From Natronococcus sp. CG52 (GTDB lineage Archaea; Halobacteriota; Halobacteria; Halobacteriales; Natrialbaceae): DNA of 64,000 nt. Under the pieces are notes generated by a model. That model was not told where the DNA came from. It worked only from the letters and a program-made list of their open reading frames with translations, and did no database searches. This document shows positions 1 to 64,000 of the stretch, piece by piece. Location of the stretch: NCBI RefSeq assembly GCF_023913515.1, contig NZ_CP099391.1, positions 1,426,001-1,490,000 of the forward strand, given 5' to 3'. The translations under genes and the position numbers were made by a program. How positions within the stretch are numbered: position 1 is the first letter of the stretch; every line of letters starts with the position of its first letter.

Positions 1-748
1 CGAGGTTCGTCCACCCGCCGCCGGTGACGTGTGCCGCCGCACGCACGCCGTGTTCGCGCATCGGCTCGAGCAGGTCCGTGTAGATCCGGGTCGGTCGGAG
101 CAGTTCCTCGCCGATAGTCACGTCGGAGTTCGGCGGGAACGGATCGGTGTAGTCGTGTTCTCGGGTCGCCGCCTCGCGAGCGAGCGTCAGCCCGTTCGAG
201 TGGATTCCGTTCGAGGGGAAGCCGACGAGCGCGTCGCCGACCCGGGCCTCGCCCTCGAAGATCTCCCCCTTCTCCGCGAGCCCGGCGCAGGTGCCCGCGA
301 GGTCGAAACCGGAGACGACCTCGGGCATGACCGCCGTCTCGCCGCCGAGCAGCGTGAGGTCGGCCTCCTCGAGGCCGACCGCCAGCCCCTCGCCGATCTC
401 GTTCGTGAGGTCGTCGTCGGGCTCGTCGACCGCGAGGTAGTCGACGAAGGCGACGGGTTCGACGCCCGCCGCGACGAGGTCGTTGACGTTCATCGCGATG
501 CAGTCGATGCCGATCGTCGAGAAGTCCTCGATCGCCTCGGCGACCAGGAGCTTGGTGCCGACGCCGTCCGTCGCGAGCGCGAGGTAGCGGTCCCCGATGT
601 CGAGCAAGCCGGCGTACTCGGTGGTCAGATCGCTCCCGAAGGCCTCGAGCAGCGCCGCCGTCGCGTCCTCGCTGGCCCCGATGTCGACGCCGGTGTCGGC
701 GTAGGTGAGTCGCTCGCCGTCGGTGTCGTCGTCCGCTGAGCGCGTCAT
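1..748 (-). CDS. purM: Phosphoribosylformylglycinamidine cyclo-ligase (AIR synthetase), 3' end outside window
   Basis: Converts FGAM to AIR with ATP in the cytoplasmic de novo purine pathway. About 249 N-terminal residues are visible; the rest of a protein usually near 330 residues lies left of the window. Recognised by the PurM-type stretches IAMNVNDLVAAGVEP, GGETAVMPE and the downstream FDLAGTCAG, which form the ATP/Mg-binding N-terminal half. The start is the ATG ending at 748; a T-rich element (cttttgc on the minus strand) lies roughly 27 nt upstream, fitting a leaderless transcript. purL, the preceding step of the pathway, is in the same window at 48.5-50.7 kb but is not linked to it. 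Confidence 0.95.
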   Translation of the reverse strand, partial: MTRSADDDTDGERLTYADTGVDIGASEDATAALLEAFGSDLTTEYAGLLDIGDRYLALATDGVGTKLLVAEAIEDFSTIGIDCIAMNVNDLVAAGVEPVAFVDYLAVDEPDDDLTNEIGEGLAVGLEEADLTLLGGETAVMPEVVSGFDLAGTCAGLAEKGEIFEGEARVGDALVGFPSNGIHSNGLTLAREAATREHDYTDPFPPNSDVTIGEELLRPTRIYTDLLEPMREHGVRAAAHVTGGGWTNL

Positions 749-802
749 ACTCCAACGACTGCGTGGGGTGTGCAAAAGATCACCGGTCCGGGCGGCGAAC
801 CG

Positions 803-1432
803 CTAGAAGGGAAACCCGAACACCAGGTAGAATCCCGCCAGAACCACCAGACTCAGCCCGAAGACGGCGGCGAAGACGAGCTTGTTCCACTCGAGGACGG
901 ACTTTCCGTCGAGCGGGCCGAAGGGGATCATATTGAACGCGGCCAGGAAGAGGTTGATAAGGACCCCGAGGTGGCCGACCAGCTCGAGGATGCCCGGGAA
1001 GAGCATCAGTGGGAGGAACAGCAGCGCGAGCAGGTGGTTGGTCACCGGCCCCGCGATCGCGATCAGGCCGTTCTCGCGCTTCGTGATCCGACCGCGGTGG
1101 TAGACCGCGCCGGGGGCAGCGAAGAGGAAGCCGATCAGCGCGCTCATGATCGCCAGGAACAGCATCTGGTAGTCCGCTCGGAACTCCGCGGTCTGGCCGT
1201 GTTCGATCGCGACGACTTTGTGGGCGAGTTCGTGCAGCAGGAAGGCGACGCCGACGGTGACGAAGCTCAGCCCGATCATCGTGACGAAGTGACCGACGCC
1301 GACGTCTACGACGTGAATCGGCGCCAGCAACAGCGCGAAGGCCACGCTCAGGGTGACCCACGCCGCCGCGAGGTCGAACAGCTCCTTGTCGCTGAAGGAG
1401 AGCTCCGAGGTGGTATCGGTTCGGTAGCTCAC
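803..1432 (-). CDS. M50-family (site-2 protease-like) membrane metalloprotease
   Basis: 209-residue polytopic membrane protein of peptidase family M50. The zinc motif HELAH is at residues 67-71 inside a membrane helix, and the second catalytic motif FGPLDG (about 171-176, with the ligand Asp) follows a second hydrophobic block, the order expected for site-2 proteases. A conserved GLIAIAGPVTNHLLAL segment lies between. There are about five to six membrane segments and no PDZ or CBS domain. Translation starts at a GTG that overlaps the TGA of the upstream TraB gene (GTGA at 1429-1432), so the two are translationally coupled. Intramembrane cleavage of a membrane-bound substrate is inferred from family; the substrate is unknown. 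Confidence 0.88.
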   Translation of the reverse strand: MSYRTDTTSELSFSDKELFDLAAAWVTLSVAFALLLAPIHVVDVGVGHFVTMIGLSFVTVGVAFLLHELAHKVVAIEHGQTAEFRADYQMLFLAIMSALIGFLFAAPGAVYHRGRITKRENGLIAIAGPVTNHLLALLFLPLMLFPGILELVGHLGVLINLFLAAFNMIPFGPLDGKSVLEWNKLVFAAVFGLSLVVLAGFYLVFGFPF

Positions 1433-3201
1433 GTTATCACCCCTCTGATCAGCTCGAGGCTGTTCTCGGCGCCGCGGATCAGCTCGTTCATCAGCGCGTC
1501 GACGCCGCCGACCTCCGGCGCCAGCCAGGGGAGGACGACGAGCGGGAACAGCACGGTCGCGATCATGCTCCCGACGTTAGTCAGCGCGACGATCATGATC
1601 AGCCGGAACAGCGGCACGTCGAACATCTCCTCGAGCGCGTCGCTCATCGATCGCTCGGTGTCACCGATGATGGTGTTGAGCGTCTGGATGTCCCGGACGT
1701 TGACCGGACGATGTTTGAGTTCGACGTAGCCGGCGAACCAGCCTGGCGCCAGCAGCGGGTTGATGCTGGTGAGCCAGGCGACCGAGCCGCCGACGCCCGC
1801 GCTGGTCCAGCGAGCGCCGGCCAGCCGAGCCAGCGTGAACGCGAAGATCCCGTTGAACAGGAACCACGCCAGGAAGAGCTGAAGCAGGAAGGTGTTCTGG
1901 ACTCCCGCCATGATCAGCAGGAAGAAGAACGCGAGGAAGCCGACCGTCGCCAGATAGCCGACGATCTTCACCGGCGAGAATCGTCGTCCCGACGCCGTCC
2001 CGGTCAGCGACTCCATCGGGGGGAGCTCGTTGGGATTCCGGAGATACCGTTCGATACCGGCCTTGTGGCCGGCGCCGACGACGGCGACCACGTGGTATCC
2101 CTGCTCTCGAAGCCCGTGGAGCTTGTGTGCGATGTAGGCGTCGCGTTCGTCGATCAGGGCGTTGGCGCCCCGCGGACTGAACCGGCGGAACTCCTCCATC
2201 ATCGCCGCGACGACGTCGCCGTCGGTCATCTCCTCGATATCGATCTCGTCGATCTCCTCGACGTCGCCGCCGAGCGCCTCGAGGACCGTCCCGAGGACGG
2301 CCCCGACGGCGACGCCGACGCCGAGTCCCGCGAGGGAACCGACGGTTCCGCGGAGAACGTAGCCGCCCGCGCTCTCGAAGGTGGTCGCCGAGAACGGGCC
2401 GACGAACGTGTTCGTCCAGACCACCGCGAGACAGCCGGCGATACCGACGACGACGCCCGCGAGCAGCCGAATCGAGAAGCCGCTGGCGAGTCCGCCGGTG
2501 TACCGGTTCGCCGACTCGATCGAGGGCAGAAAGATCAGCCCGAGGAGCAGTCCGCCGACGATACCGACGCCGCCGGCACCGACGTACTGCAGCGTCCCGG
2601 CACCGGTGATGCCGAGCGACAGTAGCTCGCCGAAGCCGAACAGCGGCGCCAGGAACGCCCCGAAGATGAGGCCGAGGGCTAGACCGATCGTCGCCCCGAA
2701 GGTCAACCCGATCGTCCGCGGATCGGTGACGCCGAGCGCGAGGCCGCCGACCATCTTCAGCTTCTCGGTGAACGAGAGCCGACTCCAGAACCGCTGGATC
2801 GTTATCTGGATGTCCCGGTCGACCAGGGCGACCCCGCTTCCGTTTCGTTCGGCGGCGTCGATCGCGGCCCGCATGTCCGCACCCGGTTCGATGTCGAACC
2901 TGTTGCCGAGCCTGGACTGGACGTACGAGAGCATCCAGTAGGCCAGAAACTGAAAGACTGTGTTTCCTGAAAGGAGGTCCTTCGCTTCGATGTCGTCGGG
3001 GGCACCGCCCTGCATCTGGCGGTACCGGCTCTCGTCTAGTTCGACGGCAACGACGTCCGGATCCGCTTCGTCGACGGTTTCGTGTACGTCGTCGACGCTC
3101 GCCTGGGAGACGTGTGCCGTCCCCAGTACGTCGACGGAGCCACGCCCCTCCGAACCGGGATCGGGTGGCTCCGGGACGTCGGCGTCGCCTGCATCACTCA
3201 T
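1429..3201 (-). CDS. TraB/PrgY-family membrane protein with an inserted membrane block
   Basis: 590 residues from the ATG at 3201; an upstream in-frame start at 3279 would add 26 unlike residues. The TraB core begins with VDVLGTAHVSQASVDDVH (about 23-40) and VVAVELDESRY, continues through ADMRAAIDAAE and VALVDRDIQITIQRFW to about residue 148, then is interrupted by some 160 Gly/Ala-rich hydrophobic residues with several predicted helices. It resumes at FRRFSPRGANALIDERDAY and VVAVVGAGHKAGIERYL (about 338-387). A C-terminal membrane domain with several helices follows. TraB proteins are related to PrgY, which limits pheromone activity in enterococci; archaeal function is not established. It is coupled to an M50 protease by a GTGA overlap, suggesting a joint membrane role. 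Confidence 0.85.
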   Translation of the reverse strand: MSDAGDADVPEPPDPGSEGRGSVDVLGTAHVSQASVDDVHETVDEADPDVVAVELDESRYRQMQGGAPDDIEAKDLLSGNTVFQFLAYWMLSYVQSRLGNRFDIEPGADMRAAIDAAERNGSGVALVDRDIQITIQRFWSRLSFTEKLKMVGGLALGVTDPRTIGLTFGATIGLALGLIFGAFLAPLFGFGELLSLGITGAGTLQYVGAGGVGIVGGLLLGLIFLPSIESANRYTGGLASGFSIRLLAGVVVGIAGCLAVVWTNTFVGPFSATTFESAGGYVLRGTVGSLAGLGVGVAVGAVLGTVLEALGGDVEEIDEIDIEEMTDGDVVAAMMEEFRRFSPRGANALIDERDAYIAHKLHGLREQGYHVVAVVGAGHKAGIERYLRNPNELPPMESLTGTASGRRFSPVKIVGYLATVGFLAFFFLLIMAGVQNTFLLQLFLAWFLFNGIFAFTLARLAGARWTSAGVGGSVAWLTSINPLLAPGWFAGYVELKHRPVNVRDIQTLNTIIGDTERSMSDALEEMFDVPLFRLIMIVALTNVGSMIATVLFPLVVLPWLAPEVGGVDALMNELIRGAENSLELIRGVIT

Positions 3202-3318
3202 TAGGGGAGTCAACTCGGCGACGACTTTTACCAGTATCGAAGAAGAGAACGTTACGCACACCCACACCGGCCGGCCCACCCGGCAAACCTAATTGCGGGC
3301 GTAGGCAACCCCCCGTCG

Positions 3319-3765
3319 ATGACCGATCTGATGGAGACGCTGGTCGAGAACCGGGAGATGGTGCAACCGAACCACGCGAATATGCTCGAGGTCGCCCACG
3401 GAGGAAACGTGATGAAGTGGATGGACGAGATCGGCGCGATGTCCGCGATGCGGTTTTCGGGAGAGACCTGCGTCACCGCCCGGGTCAACCGGATGGATTT
3501 CGAGCGGCCGATTCCGGTCGGCGACACGGCGTTCATCACCGCGTACGTCTACGACGCGGGTACCTCGAGCATCAAGGTTCGCCTGATCACCGAGCGCGAA
3601 GACCTGCGGACGCGGGAGCGCGAGAAGACCACCGAGTCCTACTTCGTTTACGTCGCGATCGACGACGAGAACCGGCCGACGACGGTCCCGGAGCTAACCG
3701 TGAGTTCAGACGAGAGCGAGCGTCTTCGGCGGGCGGCTCTCGAGGGCGAAAACGGGGACTCCTGA
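3319..3765 (+). CDS. Acyl-CoA thioesterase, hotdog fold (YciA/ACOT type)
   Basis: 148 residues, one hotdog domain. The segment HGGNVMKWMDEIGAMSAMR (about 27-45) is the typical helix of the YciA/BACH acyl-CoA hydrolases, with the catalytic Asp in WMDE; the FERPIPVGDTAFITAYV strand follows. It would hydrolyse cytoplasmic acyl-CoA thioesters; chain-length preference cannot be read from sequence. The C-terminal 20 residues are acidic and probably disordered. It is divergent from traB with 117 nt between starts, so the two share a promoter region. Family assignment is firm, substrate is not. Confidence 0.85.
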   Translation: MTDLMETLVENREMVQPNHANMLEVAHGGNVMKWMDEIGAMSAMRFSGETCVTARVNRMDFERPIPVGDTAFITAYVYDAGTSSIKVRLITEREDLRTREREKTTESYFVYVAIDDENRPTTVPELTVSSDESERLRRAALEGENGDS

Positions 3766-3878
3766 CCGCGGACGGAGCGGAGTTTCGGTTCGATAGTATC
3801 GACGGCGAACGAAGGTGCAGGTATCGGAACGGATAACCGGAGCATACCGGCGAAAAAAGCTAAAGCGGTACTGGGCCA

Positions 3879-4223
3879 ATGGCCGGCATGGTCGCGCTGG
3901 ACACGGTCTTCGAACTACTTCGAGACGAGCGGCGGCGGCGGTACGTCCTCTACTATCTCAACGATCGGGACGGTCCGGTGTCGGTCAGAGAACTCGTCAC
4001 GGTGATCGACGAGTGGGAGGACGATCCGGCCGGCCGTCACGACTCCCTGGACACGTTCGAGGAGATTATGGTCGAGTTGAAACACGTTCACCTGCCCCGT
4101 TCGTCGGAGGTCGAGTTCATCCAGTACGATCCGGACCAGGGGCTCATCCAGATCCAGGGGTCGCCGCGGGAGTTCGACGCTCTCGTGACGGTCGCCCGGC
4201 TGATCGAGAAGCCGGATCAGTAG
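3879..4223 (+). CDS. DUF7344-type winged-helix protein
   Basis: 114 residues. The opening LDTVFELLRDERRRRYVLYYL (about residues 7-27) is the signature of a haloarchaeal winged-helix family that I recall as DUF7344; it continues with VSVRELVTVIDEWED, the presumed recognition region, and a KHVHLPRSSEVEFIQYD beta-hairpin or wing. Such proteins are thought to be DNA-binding regulators but no target is known. Two ATG codons nine nt apart (3879 and 3888) could be used; the first is given. It is monocistronic and convergent with the DMT transporter gene. Confidence 0.75.
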   Translation: MAGMVALDTVFELLRDERRRRYVLYYLNDRDGPVSVRELVTVIDEWEDDPAGRHDSLDTFEEIMVELKHVHLPRSSEVEFIQYDPDQGLIQIQGSPREFDALVTVARLIEKPDQ

Positions 4224-4284
4224 AGGTCCCGCAGGCCCTCTCGAGTGCGCTCGCCTCCGAGTCGCAGTTCAGGTTGCGGGCCGC

Positions 4285-5199
4285 TCACGACCGACCGTTC
4301 ACGATCGACGAGCCGACCACGGTCGCGATCGCGCGACGTTTCAGGAGCGCGAAGCCGAGTGCGACCAGTCCGAAGCCGACGATCGCCAGCGCGCTGATCG
4401 ACTCCCCGAGCACGAGGACGCCGACGATCGTCGCGACCACCGGAACCAGGTACGCGACGAGCGCCGCCTCGAACGCGCCGTTCTCCTCGAGAATGGTGAA
4501 GTAGATCAGGAAGGCGATCGCGGTCGAGAACACGCCGAGGTAGACGATCGCGCCGATCGCCGCCGGGGCGGTCGCGTCCGTTCCGGGGAGTTCGCCGAGC
4601 CAGAGGCTGACGGCGTGCAGGACGAGCGCGCCGACGAACATCGACCAGCCGGTCAGCGAGACCCGTCCGATGTCCGGCCCGGCCCGCTGGACGAGGACGC
4701 CGCCGAGGGCGACGCTCGCGACCTGCCCGACGATAATCAGCCGAGCGAGCGTGTCGCCCGCCAGCAGGTCGTTCGGATCCGGCTGGACGACGAACCCGAT
4801 TCCGAGGAAGCCGACGGCCACTCCGGCGGCGCCGATCCCGGAGAGGCGCTCGCCGAGCAGCGCGAGCGCCCACAGCGCGGTGAAGATCGGAACTAACCCC
4901 TGGATGATCGCGGCGACGCCGCTCGGGACGGTCTGCTGACCGACGAACAGCAGGCCGTTCCCGGCGACCAGGAACAGCCCGCCCCCCGCGATGGCGGCCA
5001 GGTTGTTTCGACCGCGAGGCCACCAGTCGTCGGTTCGGACGACGGCGTAGCCGAGGAGCAGGACCGCGGCGGTGTCGTACCGGGTGGCGGCGAACAGGAT
5101 CGGCGGAAGGTATTCGAGGCCGACGGAGATCGCCGGAAACGAGAGCCCCCACAGCACGGAGAGCAGCAGGAACAGCGAGACGTCGAGAAAGCGGATCAC
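4285..5199 (-). CDS. DMT-superfamily transporter (EamA repeats)
   Basis: 304 residues with about ten hydrophobic helices arranged as two EamA repeats (roughly 5-140 and 150-285). Diagnostic segments are LSVLWGLSFPAISVGLEYLPP at the N-terminus, GVAAIIQGLVPIFTALWALALL at the end of repeat one, and YLVPVVATIVGVLVLGESIS in repeat two. It is an inner-membrane drug/metabolite exporter by family; the substrate is unknown. It ends 61 nt from the convergent wHTH gene and lies upstream of a HAD gene on the same strand, with 72 nt between them. Confidence 0.9.
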   Translation of the reverse strand: MIRFLDVSLFLLLSVLWGLSFPAISVGLEYLPPILFAATRYDTAAVLLLGYAVVRTDDWWPRGRNNLAAIAGGGLFLVAGNGLLFVGQQTVPSGVAAIIQGLVPIFTALWALALLGERLSGIGAAGVAVGFLGIGFVVQPDPNDLLAGDTLARLIIVGQVASVALGGVLVQRAGPDIGRVSLTGWSMFVGALVLHAVSLWLGELPGTDATAPAAIGAIVYLGVFSTAIAFLIYFTILEENGAFEAALVAYLVPVVATIVGVLVLGESISALAIVGFGLVALGFALLKRRAIATVVGSSIVNGRS

Positions 5200-5271
5200 G
5201 CAGGACGATACGCACGATTCCCGTAAGATGGTAGCGATTCCGGCACGACCCGCTGAGACCGTCCAGCTCGA

Positions 5272-6051
5272 CTACAGCAGGCTCTCGACGTCGGCGAGCG
5301 ACTCGAGGACGTGATCCGGTTCGACGGCCGCCGACTCGAGGTCCGCCCGATCCGTGACGCCGGTGAGGACGACGGCGGTCGTCATCCCCGCCCGATTCCC
5401 GAGTTCGATATCGGTGTCGAGGCGGTCGCCGACGACGAGCGTCCGTTCCGGGTCGGCCCCGAGGTAGTTCATCGCCGCCGTCGCCGCGACGCTCGAGGGC
5501 TTGCCGAGGATCGCGTCGGGTTCGCGACCGGCGACGGCCTCCATCGCGGCGAGGATCGCTCCCGATCCCGGGATCAGCCCGTCGTCGACCGGAATCGTCA
5601 CGTCGGGGTCGGTGCCGTAGAACGAGGCGCCGTCCTCGAGCGCCCGCAGAGACTCCCACAGCGTGCCGTACGAGAAGTCGCTGTCGAACGAGCCGAGCAC
5701 CACGTCGGCCGCCTCGGGATCGTCCGTCAGCTCGACCATCGCGTCCGCGAGGATCGACTCGAGACGGTCGTCGCCGACGAGATAGACCGTCTCGTTGGGA
5801 TGAGTCGACGCGAGATACTCCGCCGACACCGTCGCCGACGTGAGGACGGCCGTCGGATCGATGTCGATTCCGTGTGGCTCGAGTTTGCTCCGGTAGTGAG
5901 CGCTGCCGCGCGTCGGGTTGTTCGAGAAGAGCAATCGCGAACAGCCGGCCGCCTCGAGCGCCGCCAGCCCGTCGGTCACGTCGGGCAGGAGTTCCTCGCC
6001 CCGGACGATCGTGCCGTCGACGTCGAGAATCGCCGCCTCGTACTCGGTCAT
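5272..6051 (-). CDS. HAD superfamily subfamily IIA phosphatase (NagD-like)
   Basis: 259 residues. Motif I is ILDVDGTIVRGEELLPDV at the N-terminus, the class IIA signature FSNNPTRG supplies motif II, and LGKPSS together with VVGDRLDTDIELGNRAGM gives motifs III and IV. The cap sits between motifs II and III, as in NagD and p-nitrophenyl phosphatases. Expected to remove phosphate from a small cytoplasmic metabolite; substrate not predictable. It is divergent from the small exporter gene at 6159, with a 107-nt shared upstream region. Confidence 0.9.
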   Translation of the reverse strand: MTEYEAAILDVDGTIVRGEELLPDVTDGLAALEAAGCSRLLFSNNPTRGSAHYRSKLEPHGIDIDPTAVLTSATVSAEYLASTHPNETVYLVGDDRLESILADAMVELTDDPEAADVVLGSFDSDFSYGTLWESLRALEDGASFYGTDPDVTIPVDDGLIPGSGAILAAMEAVAGREPDAILGKPSSVAATAAMNYLGADPERTLVVGDRLDTDIELGNRAGMTTAVVLTGVTDRADLESAAVEPDHVLESLADVESLL

Positions 6052-6158
6052 CCCGCAGTGCTACGTACGGCCCTGGATTGAGTGTTCGGATCCGCGAACC
6101 GAGAGCGGCAGGTATTTGCCCGACCTGTCCCGTACGATCGTCGAGAGACCACCGTCGG

Positions 6159-6656
6159 ATGACACTCGTCCCGCTGCTCGTCGACGTCGGAACCGCCCTC
6201 GAGGAAGCGACCGGAATCCTCCAGTACGTCCTCGTCTTTCTCTTCGCGGCGATTCCGGTGATCGAGATCCTCGTCGTCGTGCCGATCGCGATCGGTCTCG
6301 GGCTCAATCCGGTGGCGACGGGGGTCGTAGCGTTCGCCGGCAACGTCGGCTCGGTGTACGCGTTGCTCCTGTTCTCCCGACGGATCGTGGCGTGGTGGAC
6401 CGGCCGCCGGGGGAACGACGGGGAACCGAGCGATCGGTACGCTCGAGCGCGACGACTCTGGGATCGGTACGGACTCCCCGGCGTCGCACTGGGCGGCCCG
6501 ATACTGACCGGCGTCCACGTCGCCGCGCTCGTCGCGCTGCTGGCCGGGAGCCGGAGCCGCACCGTCGCGGTCTGGATGACGATCGGCATCGCCGTCTGGA
6601 CGGTCCTTCTGGTTCTCGGCTCGGTCGCCGGCTTCTCGCTGCTGGGAGTCGTGTGA
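6159..6656 (+). CDS. Small multi-drug export-like membrane protein (Sm_multidrug_ex family)
   Basis: 165 residues from the ATG at 6159; the open frame extends further upstream but that part is Arg/Pro-rich shadow sequence. The start is followed by a hydrophobic region with AIPVIEILVVVPIAIGLGLNP and VAFAGNVGSVYALLLF, the conserved charged/Gly pattern of the COG2426/Sm_multidrug_ex family. About four to five membrane helices are predicted. A later segment, YGLPGVALGGPILTGVHVAAL, is also typical. Drug export is only a family name; the transported molecule is not known. Confidence 0.8.
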   Translation: MTLVPLLVDVGTALEEATGILQYVLVFLFAAIPVIEILVVVPIAIGLGLNPVATGVVAFAGNVGSVYALLLFSRRIVAWWTGRRGNDGEPSDRYARARRLWDRYGLPGVALGGPILTGVHVAALVALLAGSRSRTVAVWMTIGIAVWTVLLVLGSVAGFSLLGVV

Positions 6657-6710
6657 CCGCCCGCCGCCGGTGTGGGAATTCTTATCCGGCGACCCGGCGT
6701 ACGACGGAGT

Positions 6711-7181
6711 ATGGGACTCGAGGTCGAAGCCCCCGATCCGCCGGAACTGTCGTTCGTCGATCCGAACGAGTACGACGACGCCACGATCAGCGCCGACGAC
6801 CCGACCGAGATCGACTACCGCCGGGAGGAACTTCAGGAGTTCCTCCGCGAGGGCGCCTGGGAGGAGGCGTTCGACGAGTGGCTCGAGGACACCGACCTCG
6901 AGGAACGCGAGTACGGAATCGCCCGCGACCTCGATCTCTTCTCGGGGTTCGACTTCTTCTGGGACGACTTCGCCGACCGCGTCGGCTACCACGCACCCGG
7001 CATTCCGGAGGACTGGCAGGAACGCGAGTACCACCCGGGGCTCGATACGTGGGGCACCGTCTCGTCGATAAACGCCGAGTTGACCGAGTTCGGCCAGATC
7101 GTCTCGATCGTCCTCAAGGAGGAGTACATCGACTGGGAGGCCGAGTACGAGCCACCGGAGGACCTGCCGGACTTCGACTGA
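6711..7181 (+). CDS. Conserved haloarchaeal protein of unknown function
   Basis: 156 residues, acidic, cytoplasmic (no signal or membrane segment). I do not recognise a named domain. It is rich in Asp, Glu, Trp and Tyr, with segments such as LQEFLREGAWEEAFDEW and LFSGFDFFWDDFADRVGYH, and a C-terminal LKEEYIDWEAEYEPPEDLP. The ATG at 6711 is preferred over an upstream in-frame start because the intervening residues (ILIRRPGVRRS) are basic, unlike the rest. It begins 54 nt after the small exporter gene in the same direction and may be cotranscribed with it. Confidence 0.7.
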   Translation: MGLEVEAPDPPELSFVDPNEYDDATISADDPTEIDYRREELQEFLREGAWEEAFDEWLEDTDLEEREYGIARDLDLFSGFDFFWDDFADRVGYHAPGIPEDWQEREYHPGLDTWGTVSSINAELTEFGQIVSIVLKEEYIDWEAEYEPPEDLPDFD

Positions 7182-7216
7182 TCGGCTCGAGTCGGCCCAT
7201 CGAACCGGCGGTGTGA

Positions 7217-7354
7217 CTACCCGCACGGAACCGCGATATTCTGGAGGGCGCTATCGCAGTCCGGACACGATCCGAGCGAGTCGGTTCGTTCCCGATATCC
7301 ACTGCGACGACACTCGTAGTGCGATTCGGCCGGCGTGTACGGGTCGGTGAATAC
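7217..7354 (-). pseudogene. Remnant of a rubrerythrin-like zinc-ribbon small protein
   Basis: A frame ending at the TAG at 7217 reads VFTDPYTPAESHYECRRSG, then YRERTDSLGSCPDCDSALQNI and AVPCG. This matches the layout of small haloarchaeal zinc-ribbon proteins (…TDPYTP…HYEC-x2-C…CPxC…NIAVPR). Two things suggest decay: the second cysteine of the first CxxC is Ser (CRRS), and there is no ATG, GTG or TTG before the TDPYTP segment in this frame. It could instead start at an unusual codon. The remaining sequence to 7517 holds a hairpin element and no other gene I can support. Confidence 0.45.
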
Positions 7355-7388
7355 CGCGGCGAGACGGGAACGGTTCGCACGACAGGAG

Positions 7389-7424
7389 CGCGGTTCGGAG
7401 CGAGCGAAGCAAGCGAGAACCGCG
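7389..7424. repeat. Interspersed GC-rich hairpin element
   Basis: Perfect 8-bp inverted repeat CGCGGTTC (7389-7396) and GAACCGCG (7417-7424) flanking a GAGCGAGCGAAGCAAGCGA-type loop. Intergenic elements of this GAGCGAGCGAAG composition are common in haloarchaeal genomes. A related element is at 53491-53536. It lies between the zinc-ribbon remnant and the 3' end of the methyltransferase gene, and could act as a transcription-end structure. Confidence 0.5.
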
Positions 7425-7517
7425 GACGGCGCGATCGGTGTATGAATCGTTTCAGTTGTTACTATGGGCTACATCGTCGAGACAGCCACCAGGAGCGGAC
7501 GGTTCCGAACCTCCCTG

Positions 7518-8072
7518 TTACTGCGTCGCAGCGATCGCAAACGTCTCGGGTCGCTCTCGAGCGGACTCGATCGCGAACCCGGCCGCCTCGAGCTGGGCGA
7601 CGGCCTCCTCGAGCGAGAACCGTTCCGTGATCGGCGGGCCGGACTCACCGGATCCGTCGGCCGACCAGTCGACGGTCGCCAGCCGTCCGCCGGGACGGAG
7701 CACGCGTGCGAGTTCGGCGAACGCATCGTCCGAAGAATACTCGTGGTGCGTCATCGTCGAAAACGCCCCGTCGAGGTGGTCGTCTTCGAAGGGAAGCGAC
7801 GCGACCTCGGTCGTCACGAACTCGACGTTCTGCGGAACCCCTTTCTCTCGATACTGATCGTGCATCGCCGCCTGAACGTCGACCGCGTAGATCGCGTCGA
7901 CGAACGGTGCGACGTCGTCCGTGTAGAATCCGGTTCCCGAACCGAGATCGGCGACGACGTCCTCGCCGGTCGGCGCGAGCATCTCGAGCAGTTCTTCGCG
8001 CGAGCAGTACCGGTACCGCGACGGGTCCTCGAGCGCGTCGGCGCGCTCGATCGGATACGTGTGAAAGCCCAT
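7518..8072 (-). CDS. Class I SAM-dependent methyltransferase
   Basis: 184 residues. Motif I VVADLGSGTGFYTDD (about 38-52) binds SAM, motif II is IYAVDVQ, and LARVLRPGGRLATVDW is the post-I/motif IV region typical of Methyltransf_11 (UbiE/YcgJ-like) enzymes. The chain ends with an EEAVAQLEAAGF helix. Substrate unknown. The start MGFHTYPIERADAL fits small archaeal methyltransferases of this type. It is monocistronic. Confidence 0.88.
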   Translation of the reverse strand: MGFHTYPIERADALEDPSRYRYCSREELLEMLAPTGEDVVADLGSGTGFYTDDVAPFVDAIYAVDVQAAMHDQYREKGVPQNVEFVTTEVASLPFEDDHLDGAFSTMTHHEYSSDDAFAELARVLRPGGRLATVDWSADGSGESGPPITERFSLEEAVAQLEAAGFAIESARERPETFAIAATQ

Positions 8073-8183
8073 ACTGCCGTTCGGACCCGACGGTACTTCC
8101 CGGTTTCTGGAGCCTGCGGCGCCGTCGTGCCGTAGGTTCAGTTGTTTGACCAGTTCGGCGATCGGACGGGTCGGGGCGGTCTA

Positions 8184-8420
8184 TCAGTCGTAGAGCGCGT
8201 CTCGAGCGTCGGCCTCGCTCGCGACGTCCGGGTGGATTCGCTCCTCGTTCATCGCGTCGACGCAGCACGAGAGACAGAGGAGCTGGTAGTAGTTCGGGCC
8301 CTGCCAGGTCTCGCGCTCCAGCCACCACCCCTCGACGTCCTCGCCGTCGACCATCCGGTCGCAAGCCCGGCAGGGTTTCGACGTGCACTGCGGGTTCGGT
8401 CTCGGGAAGTACGTGTCCAT
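8184..8420 (-). CDS. Small double-CxxC zinc-binding protein
   Basis: 78 residues from the ATG at 8420; a longer frame exists upstream but is unlike the core. Four cysteines in two pairs, CRACD (about 18-22) and CLSCC (about 49-53), with NPQCTSKPC before them, suggest one treble-clef or zinc-ribbon site. The C-terminus carries an acidic helix EADARDALYD. No enzymatic motif. Proteins of this size and layout are frequent and mostly uncharacterised in haloarchaea; function unknown. Confidence 0.7.
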   Translation of the reverse strand: MDTYFPRPNPQCTSKPCRACDRMVDGEDVEGWWLERETWQGPNYYQLLCLSCCVDAMNEERIHPDVASEADARDALYD

Positions 8421-8816
8421 ACGGGGTCGGTCTCGAGAGGACCTTATTGTTAATGTGACGACTAGTCGGGCGCTCGTGGTCGCTTCCCGTCGGAAGGCAC
8501 CCACCCGACGGTCGAGGGCGACCCCGGTCTCGCTGCGGTCGGGGGACCACCCGGATCGACGACCAACCGGTGCGCGCCCCACCCGCGTGAGTACCCGTCG
8601 CCTGACGACCGTCCGGGCGATTCAGGCCTCGAGCGTCCCACCGCGACCGATCGTTTCGAGACGGGAACCGAGCGTACGAGCGGTCTACCGTCGACCGGTT
8701 CCGGTGACTACCGCCGGTATTCGCGGGGTACTCGGTAGCGGACACCGTCGTCCGTGGCTCGATCCGCAATCGGAGGATACTCACTCGCTCGAGGAAACGG
8801 TCGAAACGAAAACAGC
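8421..8816. other. Intergenic stretch, nothing recognised
   Basis: About 395 nt between the divergent small zinc protein and MFS genes. The first 40 nt are relatively AT-rich (ttattgttaatg) and probably hold the leftward promoter; the rest is GC-rich without a supported ORF, tRNA or long inverted repeat. Confidence 0.5.
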
Positions 8817-10040
8817 ATGTCGGTCCGGGAGACGATCGCTCGACTCGCGCGGTTCGACGTCCTCCTGCTCACCGCGGGAATCTGGTTTCTCGCGAAGTTT
8901 CTCCGGTACGCCTTTCCGCCGCTGTTCGACTCGTTTCAGGCCGGCTACGGCGTCTCGAACGCCGCGCTGGGAACCGCGTTCACCGGGTTCATGCTCGTCT
9001 ACGCGGCGATGCAGTTCCCTTCGGGCGTGCTGGCGGACCGACTCGGGCCGATAACCGTCGTGACGGCGGGCGCGCTGGTCGCCGCGAGCGCCGCGCTCGC
9101 GCTGGCCGTCGACGCCGCGTTTCCCGTGCTCGTCGCGGCGATGCTCGCGATGGGAGCGGGTACCGGCGCGCACAAAACCGTCGCGGTGCGACTGCTCGCT
9201 CGAGCGTATCCCGCCCGGACGGGTCGCGCGCTCGGCGTGCTCGACACCTTCGGCGCGTTCGGCGGCGTGGTCGCTCCGGCGGCAGTCGTCGCGGCCGCGG
9301 GACTCCCCTTTCTCTTCGTCGACGGCTGGCGTGCGATCTTTCTCGTTGCCGGACTCCTCGGTTTCGGACTCGCGGCCGCGTTCCGATTCCGAATTCCGGC
9401 GCGGTCCCCGTCCACTGCCGACCACGGTGACGCCGCAAATCACGGCGGCAGCGTTCGCCGGTACGCCGCGCTCTTTCGCGACCGGCAGTTCTCGGCGTTC
9501 GCGCTGCTGACCGTCCTCTTCTCGTTCACCTACAACGGCGTGGTCGCGTTCGCCCCGCTCTACCTGACCCGGGAGGCCGGCCTGACGCGGACGACCGCGG
9601 GAATTCTCTACAGCGGCCTCTTCCTCGCGAGTCTCGTCCAACTGGTGACCGGCGACCTGAGCGACCGGATCGGCAGGCTTCCGATCGTCGTCGCAACGCT
9701 CTCGCTCGCGTCGGTTTCGCTGCTCGCGTTCGTCTCGCTCACCGGTACCGGAAGCGCGATTCTGCTCGGCGGGACGCTCGTCGCGGTCGGCCTCGGATCC
9801 CACGGTTTTCGGCCCGTTCGCGGCGCGTACCTGATGGCCGCGATCCCCGACGACGTCGCCGGCGGCGGGCTGGGAATCGTCCGAACGCTGTTGATGGCCG
9901 CCGGCGCGGTCGCCCCGGCGGTCGTCGGCGTCCTCTCGGATATCGCCGGCTTCCGCCCCGCGTTCTGGCTCCTGGCCGGATCGATAACGGGCGCTACGCT
10001 GCTCGGAGCGGCGCTCTGGGCGCTCGAGAATCGTCCGTGA
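8817..10040 (+). CDS. Major facilitator superfamily transporter
   Basis: 407 residues with about twelve membrane helices in two six-helix halves joined by a hydrophilic loop (around 195-215, rich in His and Asp). The A-motif-like segment GVLADRLGPITVVTAGAL lies after helix 2 and its counterpart GDLSDRIGRLPIVVATLSL in the second half. The ATG at 8817 follows a gap without coding character; the upstream in-frame ATG at 8754 would add 21 polar residues. The substrate cannot be predicted. It precedes a small cupin gene in the same direction. Confidence 0.9.
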   Translation: MSVRETIARLARFDVLLLTAGIWFLAKFLRYAFPPLFDSFQAGYGVSNAALGTAFTGFMLVYAAMQFPSGVLADRLGPITVVTAGALVAASAALALAVDAAFPVLVAAMLAMGAGTGAHKTVAVRLLARAYPARTGRALGVLDTFGAFGGVVAPAAVVAAAGLPFLFVDGWRAIFLVAGLLGFGLAAAFRFRIPARSPSTADHGDAANHGGSVRRYAALFRDRQFSAFALLTVLFSFTYNGVVAFAPLYLTREAGLTRTTAGILYSGLFLASLVQLVTGDLSDRIGRLPIVVATLSLASVSLLAFVSLTGTGSAILLGGTLVAVGLGSHGFRPVRGAYLMAAIPDDVAGGGLGIVRTLLMAAGAVAPAVVGVLSDIAGFRPAFWLLAGSITGATLLGAALWALENRP

Positions 10041-10118
10041 GACGTCGTCGAGACCGACCCACGACCCGCCGCTCCCGCTGGCATCGCTTTTTTGCTGTCG
10101 TTCGTGGAACCGCTGCGT

Positions 10119-10484
10119 ATGTACTCGCTGATCGACCTCGACAACGTCGACTCGCACGAACTCGACCAGGAAGCCCCCACGCTGTTGCCGGTCGGACTGG
10201 AGCTACAGCCCGAGCAGATGCGACCGAGCGTCTGGCAGTACGAGGAGGGCGAGGAGAACGCCTACCACCGTCAGAACGAGCAGGAGGAGCTGTACGTCGT
10301 CCTCGAGGGAACCGTCGACGTCACGATCGAACGCGAGGACGAGCGCGACGTCGTCACGCTCTCGAAACACGACTTTCTCGTCGTTCCGCCGGAGTCCTGG
10401 CGCCAACTCAGGGCCGTCGAGGAGAGCACGGTGCTCGTCATTGGCGCTCCGAACGTGAAAGACGACAGCATCCTCCCGGAGTGA
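10119..10484 (+). CDS. Cupin-domain protein
   Basis: 121 residues, a single cupin barrel. Motif 1 is read as ENAYHRQNEQEELYVVLEG (about 48-66) with the metal-binding His and Glu residues; the second motif, KHDFLVVPPESWRQLRA, keeps Pro but lacks the usual His, so metal binding may be incomplete. The ATG at 10119 starts the fold cleanly with MYSLIDLDNVDSHELD. It is convergent with the actin-like gene, with 16 nt between ends. Probably a small-molecule-binding or isomerase-type cupin; substrate unknown. Confidence 0.8.
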   Translation: MYSLIDLDNVDSHELDQEAPTLLPVGLELQPEQMRPSVWQYEEGEENAYHRQNEQEELYVVLEGTVDVTIEREDERDVVTLSKHDFLVVPPESWRQLRAVEESTVLVIGAPNVKDDSILPE

Positions 10485-10500
10485 CGGCGAGAGCGGAAAA

Positions 10501-12990
10501 TCACGCTCGGCCTTCGAGCAGGACCGCGACCGCGAGCAACAGGAGGCCGACGACGGCCGCGACGGCGCCGACGGTGACCGCACCCGCAAGCGCGACGGCC
10601 CCGCCGGCGACGAGTCCCGCACCGCCACCACCGGCCGCGACGGCGGGGACGACGCCGGCTGCCTCGGTCGATCCGGTTCGGACCGACTCGAGTTCCGTCC
10701 GGAGTGCGTCGATCTCGTTCCGGAGGTCGGGTGTCCGGTCCGCGGCCGATTCGTCCGACACCGCCTCGAAATCGGTCGTAAGTTCGTCGACCTCCGCGGC
10801 GACCGCGTCGACGCGCCGTTCCTGTTCTTCGAGCCGGTTCGCGTGCTCGCTCGTCCGCTCGTCGAGCGCCGACTCGACCGCGTCGACTCGGTCCGAGACG
10901 TCGCTTTTGCTCACTTCGAGCCGCGATTCGACCGTCTCGAGGTCGGCTGCGAGCGAGTCGAGGGCGGTCGAGTCCGAAACCTCGTCCTCGAGATCGGCAA
11001 CCGCATCCGAAACGCTTCCAACGGTCTCCTCGAGGTCCGCGTAGTCGTCGGTCAGCGACTCGAGATCGTCGTCGATCGCTTCGACGCGCTCGTCGGTAGC
11101 AGCCGCCGACCGGAGCTCGTCGGTCGCTCGCTGGACGGTTTCGATTCGGTCCTCGAGCGTCGCCGACCGCTCCAAGACTGACGCTTCGAGCCCCTCGAGT
11201 TCGTCCTCGAGGGTAGTCTCGACGCCGTCGATCCGCGCGTCCGTCCGTTCCGAGACCTCCTCGAGCCGGCCCGAGACGCCGCTGATCCGGGTTGCCTGTT
11301 CCTCGAGACGGTCACCGATCCCGTCCGTCCGGGAGCCCAGCCCGCTGAGCCGGTCGTCCATCTCGTCGAGGGCGTCCGCCAGCCCGTCGACGCGAGCGTC
11401 GATCGGTTCGAGATCGGCCGTCGTCGCGGCTCGCTCGCTGAGGTCGTTCAGGCACGTCCGCAGGTTTTCGAGTTCCGTCCCGACGGTTTCGCTCCGGTCG
11501 GCGACCGCTTCGAGGTCGGTCTCGACTGCCGAAATCTCCTCCTCGAGATCGTTACGTTCGCTCGACGCGGTGTCCACGAGTTCCACGAGCGCACCGTCGA
11601 GGTTCTCGACGCCGTCCTCGAGTGCGGCGAGATCGTTCGAGAGGTCGTCGACCGACGTTTCGAGTGCGTCGACTGCCTCGCCGCTCGCGTACGTGTCGCT
11701 CTCGTCCACGAGTGCCGCCATATCGTCCGCGACGGCCCCGAGTTCCTCGTCGAGTTCCTGCAGGTCGGCCGCCGGCGCGGATCGTTCCTCGACGGACTCG
11801 ACCGTGTCAGCGAGATCCTCGAGATCCGCGCTCACCGACTGGATCTCCTCGTCGCGGTTCGCGAGGCGGTCGAACAGCTGGTCGATAGCGTCGTTCGCCC
11901 GTTCGGTCTCGCGCTCGTGGTCGAGCGATCCGTCGAACGAGAGCGTGATTCCGTCGGCGTCGGCATCGGTTTCGCGGGAGTCACCGGCAGTAGCTGCTTC
12001 GTCGGCTTCGGCCGCCGGTTCGTCGACGGCGACTCCGTCGTCGCCGGTGACACCGTCTCGCGCCGCCGCGAGTGCTCCTCTGGCCGCGCTCGCAGCCGGG
12101 TCGTCGGCCAGTCTGACACCCCGAACGGAAACGGGGAGATTCGAGGCGTCGAACCGGCCGCCAAAGAGGTACTCGACGCCCTCGACCGCCCCCTCGCCGC
12201 CGATCGCGAGCGGGACCGCGAGCCCCTGCTGGAGTTCGCTCTCGTCGGCTTCTGCCCGGATCGCGTCGGCGAGTTCGCCGACGAGATCGTCGTACGCCTG
12301 TGCGAGCGCACTCTCGATCTCTCCGGTCGCCGCGTTCGGATCGAGTTCGAACTCCTCGAGCGCCGCTGCAACTCGTGCCGGCGCGTGTCCGGTGTCGGCC
12401 GCCGCTCGGTCGACGAGCCAGTCGCCGCCTTTCGCGACCGAGAACGCCATCGCCGGGACGCCGTAGTACGCGAGCGCGACGCTCGTGGTCTGACGGTCGA
12501 TACAGACGCCGAGACCGGTGTAGTTGTCCGTCGCGAGTTGGTCGTAGACGACGGCGAACCCCCTGCCGATGGGGGTCGGGTCGACGTCTCGTGCGGCGCG
12601 AATCGACTCGAGAACGCCCTGGTGCGTTCCGGCCGTTGCGGCCGTGTCGACCACCGTGCCCGGCGTCGTGTAACAGCCCCGCCCGTCCGTCTCCTCCGGG
12701 AGAACGGCGTCGACGATCGACTCCAGTGCCGGACGCGCGTACGCCTCGTCCACGAGCACTCCGTTCCCGAACAACTCGCAGGGCTCGTCTTTCGCGGCGT
12801 TCGCGGCCGAACCTACGACGTACACCGTATCGCCGACGTCGACCGTCAGCGTGTCCGCCAGCGAGAGCCCTGCCGACTCGAGCGCCGGTTCGGCGACGGG
12901 AGCCACGACCGGCAGTTCCGACCTCGCCGGTTCGTCGCCGTCCGTAACCGCCGTAATCGCCCCGGATCCGATATCGAGACCGTATGCCAT
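10501..12990 (-). CDS. Actin-like ATPase domain fused to long coiled coil and C-terminal membrane anchor
   Basis: 829 residues from the ATG at 12990. The first 310 residues look like an actin/Hsp70-fold (ASKHA) ATPase: phosphate-1 loop YGLDIGSGAITAV (3-15), phosphate-2 GVCIDRQTTSVAL (161-173) and an adenosine-like motif PLAIGGEGAVEGVEYLF (260-276). An acidic linker (310-360) leads to about 400 residues of heptad-like coiled coil (about 370-770) built of repeated LxxxxxDLxxL units. The C-terminus is a Gly/Ala-rich hydrophobic block (about 780-826) ending in LEGRA, likely a membrane anchor. Haloarchaeal actin homologues salactin and volactin are known; I do not recognise this fusion as either. 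A cytoskeletal or partitioning scaffold at the membrane is inferred. It may not polymerise. Confidence 0.7.
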   Translation of the reverse strand: MAYGLDIGSGAITAVTDGDEPARSELPVVAPVAEPALESAGLSLADTLTVDVGDTVYVVGSAANAAKDEPCELFGNGVLVDEAYARPALESIVDAVLPEETDGRGCYTTPGTVVDTAATAGTHQGVLESIRAARDVDPTPIGRGFAVVYDQLATDNYTGLGVCIDRQTTSVALAYYGVPAMAFSVAKGGDWLVDRAAADTGHAPARVAAALEEFELDPNAATGEIESALAQAYDDLVGELADAIRAEADESELQQGLAVPLAIGGEGAVEGVEYLFGGRFDASNLPVSVRGVRLADDPAASAARGALAAARDGVTGDDGVAVDEPAAEADEAATAGDSRETDADADGITLSFDGSLDHERETERANDAIDQLFDRLANRDEEIQSVSADLEDLADTVESVEERSAPAADLQELDEELGAVADDMAALVDESDTYASGEAVDALETSVDDLSNDLAALEDGVENLDGALVELVDTASSERNDLEEEISAVETDLEAVADRSETVGTELENLRTCLNDLSERAATTADLEPIDARVDGLADALDEMDDRLSGLGSRTDGIGDRLEEQATRISGVSGRLEEVSERTDARIDGVETTLEDELEGLEASVLERSATLEDRIETVQRATDELRSAAATDERVEAIDDDLESLTDDYADLEETVGSVSDAVADLEDEVSDSTALDSLAADLETVESRLEVSKSDVSDRVDAVESALDERTSEHANRLEEQERRVDAVAAEVDELTTDFEAVSDESAADRTPDLRNEIDALRTELESVRTGSTEAAGVVPAVAAGGGGAGLVAGGAVALAGAVTVGAVAAVVGLLLLAVAVLLEGRA

Positions 12991-13150
12991 GACCGCGGGA
13001 ACTCGGAGCGTCCTCTTGGAGGTTTGGTCTCGAGTACCAGAAGTGAAAATTAGGCTGTTGCCGCCTGATAGGCGCGGGTGTATCAACTCGAGAGGTCGAC
13101 GCCGATACGAGTGATACCACACTGGAACGGGCGAGTGATCGCATTCAACC

Positions 13151-13158
13151 TATTTACC
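13151..13158 (+). promoter_or_regulatory. TATA element for the SHOCT gene
   Basis: tatttacc about 27 nt before the ATG at 13181, preceded by a purine/aac stretch as in archaeal BRE-TATA promoters. The spacing implies a leaderless or near-leaderless transcript. Confidence 0.55.
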
Positions 13159-13180
13159 GCTCGCCGATGTCGAACGCGCT

Positions 13181-13531
13181 ATGTCGGCAGATGACGCGTT
13201 CATCCGAACGCTTCTCCTCTTCGTCGCGATCGTGCTGCTCGTCCCGTTTCTCGTGATGCTCGTGCTGATGCCACTGATGGGATTCTGGGGTGGAGGCCAC
13301 ATGTGGAACGGCTGGAGCGGAGGGGGAACGATCTGGACGTGGGTGCTGCCGTGGGCTGTGTTTCTGGTGGTGATCCTCGGCGGTGGGTATCTCCTAGCCC
13401 GTTCGCTGGACAGAGGCGAGCGCCAGAAAACGGACCCCGCACTCGAGGAGTTGCGGGTAGCGTACGCTCGGGGTGAACTCTCCGACGAAGAGTTCGAGGA
13501 ACGGCGCGAACGGCTCCGGCGCGAGCGATAA
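13181..13531 (+). CDS. SHOCT-domain membrane protein
   Basis: 116 residues. Two membrane helices (about 9-34 and 50-70) enclose a Gly/Trp/His-rich loop (GFWGGGHMWNGWSGGG). The C-terminus is a SHOCT domain: DPALEELRVAYARGELSDEEFEERR (split here only for description, about 86-112), with the ARGEIxxEEF pattern. SHOCT domains are short helical segments thought to mediate oligomerisation. It is divergent from the actin-like gene and starts 190 nt from its start codon, so a common control region is possible. Confidence 0.85.
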   Translation: MSADDAFIRTLLLFVAIVLLVPFLVMLVLMPLMGFWGGGHMWNGWSGGGTIWTWVLPWAVFLVVILGGGYLLARSLDRGERQKTDPALEELRVAYARGELSDEEFEERRERLRRER

Positions 13532-13629
13532 TCGGTCGATCGGCCGTCGTTCACCCGCGAGATCCCTCGTACGAGTAACAGTTCCTGCGTTCCTCGAGAT
13601 GCGACACGAGCAGGGACGACAGAGCCCAG

Positions 13630-14454
13630 TTATCGATTCGAGAGCGAGTCGTCGACGGCCACGCCGTCCCCGACGGACAGCGTCGCTCCCCACGCCGACT
13701 CCGGAACGCGGGTGTTGACCATCAGCCGGAAGTAGTGATCGAACCACGCCTCGCTCGCCCACGCCGGCAGGGTCGCCTCGCGCCGCTCGACGAACCGCTC
13801 CCGGAAGCCGTCGGTTTCCTCGCCGGTGTCCGGATCGCGCGTCGGGACCACGCAGCGCTGGCACGGGTTCACCCCCTCGAAAGAAGTCTCGCCGACGGTG
13901 AACGGGACGACTCGACCCGGTGTCTCGTAGAGTCGATCCTCCCAGAACGCCGGAACGTCGCCTACGACGAGATTGGGCCGGAGGCGGCGACACATCTCGG
14001 CGGCATCGATGCCGTCGTACCATGAGGCGACCGCCTCGAGCGTCCCGCTGCTAATAACGGTCGGTCCCGAGGCGTCCGTATCGTCGGGAAACCCGCCCTC
14101 ACCGTCGCGGACGACCTCGACCGGATAGCCGAGTCGATCGGAGAGCCATCCGGCGAGTTCGTCTCGATCACGTTCCAGGTGGAAGGTGGTCGCCTCGTCG
14201 TCGTCGTCGCGATCACGAACCGTCACCGTCGCGCGTTCGAGGTCGTACCCGACCGCCAGCAGGTGAATCTGGGATTCGCGTTTGCCGTTGACGTACGGGG
14301 CGTCGTCGGCCGTCTCCGTTCGGTCCGTCGCCTCGACGATCGCGTAGCGGCGATCCCAGTCGAGCCCACCGTTGGCGACGATCTTCGCGGTCTCGACCGA
14401 CGTCGCGTCGAGCGACTTGATCGGGTGAACGCGAATCCGCTCGAGGACAGTCAT
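13630..14454 (-). CDS. MOSC-domain protein (YcbX/mARC-like)
   Basis: 274 residues: an N-terminal MOSC beta-barrel domain (about 1-110, with IRVHPIKSLDATSVETA and LDWDRRYAIVEA) followed by a MOSC domain. The conserved cysteine expected to bind sulfur or the molybdenum cofactor lies in FEGVNPCQRCVVPTRDPDTG (about 194-213). MARC and YcbX relatives reduce N-hydroxylated compounds using molybdenum cofactor; whether this one does is inferred from family. It is monocistronic and divergent from pckA. Confidence 0.85.
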   Translation of the reverse strand: MTVLERIRVHPIKSLDATSVETAKIVANGGLDWDRRYAIVEATDRTETADDAPYVNGKRESQIHLLAVGYDLERATVTVRDRDDDDEATTFHLERDRDELAGWLSDRLGYPVEVVRDGEGGFPDDTDASGPTVISSGTLEAVASWYDGIDAAEMCRRLRPNLVVGDVPAFWEDRLYETPGRVVPFTVGETSFEGVNPCQRCVVPTRDPDTGEETDGFRERFVERREATLPAWASEAWFDHYFRLMVNTRVPESAWGATLSVGDGVAVDDSLSNR

Positions 14455-14810
14455 CGACCCGGGTATCGCCTTCGCTCTCGTTTAGCACTGTCCATTGTCA
14501 GCGCCGCCGTCCCGAAAGCGTCGATCGGCGTCGATTGTTCCGCTCCCGTTTCCACGACGATCCTCCGGATACCGATCGACTCTCAGCGGGCGAGTTATCG
14601 GCGTTACGGATAGCTGTTAAATTTTATTCTTATGCGAGTACGATCTCAGAACCATATTGATTCTGAGAGGAGTATTGGAATTACAATATGGCCGAGAACA
14701 TCCGTGATGACGTAGGAGATGCATACATCGCTCGATGGGAAGATAGGACGTGACATATCCGAATCAAAATCCTGCAGGTTTATACATCAGGAAGTTGGTG
14801 GCTCAGGTGT
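14455..14810. promoter_or_regulatory. AT-rich regulatory region upstream of pckA with inverted repeats
   Basis: The region is markedly richer in A+T than its neighbours between 14600 and 14790. It holds ctcagaa (14645-14651) paired with ttctgag (14661-14667), and ccatattg (14652-14659) paired with caatatgg (14684-14691). A 21-codon frame starts at 14688 (MAENIRDDVGDAYIARWEDR, then T and stop) but has no supporting context. A TATA element is at 14779-14784. Confidence 0.45.
14779..14784 (+). promoter_or_regulatory. TATA box of pckA
   Basis: tttata, centred about 29 nt before the ATG at 14811. The distance predicts transcription starting a few nucleotides before the start codon, so the mRNA should be almost leaderless. 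Confidence 0.6.
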
Positions 14811-16322
14811 ATGTCCGAAACCGGAGCGGAGTCACGTCCGCTGGGTCGGCAGCTTCCCGATCCAGTTACCGCGTCGAACGTCCGGTACAATCCACCGCTC
14901 GAGGAGCTTCGTGAACTCGCCAGAGCCGACGAGACGACGACCGAGTTCGGTTCGCCGTCGTACGTCAGCGACGTTCGCTCGCGGAGTTCCGACCGAACGA
15001 AGAACGCCGTCGATCACGGGTTCTCGGAGCGCGATCGCGAACTGGTCGACGAGGCGGTCACCGCCGTCGGAAGCCGCGAGATGCTCTGCGTGGACCGGCT
15101 GATGGGGCGACACTCGGAGGCGACCTTCTGCTGTCGGTTCTACGTCCCCGTCGAACACGCTCGAATCGCCCTCGCCTGGGCGAACCTGTTCGAACCGAGC
15201 GACGGTCGGGAGCCGGACCTGCGAACGGTACAGCTCCCCGACTACGACGAAACCGCGATCCGAATCCGACCCGACGACGGATTCACAGCCGTCCTCGGCA
15301 GCGACTACACGGGCGAAGCGAAGAAGTCGTTTCTCCGGCTGTTCATGTATCGCATCAAACAGCAGGGCGGACTCGGTCTCCACGCCGGGAGCAAGCGGGT
15401 GCGCGTTCGCGGCGCTGACGGCGAGTTACGGAACGTCGGACAGCTGTTCATGGGGCTCTCCGCGACCGGCAAATCGACGCTCACCGCACACGGCTGCTGG
15501 CTCGAGGAGCCCGAAGGCGCTACCATGCTCCAGGACGACGTCTGTGCGCTGCTCCCGGACGGGTCCGTGCCCGGCAGCGAGGGGAAGGGACTGTTCATCA
15601 AGACGATCGGCCTCGACGAATCCGAGCAGCCGGGTCTTTACGAGGCCGCGACGAACGAGTCCGCCATCCTCGAGAACGTCGCCGTCGACGACGACGGCTC
15701 GGTAGACTTCGACGAGCCGCGGTACACGGCGAACGCCCGCGCGATCGTTCAGCGCGACGAACTCCGGAGCGCGGCCGACGATATCGATCTCGAGGAACTC
15801 GATCAGGTCTTTTTCATCACGCGGAACCCGCTCATGCCGCCCGTCGCGAAGCTCTCGACCGAGCAGGCCGCCGCGGCGTTCATGCTCGGCGAGTCGATCG
15901 AAACCAGCGCCGGCGATCCGTCACGGGCCGGCGAGTCGATCCGCGTCGTCGGAACGAACCCGTTCATCGTCGGCCCGGAGGGCGAGGAGGGGAACGTCTT
16001 CTCCGACCTCATCGATCTGCTCGACGTCGACTGTTACCTGCTCAACACGGGGTATCTCGGCGACGAGACCAAGGATATTGGCGTCACCGAATCGGTGACG
16101 ATCCTCACCGAGACCGCCCGCGGCACGATCGAGTGGACCGACGACGACCGCACCGGGCTGACGATTCCGGAATCGGTCCCCGGTATCGAAATCGGCGACT
16201 ATTACGTCCCGGACTACGTCGACGATTACGACGCAACCCTCGCCGACCTTCGACTCGAGCGCCGCGAGTACCTCGAACAGTTCGACGAACTCCGCGAGGG
16301 GATTCTCGAGGCGGCCTACTGA
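14811..16322 (+). CDS. pckA: Phosphoenolpyruvate carboxykinase (ATP)
   Basis: 503 residues, ATP-dependent PEPCK, which converts oxaloacetate to PEP and commits carbon to gluconeogenesis. The P-loop is GLSATGKST (215-223); the kinase-2 metal-binding segment MLQDDVCAL follows at 239-247; GSDYTGEAKKSF (163-174) is the oxaloacetate/metal-binding region with the conserved Lys. Length is slightly below the usual 520-540 residues. The gene stands alone with its own TATA box and a palindrome-containing upstream region, which suggests carbon-source control. Confidence 0.95.
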   Translation: MSETGAESRPLGRQLPDPVTASNVRYNPPLEELRELARADETTTEFGSPSYVSDVRSRSSDRTKNAVDHGFSERDRELVDEAVTAVGSREMLCVDRLMGRHSEATFCCRFYVPVEHARIALAWANLFEPSDGREPDLRTVQLPDYDETAIRIRPDDGFTAVLGSDYTGEAKKSFLRLFMYRIKQQGGLGLHAGSKRVRVRGADGELRNVGQLFMGLSATGKSTLTAHGCWLEEPEGATMLQDDVCALLPDGSVPGSEGKGLFIKTIGLDESEQPGLYEAATNESAILENVAVDDDGSVDFDEPRYTANARAIVQRDELRSAADDIDLEELDQVFFITRNPLMPPVAKLSTEQAAAAFMLGESIETSAGDPSRAGESIRVVGTNPFIVGPEGEEGNVFSDLIDLLDVDCYLLNTGYLGDETKDIGVTESVTILTETARGTIEWTDDDRTGLTIPESVPGIEIGDYYVPDYVDDYDATLADLRLERREYLEQFDELREGILEAAY

Positions 16323-16578
16323 TCGAGAATAGAACGCGATCGGGCACAATTCAGTTGTTCGTGAACGTGACCTGTACGGATTTCGACTGATCCGATCCGG
16401 GGATGTGAGCGTGTGTTCCAAACGCCACACCTGATAGTTGGCAAACCGACAATAGGAGCACCGTTCAGCGCCGTTATACCGGGACGAGATTCGGACGATC
16501 GTTCGGCGAAACGTGCTTCGTAATTAGTGTTTTCTGCCTCGAGAGTTGTCGGTATTCCGGATTACGTCGCGGAACGAG

Positions 16579-16613
16579 ATATTTATCACTGAAATGGCAG
16601 TACCAGTTTAAGC
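16579..16613 (+). promoter_or_regulatory. Promoter region of the acidic repeat protein gene
   Basis: Two TATA-like elements precede the ATG at 16645: gatatttatc at 16579-16588 and gtttaagc at 16606-16613. The second lies about 35 nt upstream and would give a leader of a few nucleotides; the first would give a leader of about 35 nt. The rest of 16323-16578 shows no gene. Confidence 0.4.
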
Positions 16614-16644
16614 AGCACGACACCCCGTATCAGGAACGCGGGAC

Positions 16645-18549
16645 ATGAGCGTACGCAATATACTCGTTGTAGTAATCGCACTGATGGTACTCGGCTCTGG
16701 CGGAGCCGCAGCGGTCGCAGCAGGGCCCGCTGCCATGAGTGTCGACGAACACGAGAACGACGAACTCACGGAAGAGGAACCGGACGACGCTCCTGACGGT
16801 GAGGGGCTTCACGTAACAATTGAACAGGCGACCATCTTCGTCGTCGCCGATGACAATGAATCGGCTGAAGAGCCGATTGACGGCGAACCGGTCGATGAGA
16901 ACGGCGTCGAAGACGAGCCCGTTGACGAGAACGACAGCGGCATCGACGACAACGACGAGATCGAGGACGAGCCCGTCGATGAGAACGGCGTCGACGACAA
17001 CGACAGCGACATCGGCGACAACGGCGTCGACGACAACGACGAGATCGAGGACGAACCCGTCGATGAGAACGGTGTCGACGACAACGACGAGATCGAGGAC
17101 GAGCCCGTCGATGAGAACGGCGTCGACGACAACGACAGCGACATCGGCGACAACGGCGTCGACGACAACGGCGTCGATGACGACGAGGTCGAAGATGAGC
17201 CGGTCGATGCTCCTGACGGCGAGGAGATGCAGGTAACCATCGAGCAGGCCACCATTTTCGTCCACGTCCACGACGCTGGCGAGATGGTCGACGAGAACGG
17301 CGTCGAAGACGAGCCCGTTGACGAGAACGACGAAGCTGACGACTACGACGAGGAGGAACCGGTAGACGAGAACGGTGTCGACGACAACGACAGCGACATC
17401 GGCGACAACGACACCGACGACAACGACGAGATCGAGGACGAACCGGTCGACGAGAACGGCGTCGACGATAACGACAGCGACATCGGCGACAACGGCGTCG
17501 AAGATGAGCCCGTCGACGAGAACGGCGTCGAGGAAGAACCCGTCGATGAGAACGACGTCGGCGAGGACCAGGAAGTCTCGATCAGCGAGGCGACCGTCTT
17601 CGTCGTCCTCGACGAACACCCGATGGAGGAGGAGCCGGTTGACGAGGAAGAGCCCGTTGACGAGAACGGTGTCGATGACAACGGCGTCGATGACGACGAG
17701 GTCGAAGATGAGCCGGTCGATGCTCCTGACGGCGAGGAGATGCAGGTAACCATCGAGCAGGCCACCATTTTCGTCCACGTCCACGACGCTGGCGAGATGG
17801 TCGACGAGGAACCGGTTGACGAAGAGCCGGTCGACGAGAACGGCGTTGACGAGAACGGTGTCGAGGAAGAGCCCGTTGACGAGAACGACGAGGCTGACGA
17901 CTACGACGATGGCGTCGACGACAATGACACCGACACCGTTGCGGACGAACCTGCCGACGATGGGAATCACGCTTACGACGGATCGATCGAGGTGACCCTC
18001 GAGCAGGTGACCATCGTCAACCTCGCCGACCACGAAGACGAATCGGTCGAGGAGAACGATGTCGAGGAAGAGCCCGTCGATGAGAACGACGAGGCTGACG
18101 ACTACGACGAGGAGGAACCGGTCGATGAGAACGGCGTCGACGACAACGACAGCGACATCGGCGACAACGGCGTCGACGACAACGACAGCGACATCGGCGA
18201 CAACGGTGTCGATGAGAACGGTGTCGAAGATGAACCGGTCGATGCTCCTGACGGCGAGGAGATGCAGGTGACCATCGAACAGGCCACCATCTTCGTCTAC
18301 GTCCACGACACCGACGAGATGGTCGACGAGGAAGAGCCGGTTGACGAGGAAGAGCCGGTTGACGAGGAAGAGCCGGTTGACGAGGAAGAGCCGGTTGACG
18401 AGGAAGAGCCGGTTGACGAGGAAGAGCCGGTTGACGAAGAACCGGTCGACGAAGAGCCGGTTGAAGAGGAGCCAGTTGAAGACAATGAGTCCGTCGACGA
18501 CAACGACTTCGAGAACGACACCGAGGAAGAAGCGATGACGTCCTGCTAG
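16645..18549 (+). CDS. Secreted, extremely acidic repeat protein with recurring beta-strand modules
   Basis: 634 residues. A Sec-type signal peptide (about 1-26, hydrophobic core ILVVVIALMVLGSGGAAAVAA) precedes a chain made almost only of Asp, Glu, Val, Pro, Asn and Gly. Six short modules of the form (M/L)-x-VTIEQATIFVxV recur at about residues 54, 194, 309, 365, 448 and 540. Between them run DENGVDDNDSDIGDNGVDDN-type and EEPVDENGVEDEPVDE-type repeats. The C-terminal part holds six exact DEEEPV units. No anchor is seen; the chain ends EEEAMTSC. Acidic Asp/Asn-rich repeats could bind Ca2+ or Mg2+ outside the cell; that is inference. I do not recognise the family. The gene stands alone. Confidence 0.75.
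   Translation: MSVRNILVVVIALMVLGSGGAAAVAAGPAAMSVDEHENDELTEEEPDDAPDGEGLHVTIEQATIFVVADDNESAEEPIDGEPVDENGVEDEPVDENDSGIDDNDEIEDEPVDENGVDDNDSDIGDNGVDDNDEIEDEPVDENGVDDNDEIEDEPVDENGVDDNDSDIGDNGVDDNGVDDDEVEDEPVDAPDGEEMQVTIEQATIFVHVHDAGEMVDENGVEDEPVDENDEADDYDEEEPVDENGVDDNDSDIGDNDTDDNDEIEDEPVDENGVDDNDSDIGDNGVEDEPVDENGVEEEPVDENDVGEDQEVSISEATVFVVLDEHPMEEEPVDEEEPVDENGVDDNGVDDDEVEDEPVDAPDGEEMQVTIEQATIFVHVHDAGEMVDEEPVDEEPVDENGVDENGVEEEPVDENDEADDYDDGVDDNDTDTVADEPADDGNHAYDGSIEVTLEQVTIVNLADHEDESVEENDVEEEPVDENDEADDYDEEEPVDENGVDDNDSDIGDNGVDDNDSDIGDNGVDENGVEDEPVDAPDGEEMQVTIEQATIFVYVHDTDEMVDEEEPVDEEEPVDEEEPVDEEEPVDEEEPVDEEEPVDEEPVDEEPVEEEPVEDNESVDDNDFENDTEEEAMTSC
17164..17295 (+). repeat. 132-bp exact direct repeat, copy 1
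   Basis: Nucleotides 17164-17295 are identical, including third codon positions, to 17677-17808 (offset 513). The unit encodes the acidic linker and a complete VTIEQATIFVHVHDAGEM module of the acidic repeat protein. Confidence 0.85.
17677..17808 (+). repeat. 132-bp exact direct repeat, copy 2
   Basis: Second copy of the repeat at 17164-17295. Identity at silent positions implies a recent duplication or ongoing gene conversion within the gene. Confidence 0.85.
18325..18432 (+). repeat. Six tandem 18-bp units
   Basis: gacgaggaagagccggtt repeated six times without a mismatch, encoding six DEEEPV units, followed by two shorter 15-bp variants. A likely site of copy-number variation by slippage. 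Confidence 0.9.
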
Positions 18550-18720
18550 CGCTTGCAGGGTACGCTGACCACTTCCTCCCGCTCATTTTTGATCGAGGAC
18601 CACTGACTCGAGTCTCTCGACCGGCGAACGAGAGATCGGTACGAGAGTGCGTCCGCTGGAGGAGAGACGGGACTTCGGCCGCGTAGTGACCGAACCGGGA
18701 ATCGTTCGTACGGCGAGAAT

Positions 18721-18758
18721 GTGGCAGTACTTGCCACACATAGACACTGTTATGTGTG
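18721..18758. promoter_or_regulatory. Two adjacent palindromes before the HEWD gene, possible operator
   Basis: gtggca (18721-18726) pairs with tgccac (18732-18737), and cacacata (18735-18742) pairs with tatgtgtg (18751-18758). Both are perfect and together they cover the region 20-58 nt before the ATG at 18779, where a TATA box and regulator site would sit. Confidence 0.45.
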
Positions 18759-18778
18759 CCGAGTTCTCACAGCCGATA

Positions 18779-18976
18779 ATGAACGCACAGGTACGGAAAC
18801 CGACGATGCGGGTATGTGAGGAGTGTGACCGAGCCGAACGGTGGGACGAGGACCTCGAGGCGTGGCAACTCGTCCGTGAAGACGGAGAGCGACAGACTGG
18901 AAATCCCCACTGCATTCACGAGTGGGACATCAACGGTGCCTTCAATCCGATTACGGGAACGATCAACGGCGCGTAG
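18779..18976 (+). CDS. HEWD-family small protein
   Basis: 65 residues from the ATG at 18779, preferred over longer in-frame starts because small haloarchaeal relatives begin close to the RKPTMRVCEECDRAERWD segment. CEECDRAERWD resembles a half zinc knuckle, and the C-terminal motif CIHEWDINGAFNPI is the signature from which I recall the name HEWD family. The cysteines (CxxC plus a later Cys-x-His) suggest one zinc site. Function unknown. It is monocistronic with palindromes in its promoter region. Confidence 0.7.
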   Translation: MNAQVRKPTMRVCEECDRAERWDEDLEAWQLVREDGERQTGNPHCIHEWDINGAFNPITGTINGA

Positions 18977-19066
18977 CCGCCGTTCGTCATTGCCGTTCTT
19001 CTCGCGTTCTCGGAGCAGGCCGACAATTCGACTACCCTTTTGACGGCGTCCGCCGTACCCGCGAGT

Positions 19067-19369
19067 ATGCCGACCGTCTACGTTACGGCGCCGCCGGAGA
19101 ACGCGGAAACGATCGCCGAAACGCTGGTTCAAGAGCGACTCGCCGCCTGCGTCAACCGACTGTCGACGACGTCCACCTACCGGTGGGACGGCGAGATCCA
19201 CCACGACGACGAGGTGGTACTGCTCGCCAAGACGACCGACGACGGCTACGACGACCTCGTTTCCCGCGTTCGGGAGCTCCACCCCTACGACGTGCCCTGC
19301 ATCGAGCGGTTCGACGAAGCACACGTCCTCGAGTCGTTCGCGGACTGGCGCGCGGAGAGCGTAGACTGA
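19067..19369 (+). CDS. cutA: Divalent-cation tolerance protein CutA
   Basis: 100 residues, the usual CutA length. TVYVTAPPENAETIAETLVQ at the N-terminus, ERLAACVNRLSTTSTYRWDG (about 25-44), and the C-terminal HPYDVPCIERF motif are diagnostic of this trimeric ferredoxin-like fold. Its role in metal tolerance in archaea is not settled. The ATG at 19067 follows a TATA-like acccttttga about 28 nt upstream, so the longer frame from 19040 is not used. It precedes the L11 gene but that gene has its own promoter. Confidence 0.93.
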   Translation: MPTVYVTAPPENAETIAETLVQERLAACVNRLSTTSTYRWDGEIHHDDEVVLLAKTTDDGYDDLVSRVRELHPYDVPCIERFDEAHVLESFADWRAESVD

Positions 19370-19455
19370 CGTTCGAGACGGCCGTCGTTCGGCGGTTACC
19401 GCGCCCCGATTCGCACGTGAGTCGGTGACAGGCGCTGACTGCCCGAAAAAGCAAT

Positions 19456-19464
19456 CCTTAAAAC
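19456..19464 (+). promoter_or_regulatory. TATA box of the L11 gene
   Basis: ccttaaaac centred about 27 nt before the ATG at 19487. This supports the ATG start rather than the in-frame GTG at 19478, and a leaderless L11 mRNA. Confidence 0.6.
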
Positions 19465-19486
19465 TCGCGCACGGGTTGTGACGGGT

Positions 19487-19963
19487 ATGGCTGGAACCAT
19501 CGAAGTGCTCGTTCCGGGTGGCCAGGCCAACCCTGGCCCACCGCTCGGTCCCGAGCTCGGACCGACTCCCGTCGACGTACAGGCGGTCGTGCAGGAAATC
19601 AACGACCAGACCGAAGCGTTCGACGGCACCGAAGTCCCCGTCACCGTCGACTACGACGACGACGGCTCGTTCTCGATCGACGTCGGTGTCCCACCGACGG
19701 CGGCGCTCGTCAAGGACGAGGCCGGGTTCGAAACCGGCAGCGGCGAACCCCAGAAGGACTTCGTCGCGGACCTCTCCGTCGAACAGGTCAAGAAGATCGC
19801 CGAGCAGAAACACCCCGACCTGCTCGCCTACGACACGAAAAACGCCGCGAAGGAAGTCGTCGGCACCTGCGCCTCGATGGGCGTCACCATCGAGGGCGAC
19901 GACGCTCGCGAGTTCAAGCAGAAGGTCGACGACGGCGAGTACGACGACGCGCTGGCCGCGTAA
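19487..19963 (+). CDS. rpl11: 50S ribosomal protein L11
   Basis: 158 residues. PGGQANPGPPLGPELGPT at the N-terminus is the L11 signature for the GTPase-centre domain; KDFVADLSVEQVKKIAEQK and KEVVGTCASMGVTIEG make the rRNA-binding C-terminal domain. It binds the GTPase-associated centre of 23S rRNA with L10/L12. In this genome it is transcribed alone and is separated by about 5.4 kb of accessory DNA from L1-L10-L12. Confidence 0.96.
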   Translation: MAGTIEVLVPGGQANPGPPLGPELGPTPVDVQAVVQEINDQTEAFDGTEVPVTVDYDDDGSFSIDVGVPPTAALVKDEAGFETGSGEPQKDFVADLSVEQVKKIAEQKHPDLLAYDTKNAAKEVVGTCASMGVTIEGDDAREFKQKVDDGEYDDALAA

Positions 19964-20079
19964 GATCCGGCATTTTCGTTTCGAGACGACCGACGACACC
20001 GAGCAGTGACGGGCACTGCGTGTCGCTGCCGGACGCTATTCTCGCTCGAGCGGAGCCACCCCAGGAGCGTCGCGCTACT

Positions 20080-20470
20080 ACATCCAGATTGTGCGCGACG
20101 AAGACGAGTTCGCCGCGCTCGAGTTCGCCGTGTCGTCGATCGAGCCACCGCAGTCGTTCGGCGGGATCGAGCGTCGGTTCCGGAAGCTCCCCGAGCGCGT
20201 CGGCGATCGTCTCGAGAGTGCGCACCGCCGACGCGGTTGTCGATCGGGGCGGTGCCGTACTCCTCCCCTCGAGGTAAACCATCCCGAAGCCCTCGTGGCG
20301 GGAGGGACGGCAAGCACGTGCGATCGCTCGTATACGGTCACGGTCTCGATCGCGTCGTCCGGGACGCGGCCGGTGAACTCGACGCGATCCGTGATCTCGA
20401 GCGTCGCCGCGCGGTCACGAACCTGGGCAGCGTACGCCGGATCGACCGCGTGGCTCCCGACTACCGTCAG
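20080..20470 (-). pseudogene. Decayed group-1 glycosyltransferase fragment
   Basis: Read on the minus strand, 20470 to 20273 encodes LTVVGSHAVDPAYAAQV, then TDRVEFTGRVPDDAIETV and YERSHVLAVP, the nucleotide-sugar-binding part of a GT-B glycosyltransferase. The expected following segment GMVYLEG appears only in another frame (from 20282), and EEYGTAPIDNRVGGAHS only in the third. At least two frame changes in about 60 nt, plus loss of the N-terminal domain, mark it as a pseudogene. Its upstream neighbour is a small zinc-ribbon gene; the left end is diffuse. Confidence 0.65.
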
Positions 20471-20652
20471 TGGTGAAGTGATGGGAGTGTGGCCTCCCCT
20501 CGGGCCCGGGCGAGATCGGGAACCGAGATAGTGCCGGGCGACGATGGACCGCGCGACCGAGACGGCGTACATGAATCCGACCACCGCGAGGAGCGCGTAA
20601 ACTGCTCTGTCGGCTGACACTCGACGTGAATCGCGTCGAAAAACGAACGTCG

Positions 20653-20829
20653 CTACTCGAGTCGAAGGACGCGCGTCCACTCGTGTCCGCACTCGCCACA
20701 GGTCAGCGCCACCGTCACCTCGCCGTTCTGGCGCTGCTTTTCCATCTGGCCCGCCGTTCCGCTCTCACAGTTCGGACACTGAGTTTTGATTTCCTCTTCC
20801 ATGCTCTGCTCTCGACCCTCACTGTTCAT
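20653..20829 (-). CDS. TFIIS/RPB9-like zinc-ribbon small protein
   Basis: 58 residues from the ATG at 20829 (a second in-frame ATG at 20802 would give 49). The chain is MNSEGREQSMEEEIKTQCPN, then CESGTAGQMEKQRQNGEVTV and ALTCGECGHEWTRVLRLE. CPNC and CGEC with the GHEW ending form a C-terminal zinc ribbon like those of TFIIS and RPB9/TFS. An AT-rich element (about 20845-20856) lies 20-27 nt before the upper ATG, which favours that start and a leaderless mRNA. It may bind nucleic acid or a transcription complex, but it is much shorter than TFS (about 100 residues) and its role is unknown. Confidence 0.7.
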   Translation of the reverse strand: MNSEGREQSMEEEIKTQCPNCESGTAGQMEKQRQNGEVTVALTCGECGHEWTRVLRLE

Positions 20830-20934
20830 CAATGACCGGCTTGCATATTACTAAGTCGCGAAAAACCGACTGTTCGGGTCTCGGGACGGGCTCGACCCGT
20901 GGAAGGTCAGTGGACGCTGGACATCGGTCTCCAG

Positions 20935-21090
20935 TTACCGGTGGTGGCGTATCGCCTGCAGCATCCAGAACAGCACGTAGCCGCCTTCGAGGAATGCGAT
21001 GATGACCGCACCCAGATCGACGAACGAGAGCAGGGAGGCGAGACCGATCTCGAGAAGCGCGTCCGTATCTCCGAGTAGGCATGCCGAGGA
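20935..21090 (-). other. Possible small membrane protein or gene remnant
   Basis: A frame ending at 20935 encodes LLEIGLASLLSFVDLGAVII, AFLEGGYVLFWML and QAIRHHR: one or two hydrophobic helices with a basic end. No convincing start codon lies near it; the frame runs upstream into the secreted-protein gene. Either a very small membrane protein with a non-standard start or a degraded 3' fragment. Confidence 0.25.
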
Positions 21091-21130
21091 TAAACACCAC
21101 TCGAGAATCGGCGAGCAACGTCCGTCGACG

Positions 21131-21484
21131 TCACTCGTCGCTGCCGATCGAAATGTCGGAGAGCGTAATTTCGACGTCCTCGACGGTGATATCGAGCTGA
21201 CAGACGTAGTAAGTCGTGTCACCGTAGTCGACGGTCAGCCCTTCAGTCTGGATCGACAGCGAGTCGATCGTGTGTGTTCGCTCCTCGATCGTTACCGACG
21301 GGAGTCCGTCTCCCGTAATTTCAGCGCCGTCGATATGATACTCGTTATCCTCGATCGAGACGTCGACGCTGCCGATCTCTTCGACGTTCGTTTCGCCGGC
21401 GGCGGCGACTGCTGTCGCCGACAGCCCGCCGAGACACGTGGCGACGACGAGTACGACTGTGAGGATCTGCGTGCGTGAGCGCAT
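21131..21484 (-). CDS. Small secreted protein of unknown function
   Basis: 117 residues with a clear Sec signal peptide (TQILTVVLVVATCLGGLSAT, cleavage near AVAAAG). The mature 88 residues are acidic and beta-strand rich, with alternating-hydrophobic segments SVDVSIEDNEYHI, PSVTIEERTHTIDSLSI and LDITVEDVEITLSDI. One cysteine (YYVCQLD) remains. No domain recognised. The VTIE- and TVED-type strands resemble in style the modules of the acidic repeat protein at 16.6-18.5 kb, but the similarity is too short to prove homology. It starts about 120 nt upstream of the remnant at 21.0 kb. Confidence 0.7.
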   Translation of the reverse strand: MRSRTQILTVVLVVATCLGGLSATAVAAAGETNVEEIGSVDVSIEDNEYHIDGAEITGDGLPSVTIEERTHTIDSLSIQTEGLTVDYGDTTYYVCQLDITVEDVEITLSDISIGSDE

Positions 21485-21589
21485 ACTCGTATCAGATCAC
21501 CACAAACTCATTGACTGAATGGTTTGCACTATCAACGAGTATAACACCGGTACCGTCCGTTCGTGTTCGACGGTGCGATCGCTGACTGC

Positions 21590-22355
21590 TCACTCGTAGG
21601 TCAACAGCACCTGCACCGCCTCGTCAGGACTGGTCTCGAGTAGTTCGTACGCCTCGCTCGCGTCCTCGAGCGGGAACTCGTGTGGGGAGAGCTCGAGGCG
21701 CTGTAACCGATTCTAGACCGTTTTGTGGCGACGATCGCGGTTCCATCGAACGGAGAGGCGGGGAGCGATTGTGCTCACCTGGCTGCTCCGGCTGTCGATC
21801 CGATCGCGGTGGAAGCGACCGCCGAGGCCGACCGTCGCCGGCTTCGTCCCGTGCTACGAACCGACGAGAACGCGTCCGTCGAAGCCGGTCGTCGCGACGG
21901 CGTCGAGCGCGTTCGGGTCGCCGGAGAGTTCGTCGGTGAGATCCGCCCGCGACCCGGCGACGCCCTCGAACCTCGAGTCGACGTCGATCCCGTCGGGATC
22001 GAGCGACCGGTCGGCGCCGAACGTCTCGGAGAGTCGACGCCGCCGCTCGTACCGGTCTACCGTGACGAGCGTCTCGAGGGTGCGTCGTCGAGCAGCGCCG
22101 TCGTCAGGAGGCCGACGATCCCCTGGCCGAAGACGGCGGCGGGTTCGTCGAGCAGCGGTCGTCCTCCAGCAGGAACGTGACCGCCGTCTCGAGCGTGGCG
22201 AAGATAGCAGCCTTCCGCAGCGAGACGTCGTCCGGGCCAGGTTCGGGACGGGACGCGTCTAAACTGCAACCGTCTGCGGCGCGGTAAACGAGAGCGTGTG
22301 CGCGTTCAACACTGGTGTCCTCGACCATGTGGGAGCGTCTGTCTGCGGGCGGCAC
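21590..22355 (-). pseudogene. Decayed zinc-dependent alcohol dehydrogenase
   Basis: The frame ending at the TGA at 21590 reads LQRLELSPHEFPLEDASEAY and ELLETSPDEAVQVLLTYE, the normal C-terminus of a medium-chain zinc dehydrogenase. Upstream pieces lie in different frames: HGTKPATVGLGGRFHRDRID near 21.8 kb, VFGQGIVGLLTTALLDD (nucleotide-binding GxGxxG-like) near 22.1 kb, and RKAAIFATLETAVTFLLED at about 22.2 kb. An in-frame stop sits before the LQRLEL segment at about 21.71 kb. The zinc-binding N-terminal domain is missing. Several frameshifts and a truncation make this a clear pseudogene. Sequence 22356-22609 holds no gene I can support. Confidence 0.7.
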
Positions 22356-22609
22356 CAGTCACGTTGGAAATACGTTCGATCGGGAAACGCTCGACCGTTT
22401 GTGCGAGCAATCGTTTTCGTCACGAAATCGGGGCCGCGTCGGAGCACTTCGTCGAGCGTACCGGGCAGAAATCGAGTGGTACACCCCAAGTGACGGCCCA
22501 GAGAGGTACGAGGTGGAGCATCCTTACACGACGAACGCGGTCGATATGACTGCACTACGAGTAATTCAGTTCCCCGTATCCATAGATATCAATCGAATAA
22601 CAAAACTGC

Positions 22610-24040
22610 ATGACCCAGTTGGAGGCTGCTATGCAGGTCACGTATCTCGAATCGGCCGCGATACTTATCGAAGGCGAAGACGCGTCGATCCTCTGCGATC
22701 CCTGGCTGATCGACGGCGCGTACTACGGTTCGTGGGCGCACTACCCCGAACCGGAGTTCGAACCGGAGGACTTCGACGACGTCGATTACATTTACATTTC
22801 ACACATCCACCCGGACCACTTCGATCCCGATACGCTCGAGCGGATGGATACTGACATTTCGATCCTCATCCACGACTACCGGTGGGACTACCTGCGGGAC
22901 GCCGTCGAGGATCTCGGATTCGAGGCGATCGAGCTGCCCCACGGCGAGCGGACGCAGCTGACCGGTGACCTGCACATTAACATCCTCGCGGCCGACGGCT
23001 GCGACCCGGAGCTGTGCGGGAACTACTTCGGCTGCTCCTGGTACGACTCCGAGGCCGAGTCGCCCGGATCGACGCAGGTCGACTCGATGGCCGTCATCGA
23101 CGACGGCGAGTTCACCGTGATCAACACCAACGACGTCCCCTTCGGTATCGCTGAATCGAGCTGTCGAAAGGTCAAACGCGACTACGGAGACGTCGACCTC
23201 CTCTGTCACCAGTACAGCGCGGCGCAGTTCTACCCCCAGGCCGTGACGAATTACGGTCACGAGCAGAAAATCCGCGAACGCGACCGCGTCGTTCGCGAGA
23301 AACACGAACTCGCCATCGAATTCATCGACGTCTTCGAACCGGCGTACTACATGCCGTTCGCCGGAGAGTACGTGCTCGCGGGCGACCTCGCCCACCTGAA
23401 CGAGTACACGGCCAACCCGCCGCGTGAGGAAGCCCTCGAGTTCTTCGAGAACGCCGTCGATCCCGACGAGCACGAGTGCGTCTTCCTCAACTCCGAGGAA
23501 CACATCGACCTCGAGACCGGCGAGCGTTCCGCCCCGTTCGAACCCGCCGATCCGGAGACGAAGCAGCGCTACATCGAGGAGGTGCTAGCCGAACGGTCGT
23601 TCGACTACGAGAAGGACCCGATCCCGACGCTGTCGGAGCTGCAGGCGTACGTCCCTTACGCCTACGATAATCTAGAGGAGAAGCGCAAGGAGATCGGCTA
23701 CAGCACCGATACGACGGTGCTCGTCTCGACGGTCGACGACGTCTACCTCGAACTCTCGATGGACGGCGGCGGCTACCGGTACGTCACCGATCCGGACCTC
23801 GAGGTCTACGACGGCTACCTCAAGATGGAGGTCGATCCACGGCTCCTGAAACGCCTCTTCGAGGGACCTCACAGCGCTTACTGGGCGGACGCGAAGATCG
23901 GATCCCACCTCGGGATCAGCAAGGAGCCGGACATCTACGAGCGAGGGTTGTTCCTCTGTTTCGGCTCGTTCCACACTCACGGATACGACGTGAACCCCGC
24001 GCCGAACGAGGCGCCGAACGCGAGGGTCGCACAGGATTGA
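22610..24040 (+). CDS. MBL-fold metallo-hydrolase, UlaG/CMP-Neu5Ac-hydroxylase-like
   Basis: 476 residues. The N-terminal half is a metallo-beta-lactamase fold: YLESAAILIEGEDASILCDP, then YIYISHIHPDHFDPDTLERM (about 64-83) with the HxHxDH metal motif as HIHPDH, LPHGERTQL, and a later VFEPAYYMPFAGEYVLAGD segment with a lone Cys/His-rich insert (CDPELCGNYFGCSWYD). The C-terminal 200 residues look like the extra domain of CMP-N-acetylneuraminate hydroxylase-like proteins. Substrate unknown. The ATG at 22610 has a possible TATA (tagata) about 26 nt upstream; a second ATG at 22631 is also possible. It lies in the accessory stretch between rpl11 and rpl1. Confidence 0.82.
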   Translation: MTQLEAAMQVTYLESAAILIEGEDASILCDPWLIDGAYYGSWAHYPEPEFEPEDFDDVDYIYISHIHPDHFDPDTLERMDTDISILIHDYRWDYLRDAVEDLGFEAIELPHGERTQLTGDLHINILAADGCDPELCGNYFGCSWYDSEAESPGSTQVDSMAVIDDGEFTVINTNDVPFGIAESSCRKVKRDYGDVDLLCHQYSAAQFYPQAVTNYGHEQKIRERDRVVREKHELAIEFIDVFEPAYYMPFAGEYVLAGDLAHLNEYTANPPREEALEFFENAVDPDEHECVFLNSEEHIDLETGERSAPFEPADPETKQRYIEEVLAERSFDYEKDPIPTLSELQAYVPYAYDNLEEKRKEIGYSTDTTVLVSTVDDVYLELSMDGGGYRYVTDPDLEVYDGYLKMEVDPRLLKRLFEGPHSAYWADAKIGSHLGISKEPDIYERGLFLCFGSFHTHGYDVNPAPNEAPNARVAQD

Positions 24041-24446
24041 ACGGAGCGTCATCAGCGGCGCGATCGGCGCGAGTACGCGTCGTAATCGGCGAGGGTTCGA
24101 CGAGCGCGACGATCAGCGGCCCCTGTGCGACCTCGTCGACGACTTCGGAAACGGAGAGGGTGCCAACGGCGACCGGTTCGTTGACGAGATACCGGAAGGC
24201 GATCTGGGCGCCGGTGAACGGGATTTCGGCGAAGTAGACGAGACGACGGTGATAATCGACGGGAGCGAGGACGATTCCGAAGAGGAAGCCGGCGGTCGCG
24301 AGCAGGAACGCCACGCCCATCCGGTGCGGAAGAAACCCGATACCGAGAACCAGGTGGACGGTCGCAGAGGCGGTCGCCAGCGCGATCGCCGCCCGGTGAA
24401 GGGCCGTAAGCGATTCGAGCGCGATGGAACCCTCAGAACCGGCCAT
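23916..24446 (-). CDS. DUF7475-like small membrane protein, probable 3' frameshift
   Basis: The first 115 residues form a four-helix haloarchaeal membrane protein: LTALHRAAIALATASATVHL, LGIGFLPHRMGVAFLLATAG, YHRRLVYFAEIPFTGAQIAF and SVSEVVDEVAQGPLIVALV, a layout I associate with DUF7475. After that the open frame turns into Arg/Ser/Thr-rich sequence and runs 125 nt antisense into the MBL gene. A shift of frame near 24095 would instead read ARRTLADYDAYSRRSRR and stop at 24052, 12 nt beyond the MBL stop, which is a more natural end. Either a recent frameshift or a sequence error. Confidence 0.55.
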   Translation of the reverse strand: MAGSEGSIALESLTALHRAAIALATASATVHLVLGIGFLPHRMGVAFLLATAGFLFGIVLAPVDYHRRLVYFAEIPFTGAQIAFRYLVNEPVAVGTLSVSEVVDEVAQGPLIVALVEPSPITTRTRADRAADDAPFNPVRPSRSAPRSARGSRRIRECGTSRNRGTTLARRCPAPC

Positions 24447-24498
24447 ACCGACGTGCTACCGGAAGTACGAAAAACGTTTTTCGGCGGCGATCGATACC

Positions 24499-25107
24499 TC
24501 AGATCTTGTTCGCGGGCGGAATCGTCCGCTCGTCGGGGCTGGTCGTTTCGCCGACGCCGAACAGAACTCGTACCCCGGCACCGGTTCCCAGGATCGCGGC
24601 GATCCCAGTAACGACGACGGCGACCGGCACCGATAGCGCGGAGACCCCGCTCAGGAGTGCGCCGAGTACCACCCCGATCCAGAGTCGATCCTGCCCGAGT
24701 CGCGTCGCGATCGAGATGCCCACGGCGACGAAACCGAGCGCCGTCAGAACCGGGAGAAAGGAGAGACTCAAGACGAGCATGATGACGCCGAAGAACATCC
24801 CGACGCTCGTCTCGAGCAAGAGGTAACCGCCGCTCGCGAGGCCGCCGAGAACAAGCGCGGTAGGGATGCCGATACAACTCGAGATGACGGGGCTCTGCCG
24901 GGACTTCGTGACGATCCGCGTGCCGTGTCCCTGGAGCAGTCCGAGAACGACCGTCGCGAGGAGCAGCGTCGCGGCGAACTGAACGCCGACTCGCTCGAGT
25001 GGGCCGAGCGACTGGAGCAGTTCGAGTTCGCCCCGGATCGTCGCGAGATAGCCGATCGTCTCTCTGGTCGAGCCGTCAGCGGAGTATAATAAGTTTGTTG
25101 GCCACAT
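24499..25107 (-). CDS. Polytopic membrane protein of unknown function
   Basis: 202 residues from the ATG at 25107. After a polar N-terminus (MWPTNLLYSADGSTRETIGY) it has about six hydrophobic segments, for example VGVQFAATLLLATVVLGLLQ, VISSCIGIPTALVLGGLASG, MFFGVIMLVLSLSFLPVLTA and LSVPVAVVVTGIAAILGTGA. A short polar tail GVGETTSPDERTIPPANKI follows. The open frame continues much further upstream, antisense to the L1 gene, which is not coding. The arrangement resembles membrane domains fused to bactofilins in other haloarchaea but no such domain is present. Same strand as the DUF7475-like gene, 52 nt away. Confidence 0.6.
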   Translation of the reverse strand: MWPTNLLYSADGSTRETIGYLATIRGELELLQSLGPLERVGVQFAATLLLATVVLGLLQGHGTRIVTKSRQSPVISSCIGIPTALVLGGLASGGYLLLETSVGMFFGVIMLVLSLSFLPVLTALGFVAVGISIATRLGQDRLWIGVVLGALLSGVSALSVPVAVVVTGIAAILGTGAGVRVLFGVGETTSPDERTIPPANKI

Positions 25108-25233
25108 ATACTGTTTCGATACATTCTCTATGGTTAATGTTTTCGGTTCGCACGACGGAGAGATCGATCGGCGACGGGGAGTGTTCCTGTAGCCCGTTCG
25201 GTCCGGAGACACACGGGCGGTGGAGTTCGACGG

Positions 25234-25327
25234 GTTTAAGTTCAGCATGGCACTTCGTTCAACAGAGACAGGCATTGCCTGTTTCACTGACCCGTAGGAG
25301 CACTCCTGCGTACTACGGAGGTGAACG
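25234..25327 (+). promoter_or_regulatory. Promoter and structured leader of the L1-L10-L12 operon (putative L1 autoregulatory site)
   Basis: TATA element gtttaag at 25234-25240 predicts a start near 25263 and a leader of about 65 nt. The leader contains a perfect hairpin acaggc-att-gcctgt (25268-25282), a second stem aggag/ctcct (25296-25307) nested within gtag/ctac (25294-25315), and a strong Shine-Dalgarno ggaggtga just before the ATG at 25328. Archaeal L1 is known to repress its own operon by binding a leader or early-coding mimic of its 23S rRNA site, and Halobacterium has a leader of similar length. Confidence 0.6.
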
Positions 25328-25960
25328 ATGGCAGATTCGGATATTGAAACAGCAGTAACTCGCGCACTCGAGGACGCGCCCGATCGGAATTTCACCGAGA
25401 CGGTCGACCTCGCGATTAACCTGCGCGATCTTGACCTAAACGAACCGTCGAACCGTGTTGACGAGTCCGTCGTCTTGCCGTCCGGAACCGGCCAAGAGAC
25501 GCAAATCGTCGTTATCGCCGAGGGAGAAACCGCCGTCCGTGCCGAAGAGGCAGCGGACGAGGTTCTCTCGGAGAGCGACGTGGCCGATCTGGACGACGAC
25601 GAGGCCAAAGACCTCGCAGACGAGACGGACTTCTTCATCGCCGAAGAGGCGATGATGCAAGATATCGCCCGGCACCTGGGTACCATTCTCGGTCCCCGAG
25701 GGAAGATGCCGGACCCGCTCGGTCCCGACGACGACGTCGTCGAGACAGTCAACCGGCTCAAGAACACCGTGCAGATTCGCTCGCGCGACCGCCGCACGTT
25801 CCACACGCGCGTCGGCGCCGAGGACATGAACGCCGAGGATATCTCCGATAACATCGACGTTATCCTCCGGCGACTGCACGCGGACCTCGAGAAGGGGCCC
25901 CAGAACATCGATTCCGTCTTCGTAAAGACGACGATGGGCCCGTCGGTGGAGGTGGCCTAA
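25328..25960 (+). CDS. rpl1: 50S ribosomal protein L1
   Basis: 210 residues, the archaeal L1 length. [20 protein letters not shown] opens domain [21 protein letters not shown] (about 116-135) is the universally conserved loop; [18 protein letters not shown] and [13 protein letters not shown] close the rRNA-binding domain. It binds helices 76-78 of 23S rRNA (L1 stalk) and in archaea is the translational repressor of its own operon. First gene of L1-L10-L12; only one nt separates its stop from the L10 ATG. Confidence 0.97.
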
Positions 25961-25961
25961 G

Positions 25962-26999
25962 ATGAGCGCACAGGCTGAACGCAAGACCGAGAACCTTCCC
26001 CAGTGGAAGAAAGAGGAAGTCGAGGAGCTCGAACAGCTCATCGACGACTACGAGAGCGTCGGCGTCGTCGGTATCGCCGGCATTCCGAGCAAGCAGCTCC
26101 AGGACATGCGTCGTGACCTGCACGGCACCGCCGTGCTGCGCGTCAGCCGCAACACCCTGCAGGTTCACGCCCTGGAAGACGCCGGATTCGACGAACTCGT
26201 CGGCCACATCGCGGGACAGGTCGGTCTGGTTGCGACCAACGACAACCCCTTCGCGCTCTACAAGGAACTCGAGGCGTCGAAGACGCCCGCACCGATCAAC
26301 GAGGGCGAAGTCGCCCCGAACGACATCGTCATCCCCGAAGGGGACACCGGTGTCGACCCGGGTCCGTTCGTCGGCGAACTCCAGAGCATCGGTGCGAACG
26401 CCCGGATCGAAGACGGTTCGATCCAGGTCATGGAGGACTCGACGGTTCTCGAGGCCGGCGAGGAAGTCTCCGCCGACCTCGCGAACGTCCTCAACGAACT
26501 GGGTATCGAACCCAAGGAAGTCGGTCTCGACCTTCGCGCCGTCCGGGCCGAAGGCGTCCTCTTCGATCCCGAGGACCTCGACATCGACATCGAAGCCTAC
26601 GAGAGCGACGTTCGGACGGCGGCCGCTCGCGCCCGAAACCTCTCGGTCAACGCGAGCTACCCGACCGAGACGACGGCGCCAACCCTCATCGCCAAGGCCA
26701 CGGGCGAGGCCAAGAGCCTCGGCCTGCAGGCCGCGATCGAGGACGAAGACCTGATGCCCGACCTCGTCGGCAAGGCCGACGCGCAGCTTCGCGCGCTCGC
26801 GGCCCAGATCGACGATGAGGAAGCCCTGCCTGAGGAGCTTCAGGGCGTCGAGGCGCCCGCCGCCGAGCCGGCTGCGGACGACGAAGACGAATCGGCAGAC
26901 GACCAAGAGGAGACCGAGGCCGAAGCAGCCGACACCGACGACGATGACGACGAAGACGACGGTGACGGCGCGGAAGGACTCGGCCAGATGTTCGGATAA
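25962..26999 (+). CDS. rpl10: 50S ribosomal protein L10 (archaeal P0 homologue)
   Basis: 345 residues. The N-terminus ([40 protein letters not shown]) is the rRNA-binding domain; an insertion domain with [20 protein letters not shown] follows, as in archaeal/eukaryotic P0. C-terminal helices bind L12 dimers. The tail is an acidic hinge (about 290-337) ending EGLGQMFG, the factor-binding motif shared with L12. Cotranscribed with L1 and L12. Confidence 0.97.
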
Positions 27000-27020
27000 C
27001 ACCAACTGGAGAATTCAACA

Positions 27021-27365
27021 ATGGAATACGTTTACGCTGCACTCATCCTGAACGAGACGGACGAAGAGATCAACGAAGACAACCTGACGAACGTACTCGA
27101 CGCCGCCGGCGTCGACGTCGAGGAGTCCCGTGTCAAGGCGCTCGTCGCCGCACTCGAGGACGTCGACATCGACGACGCGGTCTCCGAGGCCGCTGCCGTC
27201 CCCGCCGCCGGTGGCGCCGCAGGCGGCGCCGCGGCTGGCGAAGCCGCAGGCGACGAGGACGAGGAAGTCGAAGAGACCGAGGACGTCCCGGACACGACGG
27301 ACGACGACGAGGACGACGAGGACGAGGACGCCGGTGGCGAGGGCCTCGGCGAACTCTTCGGCTAA
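27021..27365 (+). CDS. rpl12: 50S ribosomal protein L12 (archaeal P1-like)
   Basis: 114 residues. The helical N-terminal dimerisation domain ([40 protein letters not shown]) is followed by an Ala/Gly hinge, an Asp/Glu-rich segment and the C-terminal EGLGELFG translation-factor-binding motif. It forms the stalk with L10. Last gene of the operon, 21 nt after L10; a short T-rich stretch (gatttcttt) about 35 nt after its stop may end transcription. Confidence 0.97.
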
Positions 27366-27453
27366 GTCGCGACGCGACGATCTCGACCGATCCCGATTTC
27401 TTTCGACGCGGTGACGCAGTAGCTACTTGTCCGTACCGCGTGATCGACCAGGT

Positions 27454-28146
27454 ATGACAACTACCGTGTACTTCGACCTGGACGGGACGCTCTGTGCGTA
27501 CGACGTCCCCTTTAAGGAGCAGTTCGCGACGACGGTGTCGCCGTACGGCGAGCCGACGGAGGCGGCCTACGAGGCCTACGTTGACCGGCTGTTCGACGCA
27601 CTCGAGAACTGCGAGTCCGAACCGTACCGTCGCGCGTTCGAGGACGCCGCGGAAACGACGGAGTTCGAGGCGGCACCTGCCACGCTCGCCAGCGATCACT
27701 GCGAGACGGAACTCGAGGCGTCAGTCGTGTCCGCAGACGCGAGGCGCGTAGTCGAACGCGTCTCCGAGAGGAGTCCGACCGGCATCCTGACCAACGGCGA
27801 CGGGAGGCAGCAGCGGGCGAAGCTCGCGCGCCACGGACTCGGCGAACTCGTCGACGAGGTACTCGTCTCGAACGATATCGGTGCCCGGAAACCCGCGGAT
27901 CGGATCTTCGACCTCGCGAAGGAGCGACTCCCCGCGGACGAGCACGTCTACGTCGGCGATAGCTACGAGGAGGACATCGTCGGCGCTCGGTCTGCGGGGT
28001 TCCGAACGGTCTACGTCGACGAAACCGGGACCGGAAGGAACGATGCCGACGCCGCCGACGAAGTCGTCTCGAGCGTCGAGGAACTGCTCGAACCGAACGC
28101 GCTTCCCGACTCGATCAGCACACCCTTCGAACGGTCTGGAGAGTAG
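27454..28146 (+). CDS. HAD-superfamily hydrolase
   Basis: 230 residues from the ATG at 27454. Motif I TVYFDLDGTLCAYDVPFKEQ begins at residue 4; motif II is PTGILTNGDGRQQ; GARKPADRIFDLAKERL carries the motif III Lys and VYVGDSYEEDIVGARSAGF motif IV. The helical cap between motifs I and II places it in subfamily I (phosphoglycolate phosphatase/haloacid dehalogenase-like). Substrate unknown. Directly downstream of the ribosomal operon but with its own spacing of about 90 nt. Confidence 0.9.
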   Translation: MTTTVYFDLDGTLCAYDVPFKEQFATTVSPYGEPTEAAYEAYVDRLFDALENCESEPYRRAFEDAAETTEFEAAPATLASDHCETELEASVVSADARRVVERVSERSPTGILTNGDGRQQRAKLARHGLGELVDEVLVSNDIGARKPADRIFDLAKERLPADEHVYVGDSYEEDIVGARSAGFRTVYVDETGTGRNDADAADEVVSSVEELLEPNALPDSISTPFERSGE

Positions 28147-28169
28147 CACGCGACTCGTCCCCCCGCGAA

Positions 28170-28177
28170 TTTAAATC
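28170..28177 (+). promoter_or_regulatory. TATA box of the TctA-type gene
   Basis: tttaaatc centred about 28 nt before the ATG at 28201, implying a leaderless transcript starting at or next to the start codon. Confidence 0.6.
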
Positions 28178-28200
28178 ACAGGACGCGGCCAGACCGGTCG

Positions 28201-29448
28201 ATGGTCGGCCTGCCAATCGAGCTCGTCGGCGACCTCGAGCTGACGCTGCGATTGCTCGCCTGGATCCTGGCCGGCTCGATGCTGGGCACCGTGAGCGGAC
28301 TCGTCCCGGGATTACACGCCAACAACTTCGCGCTGTTGCTCGCCGGCGTCGCGCCGTCGGTCCCCGGCCCGCCGCTGTTCGTCGGCTGTGCGATGCTCGC
28401 GGCCGGCGTCGTCCACACGTTTCTCAACGCCGTTCCCGCGATGGCGCTGGGCGTGCCCGACGCCGAGATGGCCGTGACCGCCCTTCCGGGCCACCGGATG
28501 GTGCTCGCGGGACGCGGCTACGAGGCGATCCGCCTCTCCGCGCTCGGAAGTCTCCTCGCCGTCCTCGCGGCGGTCCCCCTCGCCGTGCCGATAACGTGGG
28601 GAGTGACGGCCGCGTACCCGACGATCAGGGACAACCTGTCGCTCGTGCTGGCGGCCGTCGCCGTCGCACTGGTCGCTTCGGAGCGGACCTGGCGTGCCAG
28701 GGGCGGCGGCCTGCTCGCGTTTGTCCTCGCGGCGATCCTGGGCGCGCTGACGCTCGATCTCTCGCCGGACGCGCCGCTCGAGGCCGGCGGTACGCTCGCC
28801 CCGCTGTTCGCGGGGCTGTTCGGTGCACCGGTACTGATCGACGCGATCCGCGGAAGCGGGATTCCGCCGCAGGAGACCGGGACGATCGCTATTCCGCACC
28901 GACTCGTCGGCGCGACGGCGCTCGCCGGTGCACTGGCTGGAGCCGTGGTCGGCTACATTCCGGGTATCTCGGCGGCGATCGCCGCCGTCGCGGTGCTCGT
29001 ATTCGTTCCGGGAAACGCGGGTGACCGGGGCTACATCGTCGCCACGAGCGGCGTCGACACGGCGAACACGATCTTCGCGCTGTTCGCCCTGGTCGCCATC
29101 GGACAGCCCAGAACCGGCGTGATGGTCGCCTTCGACAGCGTGAACGCGCCGCTCGAGATTCCCGCCCTCGTTTCCGGCGTGCTCGTCGCCGGGGTCGTCG
29201 GCTTCGTCCTCGTGCTCACGGTCGGCGACGCCTACCTCGACCTTGTCGGTCGAATGGAGTACTGGAAGATCTCGGCCGTCGTGCTCGGCGGGCTGCTCGT
29301 ACTCTCGTACCTCTTTACCGGACTCATCGGAATCGTCGTCTTCGTCGCCGCGACGGCGGTTGGACTGATCCCGGTCCGACTGCGAGCCAGGCGTGTTCAC
29401 CTGATGGGAGTGCTGATCGGCCCGCTTATGTTCGGAATCTGGGGATAG
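28201..29448 (+). CDS. TctA-family (DUF112) membrane protein
   Basis: 415 residues, about ten to twelve membrane helices. The first conserved block MLGTVSGLVPGLHANNFALL (about 29-48) and GVPDAEMAVTALPGHRM are the archaeal variant of the TctA signature, and GYIPGISAAIAAVAVLVFVP repeats it in the second half. Bacterial TctA is the large permease of tripartite tricarboxylate transporters and needs TctB and the periplasmic TctC; neither is encoded here. The protein is also shorter than the bacterial 500 residues. It may work alone as a secondary transporter of organic acids; substrate unknown. Confidence 0.82.
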   Translation: MVGLPIELVGDLELTLRLLAWILAGSMLGTVSGLVPGLHANNFALLLAGVAPSVPGPPLFVGCAMLAAGVVHTFLNAVPAMALGVPDAEMAVTALPGHRMVLAGRGYEAIRLSALGSLLAVLAAVPLAVPITWGVTAAYPTIRDNLSLVLAAVAVALVASERTWRARGGGLLAFVLAAILGALTLDLSPDAPLEAGGTLAPLFAGLFGAPVLIDAIRGSGIPPQETGTIAIPHRLVGATALAGALAGAVVGYIPGISAAIAAVAVLVFVPGNAGDRGYIVATSGVDTANTIFALFALVAIGQPRTGVMVAFDSVNAPLEIPALVSGVLVAGVVGFVLVLTVGDAYLDLVGRMEYWKISAVVLGGLLVLSYLFTGLIGIVVFVAATAVGLIPVRLRARRVHLMGVLIGPLMFGIWG

Positions 29449-29580
29449 GAGACTCGTCGTCCGAACGTTTCGTAACACGGTTGCTACGCGCAGGAATATT
29501 CGAGAGAACGCCGCGTTACGTCAGGTCAAGTAGATAACGGAAGGGCAATCGATTTCACGGATAGCTGTCAAGAACAGCGT

Positions 29581-29605
29581 GCTGAATGCAGAGGACACAT
29601 TCAGC
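29581..29605. terminator. Intergenic stem-loop after the kinase gene
   Basis: Perfect 8-bp stem gctgaatg (29581-29588) and cattcagc (29598-29605) with a 9-nt loop; a shorter stem gctgt/acagc sits just to its left (about 29563-29577). The region 29449-29645 lies between convergent genes and is otherwise empty, so a role in 3'-end formation is plausible, although archaeal termination normally relies on T-tracts. Confidence 0.35.
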
Positions 29606-29645
29606 GGATTGTTACCGACAGGTGGGCTTGATACCAATTGGGAGT

Positions 29646-32084
29646 TCACGGACTGCTTACGGCTGGAAGCGTAAATGAGAAGATCGCGCCCTCGCCGGGT
29701 TCGGACTCGACCCAGATCTCGCCGCCGTGGCGCTCGATGATCCGCTCGCACAGTGCGAGGCCGATGCCAGTTCCGTCGTACTCGTCTTGGCTGTGAAGGC
29801 TCTGGAACACCTCGAACACCCGGTCGGCCTGCTCCGGGTCGATGCCGATCCCCTCGTCGCTGACCGAGATCACCCACTCGTCGCCGCCGTTGGCCTGCTC
29901 GGCGGAGACGTGCACTCGCGGAGGATCGTCGCCGCTGTACTCGATCGCGTTGTCCAGCAGATTCTGGAAGAGCTGGCGGAGTTGCCCGGTGTTGCCCATG
30001 GCGCGGGGGAGCCCTTCGGCAGTGATCTCGGCATCGTGCTCCTCGATTTTCACTTGGAGGTCCTGGTGGACGTCCGCAAATACGGCGTCGAGGTCGATCG
30101 CCTCGAGGGAATCTCCGCGAGTGTCGACACGGGAGTACTGGAGGAGACCGTCCATCATTGCGCGCATGCGGTCGGCGCCGTCCACGGCGAACTCGAGGAA
30201 CTCCGCTCCTTCCTCGTCGAGGGCATCGGCGTATCGGTTTTCGATAAGTTGGAGGTAGGACGAGACCATCCGCAGCGGTTCCTGAAGGTCGTGGGAGGCA
30301 GCATAGGCGAACTGTTCGAGGCGTTCGTTGGACTCCTCGAGTTTGTCGACCACCTCCTTTAACCGTCGCTCGCGCTCCCTGCGTTCGGTGACGTCTTGGG
30401 CGGCCCCGCGGAACGAAACAACCTCGCCGTCGACGGTCTCCGGAACGCCCTGCAGTCGAAGCCAGCGCACATCGCCACTGTCCGTCCGGATCCGTACCTC
30501 CACGTCAAAGGGATCACCAGACTCGAGCGCGTTCTCGACGGCTTCTTGGACGATCGGCTGATCGTCCTCGTGGTACATGGTGAGGGCCTCCTCCAGCGGC
30601 GGCTCCTCGTCGGCGTCCACCTCCAGAAGCTCGAAGATGTAGTCGGTCCAGAACACGTCCTGTGTCTCCACGTCGATCTCCCAGCCGCCAACGTCTGCAA
30701 TGCGCTCGGTCTTCTCGAGCAAGTCCAGTGCTCGTTCGAGCTCTCGTTCGCGATCTTTCTGCTCGGTAATGTCGCTCGCCATACCGATCCACTCGACGAT
30801 GTCTCCGTCCTCATCCAGCATCGGTACCGCACGCGAGAACGTCCAGCCCAGGCCCCCATCGACCTGCTCTACCCGGTGTTCCAGCTCGAAGGAGCTCTTG
30901 GTCCGGATCGCTTCGTCGATGGCCTCCATGACGCGTTCCTGGTCGTCCGAGTGAATGTATTTGTTAGTCCAATCACTGGTCGATTCGTGTGTATCGGCGA
31001 TGAAGCCTTGGCCTTCGAGGTATTGCATTTCGCTCCAATCGGGGCTCATGCAATACACTACGTCCGAGCTAGCATTGACCAACGCTCGGAATCGTTTCTC
31101 GCTCTCCTGAAGCGCCTCCTCGGTCTCCTTGCGCTCGGTGATATCGCGCGTCGTCCCGGCGATGGCTTCGACTTCCCCCTCGTCGTTGAGTACGGGGGCA
31201 AAGATGTAGTCGTAGATTCGCCGGCCGAGCTCGGCGTGTGGGAACGCTACCTCGCCGCGGACGGGTTCTTTAGTCTCCACGACCTGGTCAATCTCGCGTT
31301 CGTGCATTTCCGCGTGCCACGGCTCGTAGCCGATTTCCCGCGGGGTCTTTCCCATGGACTCTTCGAGGGTCTGGCCCCACATTTCCAGCAGTGCGTCGTT
31401 GGCGAATACGAAGCGGTAGTCGAGGTCGAACGCGTAGACGAGGTCGGGAGTACTGGAGATGATGGTCTCGTAGAGCCGCCGCTCCTTCTCGGACTCAACG
31501 GGCACTCTCGTCAGCTCCGGCTCCGCTTCCTTTCGCTCGGTGCTATCAGTATTCGCGGACGACTCCGAAGTCTCGACGGCGTATGCGATTGTTACTCCTA
31601 ACTCCGCGAGCGATTCTCGTTCAGCCGCGCCAAATCCTTGCGGCCGGTCGGTAGCCAGTTGCAAAACACCGTATAGCGTCTCTTCGTAAACGAGGGGGAT
31701 GAACGCGCAGATTTGATAGTCGTGGTTGAGGGCATGCTCGCGCCAATCCTCGCACGGTGGGTCGTCAACGAGATTCCGTCTGATCGTAACCTCCCGTGTG
31801 CGCACTGCCTCGTTTACCAGTTCCTGTTGGGGTGACCCCTCAGTGATGGTGATCCCATCGAGCGTGTTCTCCGCAATCCCGGCGGAGGATGCTGGAATTA
31901 CCTCTTCTTTCTCCGGATTATAGCGCCCGATCCACGCAAAGGAGTACGACTCCGATGCTGCGAACTGCTCGCAAACGCGTCGTTGAATCTCGTTTTCAGC
32001 GGTGGCTGACACCAACGCTCGGGTGACGTCTCCTATCACCTCAGTTACGGAGTGTTGTCCGCCAAGACTCATTGGTAGCACCAT
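29646..32084 (-). CDS. GAF-PAS-PAS-PAS sensor histidine kinase
   Basis: 812 residues, soluble. A GAF domain (about 10-170, with YSFAWIGRYNPEKEEVIPAS) is followed by three PAS/PAC units (about 203-330, 335-455, 460-570), each closed by a DITERK-type PAC end. HisKA: FAYAASHDLQEPLRMVSSYL with the phosphoacceptor His at 598. HATPase_c: LLDNAIEYSG (N box), VSDEGIGIDP (G1), YDGTGIGLALCERI (G2). All catalytic motifs are intact. It is an orphan kinase without a linked receiver gene, which is common in haloarchaea. Its residues 446-812 are closely related to residues 659-1022 of the kinase at 53.6-56.6 kb. The ATG at 32084 is preferred; MSLGGQ five residues later is possible. Confidence 0.92.
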   Translation of the reverse strand: MVLPMSLGGQHSVTEVIGDVTRALVSATAENEIQRRVCEQFAASESYSFAWIGRYNPEKEEVIPASSAGIAENTLDGITITEGSPQQELVNEAVRTREVTIRRNLVDDPPCEDWREHALNHDYQICAFIPLVYEETLYGVLQLATDRPQGFGAAERESLAELGVTIAYAVETSESSANTDSTERKEAEPELTRVPVESEKERRLYETIISSTPDLVYAFDLDYRFVFANDALLEMWGQTLEESMGKTPREIGYEPWHAEMHEREIDQVVETKEPVRGEVAFPHAELGRRIYDYIFAPVLNDEGEVEAIAGTTRDITERKETEEALQESEKRFRALVNASSDVVYCMSPDWSEMQYLEGQGFIADTHESTSDWTNKYIHSDDQERVMEAIDEAIRTKSSFELEHRVEQVDGGLGWTFSRAVPMLDEDGDIVEWIGMASDITEQKDRERELERALDLLEKTERIADVGGWEIDVETQDVFWTDYIFELLEVDADEEPPLEEALTMYHEDDQPIVQEAVENALESGDPFDVEVRIRTDSGDVRWLRLQGVPETVDGEVVSFRGAAQDVTERRERERRLKEVVDKLEESNERLEQFAYAASHDLQEPLRMVSSYLQLIENRYADALDEEGAEFLEFAVDGADRMRAMMDGLLQYSRVDTRGDSLEAIDLDAVFADVHQDLQVKIEEHDAEITAEGLPRAMGNTGQLRQLFQNLLDNAIEYSGDDPPRVHVSAEQANGGDEWVISVSDEGIGIDPEQADRVFEVFQSLHSQDEYDGTGIGLALCERIIERHGGEIWVESEPGEGAIFSFTLPAVSSP

Positions 32085-32142
32085 ACCGCCAGAATTGGTT
32101 TACTCCTAACGATGTCGGAAGTCGAGATGTTACACTCCTCAC

Positions 32143-32226
32143 TCATCGCTGGAGCAAGTGAAGGATCCCGCGATCGACGTTATCCAGTTCCGAGAGCATA
32201 CGTGCGATTTGAGTAGCGAGCACCAT
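32143..32226 (-). pseudogene. N-terminal fragment of an Lrp/AsnC-type regulator
   Basis: A 27-codon frame from the ATG at 32226 reads MVLATQIARMLSELDNVDRG and ILHLLQR then stop at 32143. ELDNVDRGILHLLQR is the usual first helix of haloarchaeal AsnC/Lrp regulators (LDDVDRxILHLLQxDAR). The continuation in another frame, EECNISTSDIV, resembles the next helix. The fragment ends just before the histidine kinase gene, so most of the regulator is gone. The rest of 32227-32458 shows no gene. Confidence 0.45.
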
Positions 32227-32458
32227 GTATGCTGGGACAGCACACGGCAAAACACCTTATTCACTCTGTTATAACCGCATACCTCGTTACCGCTGGTACC
32301 GTGGAAGAACGAATGCGAGATACGCGCCTCGTATTCGGCACGGTTCTATCAAAGTATCCGAAATAGGGCGGATATACCGGTGTGAGGTTTGCACTCTATA
32401 ACGAACCACCTGATTCCGAGACGGTTTCGCTCCCGAGCGGGAGCCCGAACGACGGTCG

Positions 32459-33298
32459 TTACCGGGACTCGCACTCGCGAACTGCCGCCACGAGGGCGGC
32501 CACGCGCTCGCTCGAGACCGGATTCGTCGTCTCGCCGCCTTCTTTGAGCGCCGTCCCGACGACGACGCCGTCGGCGCCGGCCTCGAGGCAGTCGCCGACC
32601 GTTTCGCTCGTGACGCCGCTGCCGAGGAACACGGGCGCTCGCTCCGGGTCGCGTTCCGCGAGCACTCCGGCGACCCGTTCGACGTCCGCGAGCGCCGCCT
32701 CGGCGCCCGTTCCGGGCCCCGAAACGACCACGCCGTCCGCCCCGCCGCGTTCGACCGTCTCGAGCGCCGCCTGCCGGATGTCGGCGTCGCCGACGGGCGT
32801 CGCGTGCTTGACGTGGACGTCCGCGAGGATCGCCGCGTCGGTGTCGATCCGGTCGCGAAGGCGCAGCGTCTCGTGGGCTTGTCCCTCGAGGACTCCCTGG
32901 TCCGTGGCGGCCGTCCCGATGTGGACGTTCACCCGGACGAAGTCGGCGTCGGCAGCGGCAGCGATCGACATCGCGGCCGCGGCGTCGTTCCGAAGCACGT
33001 TGACGCCGACCGGGACGTCGACGGCACTCGTCAGCGTCGTCGCGAGCGCCGCCATCTCCGCGACGGTGTGGGTCGGCACGTCGTCGGGGTAGAACGGCGC
33101 GTCGCCGAAGTTCTCGAGCATAATTCCGTCGACGCCGCCGGCCTCGAGTCGCTGTGCGTCCTCGAGCATCTTCGTCCGGATCGCGTCGCGGTCGTCGGTC
33201 GCGGAATCGTATCCCGGTGCGCCGGGAAGCGGCGGGAGGTGTACCATCCCGATCACCGGATGGGTCGCGTCGAACCGGTCGCGAAGATCGATAGCCAT
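32459..33298 (-). CDS. BtpA/SgcQ-family TIM-barrel protein
   Basis: 279 residues from the ATG at 33298. VIGMVHLPPLPGAPGYDS (about 16-33), GVDGIMLENFGDAPFYPD and NVLRNDAAAAMSIAAAADAD are signatures of the BtpA family; PVFLGSGVTSETVGDCLEAG and GADGVVVGTALK form the phosphate-binding end of the barrel. BtpA affects photosystem I biogenesis in cyanobacteria, but archaeal members are more likely metabolic enzymes; activity unknown. A TATA-like element (acttatcc on the minus strand, about 33321-33330) lies 27 nt upstream, supporting this start and excluding the longer frame to 33664. Confidence 0.88.
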   Translation of the reverse strand: MAIDLRDRFDATHPVIGMVHLPPLPGAPGYDSATDDRDAIRTKMLEDAQRLEAGGVDGIMLENFGDAPFYPDDVPTHTVAEMAALATTLTSAVDVPVGVNVLRNDAAAAMSIAAAADADFVRVNVHIGTAATDQGVLEGQAHETLRLRDRIDTDAAILADVHVKHATPVGDADIRQAALETVERGGADGVVVSGPGTGAEAALADVERVAGVLAERDPERAPVFLGSGVTSETVGDCLEAGADGVVVGTALKEGGETTNPVSSERVAALVAAVRECESR

Positions 33299-33404
33299 AG
33301 CGAGGGTGGCTTGGCGAGAGGGATAAGTGTACTCTCCTCGGACGCTCCGGCAAGGGCGTCGCCCTTCACGCCCGTTAACTCCCAGTGGTCGCAACGACCG
33401 AGCG

Positions 33405-34490
33405 ATGACTGACCTGTTTGCGCCGCTCTCGATGCGGGATCTCGAGGTTCGGAACCGGATCGCCGTCTCGCCGATGTGCCAGTACTCCTGTGAGCCCGAC
33501 GGGTTGCCGACGGAGTGGCACCGGGTCCACCTCGGAAGCCGCGCCGTCGGGGGTGCCGGTATCGTGATGACAGAGGCGACGGCCGTCGAACCGCGGGGTC
33601 GGATCACGCCCCGCGACCTGGGCATCTGGAGCGACGAGCACGCGGCCGCGCTCGAGCCGATCACCGACTTCGCCCGCGAGCAGGGGGCGACGCCGGCGAT
33701 CCAGCTCGCTCACGCGGGACACAAGGCGAGCAAAACGCGTCCCTGGGACGGAAACGAACCGATCCAGCCCGACGACGGCGGCTGGGAGGTGCTCTCGCCG
33801 TCTTCCGACGGCTATCCGCCGTTCGGCGGCGAGCGGCCCGCGGTACGTGAGATGGACAACGACGACATCGAGGCGGTGATCGACTCGTTCCGTGCAGCAG
33901 CAGAGCGCTCGCTCGCGGCCGGCTTTAAGATCGCCGAGGTTCACGCGGCCCACGGCTACCTACTCCACGAGTTCCTCTCGCCCGCGACGAATCGGCGCGA
34001 GGACGAGTACGGCGGGAGCTTCGAGAACCGGACGCGGCTCGTTCGCGAGGTGACCGCGGCGGTTCGCGACGTCTGGCCCGACACCAAGCCCGTCTTCGTG
34101 CGGATCTCCGGCACCGACTGGCTCGACGACCGACCGTCCTGGGATCTCGAGCAGTCCGTCCGCCTGGCGCGCGAGCTCGACCAACTCGGGGTCGACCTCG
34201 TCGACGTCAGTTCGGGCGGCCTTCACCCCGAACAGAACGCCCCCGTCGGACCGAACTTCCAGGTTCCGCTGGCCGAACGGATCGGCGAGGAGACGGACGT
34301 CGCGGCCGGCGCGGTCGGCGGCATCACCGAGCCCGAACAGGCCGACGCGCTGGTCCGGAACGAGCGCGCCGACCTCGTGCTCGTCGGCAGGGAATTCCTG
34401 CGCGATCCGTACTTCGGCCTGCACGCCACGGACGAACTCGAGGGAGAGTCGATCGAGTGGCCGATCCAGTACCGACGCGCCGTCCGATAG
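33405..34490 (+). CDS. Old-yellow-enzyme-type NADH:flavin oxidoreductase (YqjM-like)
   Basis: 361 residues. IAVSPMCQYSCEPDGLPTEW (about 19-38) carries the YqjM-type active-site Cys; IQLAHAGHKAS and FKIAEVHAAHGYLLHEFLSP contain the FMN and His-x2-His substrate-binding residues; DEYGGSFENRTRLVREV is the OYE signature; ADLVLVGREFLRDPYFGLHA closes the FMN site. It reduces activated C=C bonds using NAD(P)H; physiological substrate unknown. The ATG at 33405 aligns with family starts. It is divergent from the BtpA-like gene. Confidence 0.93.
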   Translation: MTDLFAPLSMRDLEVRNRIAVSPMCQYSCEPDGLPTEWHRVHLGSRAVGGAGIVMTEATAVEPRGRITPRDLGIWSDEHAAALEPITDFAREQGATPAIQLAHAGHKASKTRPWDGNEPIQPDDGGWEVLSPSSDGYPPFGGERPAVREMDNDDIEAVIDSFRAAAERSLAAGFKIAEVHAAHGYLLHEFLSPATNRREDEYGGSFENRTRLVREVTAAVRDVWPDTKPVFVRISGTDWLDDRPSWDLEQSVRLARELDQLGVDLVDVSSGGLHPEQNAPVGPNFQVPLAERIGEETDVAAGAVGGITEPEQADALVRNERADLVLVGREFLRDPYFGLHATDELEGESIEWPIQYRRAVR

Positions 34491-34608
34491 TTCGGCCGAC
34501 GGGGCGTACGAAGCAATATACACCCGAACGTGATCTCCCGTTCTCCCAGTTCTCGGGAACGGGCAGTACGGTTCATCCCGTTCCGACCGAAAGCGTTCGG
34601 TACAGGCC

Positions 34609-35079
34609 ATGACCCGATCGACACTCACCCGACGAACGATGTTGAAGGCCGTAGGCGCATCGACCGCCGTTGCGGTCGTCGCTGGCTGTCTCGGTGACGA
34701 CGACACAGGCGAGGAGAACGGTGACGACACCGACGGTGGTACCGACGGAATCGAGATCGACCCCGGGACGGAGATCCTGTTCGAGGCCAGAACGAGCGGC
34801 TGGGAGGGCCTCGAGCCTGCGGAGATCGAGGACGAACAGAACCCGACGATCATCCTTCAGGACGGCGAAGAGTACGAAATCGGCTGGGCGGAAGGCGACG
34901 GAAGTCGACACAACATCGAGATCTGGGACGACGACGGCGACGTCGTCGAGGGGTACGAAACCGACCTCGCGAGCGATCCCGGCGACGATCAGATCCTCTC
35001 GATTACGGCTACCAACGAGATGGCCGCCTATCGGTGTCGACCGCACGGCAGTATGCAGGGCGACATCCGCGTCGAGTAG
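34609..35079 (+). CDS. Cupredoxin-domain lipoprotein (halocyanin-like)
   Basis: 156 residues. A twin-arginine signal (LTRRTMLKAVG) and lipobox VVAGC with Cys27 indicate export folded and lipid anchoring outside the membrane. After an Asp/Glu/Thr linker comes a plastocyanin-type domain: GDGSRHNIEIWDDDGD with copper ligand His101 and AAYRCRPHGSMQGDIRVE with Cys143, His146 and Met149. The complete ligand set supports a type 1 copper site and an electron-transfer role. It is monocistronic and convergent with the mscS-like gene. Confidence 0.88.
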   Translation: MTRSTLTRRTMLKAVGASTAVAVVAGCLGDDDTGEENGDDTDGGTDGIEIDPGTEILFEARTSGWEGLEPAEIEDEQNPTIILQDGEEYEIGWAEGDGSRHNIEIWDDDGDVVEGYETDLASDPGDDQILSITATNEMAAYRCRPHGSMQGDIRVE

Positions 35080-35149
35080 CGGCCGTCGCTGACGGGTCTC
35101 GACTCCCACCGCAGCGGCGAGTGAAACGCGCTCGAGGGTTCTCTTTCGC

Positions 35150-36319
35150 TCAGTCGTCGGTCGTCGAGATCCCGGTCTCCTCTCGAGGCGAATCACCGAT
35201 CCGGAATCCACCCTTTCGCGTCGAGTGGACGCGCTGCGGATAGGGAATCTCGATCCCCTCTCGATCGAACGCCGCTCTGATCGCTTCGATCATGTCCGTC
35301 CGCGCGTCGAGCGTTCGTCGCATCGTCGGCTGACCGATCCAGGCGTGACACTCGAGGAGGATCGACGAATCGCCGAACTTCTTCGTGACGGCCTGCGGAT
35401 TGGGCGCGTTCTTGACCGACTCGAGGTCGTCGACGGCGTCGACGGCGACCTCGCGAGCGCGTGCAACGTCGGTGTCGTAGTCGACCCCGACCTCGACCTC
35501 GAGTCGGAGCTGATCGTTTTGCGAGTAGTTCGTCAGCTGGCTGTTCGTCACTTCGTCGTTCGGGACGAGAACGTGTTTGTCGTCGAAGGTCTGGATCTTG
35601 GTCGTGAAGATGGTGACGTCGGTGACGATCCCGCTCGTCTCGTTGACCTCGATCCAGTCGCCGACCCGAAACGGTCGGGAGAAGAGGAGTACGAAACCCG
35701 CGAGCATCGCCGTCAGCGTCTCGCGTGCAGTGAGCGCGACGACGGCCGTAATCGCCCCTGCACCGATGAAGATGTTCGTCAGGTCCACCTGCCATACCGT
35801 AAGCAACAGCGTCACGGTAGCGGCGATGATCGCCACGTCGGCGACGTGATAGGCGACCTCACTCTGGTGTTTCGTGAACGCACTCGTCTCCGCCAGCTTG
35901 TCGATCGAGCGGTTGACGAATCTAATCGTCAGATAGGCCGTGGCGATAGCCGCAGCCGTTACGAGCTGGCGGGCGACGTCCCATCGGGAGAACGCCACCG
36001 ACTCGAGCGTGTACTCGAGGACGAAGGTGACGCCCCAGATCACGGTAAAGCTGTAGATGGCACCGGCCACGACGAGACCGAGCACGAGGATGGAGCTGAT
36101 CTCGGCGAGTTGCCGGCCGTGTCGACGGCGGACGACGTCCTGAACGCGGGACGCGCTTGCTGTGCCGAGGACGATCAGCGCCAGCAGGAGGGCCGTGGCG
36201 AGCAACTGTACTTCGAACGAATCGAAATAGGTCCGCTGGATCCATCGGATCGGATCCGGACGCAGCGATGTCTGAAGTAAGCGGGCAGCCAGGGCGGTAG
36301 TCGACATTCCGATGTTCAT
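35150..36319 (-). CDS. MscS-family mechanosensitive ion channel
   Basis: 389 residues. Five or so membrane helices occupy about 1-185; the pore-lining helix and beta domain are seen in IFIGAGAITAVVALTARETL, FSRPFRVGDWIEVNETSGIV and DVTIFTTKIQTFDDKHVLVP, then NDEVTNSQLTNYS. The C-terminal domain (VEVGVDYDTDVARAREVAVD to EGIEIPYPQRVHS) is the usual cytoplasmic cage. It releases solutes on hypo-osmotic shock. Family certain. Confidence 0.93.
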   Translation of the reverse strand: MNIGMSTTALAARLLQTSLRPDPIRWIQRTYFDSFEVQLLATALLLALIVLGTASASRVQDVVRRRHGRQLAEISSILVLGLVVAGAIYSFTVIWGVTFVLEYTLESVAFSRWDVARQLVTAAAIATAYLTIRFVNRSIDKLAETSAFTKHQSEVAYHVADVAIIAATVTLLLTVWQVDLTNIFIGAGAITAVVALTARETLTAMLAGFVLLFSRPFRVGDWIEVNETSGIVTDVTIFTTKIQTFDDKHVLVPNDEVTNSQLTNYSQNDQLRLEVEVGVDYDTDVARAREVAVDAVDDLESVKNAPNPQAVTKKFGDSSILLECHAWIGQPTMRRTLDARTDMIEAIRAAFDREGIEIPYPQRVHSTRKGGFRIGDSPREETGISTTDD

Positions 36320-36446
36320 ACTGAAAGACTGTAGCTACTTGAACGGACTCCCAGAACGATTCACAGCCCGCTCCAACGTGTGCGCTGTGACACCGACGTC
36401 CATCGACAGGCGGACCACGGCTCCGGCGGCCCGCACACAGGGTCGG

Positions 36447-37010
36447 CTACTCGTCGGTCCACTTGATCGAACAGCCCTGGGACGGCTGCCACTCGAGGTC
36501 GACGTCTTCGTCCGCGAGCGTGCTGTCGATCGCCTCGCGAACGTGGAATCGCGTCGGTTCGTCGTCGGGGTTCAGGGCGTCGTCGAGTCGGCCGTGGTAA
36601 ACCAGCCTGAACTCGCCGTCCTCTCGGCTGAAGAGAAACGGATCCGGCGTACAGACCGCGCCGTACTCTCGAGCGACGTCTTGGCTCGCGTCGCGGAGGT
36701 AGGCGTCGTACTGGATCCGTCCCTTCTCGACGTACTCCTCCATCTTCTCGAGCGAATCGTCGGGATACTCCTCGGCGTCGTTGGGATTGATGCCGACGAC
36801 CGAGACGTCGTCGTACTCGGCGGCCAGTTCGTTCAGCAGGTCGAACTTCGCCTCCGCGTACGGACAGTGGTTACAGGTGAAGACGACGAGCAGCGCCTCG
36901 TCGTCGGCGAACGACTCGAGCGTGTACGTCGAACCGTCTGCGCCCTCGAGCTCGAAGCCGGGTGCGGCGTCGCCGGCCTCGAGTTTCGAGTCGGACTCTT
37001 TCAGAACCAT
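36447..37010 (-). CDS. Thioredoxin-fold peroxiredoxin-like protein
   Basis: 187 residues. GDAAPGFELEGADGSTYTLE (about 13-32) is the AhpC/TlpA-like opening, and LLVVFTCNHCPYAEAKFDLL holds Cys46-x-x-Cys49 (CNHC). ASQDVAREYGAVCTPDPFLF contains the cis-Pro region with another Cys. Members with CNHCP are annotated as thioredoxin-family/redoxin proteins; they may act as thiol peroxidases or disulfide reductants. No signal peptide, so cytoplasmic. Monocistronic. Confidence 0.88.
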   Translation of the reverse strand: MVLKESDSKLEAGDAAPGFELEGADGSTYTLESFADDEALLVVFTCNHCPYAEAKFDLLNELAAEYDDVSVVGINPNDAEEYPDDSLEKMEEYVEKGRIQYDAYLRDASQDVAREYGAVCTPDPFLFSREDGEFRLVYHGRLDDALNPDDEPTRFHVREAIDSTLADEDVDLEWQPSQGCSIKWTDE

Positions 37011-37115
37011 ACCAGTCGATTACCGCCATTCGGCCTTATAGATTCGGCTCTCGACGGACAGCGACGGAGTCGAACGAAACCCCTACTCGAAGATAAAAAC
37101 GGGATGACTCCGGGA

Positions 37116-37301
37116 TCAAGAGCTATACTCCTCGTTGATCGGCGGATTCAGGTAACACGCGTCGATGATCACGAGAATCCCGACGACTGCCGCTGGAACG
37201 AGCGTCTGTTCCAAGCTCGGGTCGGCCACGATCGAGACGATCGCTGAAACGACGAACGCGAGCAGGATCAACCCGAGCTCGAGGTCGTACCGAGAGATCA
37301 C
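37116..37301 (-). CDS. Small two-helix membrane protein
   Basis: 61 residues: MISRYDLELGLILLAFVVSA and IVSIVADPSLEQTLVPAAVV form two hydrophobic helices joined by a short acidic loop, with a polar tail NPPINEEYSS. No family recognised. The clean start, good helix pattern and absence of a better frame support it as a gene. Confidence 0.55.
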   Translation of the reverse strand: MISRYDLELGLILLAFVVSAIVSIVADPSLEQTLVPAAVVGILVIIDACYLNPPINEEYSS

Positions 37302-37651
37302 AGTAGAAGCCTCGATCAGTGTTTCCGGTGGAGTCGGTGGCTGCGACAGAGCCGAAGAGTGGCGCTAACAGACACCTCGCCTCGGCACACACCAAGAGGA
37401 GACGAACTGGAAAAAGCGACGGGCAGGAACGTGCAAGTTTTCGATAGAATCCGTCGGGTGACGGTTCGAGTGCTCGTTTTTCGGTATCGATCGAATCGAC
37501 GGTGGATCCTCGTTCACTTCGAAACGATCCGTCTATATCGGCAGGTGCGACCGGTCGGCAGAGCTCTCGAACAGGGTCGCGTTCACCGCTTCTTCGTGGA
37601 TCCCGCGGGGGACGACCCACCTATTTGTACCAGCACTGTAATCGGTCTGGT
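37302..37651. other. Intergenic region with divergent promoters
   Basis: 350 nt between a leftward small membrane gene and a rightward unknown gene. ctatttgta at 37620-37628, about 27 nt before the ATG at 37652, is a plausible TATA box for the latter. No ORF, repeat or RNA gene recognised in the remainder. Confidence 0.45.
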
Positions 37652-38248
37652 ATGCAGACACTCGAGGTCACGGACGAACAGCACGCGTTCATCCAGCAGT
37701 TGCGGGAAGCGATCGGCGAGAACGTCGTCGGGAAGTACGGATTCGTCCGCGAACGGGACGCCGTCCAGTTTCTGATCGACAACCTGGACGACGATCTCGA
37801 ACTCGAGGTCGACGGCGAGTCGACGGGGGCCGGAGCCGTCGCCGACACCGTCAGCGCCGCGATCGACGAGGGAGCGGCGGCGACCGACCTCGAGGAGGTC
37901 TCCTACATCGAGGACGAGGTCGTCGAGGGGGACGACGAGACCGAAGCGGACGGGAGAGCGGAGGACGAGGATGATGGTGACGAGGACGAACCGTCGTCGA
38001 CCGCCGATAGCGAGGACAGCGGCGTCGACGCCGAGGGAGGCGACGAGTCCGACGGCGAGGATGGCGGCAACGCGGACGACGACGACATGCTCGACGAGAT
38101 GATGAGCCTGCTCGAGACCTACGACGAGAAGTGGGAGGAGTCGTCCTCGGCGGACTACCGGTACACGGTCACGCTGCCGGACGGGTCGACGAAAGACGTC
38201 CAGACGAAAGACGACGTTCGCGCACTGTTATTCAAGAACTACCGATAA
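37652..38248 (+). CDS. Conserved acidic haloarchaeal protein of unknown function
   Basis: 198 residues. The N-terminus (MQTLEVTDEQHAFIQQLREA, VGKYGFVRERDAVQFLIDNL) looks like a small helical domain similar in pattern to ribbon-helix-helix-type haloarchaeal proteins. Residues about 65-150 are Asp/Glu/Ser-rich and probably disordered. The C-terminus ends in a short ordered motif, YRYTVTLPDGSTKDVQTKDD, then VRALLFKNYR. No enzymatic motif. The ATG at 37652 with a TATA-like element 27 nt upstream supports a leaderless start. Confidence 0.65.
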   Translation: MQTLEVTDEQHAFIQQLREAIGENVVGKYGFVRERDAVQFLIDNLDDDLELEVDGESTGAGAVADTVSAAIDEGAAATDLEEVSYIEDEVVEGDDETEADGRAEDEDDGDEDEPSSTADSEDSGVDAEGGDESDGEDGGNADDDDMLDEMMSLLETYDEKWEESSSADYRYTVTLPDGSTKDVQTKDDVRALLFKNYR

Positions 38249-38360
38249 TTCCCGACCGCCGGGTGCCGACATCGGTAGTCGACTGATGCCGGCGGTGCCG
38301 TCGGATGCAAAAAACCGGGGATGGACAACGTTTTACTTCCCGCTCGCGCTTGAGGTGGGT

Positions 38361-38846
38361 ATGAGCGAACGCGAGGTGCTCGAGTTGCTCCGTGAGAACG
38401 CGCGATACTCGACGGCCGACATCGCGCGAATGACCGACCTCGAGGAAAACGAGGTCGAGGCGACCATCGAGGAACTCGAAGCAGCGGGGGTCGTTCGCGG
38501 CTACCAGGCCGTCGTCGACTGGGACAAACTGGAGGACGAACGCGTCCGCGCCGAGGTCGAACTCAACGTTCGCCTCGACCGCGAGACGGGGTACGCCGAC
38601 ATCGCAGAGCGCCTCGCGCGGTTTCCCGAAGTGAAAGCCCTGCGGCTGGTCAGCGGCGATTACGACTTCGACATGGAGGTCGAGGCCGACTCGATCCGCG
38701 AGGTCTCCCAGTTCGTCAGCGAGAAGGTCGCACCCGTCCCCGAGATCACCCAGACGGTCACCCACTACGTGATGACCTCCTACAAGGAGAACGGGATCGA
38801 ACTCGGCGACGGCGACGAGGACGATCGACTCTCGTTCTCGCCATGA
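38361..38846 (+). CDS. Lrp/AsnC-family transcriptional regulator
   Basis: 161 residues. N-terminal HTH: REVLELLRENARYSTADIAR and TDLEENEVEATIEELEAAGV; C-terminal RAM/ligand domain: LDRETGYADIAERLARFPEV, VKALRLVSGDYDFDMEVEAD. Lrp regulators bind DNA as dimers or octamers and often sense amino acids. Its stop overlaps the start of the aminotransferase gene by 4 nt (38843-38846), so the two are translationally coupled and it probably controls amino acid metabolism, including its own operon. Confidence 0.93.
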   Translation: MSEREVLELLRENARYSTADIARMTDLEENEVEATIEELEAAGVVRGYQAVVDWDKLEDERVRAEVELNVRLDRETGYADIAERLARFPEVKALRLVSGDYDFDMEVEADSIREVSQFVSEKVAPVPEITQTVTHYVMTSYKENGIELGDGDEDDRLSFSP

Positions 38847-40000
38847 CGATCGAACTCTCGGATCGCGTGAAGGCGGTTCCGCCGTCGGGCATCCGGCGGT
38901 TCTTCGAGATCGCCGAGGAGCGCGACGACGTCATCTCGCTCGGCGTCGGCGAACCCGACTTCTCGACGCCGTGGGCGGCCCGCGACGCCGCGATCGCCTC
39001 CCTCGAGCAGGGCAAGACCTCCTACACGGCCAACCGCGGCATGCGCGAACTCCGCGAGGCGATCGCCGATTACGCCGCGGACCGATTCGATCTCGGCTAC
39101 GATCCCGCCGAGGAGATCATCGTCACCGCCGGTGCGAGCGAGGCGGTCGACCTCGCCTTCCGCGCGTTCGTCGACCCCGGCGACGCCGTCGCGATCGCCC
39201 AGCCGTCCTACATCTCCTACGAACCCGGCGTGATCTTCGCCGGCGGCGAGGTGCTGTCCGTCCCGACGCGAGAGGAAGACGAGTTCCGGCTCACCGTCGA
39301 CGCGCTCGAGGAGGCCGGCGCCGGAGACGCCGAGATGCTCGTGCTCTGTTACCCGAACAACCCGACCGGTGCGATCATGCGCGAGGAGGATCTCGAGCCG
39401 ATCGCCGAGTTCGCCCGCGAGCACGACCTGACGGTGCTCTCGGACGAGATCTACGCCGAACTCACCTACGACGGGGAGCACACCTCGATCGCGACGCTCG
39501 AGGGGATGCGCGAGCGAACGATCGTCTTCAACGGCTTCTCGAAGGCCCACGCGATGACCGGCCTCCGACTCGGCTACGCCCTCGGGCCGGCCGACGCGAT
39601 CGCCGCGATGAACAGGATCCACCAGTACGCGATGCTGTCGGCGCCGACGACCGCCCAGCACGCCGCCCTCGAAGCGCTCGACTCCTGCGAGAACGACGTC
39701 GGGGAAATGGTCGACCAGTACGACCGACGCCGGCAGTTCGTCCTCTCGCGGTTTCGCGAGATCGGAATGGACGTCTTCGAGGCGAAGGGCGCGTTCTACT
39801 GCTTCCCCGAGGTTCCCGACGGCTTCACGGCGGAGGAGTTCGCCGAGGGAGTCCTCCGCGAGGAGGGCGTCGCCGTCGTTCCCGGCGACGTCTTCGGCGC
39901 GGGCGGCGAGGGCCACCTCCGAATCTCCTACGCGACCGGTCTCGGAGACCTCCGCGAGGCGCTCGCCCGAATCGAGGCGTTCGTCGCGGATCACGCGTAA
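38843..40000 (+). CDS. PLP-dependent aminotransferase, class I/II
   Basis: 385 residues. LGVGEPDFSTPWAARDAAI (about 33-51) near the N-terminus, YPNNPTGAIM (170-179), VLSDEIYAELTY with the PLP-binding Asp and Tyr, and FNGFSKAHAMTGLRLGY with Lys234 as the Schiff-base lysine are diagnostic of fold-type I subgroup 1-gamma (AspC/MalY-like). Arg in the C-terminal HLRISYATGL binds the substrate carboxylate. Likely an aspartate/aromatic-type aminotransferase. Coupled to the Lrp gene by an ATGA overlap. Confidence 0.93.
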   Translation: MTIELSDRVKAVPPSGIRRFFEIAEERDDVISLGVGEPDFSTPWAARDAAIASLEQGKTSYTANRGMRELREAIADYAADRFDLGYDPAEEIIVTAGASEAVDLAFRAFVDPGDAVAIAQPSYISYEPGVIFAGGEVLSVPTREEDEFRLTVDALEEAGAGDAEMLVLCYPNNPTGAIMREEDLEPIAEFAREHDLTVLSDEIYAELTYDGEHTSIATLEGMRERTIVFNGFSKAHAMTGLRLGYALGPADAIAAMNRIHQYAMLSAPTTAQHAALEALDSCENDVGEMVDQYDRRRQFVLSRFREIGMDVFEAKGAFYCFPEVPDGFTAEEFAEGVLREEGVAVVPGDVFGAGGEGHLRISYATGLGDLREALARIEAFVADHA

Positions 40001-40083
40001 AACGCCGATACGACGCGCCGCCTCGTTTTCCCGTCAACGAAGATACCACCGTTGTTACGTCTCCGGAACCGACCACCGAGCGA

Positions 40084-41082
40084 ATGGATTTCGTCGAACG
40101 GTACCAGACGGTGCTCGTCGCCGTCGCCATCGTCGGGGGGCTCGCGGCCGGACAGGTCGACGGCGTCCCCTCGCTTGCGGAGCGACTCATCCTGCCGTTC
40201 CTGATGGTGATGCTGTTCGCCGCGTTCGCCGGCATTCCGTTATCGAGACTCCGGGCCGCGTTCGGCAACCGGCGCGTCGTCGGCTCGAGCCTGCTGGTGA
40301 ACTTCGTCTGGAGTCCGCTGCTGGCCGTCGTCCTGGGGGCCGTCTTTCTCCGCGACCATCCCGCGCTCTGGGTCGGGCTGATCATGCTCATGGTCACGCC
40401 CTGTACGGACTGGTACCTGATCTTCACCGACCTCGCCGACGGGGACGTCCCGCTGGCGACGTCGCTGCTGCCGTACAATCTCGTCCTCCAGCTGGTGTTG
40501 CTTCCGGTCTACCTCTACTTCCTGGCGGGGACGCTCGTCGAACTGCCGCTGGCGGTGCTCCTCGAGAGCGTCGCGGTCGTCCTCGTCCTCCCGCTCGTCC
40601 TCGCGGGCCTCGCTCGACGGGGGCTGACTCGATGGCGGAGTCGTTCCTGGTTCGCGGAGACGTTCCTGCCGAAGCTGAGCCCGATCCAGATCGTCTTCCT
40701 CTCGCTCGCGATCGGCGCAATGTTCGCGTCGCAGGGCGAACTCGTCCTCGAGCGTCCCGGACTCCTCGTCCTGATCGCGGTTCCGATCGTGGCGTTTTAC
40801 GCGATCAACCTCGGGCTCGGCTTCGCCCTCGGCCGACTCCTCTCCTTGTCCTACGACGAGCTGGTCTGTTTCAACAACACGATCCTCTCGCGGAACTCGC
40901 CGACAGCGCTCGCGATCGCGGTCGTCGCGTTCCCTCACGAGCCGCTGATCCCGCTGGCCTTGGTCGTCGGACCACTGCTCGAGCTGCCGCTGTTGAGCGT
41001 GATCTCGCAGGTTCACCTGGCGATCCGGCGCCGGGAGTGGTGGCCCCTCGAGCGCGGCAGTCTACCGTCTCGAGGGTCGTAA
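40084..41082 (+). CDS. BASS/ACR3-type membrane transporter (arsenite-permease-like)
   Basis: 332 residues from the ATG at 40084, about ten helices. VWSPLLAVVLGAVFLRDHPA, LIMLMVTPCTDWYLIFTDLA (Cys in the position of the conserved ACR3 Cys) and SYDELVCFNNTILSRNSPTA are typical of the bile acid:sodium symporter superfamily, ACR3-like branch. Annotated relatives are often called arsenic resistance proteins, but no arsR or arsC is near and the substrate may be an organic anion. It follows the aminotransferase in the same direction, 83 nt away. Confidence 0.8.
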   Translation: MDFVERYQTVLVAVAIVGGLAAGQVDGVPSLAERLILPFLMVMLFAAFAGIPLSRLRAAFGNRRVVGSSLLVNFVWSPLLAVVLGAVFLRDHPALWVGLIMLMVTPCTDWYLIFTDLADGDVPLATSLLPYNLVLQLVLLPVYLYFLAGTLVELPLAVLLESVAVVLVLPLVLAGLARRGLTRWRSRSWFAETFLPKLSPIQIVFLSLAIGAMFASQGELVLERPGLLVLIAVPIVAFYAINLGLGFALGRLLSLSYDELVCFNNTILSRNSPTALAIAVVAFPHEPLIPLALVVGPLLELPLLSVISQVHLAIRRREWWPLERGSLPSRGS

Positions 41083-41157
41083 GGATCGTCGACGACCGCC
41101 GGCGTCCCGCCGATACCATCAGCAACGGTTTTCCCGGTCCCTCTCGCGGTCGTTCGT

Positions 41158-42369
41158 ATGGTCGACTACCGTCCCATCCCGGACGAGCGGGAGGTCTTTC
41201 ACGAGTACCGCAGCTACGCGTTCAGGCCCGAGGAGGGCCTCCCGCCGTACGATCCCGACGAGCACGAGGATCCGCGGGCGACGCGCGGTGCGCGCCGCGC
41301 GATCTACGACGACACCGACGCTGGCGACGAGCGCCCGCGAACCGTCTGTCGGCACTACTGGCTCGAGGCGCGCGTCCGCGGCGAGGCCCACCCCACCGCC
41401 GGGCTGGCGTCGGTCGCCACGCCGCCGGAGTACCGCCGTCGCGGCCACGTCCGGCAGCTTCTGAAACACTCCCTCGAGGAGTACCGCGACCGCGGCGACC
41501 GGTTCTCGATTCTGTGGCCGTTCGAGTACCGCTTCTACCGGCAGTACGGCTGGGACACCGCGAACCGGCTCGTGAGCCACGCGTTCGAGCCGGACGTGCT
41601 GTCGTTCGCCAGGGGCGCCGACGCCGACGGCTCGTTCCGCCCGTTCGGGGCCGACGACTACGACGCGCTCGAGCCCGCCTACGAGGCCGCCGCCGAGGGG
41701 CTCGCGCTCGAGCGCGACGACGAGTGGTGGCGCCACCGCGTTTTCGGGGGCCACGACGTCGACCCGTTCGTCTACGCCTACGAGCGCGACGGAGAGGTGG
41801 CCGGCTACCTCGTCTACGCGATCGGTTCGGACGGCGACGGGCGGACGATGCGCGTCTCGGAGCTGATCGCCGTCGACACCGACGCCCTGCTGGCGCTGCT
41901 CGCGTTCTGCTACGACCACGACTCGCAGGTCGGACGGATCGAACTCCGCGTCTCCGAGACGGTTCCGATTCGGGAACTGGCGATGGAGCCCGACGAGATC
42001 GAGACGACGATCGACGACGGTCCGATGGTCCGCCTCGTCGACGTCGCGGAGACGCTCCCCGCGCTGTCGCCGCCCGACGCGAGCGCATCGCTCACGCTCG
42101 CGGTCGAGGACCCGTTGGCCAACTGGAACGACGGACGGTTCGCGCTCGAGGCCGCGAGCGGACGGCTAACCTGCGAGCGGCTGGACGCGGCTTCGGACGC
42201 CGGTTCCGACGCGACGCTCGATGTCGGTGCACTCTCACAGCTCGCCGTCGGCGCCCGGTCGGCGACGGACCTCGAGCGCACGGGCCGGCTCGAAGCGGAT
42301 CCCGACGCGGTGTCGACGCTCGAGTTCCTGTTCCCGGAGACGGACGTTTACTTCGGCGAGTACTTCTGA
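41158..42369 (+). CDS. GNAT-family N-acetyltransferase, Eis-like
   Basis: 403 residues, the two-GNAT-plus-SCP2 layout of Eis. The first GNAT has GLASVATPPEYRRRGHVRQL (about 82-101) with the acetyl-CoA loop RRRGHV, then FRFYRQYGWD-type sequence (YRFYRQYGWDTANRL). A second GNAT-like region covers about 160-290, and an SCP2-like C-terminus ends in DVYFGEYF, where the terminal carboxylate takes part in catalysis in Eis enzymes. It acetylates amines; target unknown. Convergent with the FAD-oxidoreductase gene, only 4 nt between stops. Confidence 0.87.
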   Translation: MVDYRPIPDEREVFHEYRSYAFRPEEGLPPYDPDEHEDPRATRGARRAIYDDTDAGDERPRTVCRHYWLEARVRGEAHPTAGLASVATPPEYRRRGHVRQLLKHSLEEYRDRGDRFSILWPFEYRFYRQYGWDTANRLVSHAFEPDVLSFARGADADGSFRPFGADDYDALEPAYEAAAEGLALERDDEWWRHRVFGGHDVDPFVYAYERDGEVAGYLVYAIGSDGDGRTMRVSELIAVDTDALLALLAFCYDHDSQVGRIELRVSETVPIRELAMEPDEIETTIDDGPMVRLVDVAETLPALSPPDASASLTLAVEDPLANWNDGRFALEAASGRLTCERLDAASDAGSDATLDVGALSQLAVGARSATDLERTGRLEADPDAVSTLEFLFPETDVYFGEYF

Positions 42370-42373
42370 GCGC

Positions 42374-43546
42374 TCACACCACGTTCCGCTCGACCCGCTC
42401 GATTCCGGCCTCGAACCGGTCGCTCGAGAGCGCCTCGATGTCGACCAGCGACGCCTCGCCGTCGACGATCAGTTCGGCGACGATCCGGCCGGTCGCCGGT
42501 GCGTGCTGGAAGCCGTGGCCGGAGAAGCCGGCCGCGGTGACGAGTCCGGGAACCGTCTCCTCGAGAATCGCGTTGTCGTCGGGTGTGACGGCGTACAGGC
42601 CGGCCCAGCCGCGCTTGATCCGGGACTCCGGTCCGAAGTAGGTCGTCCACTCCGAGGCCGTCTCGAGGACGTCGGCGGCCCAGTCGAACTCGATCCCCCG
42701 ATCGTAGCCGTCCGGGTCGCGGTCCGGGTCGTCGTCCGTGAGGTGGCCGCCGACTAACGCCTCGCCGTCTCGCTCGGGCCGGAAGTAGGTCCCCGTCTCG
42801 AGGTCGATCGTCAGCGGGTCGGTCTCGGGCACCGGTTCCTCGGGATCGACGACGACCATCTGGCGTCGCTTCGGCGCGATCGGCAGCGAGACGCCCGCCA
42901 TCTCCGCGACCCGTCGGGCCCACGGCCCCGCGGCGTTGACGACGAAGTCGGCCTCGAGTCGGCCGTCCGGTGTCTCGACGCCCGTAACGCGCCCTTCGTC
43001 GCGGCTCCCGCTTCCCTCAGCGTTCCGGAGCACGTCGGTGATCAGCGTCTTCGTCCGGATGTCGACGCCCGCGTCGGCCGCCGCCCGCGCGTACGCCTGC
43101 AACGCGAGGTGCGGATCGGCGAAGCCGTCGGTCGGGGAGTAGGACGCGGCCACGAATTTCTCCGGATCGATCCCGGGACAGTGCTCGCGGGCGGCGTCGG
43201 GATCGAGTATCTCGCTCGGAACGCCGCGCTCGTTCTGCATCTCGACGGCCTGTTCGAGCGCCGACGCGGTTTCCGCGGCGCGCGCGAGGAAGAGATAGCC
43301 CGTTCGCCGATAGTCGATGTCGGTCCCGAACCGCTCCTCGAACGTGTCCCAGACCGCCATGCTCGCGACGGAGAGTTCGACGTTGGTCGGCGTCGAGAAC
43401 TGGGCCCGGATGCCGCCCGCGGCCCGTTCCGTGCTGCCGCTCCCGATCGATCCCTTCTCGCAGACCACGACGTCGACCCCGCGCTCGGCCAGCGCGTAGG
43501 CGCTCGAGAGTCCGACGATCCCACCACCGATAACGACGGTGCGCAT
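42374..43546 (-). CDS. FAD-dependent oxidoreductase, DAO family (sarcosine/amino acid oxidase-like)
   Basis: 390 residues. The FAD Rossmann motif is VVIGGGIVGLSSAYALAERG at residues 4-23, with VVCEKGSIGSGSTERAAGGI supplying the ribose and pyrophosphate contacts; FVVNAAGPWARRVAEMAGV and AAGFSGHGFQHAPATGRIVA are typical of the SoxB/DadA-type DAO family. It should oxidise a secondary or D-amino acid to an imine; substrate unknown. It lies 54 nt after a second DAO gene on the same strand, so the two may form an operon. Confidence 0.9.
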   Translation of the reverse strand: MRTVVIGGGIVGLSSAYALAERGVDVVVCEKGSIGSGSTERAAGGIRAQFSTPTNVELSVASMAVWDTFEERFGTDIDYRRTGYLFLARAAETASALEQAVEMQNERGVPSEILDPDAAREHCPGIDPEKFVAASYSPTDGFADPHLALQAYARAAADAGVDIRTKTLITDVLRNAEGSGSRDEGRVTGVETPDGRLEADFVVNAAGPWARRVAEMAGVSLPIAPKRRQMVVVDPEEPVPETDPLTIDLETGTYFRPERDGEALVGGHLTDDDPDRDPDGYDRGIEFDWAADVLETASEWTTYFGPESRIKRGWAGLYAVTPDDNAILEETVPGLVTAAGFSGHGFQHAPATGRIVAELIVDGEASLVDIEALSSDRFEAGIERVERNVV

Positions 43547-43600
43547 GTGGGTTTCGTTGGCACGTGTGAGGATAAGCGTTCGTTCGCTCTGCAGCGACTG

Positions 43601-44719
43601 TCACCGAGTCCGTTCGGTTCGATCGTCCCGGAACCGGTCCGGCGAGAGGCGCCTGCGGACCTCGGGATCGACCTCGTCTGCGAGCATCTCGCGGACGACG
43701 TCGGCGACGGCCGGCGCGAGGGTAATCCCCTTCCCCGTCATCCCGACCGCGACGAGGTAGCCGTCGACGGCCGTCTCGCCGACGATCGGGCGCCCGTCCG
43801 GCGTGACGGTCCGGTACCCGACCCACTCGTCGACGACCGACGCCCCTTCGAGCGCGGGGACGGCGGTCTCGAGGGCCGTTACCGACTCCGCGAACCCCTC
43901 GGGGAGGGAGCGATCCCGCAGGTCGTAGCGCTGTCCCTCGACGTACTCCGTTCGGTACGCGCCGATCCACGCCCCCGTTTCGCCGGCGGGGCGGACGTAC
44001 CGCTTCGACTCGAAGATCGCCGTCGGACACTCGAGCGGCTCGCGACAGTCGAGGGCGACCATCGGTCCTCGCGTGTGACAGAGCGGCAGCGAGACGCCGA
44101 CCAGTTCGTTCAGTTCCGGCGCCCACGGCCCCGTCGCGTTGACGACGCGGTCGGCCTCGAGCCGGCCCGCGTCGGTGTCGACGGCCGAGACGGCGCCCGA
44201 GCGCGTCTCCACGTCGGTCACGCTAACGCCCGTCCGGACGTCGACCCCCGTCTCTCGAGCGCGGTCGGCGAACCAGTTCGCGACCGCGGTCGGATCGCAG
44301 ATCCGGTCGTCCGGCGTGTAGAGCCCGCCCTCGAGGCCGGCGGGCTCGATCCCGAACTCGGCGAGTTCGGCCGGCTCGAGGAACGACGCATCCGTTCCGT
44401 GTTCGCGAAGTGTCGCTGCGGAGTTCTCGAGTCGCTCGGCGAACGTCACCGTCTCCGCGACGTAGACGATTCCGATCCGATCGGCCTCGAGATCGCCGCC
44501 CTCGAACAGCGGGCGGTAGGCCTCGTGTGCGCGGTTTCGAAAGCGCAGGTCGAACGGCTCCGGGTCGACGGCGGTCCGCATCAGGAGGCCGGCGGAGGCC
44601 GCCGTCGTCTCGGTCCCGATCCGGGAGCGCTCGATCAGGGTCACGTCGTGGTCGGTCGGACCGAGCCGCGACGCGATCGCCGTACCGACGATCCCGCCGC
44701 CGACGATGACGATGTGCAT
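43601..44719 (-). CDS. FAD-dependent oxidoreductase, DAO family, second copy
   Basis: 372 residues from the ATG at 44719; the longer frame to 44827 is rejected because the FAD motif IVIVGGGIVGTAIASRLGPT would no longer be at the N-terminus. DRVVNATGPWAPELNELVGV and YLVAVGMTGKGITLAPAVAD match its neighbour in position. The two are homologous but clearly diverged. Probably a D-amino acid or glycine/sarcosine oxidase-type enzyme. Divergent from the ornithine cyclodeaminase homologue, 106 nt apart. Confidence 0.88.
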   Translation of the reverse strand: MHIVIVGGGIVGTAIASRLGPTDHDVTLIERSRIGTETTAASAGLLMRTAVDPEPFDLRFRNRAHEAYRPLFEGGDLEADRIGIVYVAETVTFAERLENSAATLREHGTDASFLEPAELAEFGIEPAGLEGGLYTPDDRICDPTAVANWFADRARETGVDVRTGVSVTDVETRSGAVSAVDTDAGRLEADRVVNATGPWAPELNELVGVSLPLCHTRGPMVALDCREPLECPTAIFESKRYVRPAGETGAWIGAYRTEYVEGQRYDLRDRSLPEGFAESVTALETAVPALEGASVVDEWVGYRTVTPDGRPIVGETAVDGYLVAVGMTGKGITLAPAVADVVREMLADEVDPEVRRRLSPDRFRDDRTERTR

Positions 44720-44825
44720 ACCGTCTCGTACGACGGCGGGCGATAAATCACCATTCTCGACGTTCCGTCGTGTCGGCCGGCGTCCCTGATACACACTGAA
44801 GTGCTCCCCTCGCGATGGTCGCGAC

Positions 44826-45812
44826 ATGGTGCGGATACTCTCCGACGAGGACGTCGCGTCGGTGCTCGACCTCGAGGAACTCCTCCCAATCGTCGCCGAC
44901 GCATTCGAGAAACAGCACGCGGGCGCCGTCGAACGACCGGAGCGCCCACATTACCCGATCGGAACGGGCCTCGATCCGGATGCCCCGAGCGAGCCGACCG
45001 GGACGGGTCTCTGTATGCCGGCCTACGTCCACGGCGCGTCCTACGCCGCCACGAAACTCGTCGCCGTCTGCGAGGACAACCCGGAGCGCGGGCTGCCGAC
45101 CGTCACCGCGCAGATCGCGCTCACCGACGCCGAAACCGGCCAGCCGGTCGGCTACCTGGCGGGGAACCGGGTCACCAGCGCCAGAACCGGCTGTATCGGC
45201 GGCCTCGCGGTACGCGAACTGGCGGCGGACGGTCCGATCGATCTCGGGGTGATCGGCGCCGGCACGCAGGCCCGGTGGCAGACGCGAGCGATCGCCGCCG
45301 CGGTCGGGACGGATCTCGAGTCGATCAGGGTTTACTCGCCGAGCGACTCCCGCTTCGCCTGCGCCGAGGAACTCGAGGGTGAACTCGGCGTTCCAACGAC
45401 GCCGGTCGAGAGCCCCGGCGAAGCCGTCTCCGACGCGTCGGTCGTCGTCACGGCGACGACGAGCACCGAGCCGGTCTTCCCCGGCGACGCGCTCGCGGAC
45501 GGAACGCTCGTCGTCGCGGTCGGCGCGTACACGCCCGAAATGCGCGAACTGGACGAGGAAACCGTCGACCGGGCGGAGCAGATCGTCGCCGACGTCCCGA
45601 CGGAGGCCGCCGAGACCGGCGACCTTCGCTCCCACTCCGACCGCGAAATTCGGCCGTTCGGCGGCGTTCTCGCCGGCGAGTTCGGTCGCGAATCGCCGGA
45701 CGAGCGTATCGTCATGGCGAGCGTCGGGACGGCGGTGCTCGACGCCGCGGCCGCCGAACTCGTCTACGACCGGGCCGCCGAGGACGAGGTCGGAACGAGC
45801 GTCCCGCTCTGA
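44826..45812 (+). CDS. Ornithine cyclodeaminase/mu-crystallin family protein
   Basis: 328 residues. TATKLVAVCEDNPERGLPTV-type sequence (YAATKLVAVCEDNP, about 75-88) holds the substrate Lys; NRVTSARTGCIGGLAVRELA precedes the Rossmann motif IGAGTQARWQTRAIAAAVG (about 141-159); VAVGAYTPEMRELDEETVD is also typical. The family includes ornithine cyclodeaminase, alanine dehydrogenase and delta1-pyrroline/piperideine-2-carboxylate reductases. Its position beside two DAO oxidases, which make imino acids, suggests an imine reductase or amino acid dehydrogenase; this is inference. The ATG at 44826 starts cleanly. Confidence 0.88.
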   Translation: MVRILSDEDVASVLDLEELLPIVADAFEKQHAGAVERPERPHYPIGTGLDPDAPSEPTGTGLCMPAYVHGASYAATKLVAVCEDNPERGLPTVTAQIALTDAETGQPVGYLAGNRVTSARTGCIGGLAVRELAADGPIDLGVIGAGTQARWQTRAIAAAVGTDLESIRVYSPSDSRFACAEELEGELGVPTTPVESPGEAVSDASVVVTATTSTEPVFPGDALADGTLVVAVGAYTPEMRELDEETVDRAEQIVADVPTEAAETGDLRSHSDREIRPFGGVLAGEFGRESPDERIVMASVGTAVLDAAAAELVYDRAAEDEVGTSVPL

Positions 45813-45946
45813 GAACCCCCCGTGCGGCCACGACACTCAAATACCGCGTCCGTGAAGCATTCGTCTGTATCGATGATCGAAACCGGAGCTGGGAGGCCCC
45901 GCGCTCGTCGCGAGGGTTGGATGCGGCGCGAACGGGGTAGACAGTC

Positions 45947-47815
45947 GTGACCGCTGGGTCAGCAGCCTACGTCGATCGCGTCACGGACGCCTTCTTCGCC
46001 CTCGACACCGACTTCCGATTTACCTACCTCAACGAGCAGGCGGCAGCCCTGCTCGAGGGGTCGCCTGGAGAACTGATCGGTCGGGCCGTCTGGGACGAGT
46101 TTCCCCGCGCCGTCGAGACGCAGTTCCCCGGCGGATTTTACCGGGCGATGGACGAGCAGGTCCCGGTGACGTTCGAGGTGTACCACGGTCGTCTCGAAAG
46201 CTGGTTCGAAGTCCGGGCGTACCCCTCCGAAACCGGCCTCTCGGTGTATCTGCTCGACGTCACCGAGCGAAAGGCCCAGGAGACGACGGCCGCCCAGCAC
46301 GCCGCGGTCATCGAGGCTATCGACGACGGCGTCGTCACGCTCGACCGAAACAGACGGATCGTCGCCGTCAACGGGGCCATGACCGCCCTCCTCGACGTCG
46401 ACCGGGACGAACTGATCGGCGAGCACGTCGAGGCCGTCACCGAACTCGCCGGGATCGACGACGAGGACGCTATCGCGATCGGCCGAGGGATCACGGACGT
46501 CGACGCGGGCAACGCCGAACAGCGTCGACTCGAGGTCCAGTTTACCGACTGCGAGGGAATCGACCGGGTCGGCGAACTTCGGATCGTTCCAGTCCAGGAC
46601 GAGACGGCCACCGTCGCAACCGTCGTCCGCGACATCACCGACCGCCGCGAGTACGAGCGCATCGTCACCTCGCTCCACGAGGTCACCCGGTGGCTTCTCG
46701 ACTCCGACGATCCCGAGGAGATCTGTGCCATCGCCGTCCACGCCGGGAGCGACCTGCTCGACCTGCCGATCAGCGGCGTCTGGCTGCTCGAGGAGGAGCG
46801 CGGCTATCTCGAGCCGATCGCGGGAACGGCGGGTGCCTACGAGGAGTTCGGGGGGCTGCCCCGATTCAACCCGGGCGAGGGTCTCGTCTGGGAGGTGTTC
46901 GAGTCCGGCGAGATCGAACGCTTCGACGACCTGGAGAACGTCGACGAGCTGTACAATCCCGACACGCCGATCCAGTCCGAGATCATCGCACCCATCGGGA
47001 CCCGCGGCGTGCTCATGACCGGCTCGTTCGAACCGTATCAGTTCGACGAGACGGACGTCGATCTGCTCTCGACGCTCGTCGAGAACACTCGCGCCGCACT
47101 CGACCGGGCCGACAGGGAGCGCGTCCTCCGCCGGCGAACGAAGCAACTCGAGCAGCAGACGAAACGCCTCGAGTCGATCGCCGACGTCCTCTCGAGCGAC
47201 CTGAAACACCACCTCGAAACGATCGCGGACGCGCTCGAGGACGACGTCGACGCGGCCTGGGAGTTCCCGCTCGCAGCGGACTCGGTCGAGACGACCCTCG
47301 ACAGGACCGAACACCTCGTCGACGACGTCCGGGAGTTCGCGCGCAACGCGTCGGACGTCGGAACGCGCACCCGGATCGAACTCGCGGACTCGATCGAGAC
47401 CGCCCTCGAGTCGTCGCAACTCGAGGGCGAGACGGTCGTCTTCGACGAGCGGGCGACGCTCCGGGCGGACAGGGAGCGGTTTCGGCACCTCCTCGAGTCC
47501 GCGTTCGACAACATCGCGGCCCGCGCCGGCGACGACGACGTGACGGTCCGGATCGAACTGTGCGGCTTCGGGAGCGACGATCGATCGCGAGGCTTCCGCG
47601 TACTCGACGACGCGGCCGCAGTCGCGACCGACGGACGAGATGGAGCGTTCGGACCGACCGTCGACGACGAGACGGCCATCGACGGGCTGGGACTCGCGGT
47701 CGTCAGAGCGATCGCCCAGGCCCACGACTGGACCCCTGCGATCGAAACCGACGAACGCGAACGAACCCGAATCGAAATTCGAAACGTAACGACCCTCGAG
47801 CGGCGAGAACAGTAA
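45947..47815 (+). CDS. PAS-PAS-GAF sensor with degenerate histidine kinase domain
   Basis: 622 residues from a GTG. Two PAS domains (about 5-110 and 115-232, each with a PAC end such as LLDVTERK and VVRDITDRRE) and a GAF domain (about 245-390, EICAIAVHAGSDLLDLPISG) precede a bat/halo-type kinase region. There the H box reads VLSSDLKHHLETIADAL (414-430), so the phosphoacceptor His is Ser; the N box is ESAFDNIAAR; the G1 box (DxGxG) is replaced by VLDDAAAVAT; only an IDGLGLAVV G2-like piece remains. It is unlikely to be an active kinase. It is convergent with a HalX receiver gene, 6 nt apart. Confidence 0.85.
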   Translation: MTAGSAAYVDRVTDAFFALDTDFRFTYLNEQAAALLEGSPGELIGRAVWDEFPRAVETQFPGGFYRAMDEQVPVTFEVYHGRLESWFEVRAYPSETGLSVYLLDVTERKAQETTAAQHAAVIEAIDDGVVTLDRNRRIVAVNGAMTALLDVDRDELIGEHVEAVTELAGIDDEDAIAIGRGITDVDAGNAEQRRLEVQFTDCEGIDRVGELRIVPVQDETATVATVVRDITDRREYERIVTSLHEVTRWLLDSDDPEEICAIAVHAGSDLLDLPISGVWLLEEERGYLEPIAGTAGAYEEFGGLPRFNPGEGLVWEVFESGEIERFDDLENVDELYNPDTPIQSEIIAPIGTRGVLMTGSFEPYQFDETDVDLLSTLVENTRAALDRADRERVLRRRTKQLEQQTKRLESIADVLSSDLKHHLETIADALEDDVDAAWEFPLAADSVETTLDRTEHLVDDVREFARNASDVGTRTRIELADSIETALESSQLEGETVVFDERATLRADRERFRHLLESAFDNIAARAGDDDVTVRIELCGFGSDDRSRGFRVLDDAAAVATDGRDGAFGPTVDDETAIDGLGLAVVRAIAQAHDWTPAIETDERERTRIEIRNVTTLERREQ

Positions 47816-47821
47816 CGAGCG

Positions 47822-48409
47822 TCAGTCCGGGCACGTGGGGATCCGGGCGATCTCCTGGTAGAGCTGCCGGTAGCCGGTCCGCTCGAGCAGTTCCGCCCGG
47901 GTCTCGTCGACCTGGACGCGGAGCACCGCGAGCCGGTCCTCGAGTTCGGCGTACTCCTGGCTCGATTGCAGTTCGGCCTCGCTCTTCCGGCTAACCAGCA
48001 TCGCCTTCTTCGAAGCGAGGGTGAAAAACTCCCGTAACTGTTCGTCGTAGGCGCGTCGCAACAGCAACTGATCGATACTGTTCCGGAGTTCGTTCCTGGA
48101 CACCGGCTTGAGGAGGTAGTCGTCGAATTCCGTGTCGACGCTATCCGGGTCGGGTTCGGCCGCGGTTACCATCGCCACCCGTAACTCCAGTTCGCGGTCC
48201 CGGATCGCGTCGAGCACGGTCGTCCCCGACTGGCCTGGGATCCGTCTGTCGAGCAAGACCACGTCGAACGCCTCGTCGATCGCCTCGACCGCCTCGGTCC
48301 CGTCGTGTGCCGTCTCGACGCGACACCGATCCTCGAGCCAGGATGCGTATAGCTCGGCGAGTTCGGGCTCGTCTTCGACGATCAGTACGGATACGTTGTC
48401 GGCAGCCAT
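47822..48409 (-). CDS. HalX-domain response regulator
   Basis: 195 residues from the ATG at 48409. Receiver: VSVLIVEDEPELAELYASWL with the acidic pair, DVVLLDRRIPGQSGTTVLDA with phosphoacceptor Asp54, and DDYLLKPVSRNELRNSIDQL with the conserved Lys. The HalX domain (about 118-190: LREFFTLASKKAMLVSRKSE, AELQSSQEYAELEDRLAVLR) follows. HalX regulators lack a DNA-binding domain; output mechanism unknown. A longer frame to 48511 adds non-family residues. Confidence 0.92.
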   Translation of the reverse strand: MAADNVSVLIVEDEPELAELYASWLEDRCRVETAHDGTEAVEAIDEAFDVVLLDRRIPGQSGTTVLDAIRDRELELRVAMVTAAEPDPDSVDTEFDDYLLKPVSRNELRNSIDQLLLRRAYDEQLREFFTLASKKAMLVSRKSEAELQSSQEYAELEDRLAVLRVQVDETRAELLERTGYRQLYQEIARIPTCPD

Positions 48410-48538
48410 CGAACGAAACACTTCCCTAACTGGCGGTTCGTTGTAGTCATCGTACCGGTAGCATATGAAAATATCGGGTGCTCCGGCGAGTTTTGCAGGG
48501 GTACCCGCCACAGTTCGCCGAGCGGAGCCGTCCCGTCG

Positions 48539-50734
48539 CTACTCGAGTTCGCGTTCGATCGTCGCGCGCCGGTCGGCGATGGCGGCCGCGTCGGTCGCGA
48601 TCGTCCGGTCGCCGACGCTGATCTCGAGCGTTCCGTCGGCCGTCGCGCTCCCGAGGTCGAAGACCGGTGCGACGTCCTCGAACGCCTCGCGGACGGTCGC
48701 GGGGTCCTCGGTCTGGATCAGCGCGCGACCCGGCTGTTCGTGGAACAGCGCGCCCGCCGAGTCGCCGCCGGGAAGCGAGACCTCGAGACCCGCGTCCGCG
48801 GTGACCATCTCGGCGAGTGCGACAGCTAACCCGCCGTGACTGACGTCGTGGACCGCGAGCGTCGAGTCGTCGTTCGCGACGGCAGCGAGCGCCTCGACGA
48901 CGGCGGCGGGCTCGTTCGGAAGAGTCGGGAACCGGTCGCTACCCTCGAACTGCGCGAGGTACTCGGAGCCGCCCAGCCGGCAGTCGTCCGACTCGAGGCC
49001 GAGATCGCCGACGAGCAGCAGATCGCCGTCGGATTCGACCGACAGCGGCGGCGCGTCGTAGCCGTCCTTCGTGCCGACCATCGCGAGCGTCGGCGTCGGC
49101 GGGATCGGCCCCGCGACGGAGTCGTTGTACAGCGAGACGTTTCCGCCGACGACCGGCGTCGAGAGCGTCTCGCACATCTCGGCGAGGCCGTCGACGATTC
49201 CAGTGAAACCGCCGTAGACGTCCGGCTTCTCTGGGTTGCCGCCGTTCAGGCAGTCGACGGCGGCCAGCGGCGTCGCGCCCTTGGCCGCGATGTTCGTCGC
49301 GTTCTCGAGGGCGATCGCTCGAGCCCCCTCCCGGGGTGCGGTCGTCGTCCAGTTCGGCGCGGCGCCCGACGAAATTGCGAGACCTCGTCCGGTCTCGCGG
49401 TTACCACCGCTCGACTCGTCCGCGGAGCCGCGCTCCGCGCTCGCCTCTCGAATCGCGATAATCGCCGCGTCGTCGCCCGGCCCCACGCTGGTCCGGACGC
49501 CGACCTCGTGGTCGTACTGGCGGTAGATCCACCGCTTCGAGGCCGTGTTCGGGCTCGAGACGACCGTCTCGAACGCGTCCTCGAGATCCGCATCGGGAAG
49601 GTCGGTCTCGGGTTCGGTCGGCTCCTCGGTCTCGAGGTCGTTCATCGGCGCGCCCTCGCCGAGGAAGGAGGCGTCGACGTCGACGACGGTCTCGTCCCGG
49701 AAGGTACACACATAGTTCTCCTCGGTCACCTCGCCGATGACCGAACAGCCCAGGTCGAACCGCTCTGCGATCTCGCGGACGCGCTCGACGTTCTCCGGTT
49801 CGACCTCGTAGCACATCCGCTCCTGGGACTCCGCCAGCAGGATCTCCAGGGCGTTCATGTTCGGTTCGCGCTGGTGGACGCGCTCGAGTTCGATGCGGGC
49901 ACCGAGGCCGCCCTTGGCGACCAGTTCGCTCGAGGCGCCGCCGAGGCCGGCGGCACCGAGGTCACGAGCGGACTGGATCAGGCTCTCGTCGACGAGGACC
50001 TCGTTGGCCTCGATGAGCAGCTTTTCCGCGTAGGGGTCGCCGACCTGGACCGCGGGACGGTCCTCGGTCTCGGCATCTTCCGCGAGATCCTCGCTGGCGA
50101 AGCTCGCACCGCCGAGTCCGTCGCGGCCGGTGCCGTTGCCGACGAGCACCAGCTCGTTGCCGGGCTCCTGTGCTTCGGCGGTGACGAGGCGCTCCTCGTT
50201 CGTGAGGCCGACGCAGGCGACGTTCACCAGCGGGTTCCCCTCGTAGTCGGGGTGGAAATCGACGCTGCCCGCGACCGTCGGCACGCCGATACAGTTGCCG
50301 TAGTGGCTGATGCCCTCGACGACGCCCTCGAGGAGGTACTTCGAGTGCTCGCGGTCGAACTCGCCGAAGTACAGCGAGTCCGCGAGCGCGATCGGGTAGG
50401 CGCCCATCGAGAGCGTGTCTCGGACGATCCCGCCGACGCCCGTGGCGGCGCCGTCGAACGGGTCCACGTAGGAGGGGTGGTTGTGGCTCTCGATTCCCAT
50501 CGTGATGTACGTGTTCCCGTCCTCGCTCCCGGGCAGTGCGACGACCGCCGCGTCGTCACCCGGCCCGACGACGACCTGCTCGCCCTCGCTGTCGAACGCC
50601 GACAGCAGCGGTCTCGAGGAGCGGTACGCGCAGTGTTCGCTCCAGAGGTTCTCGAACAGCGCCGCCTCGGCCGGCGTCGGCTCTCGCCCGAGCTCGGAAA
50701 CGACGAGTTCGCGGTCCGAATCGGCAAGACTCAT
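48539..50734 (-). CDS. purL: Phosphoribosylformylglycinamidine synthase, subunit PurL
   Basis: 731 residues. The small-type PurL converts FGAR to FGAM together with PurQ and Pur[21 protein letters not shown] (about 26-45), [32 protein letters not shown] and [20 protein letters not shown] define the first AIRS-like half; [20 protein letters not shown] and [18 protein letters not shown] the second. A loop near residue 430 ([20 protein letters not shown]) is longer than usual. Its promoter carries a 12-bp palindrome. purS and purQ are not in this window. Confidence 0.96.
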
Positions 50735-50767
50735 TCACCTAGGTGATGAAAGTCGGTCGATAAATGG
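50735..50767 (-). promoter_or_regulatory. purL promoter with 12-bp palindrome
   Basis: The perfect palindrome TCACCTAGGTGA (50735-50746) touches the purL ATG, and a TATA-like element (ccatttatcg on the minus strand, 50758-50767) lies about 28 nt upstream of the start codon. The palindrome therefore covers the predicted transcription start, an ideal place for a repressor. It contains CTAG, a tetramer generally avoided in haloarchaea. Confidence 0.5.
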
Positions 50768-51170
50768 GTTTCTATATGCACGTTTGTGTATTGTATCGGG
50801 TCGGTCGGTGGCAGTCACGTCTGGCCGAGTTCCGATCGAGCGGTTACCCAGGATCTCCATCGAACACTCGGACGGAACGTTCCGTCTGGCGGGCGCTGTT
50901 TCACTGCACGATACACGGACCGCCACGCGGATACAACAGTAATTTCCTTTGGAAAATTACTTGTATCGATCGTGAATAGTCAGGTCTGCTCGAGGGTCCC
51001 GTCGATCGACCGCTGACGCACGTTCCTCCACCGCCGAAATCGGCCCTCGTCCCGCACCTCCGCGCTCGAGCAGCGAACCGCTGCGACGGGGGCTCTCACC
51101 GACCGTCCCGTTTCTCCGCTCGCGACCCGGTATCGGGGCGTTTTTGACCGATCGCGAAAAACGTACACGC
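50768..51170. other. Intergenic region between purL and the PHP gene
   Basis: About 400 nt. An AT-rich stretch with a near-palindrome attttcc/ggaaaat type (aatttcctttggaaaatt, about 50941-50958) lies in its middle. A gtttttga element at 51140-51147, some 27 nt before the GTG at 51171, is a likely TATA box for the PHP gene. No ORF I can support. Confidence 0.4.
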
Positions 51171-51857
51171 GTGCTGTCGGTCGAACTCCACGTCCACTCG
51201 TCGCTGTCCTACGACGGACGCGACTCCGTCGATCTCATCCTCGAGCAGGCCGAAGCCGTCGGACTCGACGCGATCGCCGTGACGGATCACGACGAGATCA
51301 GCGCGAGTCTCGAGGCCGCCGAACGCGCGCCCGACTACGGACTGGTCGGCATTCCCGCGATCGAAATCTCGAGCAAGGCGGGACACATCCTCGGCCTCGG
51401 CGTCGAGGAAGCGATCGCGCCGGGACTCACCTACGAGCGAACCCTCGAGGAGATCCGATCCCAGGGCGGGCTGGCGGTGATCCCGCACCCGTTCCAGGAG
51501 TCTCGTCACGGCGTGATGGCCCGGATCTCCCGCGAGGAACTCGCCGAGGCCGACGCCATCGAGGTCTACAACTCGCGACTGTTTACCGGGCGAGCGAACC
51601 GCCAGGCCAAGCGGTTCGCCACGTCCCGCGATCTGCCGATGACGGCGGGCAGCGACGCCCACATCAGCGAGATGGTCGGACAGGCGGTCACCCGCGTCGA
51701 CGCCGACGAGGGGTCCGCCGACGCGATCCTCGAGGCGGTCCGCGAGGGGAAGACCTCGGTCGAAGGAAAACGGACGCCGTGGCACATCAGCTTCCGGCAG
51801 TTCAGCGGCGGCGTCACGCGGCGCATCAGGAACACCGTTCTGGGGCTGCTCCGATGA
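51171..51857 (+). CDS. PHP-domain phosphoesterase
   Basis: 228 residues from the GTG at 51171, chosen because the metal motif VELHVHSSLSYDG then sits at residues 4-16 and a TATA-like element is about 27 nt upstream; a TTG at 51144 is the alternative. AIAVTDHDEI, IPAIEISSKAGHILGLG, AVIPHPF and TAGSDAHISEMVG provide the other PHP metal ligands. PHP proteins of this short type hydrolyse nucleotide or sugar phosphates. Its TGA overlaps the ATG of the asparagine-synthase-like gene (ATGA, 51854-51857), so the two are translationally coupled. Confidence 0.9.
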   Translation: MLSVELHVHSSLSYDGRDSVDLILEQAEAVGLDAIAVTDHDEISASLEAAERAPDYGLVGIPAIEISSKAGHILGLGVEEAIAPGLTYERTLEEIRSQGGLAVIPHPFQESRHGVMARISREELAEADAIEVYNSRLFTGRANRQAKRFATSRDLPMTAGSDAHISEMVGQAVTRVDADEGSADAILEAVREGKTSVEGKRTPWHISFRQFSGGVTRRIRNTVLGLLR

Positions 51858-52951
51858 CGCTTCGCGGCGCCGATCCCGACACCGTCCGCGAGGCCGTCGA
51901 GTCCGGCGACCCGTTGCCCGGAACGTTCGGCTTCGCCGGCGAGGTCGACGGCCGCCTCGTCCGGGACGTGCTCGGACGGATCCCGCTGTTCGTCGAACGC
52001 GAGCCCGACGAGTCGCCGGACCGGCAATGGGCGTTCGAACCGGCCGCCCTCGAGGATCCGGTTCGCTTTCCTTCGGGGTCGGTCTCGCGGTCGGCCGGAG
52101 CCGACCCGGAGCGCGTCTGGTCGCTTCCCGAACCGACGCCCGAGAGCGATCCGGACGCCGCCCTCGACGCTCTCGACCGAGCGATTCGGACGGCCACGGA
52201 TCAGGTTCGGTCCGACGACTGCGCCGTCGCGTTCTCCGGCGGCGTCGACTCGGCGCTGGTGGCCGAAGTACTCGACGCACCGCTCTACGTCGTCGGTTTT
52301 CCGGATAGCCACGACGTCGAAGCCGCACGCACGGCCGCAGCGGCGATGGATCGCGAGCTCACGGTCGTCGAACTCGAGCCCGCGGACCTCGAGCGAGCGG
52401 TCCCGGAGGTCGCTCGAGCGATCGGGCGGACGAACGCGATGGACGTCCAGATCGCGCTTCCGCTGTATCTCGTCGGCGAGCGCGTCGCCGCCGACGGCTA
52501 CGAGACGCTGGCGGTCGGACAGGGCGCCGACGAACTGTTCGGCGGCTACGAGAAGGTCGTCCGACTCGATCACCGCGTCGAGGCCGAGACGGTTCGCGGT
52601 GCGGTCCGCGAGCAGATTCTCAGCCTGCCCGGACAGCTACCGCGAGACGTGCGTGCGATCGAGGCTGCGGGGCTCGAGCCCGTGACACCGCTGCTCCACG
52701 ACGCCGTGATCGACGCGGCGCTACAGTTACCGGACGAGCTACTGGCCGACGAGAAGACCCGGAAACGAGGCTTCAGACGCGTGGCGGCGCAGTACCTTCC
52801 CGAAGAAGTTTCGAGCCGGGACAAGAAGGCGGTCCAGTACGGCAGTCTCGTCGCCCGCGAACTCGACCGACTCGCTCGCCAGGCCGGCTACAAGCGCCGG
52901 ATGGACGACCACGTTACGAAGTACGTCGAGTCGCTGCTCGAGGCCGAGTGA
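51854..52951 (+). CDS. Asparagine synthase-related protein without a glutaminase nucleophile
   Basis: 365 residues. The synthetase half is clear: DDCAVAFSGGVDSALVAEVL (about 119-138) holds the PP-loop SGGVDS, and LAVGQGADELFGGYEKVVRL (about 218-237) and LADEKTRKRGFRRVAAQYLP are AsnB signatures. The N-terminal 110 residues keep only a scrap of the class II amidotransferase (GTFGFAGEVDGRLVRDVLGR, IPLFVE) and no N-terminal Cys, so glutamine cannot be its amide donor; ammonia or another nucleophile is likely. AMP-forming amide or lactam synthesis is possible. Coupled to the PHP gene. Confidence 0.88.
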   Translation: MTLRGADPDTVREAVESGDPLPGTFGFAGEVDGRLVRDVLGRIPLFVEREPDESPDRQWAFEPAALEDPVRFPSGSVSRSAGADPERVWSLPEPTPESDPDAALDALDRAIRTATDQVRSDDCAVAFSGGVDSALVAEVLDAPLYVVGFPDSHDVEAARTAAAAMDRELTVVELEPADLERAVPEVARAIGRTNAMDVQIALPLYLVGERVAADGYETLAVGQGADELFGGYEKVVRLDHRVEAETVRGAVREQILSLPGQLPRDVRAIEAAGLEPVTPLLHDAVIDAALQLPDELLADEKTRKRGFRRVAAQYLPEEVSSRDKKAVQYGSLVARELDRLARQAGYKRRMDDHVTKYVESLLEAE

Positions 52952-52984
52952 GCGTCGAGCGACGAACTGTTCTCGAGCGAGTGC

Positions 52985-53314
52985 CTACGACGGCAGCGGG
53001 CAGAGACTCGCGGTGAAGACCACCGTCTCGTCGGTCTCGTTTTCGGCGCCGTGATCGACGCCGCGCTCGTGCAACGCGACGCCGGGCGCCTCGATCTGTT
53101 CTCGTTCTCCGTCCTGGAGGACCGTCACTGTCCCCTCGAGGACGTGGAACACGTTCGTGCTGTCGCCGTGTTCGTGCGGCTCGAGCGTCGCGCCCGGTCC
53201 GAGCGCGAACGCCTTGACGAGTACGTCGTCGGTGACGACCAGTTCCGCGGTTTCGACCTCGCCGTCGGCCGGCTCGAGGTCTGCGAGCGCGTCGGCGTAT
53301 CTGTCGAGCGTCAT
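52985..53314 (-). CDS. Small cupin-domain protein
   Basis: 109 residues. GATLEPHEHGDSTNVFHVLE (about 55-74) is cupin motif 1 with two His and a later Glu/His position; GVALHERGVDHGAENETDET supplies motif 2 with His. A metal site is therefore probable. The TATA element cgtataaat (53338-53346, reading leftwards) is about 28 nt from the start codon. Substrate unknown. Different from the cupin at 10.1 kb. Confidence 0.85.
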   Translation of the reverse strand: MTLDRYADALADLEPADGEVETAELVVTDDVLVKAFALGPGATLEPHEHGDSTNVFHVLEGTVTVLQDGEREQIEAPGVALHERGVDHGAENETDETVVFTASLCPLPS

Positions 53315-53337
53315 CGGTTGCCGGTTCGGCTTACGGT

Positions 53338-53346
53338 CGTATAAAT
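53338..53346 (-). promoter_or_regulatory. TATA box of the small cupin gene
   Basis: On the minus strand atttatacg, centred about 28 nt upstream of the ATG ending at 53314. Confidence 0.6.
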
Positions 53347-53490
53347 CTCGGACACACGAGGGCGATTCTGTCGAGTTGCTCGGACTTCAGAACGGCAATT
53401 CGTTACGTAGGGATGCACAACGAACTTTTTCCGCCTCGGGTTCGCTCGCTGTGCTCGCTCACCCTCGGCGCAAAAACTTCGATGAAAAAG

Positions 53491-53536
53491 GCCGCTCGCT
53501 CGCTTCGCTCGTTCGCGGGTGCTGCGCTCGAGCGGC
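53491..53536. repeat. Interspersed GC-rich hairpin element, second copy type
   Basis: gccgctcg (53491-53498) pairs with cgagcggc (53529-53536) around a CTCGCTTCGCTCGTTCG loop. The surrounding 53410-53540 sequence (GCTCGCTGTGCTCGCTC, GATGAAAAAGGCCGCTCGC) is of the kind scattered between haloarchaeal genes. It resembles the element at 7389-7424 in composition, read in the opposite orientation. Confidence 0.5.
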
Positions 53537-53561
53537 TACCGCAGCGTTACCTACTCCGCCT

Positions 53562-56500
53562 TCACGTATCGGTGACTGGAAGCGTAAACGAGAACATCGA
53601 TCCCTCACCGGACTCAGACTCGACCCAGATGTCGCCGCCGTGGCGCTCGACGATCCGTTCGCAGAGCGCGAGTCCGATGCCGGTCCCGTCGTACTCGCCG
53701 TGTGTGTGAAGGCGTTGGAACACATCGAAGATGCGGTCCTGGTCGGCCGGATCGATACCGATGCCCTCGTCGCGAACCGACACGACCCACTCGGAGCCGT
53801 CGCGTTCGGCCGAGACGCGGATCTGCGGCGGTTCGTCGCCGCTGTAGGTGATCGCGTTCTCGAGCAAGTTCTGGAACACCTGGCGGAGCTGGCTGGCGTC
53901 GCCCTCGACGCGGGGGAGGTCGTCGGCGGTAATCTCGGCGTTGCTCTCTGCGATCTGAACCTGAAGATCTGACAACACGTCGTCGAAGACGGCATCGAGG
54001 TCGATGGGATCCAGTGGGTCGCCCTGAGATTCGACCCGCGAGTATGCGAGCAGTCCGTCGATCATTGCGCGCATCCGATCGGCACCGTCCACCGCAAACT
54101 CGAGGAACTCCTCGCCTTCCTCGTCGAGTGCGTTCTCGTAGCGGCGTTCGAGAAGCCTGAGGTAACTCGAGACCATCCGCAACGGCTCCTGAAGGTCGTG
54201 TGAAGCGGCGTAGGCGAATTGCTCGAGCCGTTCGTTCGACGCTTCGAGTCTATCGATCACCTCTTCCAACCGTTGCTCGCGCTGTTTGTGCTCGGTAACG
54301 TCCTGGGCCGCCCCGCGGAGCGAAACGACCTCATCGTCGACGGCCTCTGGAACGCCCTGCAGCCGAAGCCAGCGCACTTCGTCGCTGGCTGTACGGATTC
54401 GCACCTCCACGTCGAAGGAATCGCCGGAGTCGAGTGCGTTCTCGACAGCACCTTCGACGATCTGCCGGCCCTCCTCGTGGTACATGTCGAGGGCCTCATC
54501 CAGCGGCGGCTCCTCGTCGGCGTTCACCTCCAGGAGCTCGAAGATGTGGTCGGTCCAGAACACCTCCATCGTCTCCGGGTCGATCTCCCAGCCGCCGACG
54601 TCCGCGATGCGCTCGGTCTTCTCGAGCAGGTCGAGCGCCCGTTCGAGTTCGCGTTCGCGCTCGACCTGCTCGGTGATGTCGCGTGTCAGCGCTATCTGAG
54701 CGATCGTCCCATCGGGGCGACGCAGCGGCGCTGCATGCGTTTCCATGTGTCGGCGCGTCCCCTCCAGACCGACGACGTCGAATTCCAGGGTCCCGCGTTC
54801 ACCCCGACAGATTCGCTCGTTGAACTCGCGAAACGCCTCGCGGTGGTCGGGGGCGATCAGATCGTAGACGCATTCGCCGATCACGTCCGATTCCGAGTCG
54901 GCTTCCACCATGTCCAGGCCGGCGGGGTTCATCCGAAGCAGGGTACCGTCGGCGGCAACGGTTTTGATGCATTCGGGCGTGGTCTCGATTAGCGAACTCA
55001 GATGCGCCGTGCGCTCGCGCAGTTCCCGCTCGCGCTGGCGGCGCTCGAGTTCGTATTTCACCCACTGCCCCATCAGGTGGTGGAACGTCCGCTCGGCCTC
55101 CGAAAACTCCGTTTCCCGGGGCTGGTTCGAGAGGAAGAAGAACGTCCGGTCGTCGTCGTTGTCGAGTTCGAGGTACATGCCCAGGTACGTCCGGACGCCG
55201 AACCGTTTGTAACAGAGTTTGCTTTCGAAACCGCGGCTGACGGGATCGGTAACCCCTGCAGTCTCTCCGTCGTCCGAAACCAACCGGCAGTAGGTTTCGG
55301 AGAGCGGGTACTGTTCGCCCGGTACGAGGTGGTCGTGCTCGCCGTTGATCGTTTCTACCTCGAACAGGTCGGTCTCGGGATCGACCCTGGCGATCCCGCC
55401 GAAGTCGAGATCGAAGTGCTCACAGCCCAGTTCGATGACTGCCTCGAGCTTTTCGTCGAACGTCCGGTCGGGAGTGGACGTGATCTCGTACAATCTCCGT
55501 TGGGCCCGTTCCCGTTTCCTGCGCTCGCTAATGTCACGGACCACCGCGAGCACGACTGGACGGCCGTTGTGCACCATCCGAGACGCGGAGATCTCTGCCG
55601 GGATCTGGCCCCGGTCTTTGGTGTGACAAGAGAGTTCCTCTACCCAACCAGTGCCGTCCTCGAGTACCTCCTCGACGAATTCCTGGAACTCGTCGAGTTC
55701 GTTGGGGTGAACGTCGGAGGGACCGAGAGTCAGCAATTCGTCGTACGTGTAGCCGAGCATCTCGGTTGCGGCCGGATTCGCGTCGACGATCTCGTCCGCT
55801 TCGGGATCGACGACGAGAATAGCGTCGTGACTGCTCTCGAAGACCCGCTCCAGGAATTCTTGACGCTCCTTCAGCCCCGTCTTCACCTCGGTCCGCTCCT
55901 GCAGCGTCCCCATCATCCGATCGACCTTCGTCTCCATCTTCTCGGAACCGAAGAATTTCTCGGGTGGTGTGTAGTAGAAATTCTGCGAGACGGTGCCGTC
56001 GGAGACGATGTGTGGGTGGGTTTTGATAACGTCGTGGATAACCGCTGCCGGGAACCGCTCTCGGTTGTACTGGCACATGACGACGTAGTCGTCGTCCTGG
56101 TAGAGGGAATTGAGCACGGCCTCGTACTCGACCAGTTCGTCGGCGCTCGTCTCCCCGTCCAGTGCCCACGTCATCTCGGCGGCCGCTCTGAGTCCCGTAT
56201 GGTCGCCCTCGCCGATCGCCCGTTCGAGCGACTCCTCCCAGAACTCGAGCATTTTAGTCCGGTCGAACTCGCCGGTTCGGCGGTACGTGTCCGCTGGCGT
56301 GAGGACGGAGAGCGCACCCGATTCGAGGGCAGCGTCCACGTCGATGCCGTGGTCCCGCATCGCCGTTAGGACGTCTTCCCTGGAGTTGTCGTCGGCGACG
56401 TACAGACAGCGCTCGCCACGTTCGAGCCCCTGAGAGATGAACGGAATTGCAGCTGAAAACTGGTCGTCGCGGCTCTCGTAGACGAGTGCGAAATGATCGT

Positions 56501-56630
56501 TTGAGTGGTCGTGGTCGTCGAGGGGTTCGGCCGGACCGCGGAACGCGGGATTCGACTGGAGTGCCTCGTGCCCAGTCTCGAAGCTCACCGATTCGTCCGG
56601 TACTTTGTTCGAGGATGAGCGCTCACTCAT
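53562..56630 (-). CDS. MEDS-PAS-GAF-PAS-PAS sensor histidine kinase
   Basis: 1022 residues, soluble. An N-terminal MEDS domain (about 44-215: HFALVYESRDDQFSAAIPFI, MTWALDGETSADELVEYEAV) is followed by PAS (about 261-375), GAF (378-540), PAS (552-668) and PAS (675-790). HisKA has FAYAASHDLQEPLRMVSSYL with His811; HATPase_c has LLENAITYSG, VRDEGIGIDP and YDGTGIGLALCERI, so it should be active. MEDS domains were described in methanogen/methylotroph sensors and occur in haloarchaeal kinases. Residues 659-1022 are closely related, with no change in spacing in the PAS part, to residues 446-812 of the kinase at 29.6-32.1 kb. No receiver gene is adjacent. Confidence 0.92.
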   Translation of the reverse strand: MSERSSSNKVPDESVSFETGHEALQSNPAFRGPAEPLDDHDHSNDHFALVYESRDDQFSAAIPFISQGLERGERCLYVADDNSREDVLTAMRDHGIDVDAALESGALSVLTPADTYRRTGEFDRTKMLEFWEESLERAIGEGDHTGLRAAAEMTWALDGETSADELVEYEAVLNSLYQDDDYVVMCQYNRERFPAAVIHDVIKTHPHIVSDGTVSQNFYYTPPEKFFGSEKMETKVDRMMGTLQERTEVKTGLKERQEFLERVFESSHDAILVVDPEADEIVDANPAATEMLGYTYDELLTLGPSDVHPNELDEFQEFVEEVLEDGTGWVEELSCHTKDRGQIPAEISASRMVHNGRPVVLAVVRDISERRKRERAQRRLYEITSTPDRTFDEKLEAVIELGCEHFDLDFGGIARVDPETDLFEVETINGEHDHLVPGEQYPLSETYCRLVSDDGETAGVTDPVSRGFESKLCYKRFGVRTYLGMYLELDNDDDRTFFFLSNQPRETEFSEAERTFHHLMGQWVKYELERRQRERELRERTAHLSSLIETTPECIKTVAADGTLLRMNPAGLDMVEADSESDVIGECVYDLIAPDHREAFREFNERICRGERGTLEFDVVGLEGTRRHMETHAAPLRRPDGTIAQIALTRDITEQVERERELERALDLLEKTERIADVGGWEIDPETMEVFWTDHIFELLEVNADEEPPLDEALDMYHEEGRQIVEGAVENALDSGDSFDVEVRIRTASDEVRWLRLQGVPEAVDDEVVSLRGAAQDVTEHKQREQRLEEVIDRLEASNERLEQFAYAASHDLQEPLRMVSSYLRLLERRYENALDEEGEEFLEFAVDGADRMRAMIDGLLAYSRVESQGDPLDPIDLDAVFDDVLSDLQVQIAESNAEITADDLPRVEGDASQLRQVFQNLLENAITYSGDEPPQIRVSAERDGSEWVVSVRDEGIGIDPADQDRIFDVFQRLHTHGEYDGTGIGLALCERIVERHGGDIWVESESGEGSMFSFTLPVTDT

Positions 56631-56933
56631 ACATCACCCCCGCACCTGCTCGAAACTGGCACCATCTCACCTGAATCAATCCGCTCGAGAGGGTGATTGG
56701 AAGGAGGAGAGAAGAAGACCGCCTGCCGATCCGCATCCGCCGATCCGGTCGCCGACATCGGGATACCGTTCATACAGAGAGTTGATACAGCCAAGATAAA
56801 AAAGGCTATTGTAGTCTGTATTCCCACGGTTACGACCACTTAGTTGAGGGCGCGAGAACGTGGTAGATACCGTCCTCTACTGAAAGACGACAGTCGAGTC
56901 GTCGAAAAGCGCTCGAGCCGGCTCGAGAATTCC
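56631..56933. other. Intergenic region, nothing recognised
   Basis: 300 nt upstream of the large kinase and downstream of the Mrp gene. An AT-rich stretch (gataaaaaaggctattgtag, about 56795-56814) is probably part of the kinase upstream region. No gene supported. Confidence 0.4.
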
Positions 56934-58025
56934 TCAGTCCTCGACTTCGGTCGGGAGGGCGTCGTCCGGCTCGTCGGGGGCGTTCTTGGCGACCGTTCGG
57001 CGGTTGGCCTCGCCGATCCGATCGGCGACGTTGCCGACCAGCTCCTCGAGGATATCCTGGACCTCGCTGTCGTCGTCCTTGACGAGGGCGCCCTTGCTGC
57101 CGTCGGCGCCGAAGTCGGGGTGGATCGGAACCCTGCCGACCATCGGCACGTCGTACTTGTCGACGATGGTGTCGGCACCTTCGGTTCCGAACAGGCCGTG
57201 CTGGTCGCCACAGCTCGGACAGACGAACGAGCTCATGTTCTCGACGATGCCGAGGACCGGCGTGTCGTGTTTGTTGAACATCTGGACCCCCTTCCGGGTG
57301 TCGTCCAGCGCCATCTCCTGAGGCGTTGTCACGACGACTGCGCCCGTAACCGGCATCGACTGCAGCAGGTTCAGCGTCGCGTCACCGGTACCCGGCGGCA
57401 GGTCGACGATGAGGTAGTCGAGGCGTCCCCACTCGACGCCGTCGAGAAACTTCATCATGAACTTATTGACCATCGGGCCGCGGAGGATCGCCGGATCGTC
57501 CTCTTCTTCCATCATGAACCCCATGCTGATCACCCGGACGCCGTCGGAACGCGGCGGCACGATGTCTTCGTTCGGCGTGACGCCGGGATCGCTCTCGACC
57601 GGCAGAATTCGGGGGATGTTCGGCCCGTGAATGTCGGCGTCGAGGAGGCCGACCATCGCGCCGCGTTTCTCGAGACCGGCCGCGATGTTAGCCGCGACGG
57701 TCGTCTTCCCGACGCCGCCCTTCCCCGAGGAGACAGCGATGACGTTGCGCACCCGCGGCAGGACCTCGTCGTCGAAGCCGTGTTCCGCGCCGGCGTGAGC
57801 GCGCAGGTCGGCCTCGAGTCCCGCTTCGTCGCAGACCTCTCGGATCCGGTTGCCGAGTTCCATCTCGGAGGGTGCGTACGGCGCGTTGAACGCGAGCGAA
57901 ATCCGGGCGGTCTCGTCGTCGATCGTGACGTCGTTGACGAGTCCGAGCGAGACGATGTCCTCGCCGATGTCCGGATCTTCGATGCCCTCGAGTTTGATCT
58001 TGAGTTCGTGTTCTGTGATACTCAT
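56934..58025 (-). CDS. mrp: Mrp/NBP35-family Fe-S cluster carrier ATPase
   Basis: 363 residues. An N-terminal MIP18/DUF59 domain (about 1-80, IEDPDIGEDIVSLGLVNDVT) is fused to a ParA/MinD ATPase with the deviant Walker A SSGKGGVGKTTVAANIAAGL (99-118), LLDADIHGPNIPRIL and VDLPPGTGDATLNLLQ. The Fe-S ligands are in FVCPSCGDQHGLFG (CxxC). It assembles or carries [4Fe-4S] clusters to apoproteins. It lies next to an operon for a protein with four [4Fe-4S] clusters on the same strand, which may be coincidental: the gap is 168 nt. Confidence 0.94.
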   Translation of the reverse strand: MSITEHELKIKLEGIEDPDIGEDIVSLGLVNDVTIDDETARISLAFNAPYAPSEMELGNRIREVCDEAGLEADLRAHAGAEHGFDDEVLPRVRNVIAVSSGKGGVGKTTVAANIAAGLEKRGAMVGLLDADIHGPNIPRILPVESDPGVTPNEDIVPPRSDGVRVISMGFMMEEEDDPAILRGPMVNKFMMKFLDGVEWGRLDYLIVDLPPGTGDATLNLLQSMPVTGAVVVTTPQEMALDDTRKGVQMFNKHDTPVLGIVENMSSFVCPSCGDQHGLFGTEGADTIVDKYDVPMVGRVPIHPDFGADGSKGALVKDDDSEVQDILEELVGNVADRIGEANRRTVAKNAPDEPDDALPTEVED

Positions 58026-58193
58026 GGTGCGTCGAGATGCTCTACGCGAACGGAAGGGGTGGAGCGGGATACGTGTGATGGTTCGGTCCCTGAAAACCAG
58101 GGTAACGAGAACGAACGACGGTAAACAGCGACGAGAGCGATCAGTGACTGTCGCCGCCAGCGCAAAAAACGAGCGAAACGGTGATCGGCTGCG

Positions 58194-58502
58194 TTACGGG
58201 CCGGGAGCGCTGAGCGGCTCCGGCATCCCGCCGTAGAACACGATGCCGATGATCACGGTCAGGATGAACATCCCGATCCACATCTGGGCCGTGATGGCGA
58301 CGAGATAGGAGACGCCGAGCAGCCCGGTGCTCGTATCGCGCGGCTCACCGAGGAACCACGCGGCGACCATAACGTACACGGGAACGAGGATCACGGCGAA
58401 GATGAGCCAAGTCCCGATGTTGGGGAAGCCGGTCAGCCCTTCGGTGCCGTCGAACCCGTGGTAGAGCACGTGCGAGAGGGCGTTCGAAAGTGCCGGAATC
58501 AT
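58194..58502 (-). CDS. Small membrane subunit of the PsrBC-like operon
   Basis: 102 residues with two membrane helices (IGTWLIFAVILVPVYVMVAA and MWIGMFILTVIIGIVFYGGM) and a short central helix (LLGVSYLVAITAQ). It starts within the last 4 nt of the NrfD-like gene (58499-58502), so it is translationally coupled and is most likely a third subunit of the same membrane complex. No named family recognised. Confidence 0.7.
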   Translation of the reverse strand: MIPALSNALSHVLYHGFDGTEGLTGFPNIGTWLIFAVILVPVYVMVAAWFLGEPRDTSTGLLGVSYLVAITAQMWIGMFILTVIIGIVFYGGMPEPLSAPGP

Positions 58503-59878
58503 GCTTCAACCTCCGGCTTCTTCGTACTTTCGTCTACCGGTTCGTGTTCGTGTTCGTGTTCGTGACCGTGATCGCCACGGAGGTGTTCGACCGCGTGGAG
58601 TTCGACCACGGGCACGATCTTGGCGAGGACGAGGAAGAACAGCGTGACCATGCCGACCGTCCCGACCAGGGAGAGCCACTCGATCGCGCTCGGGAAGTAC
58701 TCCCCGGGGGTCGCCGCGTAGATCTCGAAGGTGGGGTGCATGAACCCCTCGACCACGAACAGGATCTTCTCCATGAGCGTCGCGAGGAGCACCGCCACGC
58801 CGGCGACCATCGCGCGAACCCTCGTGAACAGCGCCGGACGGATCGTCTGGGCGAAGATGAAGACGAGCGTGCCGAAAACCATGCTCATCGAAAGGAGGTA
58901 GACGGGATGGTGGAAGGTGGCTTCCTGTGCGACGCCCACGTCGATCGGCGCCTTGAACAGGCCGACGACGTTCTGCTGGAGCTGGAGCCAGAGGAACAGC
59001 AGGCAGAAGAAGCCGAGCCACAGCAAGAGACCGCGGAAGACGTCGTCGGTCATGATGTGCTCCCAGTCGTAGGCGCGCCGGAAGGCGGCCGCGACGAGAA
59101 TCACGCCGCTGATCGCCGACGTCAGTGCGATCGTGAGGAACTGCGGACCCTGCACGGCGCTGAACCAGGCCGGCATGCCCGGCAGCACGGCGAACAGCCA
59201 CGGAATGACGCCGCCGTGAAGCAGCAGCGGTGCCATGATGATGATCGCGAGTGCGAGCCACCAGACCATCCGCTCGACGATCTCGTCTTCCTGCTCGGTG
59301 TAGCCGAGCGTCATGACGTTATAGATCGGATTGAAGTGGTCCGGAAGCTGGTCGCGAAGTCGCGTAATGTCGTACCGGAGCGTCAGTGCGAGGTAGGTCG
59401 CCGTCAGCACGAAGTATGCCGTGATGACGGTCACGTCCCACACCAGCGGCGAGTTGTTGACCGTGATGTGGTAGTGGCCGAGGACGCTCGTGACCATCCG
59501 GTCGGGACGGCCCATGTGGACGAGAATGTAGAACCCAGCCGCGGAGAGGCCGGCGAGCGTCAGCATCTCTGCGAGGCGGGCGACCGGCATGTACCGATCC
59601 ATCCCGAGCAGTCTGACTGCCGCGGAGAGGATGATACCGCCGTGGGCGATCCCGACCCACCAGATGAACGCGCCGATGTACAGCCCCCAGGTGACGCCGC
59701 CACCGCTCCCCCAGTCGGAGAGTCCGGTGACGACCATTCCCTGCTGGAGCTGATACATCCAGGCGACGAGGAACGCTCCGAGTGCCAGGGCGGAGACGGC
59801 GAACAGCGCGAAGAACTTCTTCGACGTGTTCTGGATCGGGCGGAGGATGTCCGCTTCGGTCGGGGTCTTCGTGCTCAT
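58499..59878 (-). CDS. NrfD/PsrC-like quinone-interacting membrane subunit
   Basis: 459 residues with about ten membrane helices. FFALFAVSALALGAFLVAWM opens the chain; WGLYIGAFIWWVGIAHGGII, PVARLAEMLTLAGLSAAGFY and LHMGRPDRMVTSVLGHYHIT-like sequence (HMGRPDRM) are typical of the PsrC/NrfD/ActC family, which exchanges electrons or protons with quinone in the membrane. The C-terminus is His/Glu-rich (DHGHEHEHEHEPVDEST), possibly metal binding. It overlaps both neighbours by 4 nt (59875-59878 and 58499-58502). Confidence 0.88.
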   Translation of the reverse strand: MSTKTPTEADILRPIQNTSKKFFALFAVSALALGAFLVAWMYQLQQGMVVTGLSDWGSGGGVTWGLYIGAFIWWVGIAHGGIILSAAVRLLGMDRYMPVARLAEMLTLAGLSAAGFYILVHMGRPDRMVTSVLGHYHITVNNSPLVWDVTVITAYFVLTATYLALTLRYDITRLRDQLPDHFNPIYNVMTLGYTEQEDEIVERMVWWLALAIIIMAPLLLHGGVIPWLFAVLPGMPAWFSAVQGPQFLTIALTSAISGVILVAAAFRRAYDWEHIMTDDVFRGLLLWLGFFCLLFLWLQLQQNVVGLFKAPIDVGVAQEATFHHPVYLLSMSMVFGTLVFIFAQTIRPALFTRVRAMVAGVAVLLATLMEKILFVVEGFMHPTFEIYAATPGEYFPSAIEWLSLVGTVGMVTLFFLVLAKIVPVVELHAVEHLRGDHGHEHEHEHEPVDESTKKPEVEA

Positions 59879-61659
59879 AGCGACACCCCGGCGTCACCGA
59901 CCGTCTCCTCGTCGGTAACGTCCTTGCGCTTGTCGACGAGACTTACGGACTCGCCGTTCGCGCGTTCGTAGCTGAGGTCTTCGTACTGAACGCCGGTTCC
60001 CGTCGGCTCGTCCTTCTGTTCCGCGTTCGGACCGGGCTCGTTGCCGAGGTAGATGATGTTCGGGTTAGTTCCGACGTCTTCGAGGAGCCTGAAGTTCGAG
60101 GCGGGCGTGCCGGCGAACTGCTCGAGCAGGAACTGAGCCGCTTCCTCGTCCGGCTCGAACTCTTCCTCGTCTTCCGATTCTTCGTCGTCGGCTTCCTCCT
60201 CCTCTTCCTCGGCTTCTTCGTCGTCGCCGTTCTCGTCTTCGCCGTTTCCGTCGGACTCTTCCTCTCCGTCGTCGGCGCCTTCCTGGTCGCCCTCCTGCTC
60301 TTCGGCCAGTTCCGGTCCGTCCGCGAGGTCGAGTTCGGCGAGAACTTCCTGGCTCTCGAGGTCGAGTCCGTGTTCCGAGAGCGCGTCGAGGACGTCCTGA
60401 ATGTCCTCTTCGGTGTCGGCGTGGTCGCCGTCCGTCTCGGCCAGATCGTCGGTGACGATATCGACCGCGACCATGAGCGCGAGCTCGTCCTGCTCGAGGT
60501 CGGTGGCCTCGATGACCGAATCGAGGTCGTCACCGGCGCCGTCGAGACTCTCCTCGAGGTCGTCAGCGGACGGCGGGTTGAGCTGTGCGAGCGTTCGACC
60601 GCGGCTCGGGTTCTCGGCGTACCGCTGCGGGTCGCTGGTCGAGTCGTTCATGTCGCCGAACTGAATCGCGTCCGGCGGACAGGCCTCCTCACAGGCGGTC
60701 GTGCCGACGAACTCCTCGCCGCGGTGACCGTCCTGGCGGGAGGGGCACATCGTACACTTGCTCATGGTACCGCGTGGGGAACGACTGTCGACCCAGCGGC
60801 CACGCTCGTCCTCCATGTGGTTGCCTTCCATCCCGTCGTGTTGTTCCGCAATCTCGTCGGTCGAGATGTCGGGTTCGTCCCACTGGAAGTAGTTGACGCC
60901 GTAGGGACAGGCGACCTGGCAGTACCGGCAGCCGATACAGACGTCGTAGTCGGTCAGGACCAGCCCGTCTTTATCGCGGGTGTGACGGGCGGTCGTCGGA
61001 CAGACCTTCTCACAGGGCGCGTCGGTACAGTGCTGGCACGGCCGAACGAGTCGGTTTCGGCTCGTGCTGCTCGGCGCACCGGCGTCCTCGTACTCGAGGA
61101 CGTACATCCAGTTGACCCCCTGGTCGAGGTTGTTCTCCGAGGAACAGGCGGTGACGCAGGAGAGACAGCCGTCGCAGCGCTCGAGGTCGATGGCCATCCC
61201 CCACTGGACGCCCTCGCCGTCGCCGCCTACTCCGACGTCTCCGTCTTCCTCTTCGGCAGCGGCGAGCGCTTCCTGGTTCCCGTCGTCGACGGTTCCCCAG
61301 GCGCCGAGACCGACGGCGGCGGCGCCGGCCCCCATCTTCTTCATCACGTCACGTCGAGGCTCTTCGCCGTCGCCCTCGAACTTCTCGAGCATGCTCGAGA
61401 ACGTACCCTTCGCTTCCTCCTGGGCGTTCTCGTAAGCTTCCTCGGTCGGACGATCGTCGACGCCGAACTCGTCCATCACGTCGTCGTGATACTTCTCGTG
61501 GAAGTCGGCCTCGGAGAGTTCACCCTTCGTGACCCGCATCGCGTCTTCGGCCATCTCCATCCCGAGATCGGTGTCGTACTCCGTGTCGTCGAGCATTCCC
61601 TCGAGATCGTTCTCCCACTCTTCGCCGAGCGGGTGGAACGACTCGTCGTCCGTGCTCAT
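59875..61659 (-). CDS. Tat-exported four-cluster [4Fe-4S] protein (PsrB/HybA-like) with acidic insertion
   Basis: 594 residues. A 100-residue acidic N-region precedes a twin-arginine motif PRRDVMKKMGAGAAAVGLGA (101-120). The ferredoxin domain has CDGCLSCVTAC (162-172), CQHCTDAPCEKVCP (208-221), CIGCRYCQVACP (241-252) and CTMC...CEEACP (302-328), ligands for four clusters. From about 365 to 520 an Asp/Glu-rich segment interrupts the domain before FRLLEDVGTNPNIIYLGNEP, which is where PsrB-type proteins normally end. It passes electrons between a partner and the NrfD-like subunit on the outer side. First gene of the operon; no molybdopterin catalytic subunit is present. Confidence 0.88.
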   Translation of the reverse strand: MSTDDESFHPLGEEWENDLEGMLDDTEYDTDLGMEMAEDAMRVTKGELSEADFHEKYHDDVMDEFGVDDRPTEEAYENAQEEAKGTFSSMLEKFEGDGEEPRRDVMKKMGAGAAAVGLGAWGTVDDGNQEALAAAEEEDGDVGVGGDGEGVQWGMAIDLERCDGCLSCVTACSSENNLDQGVNWMYVLEYEDAGAPSSTSRNRLVRPCQHCTDAPCEKVCPTTARHTRDKDGLVLTDYDVCIGCRYCQVACPYGVNYFQWDEPDISTDEIAEQHDGMEGNHMEDERGRWVDSRSPRGTMSKCTMCPSRQDGHRGEEFVGTTACEEACPPDAIQFGDMNDSTSDPQRYAENPSRGRTLAQLNPPSADDLEESLDGAGDDLDSVIEATDLEQDELALMVAVDIVTDDLAETDGDHADTEEDIQDVLDALSEHGLDLESQEVLAELDLADGPELAEEQEGDQEGADDGEEESDGNGEDENGDDEEAEEEEEEADDEESEDEEEFEPDEEAAQFLLEQFAGTPASNFRLLEDVGTNPNIIYLGNEPGPNAEQKDEPTGTGVQYEDLSYERANGESVSLVDKRKDVTDEETVGDAGVSL

Positions 61660-61923
61660 TACCGGAGAACACCTCTGGACGTGACGGTTCGGTTACACGC
61701 CAGTACGTAGTTGGATACAGTCATATGTCTCCTCTATCCCGCACTCACGACTAAACGTTGTTGAAGTATCGACCCGATTTCCAACTACTGAGAATGGCAC
61801 CGAATATGTTCGTCTCTATATTACGGCCCAGCTCGCAAACGATCGCAGTCCACGGCCACCTCGAACGACGCCCGTCGTCGAGTTCGGAACCCCACGAGTT
61901 ACCGAGGCACACCTTCGTCTCTG

Positions 61924-62595
61924 TTAGCCGCTCGCGAGCTGATCCTCGAGCGACCCGGGACGGCTGTCGGGGAACTCCTCGACGAACCGCTTGATGATCG
62001 CCTCTTCGGCCCGATGGAGCGTCTCGCTGCAGGTCGACTTGGCGATGTCCAGATGGTCGGCCAGTTCCGTCAGCGAACAGCGACGCGGGGTGTCGTAGTA
62101 CCCCTCGTCGACGGCCGTGACGGCCACTTCGAGCTGTCGTTCCGAGAGAAGCTGACTCTCGTAGAGCCGCTCCCGGACCTGTTCGATCCGATACCGGAGG
62201 CCGGCCCGCTCGAGTCGGTCGGCGAGCGCTGCGAGCTGTTCTCGCGACCCGGTGACGTCGATCACCGCCTCGCCGTCCTGGATTTCGACCGGGAGATCGA
62301 TCGGAATTCCGGACTCGCGAGAGGAGAACAACAGCAGGGGGGCCGTCGTGTCGAAGTGAACCGTCGTCTCGTCGTCGGTCCGTCCGGCGGTCGAGAGGTT
62401 CGAAATCTGCGGGTGATCGTCCAGCTCGCCGACCGCCTCGGTGACTTCGGAGCCGGTGAGGCGAACGAGCGCGAAGCCCGATCCCGCGCCCGGGACTGCC
62501 TCGAGCATTCGGAACGTCGTCTCGGGGTAGGCCGTCGAGACCTGCCACATCCAGACCTGCTCGGGCATCGTGATGGTGAGTGTCGCCTGGGCCAT
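61924..62595 (-). CDS. Bat-type HTH_10 transcriptional regulator
   Basis: 223 residues from the ATG at 62595 (MAQATLTITMPEQVWMWQVS). The N-terminal 150 residues are a ligand or partner-binding domain of the bacterioopsin-activator/DmsR type; the C-terminal HTH_10 is LLSERQLEVAVTAVDEGYYD (about 155-174) and CSLTELADHLDIAKSTCSET, then LHRAEEAIIKRF. Family members regulate anaerobic respiration and pigment genes. Lying 264 nt from the PsrBC-like operon on the same strand, it is a candidate regulator of it; this is inference. Confidence 0.88.
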   Translation of the reverse strand: MAQATLTITMPEQVWMWQVSTAYPETTFRMLEAVPGAGSGFALVRLTGSEVTEAVGELDDHPQISNLSTAGRTDDETTVHFDTTAPLLLFSSRESGIPIDLPVEIQDGEAVIDVTGSREQLAALADRLERAGLRYRIEQVRERLYESQLLSERQLEVAVTAVDEGYYDTPRRCSLTELADHLDIAKSTCSETLHRAEEAIIKRFVEEFPDSRPGSLEDQLASG

Positions 62596-62726
62596 GCGAA
62601 CGGGTATCCCTACGGTCGTCACGGGGAATACCACCATCCACATTCCTACGGCGTGAGAACACACGGCGAACATGTTCCCCTGATGTCCCCCGCCGCTTCG
62701 AAGGCAGTAGTCCGTCCGAGGGGTCG

Positions 62727-63632
62727 TCAGCGCAGGTGATCGAGCAACAGGTCGGTCGTCCGCTCCGGCTCCTCGTGGGGAACCCAGTGACTCGTCTCGG
62801 GGAGGCGTTCGAGCCGACCGCGCTCGCAGAACTGCACGCTCGCGAGTCCGAGTTCGGGGACGAGCGCCTCGTCCTCCTCGCCCCAGACGACGACCGTCGG
62901 CTGCTCGAGGGGGGGTCCCGCGGCGCGTCCGGCGGGTAGCGTGCGAGCGCCCGGTACCAGTTCAGCATCCCGGTGAGCGCGCCCTCCCGTCCCCAGGCCC
63001 GACGGTAGTGAGCCAGCTCCGCTTCGGCGAACGTTCCGGGGGGACGCGGTCTCCCGCAGCGCTCGCTCGAGGAGTCGGAAGTCGCCGACTCGACAGAGTC
63101 CCTCCGGGAGCCACGGCAACTGGAACGCGAGCACGTACCAGCTTCGCCGAAGCTGTTCGGGATTCGACGCGAGTTGCTGGCGAAACGCGACCGGATGAGG
63201 CGCGTTGATGATGGCCAGGCGGTCGACGACGTCCGGGTACCGGAGCGCGAGATCCCAGCCGACGGCGCCGCCCCAGTCGTGGCCGACGACGTGTGCCGTC
63301 TCGCGGCCTTCGCTCGCGATCAGGTCGACGATATCCCTCGAGAGATCCCGGAGCTGGTACGCCCGCACGTCCTGTGGCTTCTCGCTCAGGTTGTACCCCC
63401 GTTGATCGGGGACGACCACCCGGTAACCGGCCTCGACTAGCGGTTCGATCTGTTCCCGCCACGCGTACCAGAACTCGGGAAAGCCGTGGAGCAACACGAC
63501 GAGCGGATCGTCCGCGTCGCCGGCGGTAACGGCGTGCAGCCGAACCCCGTTCACCGTTCGGGACGTCGATGTCGCCTCGGCGAACGAGAGGATCGACGCG
63601 TCCGTCTCGAGGGGCGCTGGAGGCGCGTCCAT
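62727..63632 (-). CDS. Alpha/beta hydrolase (epoxide-hydrolase-like) with two compensating frameshifts
   Basis: 301 residues. VVLLHGFPEFWYAWREQIEP (about 45-64) is the oxyanion-hole HGFP motif; AHVVGHDWGGAVGWDLALRY holds the nucleophile Asp in GHDWGG (about 115-120); VWGEEDEALVPELG and ETSHWVPHEEPERT supply acid and catalytic His, as in soluble epoxide hydrolases and haloalkane dehalogenase relatives. Residues about 197-243 (SPRNVRRSGAGSLPSGLGTG and on) are out of frame: the expected TFAEAELAHYRRAWG and MLNWYRALARYPPDAPRD occur in another frame. One C too many near 63038 and one too few near 62910 explain it. Confidence 0.82.
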   Translation of the reverse strand: MDAPPAPLETDASILSFAEATSTSRTVNGVRLHAVTAGDADDPLVVLLHGFPEFWYAWREQIEPLVEAGYRVVVPDQRGYNLSEKPQDVRAYQLRDLSRDIVDLIASEGRETAHVVGHDWGGAVGWDLALRYPDVVDRLAIINAPHPVAFRQQLASNPEQLRRSWYVLAFQLPWLPEGLCRVGDFRLLERALRETASPRNVRRSGAGSLPSGLGTGGRAHRDAELVPGARTLPAGRAAGPPLEQPTVVVWGEEDEALVPELGLASVQFCERGRLERLPETSHWVPHEEPERTTDLLLDHLR

Positions 63633-63850
63633 ACGTCCGGTTCCGGTTCGCGGCCGGATTTACGTACCGGTCGCGGAAGGGACTCCCGTCTCGGCTGGTC
63701 GGCGCGAAGTGATCCGTGCGAACGCGTTCGACACTTCCGTTTCCGGAGAGTCAGCCGCTCTCGTCTCGCCGCCGAAACGCCGGAGCCGAGCACGCGCTCG
63801 AGCACGGAGATCAGAAAGCCCGACCACGCGCTCGCCACGGTCGAACCGTG

Positions 63851-63976
63851 TCAGGTCCAGGCTCGAAGACAGTCCGCCGAGCAGAAGTACAGATCGACGG
63901 ACTCACCGGGGGTGGAGTCGGTGTGCGTCGTCAGCGTGTACGCGACCTCGTCGGTTCGACAGTTGTCACAGCCCAT
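63851..63976 (-). CDS. 41-residue CxxC...CxxxC zinc-binding protein
   Basis: MGCDNCRTDEVAYTLTTHTD, then STPGESVDLYFCSADCLRAW and T. The pattern CxxC...FCSxxC...W is that of tiny haloarchaeal MYM/TRASH-like zinc fingers. Four cysteines make one zinc site. Possibly a regulatory or metal-sensing protein; function unknown. The clean ATG and the complete cysteine set support it although it is very short. The 218 nt between it and the hydrolase gene hold no gene I can see. Confidence 0.6.
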   Translation of the reverse strand: MGCDNCRTDEVAYTLTTHTDSTPGESVDLYFCSADCLRAWT

Positions 63977-64000
63977 ACCGAACCCGACTGGAGAACGGGA

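Follow-up and report, generated by a model that had tools for sequence, protein, structure and literature searches.

Which kind of protein is built from short hydrophobic strands set in long polyacidic spacers, and what might it do outside a haloarchaeal cell? This question was raised by one gene of Natronococcus sp. CG52, located in the window, which denotes the whole 64,000-nucleotide stretch that was analysed. The gene, its upstream element and the features at both ends of its product are listed below.

16645..18549, + strand: gene of the secreted acidic module protein, 634 aa (ORF, composition; orthologs in Natronococcus)
16581..16613, + strand: 33-bp promoter element ATTTATCACTGAAATGGCAGT[A/C]CCAGTTTAAGC, made up of a TATA box and ~26 further nt and lying 64 nt ahead of the ATG (conservation)
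16645..16731, + strand: Sec-type signal peptide MSVRNILVVVIALMVLGSGGAAAVAAGPA (sequence; N-terminus conserved; cleavage site approximate)
18544..18546, + strand: C-terminal Cys codon, sole Cys of the protein (composition, relatives' C-termini)

The gene, its promoter and the secreted chain

The ORF at 16645-18549 (+) starts with ATG, stops with TAG and encodes 634 aa. Its codon-position GC values were 0.80/0.23/0.78, indicating a genuine translated haloarchaeal gene. The Sec-type signal peptide supported, by sequence, the original prediction that the product is secreted, and a sequence scan of the 634-aa protein revealed no transmembrane (TM) segment beyond it. The mature chain consisted of 23.6% D, 22.7% E, 13.2% V and 7.4% N. 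Asp and Glu together accounted for 46%, K, R and W were all absent, and the computed charge was approximately -280.

The final residue was Cys in every complete Natronococcus-type ortholog read. Several other relatives also ended in Cys (CHC, CAC, TNC) and many others did not, and Cys was nearly missing elsewhere in these proteins (0.15%). In relatives without the terminal Cys (e.g., L085, L092, L105 and L078), an acidic tail was followed by a hydrophobic stretch of the last 6-8 residues, and AAIGVAS, PAIGLVG, TIGAIGV and AAIGALAG were among these ends. A search of the window protein for LPxTG, PGF-CTERM and a C-terminal TM helix found none of these anchor motifs, and the protein was accordingly not assigned to sortase or archaeosortase anchoring. 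The number of N-x-S/T sequons was 12, compared with 2.2-2.4 in shuffled sequences, an excess whose events are not independent since the repeated unit NDS supplies much of it. Many relatives carried 19-34 sequons where 4-9 were expected; approximately half of the relatives were enriched, and several had zero.

Close relatives were identified by a profile search of genome contigs and a narrow N-terminal alignment, and belonged to Natronococcus amylolyticus, N. jeotgali, N. pandeyae, two Natronococcus strains, one Natrialbaceae MAG and Natronoglomus mannanivorans. Of the six Natronococcus-type loci, five had the gene order of the window, with the gene flanked by PEPCK and HEWD-CutA-L11 (rpl11). 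The remaining locus, from N. pandeyae, had PEPCK in place, and its contig stopped within the gene. The promoter element spans the TATA box to about the expected transcription start. In each of the seven Natronococcus-type loci compared, 32-33 of its 33 bases were identical, whereas most of the upstream intergenic DNA was far less alike. With up to 3 mismatches allowed, the element occurred once in the genome, and neither the genome scan nor the locus comparison showed it to be common to the paralog described below. The element has an ACTG-N6-CAGT symmetry, and a looser version (23/33) is present at an equal distance in Natronoglomus. The element is possibly an operator.

Modules and acidic spacers

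The original prediction of an acidic chain with recurring beta-prone modules was in agreement with the composition given above and with six modules, each 18 residues long, which follow the pattern (L)xVTIEQATIFVxVxD and are located at residues 53-70, 193-210, 307-324, 364-381, 446-463 and 538-555. The modules, the duplication and the main repeat tracts are as follows.

16801..16854, + strand: module 1, EGLHVTIEQATIFVVADD (module matrix)
17221..17274, + strand: module 2, EEMQVTIEQATIFVHVHD, duplicate of module 4 (exact duplication)
17563..17616, + strand: module 3, EDQEVSISEATVFVVLDE, the relatives' 'GQAT'-type position (module matrix, position comparison)
17734..17787, + strand: module 4, EEMQVTIEQATIFVHVHD (exact duplication)
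17980..18033, + strand: module 5, GSIEVTLEQVTIVNLADH, special type with an IEV start and HAYD in front (module matrix, position comparison)
18256..18309, + strand: module 6, EEMQVTIEQATIFVYVHD (module matrix)
17164..17295, + strand: exact 132-bp duplication, first copy, carrying a module (sequence identity)
17677..17808, + strand: exact 132-bp duplication, second copy (sequence identity)
16855..17220, + strand: longest acidic spacer, 122 aa, with units DENGVDDNDSDIGDN and EDEPVDE and N-x-S/T sequons (repeat analysis)
18321..18470, + strand: tandem array of 18 bp x 8.7, (EEEPVD)n, C-terminal tail (repeat analysis)

The module matrix was trained on the six modules of the window alone, and its cut-off was taken from shuffled sequences. 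In the first candidate protein set, 121 modules were found, approximately 115 of them beyond the six of the window. These further modules in relatives exceeded the shuffle-based cut-off, and hence the six modules are not due to chance. A count of generic hydrophobic windows was not above that in shuffled sequences (6 observed; shuffle mean 3.5, maximum 8), so the evidence lies in a specific, phylogenetically conserved motif and not in hydrophobicity alone.

The regular alternation of modules and acidic spacers in the original prediction was borne out only in a loose sense: the spacers measured 122, 96, 39, 64 and 74 residues in order, and the gaps between modules shrank to 6-13 aa in relatives. 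The spacer sequence differed by species (ENGVDDND, YENDEADD, NVTDEEDD, DDNGLEDD, EEEPV), whereas the modules persisted. In the close Natronococcus orthologs (L071, L072 and L073), the modules had zero amino-acid changes and the spacers were 85% identical. Among the first five rows of the alignment, which were close relatives, gaps occupied 31% of the spacer columns vs 8% of the module columns. In distant pairs, modules contrasted only weakly with spacers in dN/dS, and pairs with the window protein were left out because the alignment mispairs its modules with those of the relatives. The argument from modules and spacers therefore rests on persistence and indels.

The tandem arrays and the exact duplication (17164-17295 = 17677-17808), within which modules 2 and 4 fall, point to active slippage or recombination, as expected for a low-complexity gene that drifts without a definite function. 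The gene order, promoter, signal peptide, terminal Cys and modules are nevertheless all conserved across species, a pattern that largely refutes such drift and leaves it very improbable. A protein with an (EEEPAE)n tail, encoded at L009 3510-4094 (+), looked secreted and was unrelated; it had been matched only via the common low-complexity repeat.

The acidic spacers may themselves be the functional part, in cation buffering or divalent binding, with the modules merely tying the chain. The Asp+Glu content and the charge are compatible with such an ion-binding polyanion, as is the secretion of poly-gamma-glutamate by another haloarchaeon, Natrialba aegyptiaca (PMC10897055). DxDxG occurred 7 times vs 2.2 in shuffled sequences, but this excess stems from one repeated unit, DNDSDIGDN. 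Moreover, the modules and not the spacer sequence were conserved between species, and no excess of RTX, TSP3, dockerin or EF-hand motifs was present. An ion-binding role was thus rated as improbable. The same counts spoke against the folding driven by divalent ions that had been proposed for the protein. In the window protein, GGxGxD, DxDxDGxxDxxD and DxNxDG each occurred 0 times, the EF-hand-like DxDxDG occurred once (chance 1.0), and Pfam gave no match for calcium-binding motifs. With these values at zero or chance, assignment to calcium-binding repeats was dropped. The soda-lake brines in which Natronococcus lives are poor in Ca and Mg.

A Natrialbaceae family with a DUF7282 paralog

A search for other proteins with repeated modules of this type had been suggested. 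A module profile of 20 columns was searched in 292 Halobacteria genomes (E<=1e-3), and, with the family taken from the genome names, it matched in 43/74 Natrialbaceae genomes and in 0/218 other Halobacteria. Family members are defined here as having a Sec signal peptide and, after it, several (L)xVTIEQATIFVxV modules embedded in acidic spacers; the window protein shows both features. The first impression that the protein is unlike any nameable family was upheld in Pfam, NCBIfam and the PDB, where no family covers the modules. The scan of the protein against Pfam and NCBIfam gave low-complexity matches only, all under the cut-off; among these, Extensin_1 (PF02095) reached 28.9 bits against a gathering cut-off of 105 and was rejected. 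The module profile found no relative in the PDB, where the single chance match was malate dehydrogenase (E 0.65), and plasmid and phage collections gave no match. In the open literature searched, DUF7282 was unmentioned and no protein of such design was found. The protein belongs to an undescribed family spread across Natrialbaceae; among extracellular repeat proteins, its module and its design are undescribed. The Natrialbaceae-wide family, the DUF7282 paralog, the conserved terminal Cys and the sequon enrichment extended beyond the original prediction.

The genome contained 12 module matches, and all the places listed belong either to ORF 16645-18549 or to a single paralog, located at C1:2.044 Mb. 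In the paralog, DUF7282 (E 9e-44) is combined with six modules, and the tail is Ig-like, of the CARDB type; the CARDB match above the Pfam cut-off was obtained in a relative and not in the paralog itself. The paralog locus (L008 1421-9971; syntenic among L078-L115) was kept across the family. It comprises an NAD-dependent epimerase, a small membrane protein, a DUF7343 membrane-bound HTH protein, the module protein, a DUF7344 regulator, HTH_20 and DUF1616, and in some genomes a PadR-like regulator is also present. From this gene content, the neighbourhood would be a regulated cell-envelope or surface-polymer locus.

DUF7282 was found in 26/48 collected family members, and relatives also fuse the modules to CARDB-like Ig domains. 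Surface proteins often take up short beta peptides by donor-strand addition. Each module may thus be a donor strand for the sheet of a surface partner (e.g., DUF7282 or CARDB-like), which would make the protein a multivalent linker holding a polyanionic coat on the envelope. However, DUF7282 is absent from the window protein, the neighbours of the gene are PEPCK, HEWD, CutA and L11, and the partner is hypothetical. Such docking was regarded as rather improbable, with a small chance of being correct.

The number of modules was five or six in most relatives, including many distant ones, and 1-3 in some (L091, L095, L100 and L108-L114). In a test of 15 proteins of the family locus, each entered with six modules, same-position modules were more alike than different-position ones by an excess of 7.3, compared with 0.0 +/- 0.36 (maximum 1.6) in permutations. 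AlphaFold2 of the full protein (eight orthologs) gave a mean pLDDT of 39 and a pTM of 0.28. Nearly all predicted strands coincided with the modules (E55-70, 195-210, 310-322, 367-379, 443-459 and 540-554), where a pLDDT of ~57 denotes low confidence. AlphaFold on a three-module segment yielded no strands, also with low confidence.

These results bear on the main rival to the explanation preferred below, according to which the protein has one defined fold, with five or six modules as non-interchangeable strands of a compact beta sheet or solenoid and with the spacers as giant disordered loops. The recurrent module number, the signature retained at each position, the 6-13 aa gaps in relatives and the pairing of strands at the modules in the full-protein model are all consistent with one fold. 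By contrast, the module number is not constant, the window protein has a duplicated, inserted module, and the AlphaFold confidence is low. The positional likeness can be due to inheritance alone, but it indicates that the modules were not homogenised. A single fold was judged unlikely, though with a sizeable chance.

A proposed sticker-and-spacer design and known systems

The explanation preferred here, although tentatively and somewhat short of probable, is that the protein is exported by Sec and serves on the cell surface or in the extracellular matrix as a 'sticker-and-spacer' protein. The signal peptide, strand modules, polyacidic spacers, sequons, terminal Cys, promoter and Natrialbaceae-wide conservation were read from the sequence, while strand association, glycosylation, cross-linking and the matrix role would follow from them by inference. 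After export, the strands of ~14 residues (LxVTIEQATIFVxV) would pair edge to edge, both within and between molecules. The acidic and probably glycosylated spacers would remain disordered, extended, hydrated and soluble in molar salt. In Natronococcus, the terminal Cys may join molecules by a disulfide. Together, such molecules would form a polyanionic coat or biofilm matrix that is hydrated and weakly cross-linked; the DUF7282-bearing paralog, beside the epimerase and envelope-type genes, may be a second component of this material.

The sticker-and-spacer reading is favoured by the signal peptide without any other TM segment, by module matches that, among those listed, all fall in the gene or its paralog, by modules that keep their form and position while the spacers are replaced, by the sequon excess and by the C-terminal Cys. 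Strands at the modules in AlphaFold and the position of the paralog beside the epimerase, DUF1616 and HTH regulators point in the same direction. Furthermore, Congo red and thioflavin T stain the biofilms of Haloferax volcanii, for which one tentative gene, HVO_1403, was named (PMC4180959), and the Methanospirillum sheath is reported to be made of an amyloid-like protein (PMC10593813). Conversely, the reading is weakened by position-specific modules, which are unlike freely interchangeable stickers, and by the poor AlphaFold confidence with a strandless three-module piece. It is also weakened by the zero sequons in several relatives, the Cys missing in many, the weak dN/dS contrast in distant pairs and the lack of a known anchor motif; the protein may be wall-bound or free.

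A more specific form of this material may be of a new design, either a functional amyloid of archaea or a gel that associates through beta strands in a salt-dependent manner. In it, short position-specific beta modules, held apart by glycosylated polyanionic spacers, would form a proteinaceous matrix or coat in Natrialbaceae. This was considered unlikely, with a modest chance. The protein family is a concrete candidate for amyloid-like biofilm material of haloarchaea in Natrialbaceae, because the amyloid-like staining of haloarchaeal biofilms has only the one tentative gene (PMC4180959). It also provides a natural case of conserved short strands joined by freely changing acidic linkers of 40-120 residues, which informs on association in molar salt at high pH.

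Among the known systems, the DUF7282 (PF23951) proteins of Natrialbaceae have several parts in common with the window protein: the paralog and 26/48 members, which carry DUF7282, share the modules, the spacers and the type of signal peptide. The window protein differs in its locus, its Cys end and the lack of DUF7282 or CARDB, and Pfam gave no match to PF23951 in it. Functional amyloids and sheaths, such as CsgA curli and the Methanospirillum sheath (PMC10593813), are likewise secreted, have short repeated beta-prone units and are proposed to have a structural role outside the cell. The modules of the window protein are up to 122 acidic residues apart and do not abut, and the curli repeat S-x5-Q-x4-N-x5-Q had 0 matches in the protein.

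In the case of pentapeptide-repeat proteins, VTIEQ-ATIFV can be divided into two [AV]TIxx units. However, each module has just two such units followed by an entirely hydrophobic end, and no Pfam match to the pentapeptide repeat (PF00805 and relatives), which consists of A(D/N)Lxx-like units in runs, was obtained in the protein. Another secreted protein of the same genome, at C1:about 600 kb (L118 1180-2358 (+)), has longer pentapeptide-like blocks (VTLENVQVESLELDNVTVENATIEELAVDELEV) and acidic, NET-sequon-rich spacers; an L026 relative has an equal layout, and the design is the same with a different module. Finally, the poly-glutamate wall polymers of Natronococcus and Natrialba are also extracellular, glutamate-based materials of related haloarchaea (PMC10897055). 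These polymers are not gene-encoded chains with beta modules, whereas the protein described here is.
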